From Haloarcula sp. (GTDB lineage Archaea; Halobacteriota; Halobacteria; Halobacteriales; Haloarculaceae): DNA of 6,231 nt. The position numbers and the translations under genes are program-made. The stretch covers positions 1-6,231 of the forward strand of contig JAQCNK010000131.1 in assembly GCA_028275075.1 (NCBI GenBank). Direction: 5' to 3'. Below the pieces are notes generated by a model. That model searched no databases and was not told where the DNA came from. It saw only the letters and a program-made list of their open reading frames with translations. Positions 1-6,231 of the stretch are shown piece after piece (the first letter of the stretch is position 1; each line of letters begins with the position of its first letter).

Positions 1-218
1 GAGCACCCCACCACATCCGGACGGGCACGATTACCTGGCTGCTGAACATTGGCTGGCCGCCCCAGGACGTTGCCGAGCGGGTCAACGCGACGCGGAAGAC
101 CATCGAACAGCACTACGACAAAGCGACTCCCGAGCAGCGACGCGAACGCCTCCGTGAGCGAATGGAGGACCGGCGCCGCTCGCTCGTCGAAAGTTTGGCT
201 TTCGATACCGATGACTAA
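1..218 (+). CDS. Tyrosine recombinase (XerC/D-like integrase), C-terminal part, 5' end outside window
   Basis: The gene enters from the left edge in the frame of base 3 and ends with TAA at 216-218, leaving 71 visible residues. Near the start is the HxxR box (PHHIRTGT, His3 and Arg6), followed by the helix ending in RVNATRKT and then the nucleophilic tyrosine in IEQHYDKA (Tyr38). Spacing from Arg to Tyr is 32 residues, as in phage-integrase family catalytic domains (PF00589). The position usually held by the LGH histidine is Ala29 (VNAT). The RVN...HYDKA pattern is, from memory, common in haloarchaeal integrases. A charged tail (EQRRERLRERMEDRRR) follows. The protein should cut and rejoin DNA at specific sites. 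Its N-terminal DNA-binding domain and first catalytic arginine lie outside the window, so integrity of the whole gene cannot be judged. A second, degenerate recombinase lies downstream on the same strand. Confidence 0.88.
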   Translation, partial: APHHIRTGTITWLLNIGWPPQDVAERVNATRKTIEQHYDKATPEQRRERLRERMEDRRRSLVESLAFDTDD

Positions 219-295
219 CACGAATCAGAAACCGAACGGAGAGTGTACTGAGACCCCTACGAAACGGGATACATCAAAATCGCGCCGGCCCATTT

Positions 296-378
296 TATAC
301 GGGTCGACAGAACGATTGAGAGAAGTCGGTTCGCCAGACCCCGGCGAATATCTATCAGGGCTTCTGTCGACCCGTATA
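296..378. repeat. 83-bp palindromic element, copy 1 (MITE-like)
   Basis: The arms 296-312 (tatacgggtcgacagaa) and 362-378 (ttctgtcgacccgtata) are perfect 17-bp inverted repeats 49 bp apart. Inside, ttcgcc (330-335) and ggcgaa (343-348) form a second stem with a 7-nt loop, so the whole unit can fold into a long imperfect hairpin. The ends read TATAC-GG and CC-GTATA, which would fit insertion at a TA dinucleotide, but no longer target duplication is seen. A second unit of nearly the same size and pattern lies at 3171-3250. It could be a non-autonomous transposon remnant; a terminator for the upstream integrase or a recombinase binding site are alternatives. The inverted repeat is directly visible; the mobile nature is inferred. 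Confidence 0.7.
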
Positions 379-570
379 CGCTTCTCCAACTGAGAGTCTA
401 ATAGAGGGAGTGAATTTCTCTGGATGACATCCACTTTTGTTCTCGACTGCTCGGAATCGTTTCTTTATCAGCATACTGTACGCTCAAACTAACCGTCGTG
501 GTCTCTGAGAGCGATCAATGAATAGAGAACGCAGTTAGTTGTGTGTGCCTTCATAACATTGCTCATAATA

Positions 571-600
571 ACTTATTACACGAAAAGTCACTATAATTGA
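571..600 (+). promoter_or_regulatory. Possible TATA-type promoter for the 613 frame
   Basis: The A/T-rich ttatta at 573-578, preceded by a purine-rich stretch (cataataa), would place a start of transcription near 602, about 11 nt before the ATG at 613. The tataat at 592-597 looks closer to a TATA box but sits too near the ATG to serve a leader starting before it. No Shine-Dalgarno sequence precedes the ATG. Weak, by position and composition only. Confidence 0.25.
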
Positions 601-612
601 GTTACCGGGCAG

Positions 613-956
613 ATGGACGACCACACCTACGCCAACAGACCCACACAGACGGGCCGCGGGCTCGCGCCGTCGGTGGCGCTCAATCCATCGGCGTTCTATA
701 GCCTGTATCTTGGTAGTCTTGCGCTTCCAGAGAAAATCACCGTACCCAAGCCTCGGTAGTCACGCTACTGAGTGGCCGTCTTGGCCTGCGGCCGGGCGAA
801 ATCCAGCACCTCCACGAGGGGTGGATCGACTGGAATCGCGGCGAACTCCGTATTCCTGACCGCGATCCGTGTGCCTGCGAACTCTGTTGGCAGACAGCGC
901 GGAACGCCCAGCGCGCTGGTGACGGCCGCCGGCTCAACAAAATCATCACCGAAACC
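613..956 (+). pseudogene. N-terminal part of the recombinase-CheF gene, separated by a frame break
   Basis: An ATG at 613 opens a 48-codon frame (MDDHTYANRPTQ...) that stops at TAG 757-759. The recombinase homology then continues in the -1 frame, which is open from 717 but has no ATG, GTG or TTG before 957. In that frame, bases 756-956 encode VVTLLSGRLGLRPGEIQHL, the first conserved region of the tyrosine recombinase domain with its arginine (codon 789-791), followed by GWIDWNRGELRIP and a Cys-x-Cys-x-x-Cys cluster (870-887). This is clearly protein-coding and cannot be left out of the gene. The simplest reading is one original gene from 613 to 2597 with a one-base loss around 745-757, for example CCCC to CCC at 745-747. 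A sequencing error or true decay both fit; no convincing -1 slippery heptamer is present. Confidence 0.6.
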
Positions 957-2597
957 ATGTGGACCTCGCCCGGCGGCGGTCGCACCATACCGTTCGCGTG
1001 GTCAAACCGCCTCACCGCCGCGCTGGCGACCGTCTGCGAGGAGGAATACCTCGATGTTACTGTCGAATCCATCGCCCAGTTGATCACCGCAAGCGCGGAG
1101 CTTGCACAGGGACTTGACCCCACAGCCATCAACTTCCGCACACTGCGTGCGACCGGCGCGTCGTTTTTCGCTGACACCGGGTTCCCGGCTCATCGCGTAG
1201 CAGGGCTCCTTGGCGAACCGTCAACTGTGGCCCGTGAGTTTACCCGCCGCGAAGGTGGGGACGCTCGCGAGCAACTATTCCGGCTGTTCGGTGCGAATTC
1301 AGAGGAGGCCGCTCCCGAGGAGACCTACGCGCTTTTGACCGATCCCGAACCGTTCGAACAGGAGCCGTTCAACCCGTCCACCTACGACGCAGACTGGCGG
1401 CATGACCGCGCCGAACGGGTCGCTCAGGACGATGAGCCGCTTCGTAATCCCCGGCCGGTAACAAATCAGACGGAGACAACACTCGACCCGGGCAACCTTG
1501 GCACGCGTCGACATCTTGACACCGATAGTGATCTTGTTAGGGAGGATAACGCAGCCACGACGCTCCGACAATGGGTTCACGATCAAGAAGAGACACGACG
1601 CAATGACACCGGATCGGCGACCCAAACGTCGCCCACACAGGCCGATGCTACTGGGCCGTCTGTTTCGTCGGGGACAGTCATTACCGATCCGCAAGAGCAT
1701 ATCGACGGTGAGCCGCTGTTTACCGCAGAGACGGAGGTCGCCTGTGTCGACATTGCAGACGGTCAACCCGTTGCCTGTCGCGTTTTCGTTGGTCCTGAAT
1801 CACTGTTGCTAATCCACGATGACAACGAGATGGCTCCCCCCGACGCTAAACAGATCGAGCTCGCGTCAGTCGTTGGCCAATCGATAGACTACGTGCCCTC
1901 ACAGCTTGCGGACACCTTTGACTCAACAGTCGGCATCGCTTACGATGAGGGTGAGGGCCAAAACATCGCGGTACTCGCACTAAGTGGCAACAAACGCGTT
2001 AGGATCACTAATATAGTATTTAAGCAAGTGCTGTCGGAGTGCCCAGTCTTTGTCACTCATCCTGCAAAGCGCGGTGGGCGGGTGACAGATAACGAACCGG
2101 TGGCCGGGCAGCTAACTGCCGATAATCGCTCGTTTTCGATCAAAACCTCAGATGATCACACACCGGATTTCAGGATCAGACTTAGGGATATCATGGATAT
2201 TGGTACTGAACGGCAGACTATCGATGGTGACGAGCGGTGGAGCCTCTCCATCAAACACCTCACAGACGACGGTGCCGCGAATTCGAAGATTACTGCCCGC
2301 GACGATAGACAGTACAAACTACTCCGCCAGTTTGCCAAACGTGAATATAAAAAGCGTAAACACCAACTCAAAAAGCTATCACTCAGCGATGATGAGAAGG
2401 AGGTGCTTGTCGCGCTGTACTCGGCCAGTAACCAGATGGATATCTCGATGATTATTGATAAAGACGCTGACGAGTTCCAGGCTATTATCAATTCGTTGAA
2501 TAACTCAGGATTGGTTCGCACGGGCGGAAGCGGGGCGGAACTCACTGGTCTCGGGCGGGTGGCGGTCAATCGCAAGGTCGAGGATGTAAATGTGTAG
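957..2597 (+). CDS. Inactivated tyrosine recombinase domain fused to a CheF-like (archaeal taxis adaptor) domain
   Basis: The first in-frame ATG (957) gives 546 residues, though coding clearly extends upstream. Residues 1-110 are the C-terminal half of a recombinase catalytic domain: GGGRTIPFAWSNRL, then RTLRATGASFFADTGF and VAGLLGEPSTVAREFTRR. The key positions are changed: HxxR is RxxR (Arg61, Arg64), the LGH histidine is Glu87, and the expected tyrosine is Phe95. It probably cannot recombine DNA but may still bind it. Residues 115-250 are a polar, probably disordered linker. Residues 250-546 resemble archaeal CheF (PF04283, formerly DUF439), which links the chemotaxis proteins to the archaellum: CPVFVTHPAKRGG (362-374), RLRDIMDIGTERQTIDGDERW (408-428), a basic helix (461-473), and a C-terminal winged-helix-like part starting LSDDEKEVLVALYS (476-489). 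No che or archaellum genes are nearby, so a role in taxis is doubtful. The recombinase assignment is firm; the CheF call is from remembered family pattern. Confidence 0.75.
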   Translation: MWTSPGGGRTIPFAWSNRLTAALATVCEEEYLDVTVESIAQLITASAELAQGLDPTAINFRTLRATGASFFADTGFPAHRVAGLLGEPSTVAREFTRREGGDAREQLFRLFGANSEEAAPEETYALLTDPEPFEQEPFNPSTYDADWRHDRAERVAQDDEPLRNPRPVTNQTETTLDPGNLGTRRHLDTDSDLVREDNAATTLRQWVHDQEETRRNDTGSATQTSPTQADATGPSVSSGTVITDPQEHIDGEPLFTAETEVACVDIADGQPVACRVFVGPESLLLIHDDNEMAPPDAKQIELASVVGQSIDYVPSQLADTFDSTVGIAYDEGEGQNIAVLALSGNKRVRITNIVFKQVLSECPVFVTHPAKRGGRVTDNEPVAGQLTADNRSFSIKTSDDHTPDFRIRLRDIMDIGTERQTIDGDERWSLSIKHLTDDGAANSKITARDDRQYKLLRQFAKREYKKRKHQLKKLSLSDDEKEVLVALYSASNQMDISMIIDKDADEFQAIINSLNNSGLVRTGGSGAELTGLGRVAVNRKVEDVNV

Positions 2598-2602
2598 CCT
2601 GC

Positions 2603-2624
2603 TGGCAACGTCAATTAATTGCCA
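2603..2624 (+). terminator. Small stem-loop after the fusion gene
   Basis: The sequences tggcaa (2603-2608) and ttgcca (2619-2624) can pair with a 10-nt A/T-rich loop, starting 5 nt after the stop codon at 2595-2597. No T-run follows, so termination is only suggested by position. Confidence 0.25.
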
Positions 2625-2644
2625 TCTGGAAGTAGGCGTGGAAT

Positions 2645-2902
2645 GTGTGTCTCGTGATATTATTTCATCTTGACCACGGCTCTAAAGAATCGGTGTCAAC
2701 GAAAATCTGCACTCTAGCCCAGCTGGGTCTCGAAAGTGAGGTCGCACGCCCAGCTCATCCTCCTGAACTGAGCCAGCATCTCGGCTACACACCGCCGCCG
2801 TTGATCGACCGGATAGCTGAAGATGGCCAGAAAATCCATCAGGAACGACCGATTCTCCAAGAGAGACTCGCTACCGCTACACAACAGGAGATAGCGAATT
2901 AG
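2645..2902 (+). CDS. Small hypothetical protein, doubtful
   Basis: An 85-codon frame starts at ATG 2645, 47 bp after the fusion gene, and stops at TAG 2900-2902. I do not recognise the product. The first 20 residues (MCLVILFHLDHGSKES) do not look haloarchaeal. From about residue 30 the composition is more protein-like, with a Pro-rich segment (ARPAHPPELSQHLGYTPPPL) and a charged helical tail (IDRIAEDGQKIHQERPILQERL). It could be a remnant of a larger gene whose 5' end was lost, or a chance open frame. No promoter or ribosome binding site stands out. Its end abuts the end of the minus-strand gene at 2903. Confidence 0.28.
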   Translation: MCLVILFHLDHGSKESVSTKICTLAQLGLESEVARPAHPPELSQHLGYTPPPLIDRIAEDGQKIHQERPILQERLATATQQEIAN

Positions 2903-3136
2903 CTAAAGACGGATGCCACTGGAACCTGATGGATTGTACATTCCGTCTCGTTCACGTTCTACAGACCCTCGAATGAGGTCAGAAACGGAATCCCACTCTG
3001 GGTGATTATCAACAAAATCGTGCCATTCGTCTCGGGTCGATGGGTGGACTCTGGCCGGGGACGGTAACACGTTAATATCGACCAGCGGCCCGATAGCCGC
3101 ATCGTCTCGCAAGAACTCGTGGGGCGAAGTCGTCAT
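2903..3136 (-). CDS. Small ribbon-helix-helix-like protein, probably truncated
   Basis: This 77-residue acidic protein starts at ATG 3136-3134 and ends at TAG 2903-2905. Residues 28-62 (ARVHPSTRDEWHDFVDNHP, then WDSVSDLIRGSVERER) follow the strand-helix-helix order of ribbon-helix-helix (CopG/Arc type) DNA-binding proteins, with the SxSxLIRxxV pattern in the second helix. Small proteins of this kind are, from memory, common beside integrases in haloarchaeal mobile regions, where they may act as repressors or recombination directionality factors. Relatives as I remember them continue after the second helix with a coiled-coil tail; here the protein ends quickly in MYNPSGSSGIRL, suggesting 3' truncation. 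A TATA-like sequence about 35 bp upstream supports expression from an almost leaderless mRNA. The family call comes from pattern only. Confidence 0.55.
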   Translation of the reverse strand: MTTSPHEFLRDDAAIGPLVDINVLPSPARVHPSTRDEWHDFVDNHPEWDSVSDLIRGSVERERDGMYNPSGSSGIRL

Positions 3137-3165
3137 CGCCGGACGCTAGTTGCTAATCGGTGATG

Positions 3166-3176
3166 AACTTATACTG
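3166..3176 (-). promoter_or_regulatory. TATA box for the ribbon-helix-helix-like gene
   Basis: Read on the minus strand, agtataagttc ends about 30 bp before the ATG at 3136. Transcription starting about 27 bp after its centre would begin near 3144, giving a leader of about 8 nt, typical of haloarchaeal genes. The first half of the box (agtat) is the outer end of the palindromic element at 3171-3250. Confidence 0.5.
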
Positions 3177-3250
3177 GTGGCTGTAAGTTCGCAAAGATAT
3201 TCGACACCCCGGGGTGGCGAATTACTTCAGTTTGTTACAGCCACCAGTAT
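3171..3250. repeat. 80-bp palindromic element, copy 2 (MITE-like)
   Basis: Arms 3171-3186 (atactggtggctgtaa) and 3235-3250 (ttacagccaccagtat) are perfect 16-bp inverted repeats. The core caccccggggtg (3205-3216) is a perfect palindrome on exactly the same centre (3210.5). Further matches outside the core (3199-3203 with 3218-3222, and 3194-3196 with 3225-3227) make nearly the whole unit one imperfect hairpin. The arm matches copy 1 at 10 of 16 positions (ATAC-GGT-G----AA), and both cores contain TTCG...CCCC...GGCGAAT. The unit starts at the last base of the cysE stop codon and ends within the TATA box of the next gene, so it may also terminate cysE transcription. Copying by transposition is inferred. 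Confidence 0.7.
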
Positions 3251-3825
3251 TATTCGTCGTGACCGCCGCCGTCGGTGACTGCGGCCGACTGCGGTCCCTC
3301 TGGGTCGCGGTCGTTACTCTCGACCGGTTGGGCCGGGTTTCCGACGACCGTTGTCTCGGGGGCTACATCATCAACGACGACGGCACCGCCCCCAACCGTC
3401 GCGTTCTCCCCGATGGTGACGGGACCGATGAGCGTCGCGTTGGCGCCGACGGTGACCCCATCTTCGAGCGTCGGGTGGCGCTTCTCTCTGCGCATTGACT
3501 TCCCGCCGAGCGTCACGCCATGGTACAAGAGGACATCGTCGCCGACGACGGCTGTCTCACCGATGACAGTGGCCATGCCGTGGTCGATGAACAGTCGCTC
3601 GCCGATATCGGCTCCGGGATGAATCTCGACGCCGGTGAGCAGTCGGCCAAGGTGGGAGATGAGCCGGGCAGTGAAGCCGTGATCGTGCGCCCACAGCGCG
3701 TGGGCGAGGCGGTACAGCCAGACTGCGTGTAGGCCAGGGTATGTGAGGACGACAGCCACGAGGCTGGTCGCCGCGGGGTCCTTGGCCAACGCCGTGCGGA
3801 TATCGTCTCTGAGTGTTTCGAGCAT
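3250..3825 (-). CDS. cysE: Serine O-acetyltransferase (CysE)
   Basis: This cytoplasmic enzyme transfers acetyl from acetyl-CoA to L-serine, giving O-acetylserine, the precursor that cysteine synthase turns into cysteine. The 191-residue protein starts MLETLRDDIRTALAKDP, as CysE proteins do, with the helical part TYPGLHAVWLYRLAHALW at 28-45. A left-handed beta-helix of hexapeptide repeats follows from about 65 to 165 (VEIHPGADIG, LFIDHGMATVIGETAVVGDDV, VTVGANATLIGPVTIGENATVGGGAVV). Expected catalytic residues are present: Asp81-His82 in IDHGM and His117 in KRHPTLEDG. The protein ends VVGNPAQPV plus an acidic tail. An in-frame GTG at 3948 would add 41 residues with no CysE character, so ATG 3825 was chosen. 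No cysteine synthase gene is in view. The stop codon touches the palindrome at 3171-3250. Confidence 0.93.
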   Translation of the reverse strand: MLETLRDDIRTALAKDPAATSLVAVVLTYPGLHAVWLYRLAHALWAHDHGFTARLISHLGRLLTGVEIHPGADIGERLFIDHGMATVIGETAVVGDDVLLYHGVTLGGKSMRREKRHPTLEDGVTVGANATLIGPVTIGENATVGGGAVVVDDVAPETTVVGNPAQPVESNDRDPEGPQSAAVTDGGGHDE

Positions 3826-4074
3826 CGTGGAGTCAGTGGGTGGAAGCGACAGTCGTGCTATCGGGAGAAGACGCCGCTCAGAAACAGCGGAGCGGATCCA
3901 GACAGCGTCGCTGACTGCCGATTCGACCGGGAGCGCGATGGCACCCACCTTTCATGCTGACAGTTCATCGCCGGACGTGTATAAATACAGTGGGAGTGTG
4001 AACTGGCGCGCTACTCGAAGTGGTTTCCGGGGAGAGAAACGTTCAAACGTCGGCCGCCAGTGGGGTCACATGTC
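3826..4074. promoter_or_regulatory. Divergent promoter region between cysE and the acyl-CoA gene
   Basis: The clearest signal is the nearly symmetrical gtgtataaatacag (3977-3990), which reads as a TATA box on both strands. On the plus strand it would start transcription near 4009, leaving a leader of about 65 nt before ATG 4075. On the minus strand it would start near 3955, leaving about 130 nt before the cysE ATG. Closer, weaker boxes cannot be excluded. I see no operator-like repeat that is clearly more than chance. Confidence 0.4.
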
Positions 4075-6039
4075 ATGGGTCTAAAGGACATCGAGACGAT
4101 TGCAGTGCTCGGCGCTGGCAACATGGGCCACGGCATCGCCGAGGTGGCCGCGCTTTCTGGCTACGAGGTCCGGATGCGCGATATCAAAGCGGAGTTCGTG
4201 CAGGACGGGTATGACAGCATCGAATGGTCCCTGAACAAACTCGCCGAAAAGGACCAACTCACGCAGGACGAGGCCGACGGTGCTCTCGAGCGTGTCACAC
4301 CGCTGGTCGATGTCGAGGAGGCTGTTGGTGATGCGGACGTAGTCATCGAAGCCGTCCCCGAGAAAATGGAGATAAAGAAGGATGTCTACACCGACATCGA
4401 GAAGCACGCCCCCGACGGAGCTATCTTCGCAACCAACACCTCCAGTCTCTCTATCACCGAGCTATCGGAGGTGACCGACCGGCCCGAACAGTTCTGTGGG
4501 ATGCACTTTTTCAACCCACCCGTCCGGATGCAACTCGTCGAAGTCATCACCGGTGCCCACACCAGTGACGAGACGCTAGACACAATCGAGGCACTAGCCG
4601 ATGAGTTCGATAAGCGTCCTGTCCGGGTGCGGAAAGACTCGCCAGGATTTATCGTCAACCGCATTCTCGTCCCACTGATGAACGAGGCCTGCTGGCTCGT
4701 TCACGACGACGTGGCGACCATCGCCGAAGTCGACTCGACGACGAAGTTCGATATCGGACTGCCGATGGGTGCATTTGAACTCTCTGACCAGGTCGGCAAC
4801 GACGTCGGCCTGCACGTGCTGGAGTACATGCACGAGATGCTGGGTGCGGCCTACGACCCGTGCCCGCTGCTTGAGAGAAAAGTCGACGACGAGAAGCTTG
4901 GCAAAAAGACCGGCGAGGGATTCTACGACTACGACAACGGCGGTGCCGAAATTCCGCGCGATCAGTCCCGTGAGAAAGTCAAACACCGTTTGCTTGCCGT
5001 GATGGCCAACGAGATCGGAAAGCTCGTCGAGAATGACGTGGCCCCGGTGGCCGACATCGACGAGGCCGTGATGCTCGGCGGCGGCTTCCCGGACGGACCG
5101 GCCAAGATGGCTGACAAGGCAGGAGTTGAGACGCTTGTCGAGACCCTCGAAGACGTCTACGACCAGACCGGTGAGGAGCGGTACGAACCCTCGGACGGGC
5201 TGGTCGACGCGGCCGCTGAGGGCGGCTTCTATGGCAGTGATGAAGCGGGCGAGGTCACGTACGATACCATCAACGTCGAACATCTGGAGGGGTCGGTCGG
5301 CCACATCGAACTCGACCGTCCCCACCGGATGAACACAGTCAGTGTAGAGATGCTCAGCGAACTCGGCGATGCAATTGATCGTCTCAACGAGGACGAGGAG
5401 GCACGTGCCATCCTGCTGACCGGTGCCGGCGACTCCGCCTTCTCAGCGGGCGCGGATATCCAGTCGGCCGCGACGAACGCCACGACGCTTGACGGCGTCG
5501 AACTCTCGAAGACGGGTCAGGAAACGTTCAGCAAGCTGGAAGACTCCCCAATGCCGGTTGTTGCGGGTATCGACGGCTATACCCTTGGTGGTGGGATGGA
5601 ACTCGCAACCGCCGCCGACATGCGTGTGGCCTCGGAGAGTTCTCAGTTCGGACAGCCCGAACACGACCTCGGCCTGCTCCCCGGCTGGGGTGGGACACAG
5701 CGACTCGCCAACATCGTCGGTGAAGGTCGCGCTAAGGAGATCATCTTCACTGCGGATCGCTACGACGCCGCGGAGATGGCCGAATACGGCTTCGTAAACG
5801 AGGTCACCAGCAGCGACGAGTTGCTTGACGCCGCGACCGAACTCGCTCGGGACCTGGCTGCCGGTCCGCCTATCGCGATGGATTTCACCAAGCGGGCGAT
5901 ACACGCAGGTCGGGTTGACGAGGACGCTGGCCTCGAAGTCGAATCACAGGCCTTCGGACATCTCTTCGCGACGGAGGACCTCATGGAGGGACTGACAGCC
6001 TTCAGCGAGGACCGCGACCCAGAGTTCGAGGGTAAGTAA
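4075..6039 (+). CDS. Bifunctional 3-hydroxyacyl-CoA dehydrogenase / enoyl-CoA hydratase
   Basis: The 654-residue protein joins two beta-oxidation steps: hydration of a 2-enoyl-CoA and NAD-dependent oxidation of the 3-hydroxyacyl-CoA. Residues 8-190 form the Rossmann domain with GAGNMG (13-18) and Asp36 after the second strand, which favours NAD over NADP. Dehydrogenase catalytic residues fit at Ser123 (NTSSLSIT), His144 (GMHFFNPP), Glu156 and Asn195 (SPGFIVNR). Residues 190-385 are the C-terminal dimerisation part (KKTGEGFYDY at 277-286). Residues 398-654 are a crotonase domain with both expected glutamates, Glu509 (GGGMEL) and Glu529 (FGQPEHDLGLLPG), and the oxyanion-hole segment FSAGADIQ (456-463). 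The dehydrogenase-first order is opposite to bacterial FadB and matches archaeal enzymes such as the crenarchaeal crotonyl-CoA hydratase/3-hydroxybutyryl-CoA dehydrogenase. ATG 4075 was preferred over GTG 4060. Both halves look active; chain-length preference is not visible. Confidence 0.95.
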   Translation: MGLKDIETIAVLGAGNMGHGIAEVAALSGYEVRMRDIKAEFVQDGYDSIEWSLNKLAEKDQLTQDEADGALERVTPLVDVEEAVGDADVVIEAVPEKMEIKKDVYTDIEKHAPDGAIFATNTSSLSITELSEVTDRPEQFCGMHFFNPPVRMQLVEVITGAHTSDETLDTIEALADEFDKRPVRVRKDSPGFIVNRILVPLMNEACWLVHDDVATIAEVDSTTKFDIGLPMGAFELSDQVGNDVGLHVLEYMHEMLGAAYDPCPLLERKVDDEKLGKKTGEGFYDYDNGGAEIPRDQSREKVKHRLLAVMANEIGKLVENDVAPVADIDEAVMLGGGFPDGPAKMADKAGVETLVETLEDVYDQTGEERYEPSDGLVDAAAEGGFYGSDEAGEVTYDTINVEHLEGSVGHIELDRPHRMNTVSVEMLSELGDAIDRLNEDEEARAILLTGAGDSAFSAGADIQSAATNATTLDGVELSKTGQETFSKLEDSPMPVVAGIDGYTLGGGMELATAADMRVASESSQFGQPEHDLGLLPGWGGTQRLANIVGEGRAKEIIFTADRYDAAEMAEYGFVNEVTSSDELLDAATELARDLAAGPPIAMDFTKRAIHAGRVDEDAGLEVESQAFGHLFATEDLMEGLTAFSEDRDPEFEGK

Positions 6040-6118
6040 CGTCCCGCCCGCCGGCTCTTTCCCAAACACGGAGCGGTTTCGAGCCCCGTGTCACTGCCCC
6101 ACAGGTAGTCGAGAATTC

Positions 6119-6133
6119 GATGGGGTTAAATTG
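6119..6133 (+). promoter_or_regulatory. TATA box of the tRNA-Glu gene
   Basis: The ttaaat at 6126-6131, after a purine-rich gatgggg, is centred about 29 bp before the first tRNA base at 6157, the usual distance for an archaeal promoter. Confidence 0.6.
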
Positions 6134-6156
6134 GTGCACTCAAGAGTTGGTGATAC

Positions 6157-6231
<75 letters not shown>

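Follow-up and report, generated by a model that had tools for sequence, protein, structure and literature searches.

CheF (PF04283, also DUF439) is an archaeal chemotaxis adaptor that links phosphorylated CheY (CheY-P) to the archaellum motor. Its structure was solved as 7ovp, and that of its C-terminal domain (CTD) with CheY as 7od9. In the solved complex, the contacts to CheY-P are made by the helices of the CTD and by the terminal carboxyl; this carboxyl may also act in dephosphorylation, and PH-like domain 1 (PH1) is likely to face the motor (PMC9126983). According to the same source, H. volcanii CheF lost its function when GFP was fused to the C-terminus, and the authors explained this by blocked CheY-P binding; CheF lacking the CTD was still normally localised, and deletion of alpha8 made the protein diffuse. 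A 2009 description places CheF genes almost exclusively in che regions (PMC2666748), and fusions are frequent among chemotaxis proteins (archaeal fusion survey, PMC11237513). About 40% of archaeal response regulators are stand-alone receiver domains, and DNA-binding outputs are rare in archaea (PMC5847659).

Tyrosine recombinases that are non-catalytic and joined to other domains are known from eukaryotes (DUF3504 proteins, Cbf2/Ndc10, and Gcr1; PMC3212892). The haloarchaeal fusion described here resembles them in both respects, but lineage and partners are unrelated, and the second Arg lost in DUF3504 proteins is kept in 52 of 55 fused rows. A published description of a recombinase-CheF fusion was not found among literature judged by titles and the beginnings of abstracts. 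The terms "CheF" and "recombinase" do not occur in the main text of PMC11237513, and in the available text "fused", "domesticat", and "degenerate" are absent from PMC8371274, "recombinase" and "integrase" from PMC3579733, and "CheF" from PMC5847659.

The fused gene and its surroundings

The window, i.e., the whole stretch of DNA analysed, is one entire contig (C340, 6,231 bases) from a haloarchaeal draft genome (2.06 Mb, 71.6% complete). The open frame at 756-2597 reported in the earlier note is present, with 613 codons and a match to PF04283, but the gene begins upstream at 613; its first 48 codons are encoded at 613-759 in a different frame. Database protein P0003 (661 aa, 99% identical) spans both frames uninterrupted, and therefore a one-base frame break is placed within about 720-760 of the window copy. 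Judged by its sequence, this single copy is a fused gene with its frame broken once, by an assembly error or a recent mutation. A programmed frameshift is not supported, as the breaks in the window and in genome G068 sit at different places. The following features were assigned (residues are those of the 661-aa protein):

613-2597, + strand: entire fused gene (counterpart P0003, 661 aa) with a single frame break in the window; from open frames and P0003
613-759, + strand: first 48 codons, off-frame to the remainder; matches the P0003 N-terminus as far as the break
756-2597, + strand: main open frame, 613 codons
670-1256, + strand: tyrosine-recombinase-related domain, P0003 residues 20-215
870-887, + strand: CxCxxC cysteines C87, C89, and C92, a possible zinc knuckle (putative zinc binding)
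969-971, + strand: Pro120 in the catalytic Lys column (alignment)
1137-1148, + strand: R-T-L-R replacing HxxR, with Arg176 for His and Arg179 retained (alignment)
1215-1217, + strand: Glu202 in the His/Trp column (alignment)
1239-1241, + strand: Phe210 in the nucleophilic Tyr column (alignment)
1317-1481, + strand: conserved adaptor segment, residues 236-290 (invariant columns; pLDDT)
1482-1691, + strand: variable polar linker, residues 291-360 (relatives; structure prediction)
1707-2036, + strand: CheF PH-like domain 1, residues 366-475 (Pfam; fold)
2037-2297, + strand: CheF PH-like domain 2 (PH2), residues 476-562 (Pfam; fold)
2298-2594, + strand: CheF helix alpha-4 and CTD, counterpart of the CheY-P-binding domain, residues 563-661
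2577-2594, + strand: C-terminal end VEDVNV, the pattern of the own-genome canonical CheF1 (LEDVNV)

The polar linker of about 130 residues proposed earlier is real only in part. A variable polar linker exists at about 291-360, but the proposed stretch includes the conserved adaptor, in which E251, P252, P280, and R281 are invariant in alignment A2; this segment is confidently predicted at residues 241-270 only (pLDDT 87-92, with 56-58 at 271-290).

Two dispersed inverted-repeat elements of the same build flank the gene. The 16-nt arm of the element at 296-378 occurs 232 times in the own genome with at most one mismatch (control 0), among the places listed frequently in inverted pairs with a spacing of about 65 bases, and one copy in total was found in six relatives checked. 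The element at 3171-3250 has a different 16-nt arm, with 80 arms in the own genome and 0 or 1 in each of five other genomes. At the contig start (3-218) lies the C-terminal piece of another tyrosine integrase (phrog_1, 8.8e-6). A tRNA-Glu (ttc) occupies 6157-6231, its 3' end being the contig end, and one might guess that an integration site there broke the assembly. A further own-genome CheF (L001 1264-2895) has an open frame extending upstream into a transposase-like stretch, which by eye we take to be of IS200/IS605 type.

Recombinase and CheF parts

The protein search gave 48 matches: P0003-P0048 are fused relatives (P0011 and P0031 truncated), and P0049 and P0050 are recombinases that lack CheF. 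When only the recombinase part served as query, 33 matches were obtained among proteins of about 360 to 1160 residues, 32 with a CheF Pfam call and one just below the cut-off. The dead recombinase and CheF are conserved as a pair in one protein across relatives, a few of which are already named "CheF family chemotaxis protein" in source annotations.

Three residues named earlier as lost from the active site, Arg61, Glu87, and Phe95 of a 546-aa reading, correspond to R176, E202, and F210 in the 661-aa protein and fall exactly in the catalytic columns when aligned with intact relatives. The catalytic Lys, absent from that earlier list, is lost too, and the full set of columns reads R60, P120 (Lys), R176 (His), R179, E202 (His/Trp), and F210 (Tyr). 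Among 55 fused rows, near-copies included, the first Arg is kept in 41, the Lys in none, the HxxR His in three, the HxxR Arg in 52, the His/Trp in one, and the Tyr in four, with Phe at the Tyr column in 39. The corresponding counts in 18 unfused rows are 18, 18, 18, 18, 17, and 16 (12 unfused rows were used from 22 public-genome loci other than L005-L010 and L020). Every fused row has three or fewer of the six R-K-H-R-H/W-Y residues, while the set is complete in 16 of 18 unfused rows, the other two having four and five. An active recombinase is ruled out by the incomplete set in 55/55 fused rows. The CxCxxC motif is kept in 98% of fused and 100% of unfused rows.

Against Pfam, the two parts came out differently: PF04283 reached 99-101 bits in the window frame (gathering cut-off 25), but PF00589 gave 12.9 bits, far below its cut-off of 27.1. 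At E 0.01, PF00589 matched four of the 44 family members aligned in A2 (best 6.2e-4) and PF04283 all 44. Matches of fused proteins to integrases in PHROGs were weak (best 4.4e-4). The fold is that of a tyrosine recombinase catalytic domain, and the recombinase kinship rests on sequence relatives and this modelled fold, the PF00589 HMM giving no support.

The same domain is found in haloarchaeal CxCxxC tyrosine recombinases (P0049, P0050, L072-L074), the longer of which have by eye a similar DP..R..NPR adaptor. They differ from the fusion by a full catalytic set and lack of CheF, and some by a C-terminal hydrophobic segment. P0049, P0050, L072 9169-10614, L073 9300-10745, and L074 9138-10577 combine the full set with C-terminal hydrophobic, membrane-like segments; judging from these, the five are possible membrane-anchored tyrosine recombinases, and the other 13 unfused rows are without such a segment.

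DNA binding by the recombinase part appears possible from its residues. Arg124, Arg133, and Arg179 are kept in 55, 55, and 52 of 55 fused rows, several positions basic in unfused relatives are non-basic in fused rows, and arginines frequently appear at new positions. When fused, the domain is more acidic (net charge per residue -0.040 vs. -0.013 unfused). With only about 20 residues ahead of this domain, the protein lacks a separate core-binding domain that could clamp DNA. Ndc10 binds DNA with a recombinase-type domain.

The CheF kinship proposed in the earlier note is borne out by PF04283, by the fold, and by the match of the family profile to 7ovp (1.4e-7; a single-sequence search gave 0.081). 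Two PH-like domains and a C-terminal tail domain are arranged as in 7ovp, and every CheF domain is present by fold. The C-terminal [VI]Nx (ending ..VNx) is found in 38 of 54 fused rows and 35 of 35 canonical CheF1 rows; the other 16 fused rows are without the CheF C-terminal end. Unlike CheF, the fusion has an added recombinase-derived domain and linker, a strongly diverged PH1, and a gene located away from che genes. The addition is N-terminal and thus leaves the CheF C-terminal end free.

Divergence is uneven along the CheF part. Mean identity of fused rows with the narrower tail pattern to canonical CheF1 is 27.6% in PH1, 29.3% in PH2, 25.1% in alpha-4, and 37.4% in the CTD, compared with 55.1%, 45.3%, 54.5%, and 46.1%, respectively, among canonical rows themselves (P0031, truncated, and L067N excluded; canonical rows were selected for similarity to the own CheF1 across 230 residues or more, and CheF2-type proteins are not among them). 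Helix alpha-4, leading into the CTD, has diverged as much as PH1. The CTD is closer than PH1 to canonical CheF in all 38 tailed rows. When the last 11 residues are excluded, this also holds for 10 of 16 untailed fused rows and for 0 of 35 canonical ones; when they are included, which is partly circular, the counts are 38/38, 0/16, and 1/35. Since 10 of 16 untailed rows still show the likeness once those 11 residues are dropped, and the tree records just two changes of the tail, too few to give a sign test any power, the link between tail and CTD likeness carries no statistical weight. The better-kept CTD and tail, together with the free C-terminal end, are our main argument that CheY-P binding would be kept and motor binding changed. 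Because 16 of 54 rows lack the end, such binding is not a rule for all fused proteins and may have been lost in the untailed rows, for which the tree shows two tail losses.

Distribution, history, and selection

The fusion was found in public species genomes of Halonotius terrestris, Halohasta salina, Halohasta litorea, Halobacteriaceae archaeon SHR40, Halovenus carboxidivorans, and Halovenus LUM.6. It is present in at least eight of 194 Halobacteria genomes (own included) from six genera and two families, a lower bound as up to six candidates per genome were scored; among these, G068 has a split frame and G002 is very divergent. In trees computed after removal of near-copies, 36 fused rows lie on one side of a branch for the recombinase part (support 99/95), and fused rows do likewise for the CheF part (99/97), with one stand-alone CheF-like gene inside. 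This gene (L068 11221-12183, 320 aa) lies near the fused gene of Halovenus carboxidivorans and forms a long branch in the fused clade. The simplest history suggested by the sequences is a single fusion with catalysis lost at or before the clade root. A 117-aa frame (L020 8076-8429) combining a recombinase-domain piece and a stretch like the CheF C-terminus is perhaps a collapsed fused-gene remnant.

The own copy scores 1e-273, and the best among the matches listed in 12 same-genus genomes are about 1e-65 to 1e-67, far from that value; the Halonotius gene is 70% identical. For this reason, horizontal acquisition of the fused gene fits better than contamination of the bin. A contaminating Halonotius-like contig is unlikely, since both inverted-repeat families of the own genome flank the gene and are nearly absent from relatives checked, and the fatty-acid gene downstream shares 76-77% identity with three genomes of the same genus.

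Nei-Gojobori dN/dS in five pairs lay between 0.12 and 0.45 in the recombinase part and between 0.07 and 0.41 in the CheF parts (the latter with unsaturated dS); the values are rough, as dS was often above 1. Of the 25 invariant columns of alignment A2, 16 are in the recombinase part, four in the adaptor, and five in the CheF part. With dN/dS below 0.5 and invariant columns concentrated there, the dead recombinase domain very likely has a function. Flanking genes are common to three Halohasta-type loci (L006, L007, L067) and to three Halovenus-type loci (L008-L010; proteasome-like and peptidyl-tRNA-hydrolase-like), all named by eye, and neighbours at the loci examined also read by eye as chromosomal genes. 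Given such neighbours, shared flanks, and dN/dS below 0.5 in both halves, a structural part of a mobile element, as suggested earlier, is unlikely. A PADLOC search for defence families with P0003, P0049, and P0035 gave none at E 0.1.

The fused gene does not lie in a che region as canonical cheF does. In 12/12 genomes, the nearest CheW-family match is at least 170 kb off on the same contig or on other contigs, a distance weakly informative in short-contig drafts such as that with the window's own 6.2-kb contig. Archaellins and two or more further CheF matches are present in each of these 12 genomes. No signal of association with che systems was seen: with CheW present in 169 of 194 Halobacteria, finding a che system in 12/12 genomes carries no information.

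Candidate function

The fusion, its incomplete catalytic set in all fused rows, dN/dS below 0.5 in both halves, and its place away from che genes are observed, as is, for the 38 of 54 rows with the C-terminal end retained, a CTD nearer to canonical CheF than PH1 is. The reading we prefer, at somewhat short of even confidence, is that the protein binds CheY-P by its CheF end and holds the signal at DNA by its recombinase end. The fused protein would likely be the receptor, with CheY-P from an ordinary che system binding the CheF tail of a dimer; the two recombinase-derived domains per dimer are predicted to sit on DNA or another partner and to respond, so that CheY-P would alter events at a chromosomal site and not motor rotation. 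CheF forms dimers via its CTD, and a dimer of the fused protein would hold out its two recombinase domains side by side. That the C-terminal end still binds CheY-P is likely by analogy with the solved CheY-CheF structure. The weakest part is binding of DNA without cutting, suggested by the modelled fold and the kept arginines.

Several observations weigh against this proposal: 16 of 54 fused rows are without the C-terminal end, alpha-4 has diverged as PH1 has, and alpha8 deletion made H. volcanii CheF diffuse (PMC9126983). Lost basic positions and a more acidic domain speak against simple DNA binding, a separate core-binding domain for clamping DNA is missing, and the window and G068 copies are frame-broken. 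Partial loss of basic residues would suit a variant motor adaptor still docking on the archaellum switch ArlCDE, with the recombinase-derived domain as a protein-interaction or oligomerisation module that makes no DNA contact. Every CheF domain is present by fold, and archaellins, CheW-family genes, and separate CheFs occur in 12/12 genomes checked. This adaptor is nevertheless unlikely, although a serious competitor: PH1, likely motor-facing (PMC9126983), is half as similar (27.6 vs. 55.1%), and the gene is distant from CheW-family genes in all 12.

Retention of the C-terminal end in 38/54 rows would equally be expected of a sink or phosphatase that only titrates or dephosphorylates CheY-P and so tunes taxis, its N-terminal domain merely positioning it, and the terminal carboxyl may act in dephosphorylation (PMC9126983). 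We consider this improbable, as it leaves unexplained the 16 of 25 invariant A2 columns in the recombinase part. An integrase inserted into cheF and carried on with mobile elements as a decaying or selfish leftover would account for the frame breaks in the window and G068, the integrase fragment at 3-218, the two repeat elements flanking the gene, and the collapsed remnant in L020. Such a relic is already made unlikely by dN/dS below 0.5 in both halves, a single clade with flanking genes common within Halohasta-type and within Halovenus-type loci, and occurrence in at least eight of 194 genomes from six genera, and we hold it very improbable. The earlier wording "rather than a taxis protein" is unlikely to be right as phrased, given that 38/54 fused rows retain the CheF end that contacts CheY-P in the solved complex (PMC9126983).

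The preferred reading, a dead recombinase-CheF fusion holding the CheY-P signal at DNA, bears on stand-alone CheY-like (REC) archaeal regulators, which lack an output domain (PMC5847659) and are candidate inputs of the fusion. The fusion could be their detached output: more tentatively than the reading itself, we suggest that a DNA-bound pseudo-recombinase taking CheY-P via a CheF tail would serve as the detached DNA output of a chemotaxis-type response regulator and tie taxis signalling to a chromosomal locus. A second output of archaeal chemotaxis has a concrete candidate in a clade with the CTD better kept, PH1 drifted, and a dead recombinase added, and named isolates carry the fusion, which makes it testable. 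In eukaryotes, tyrosine recombinases have been domesticated as non-catalytic modules, and the fusion is a prokaryotic counterpart; if the proposal is true, it also bears on the missing outputs of archaeal stand-alone receivers.
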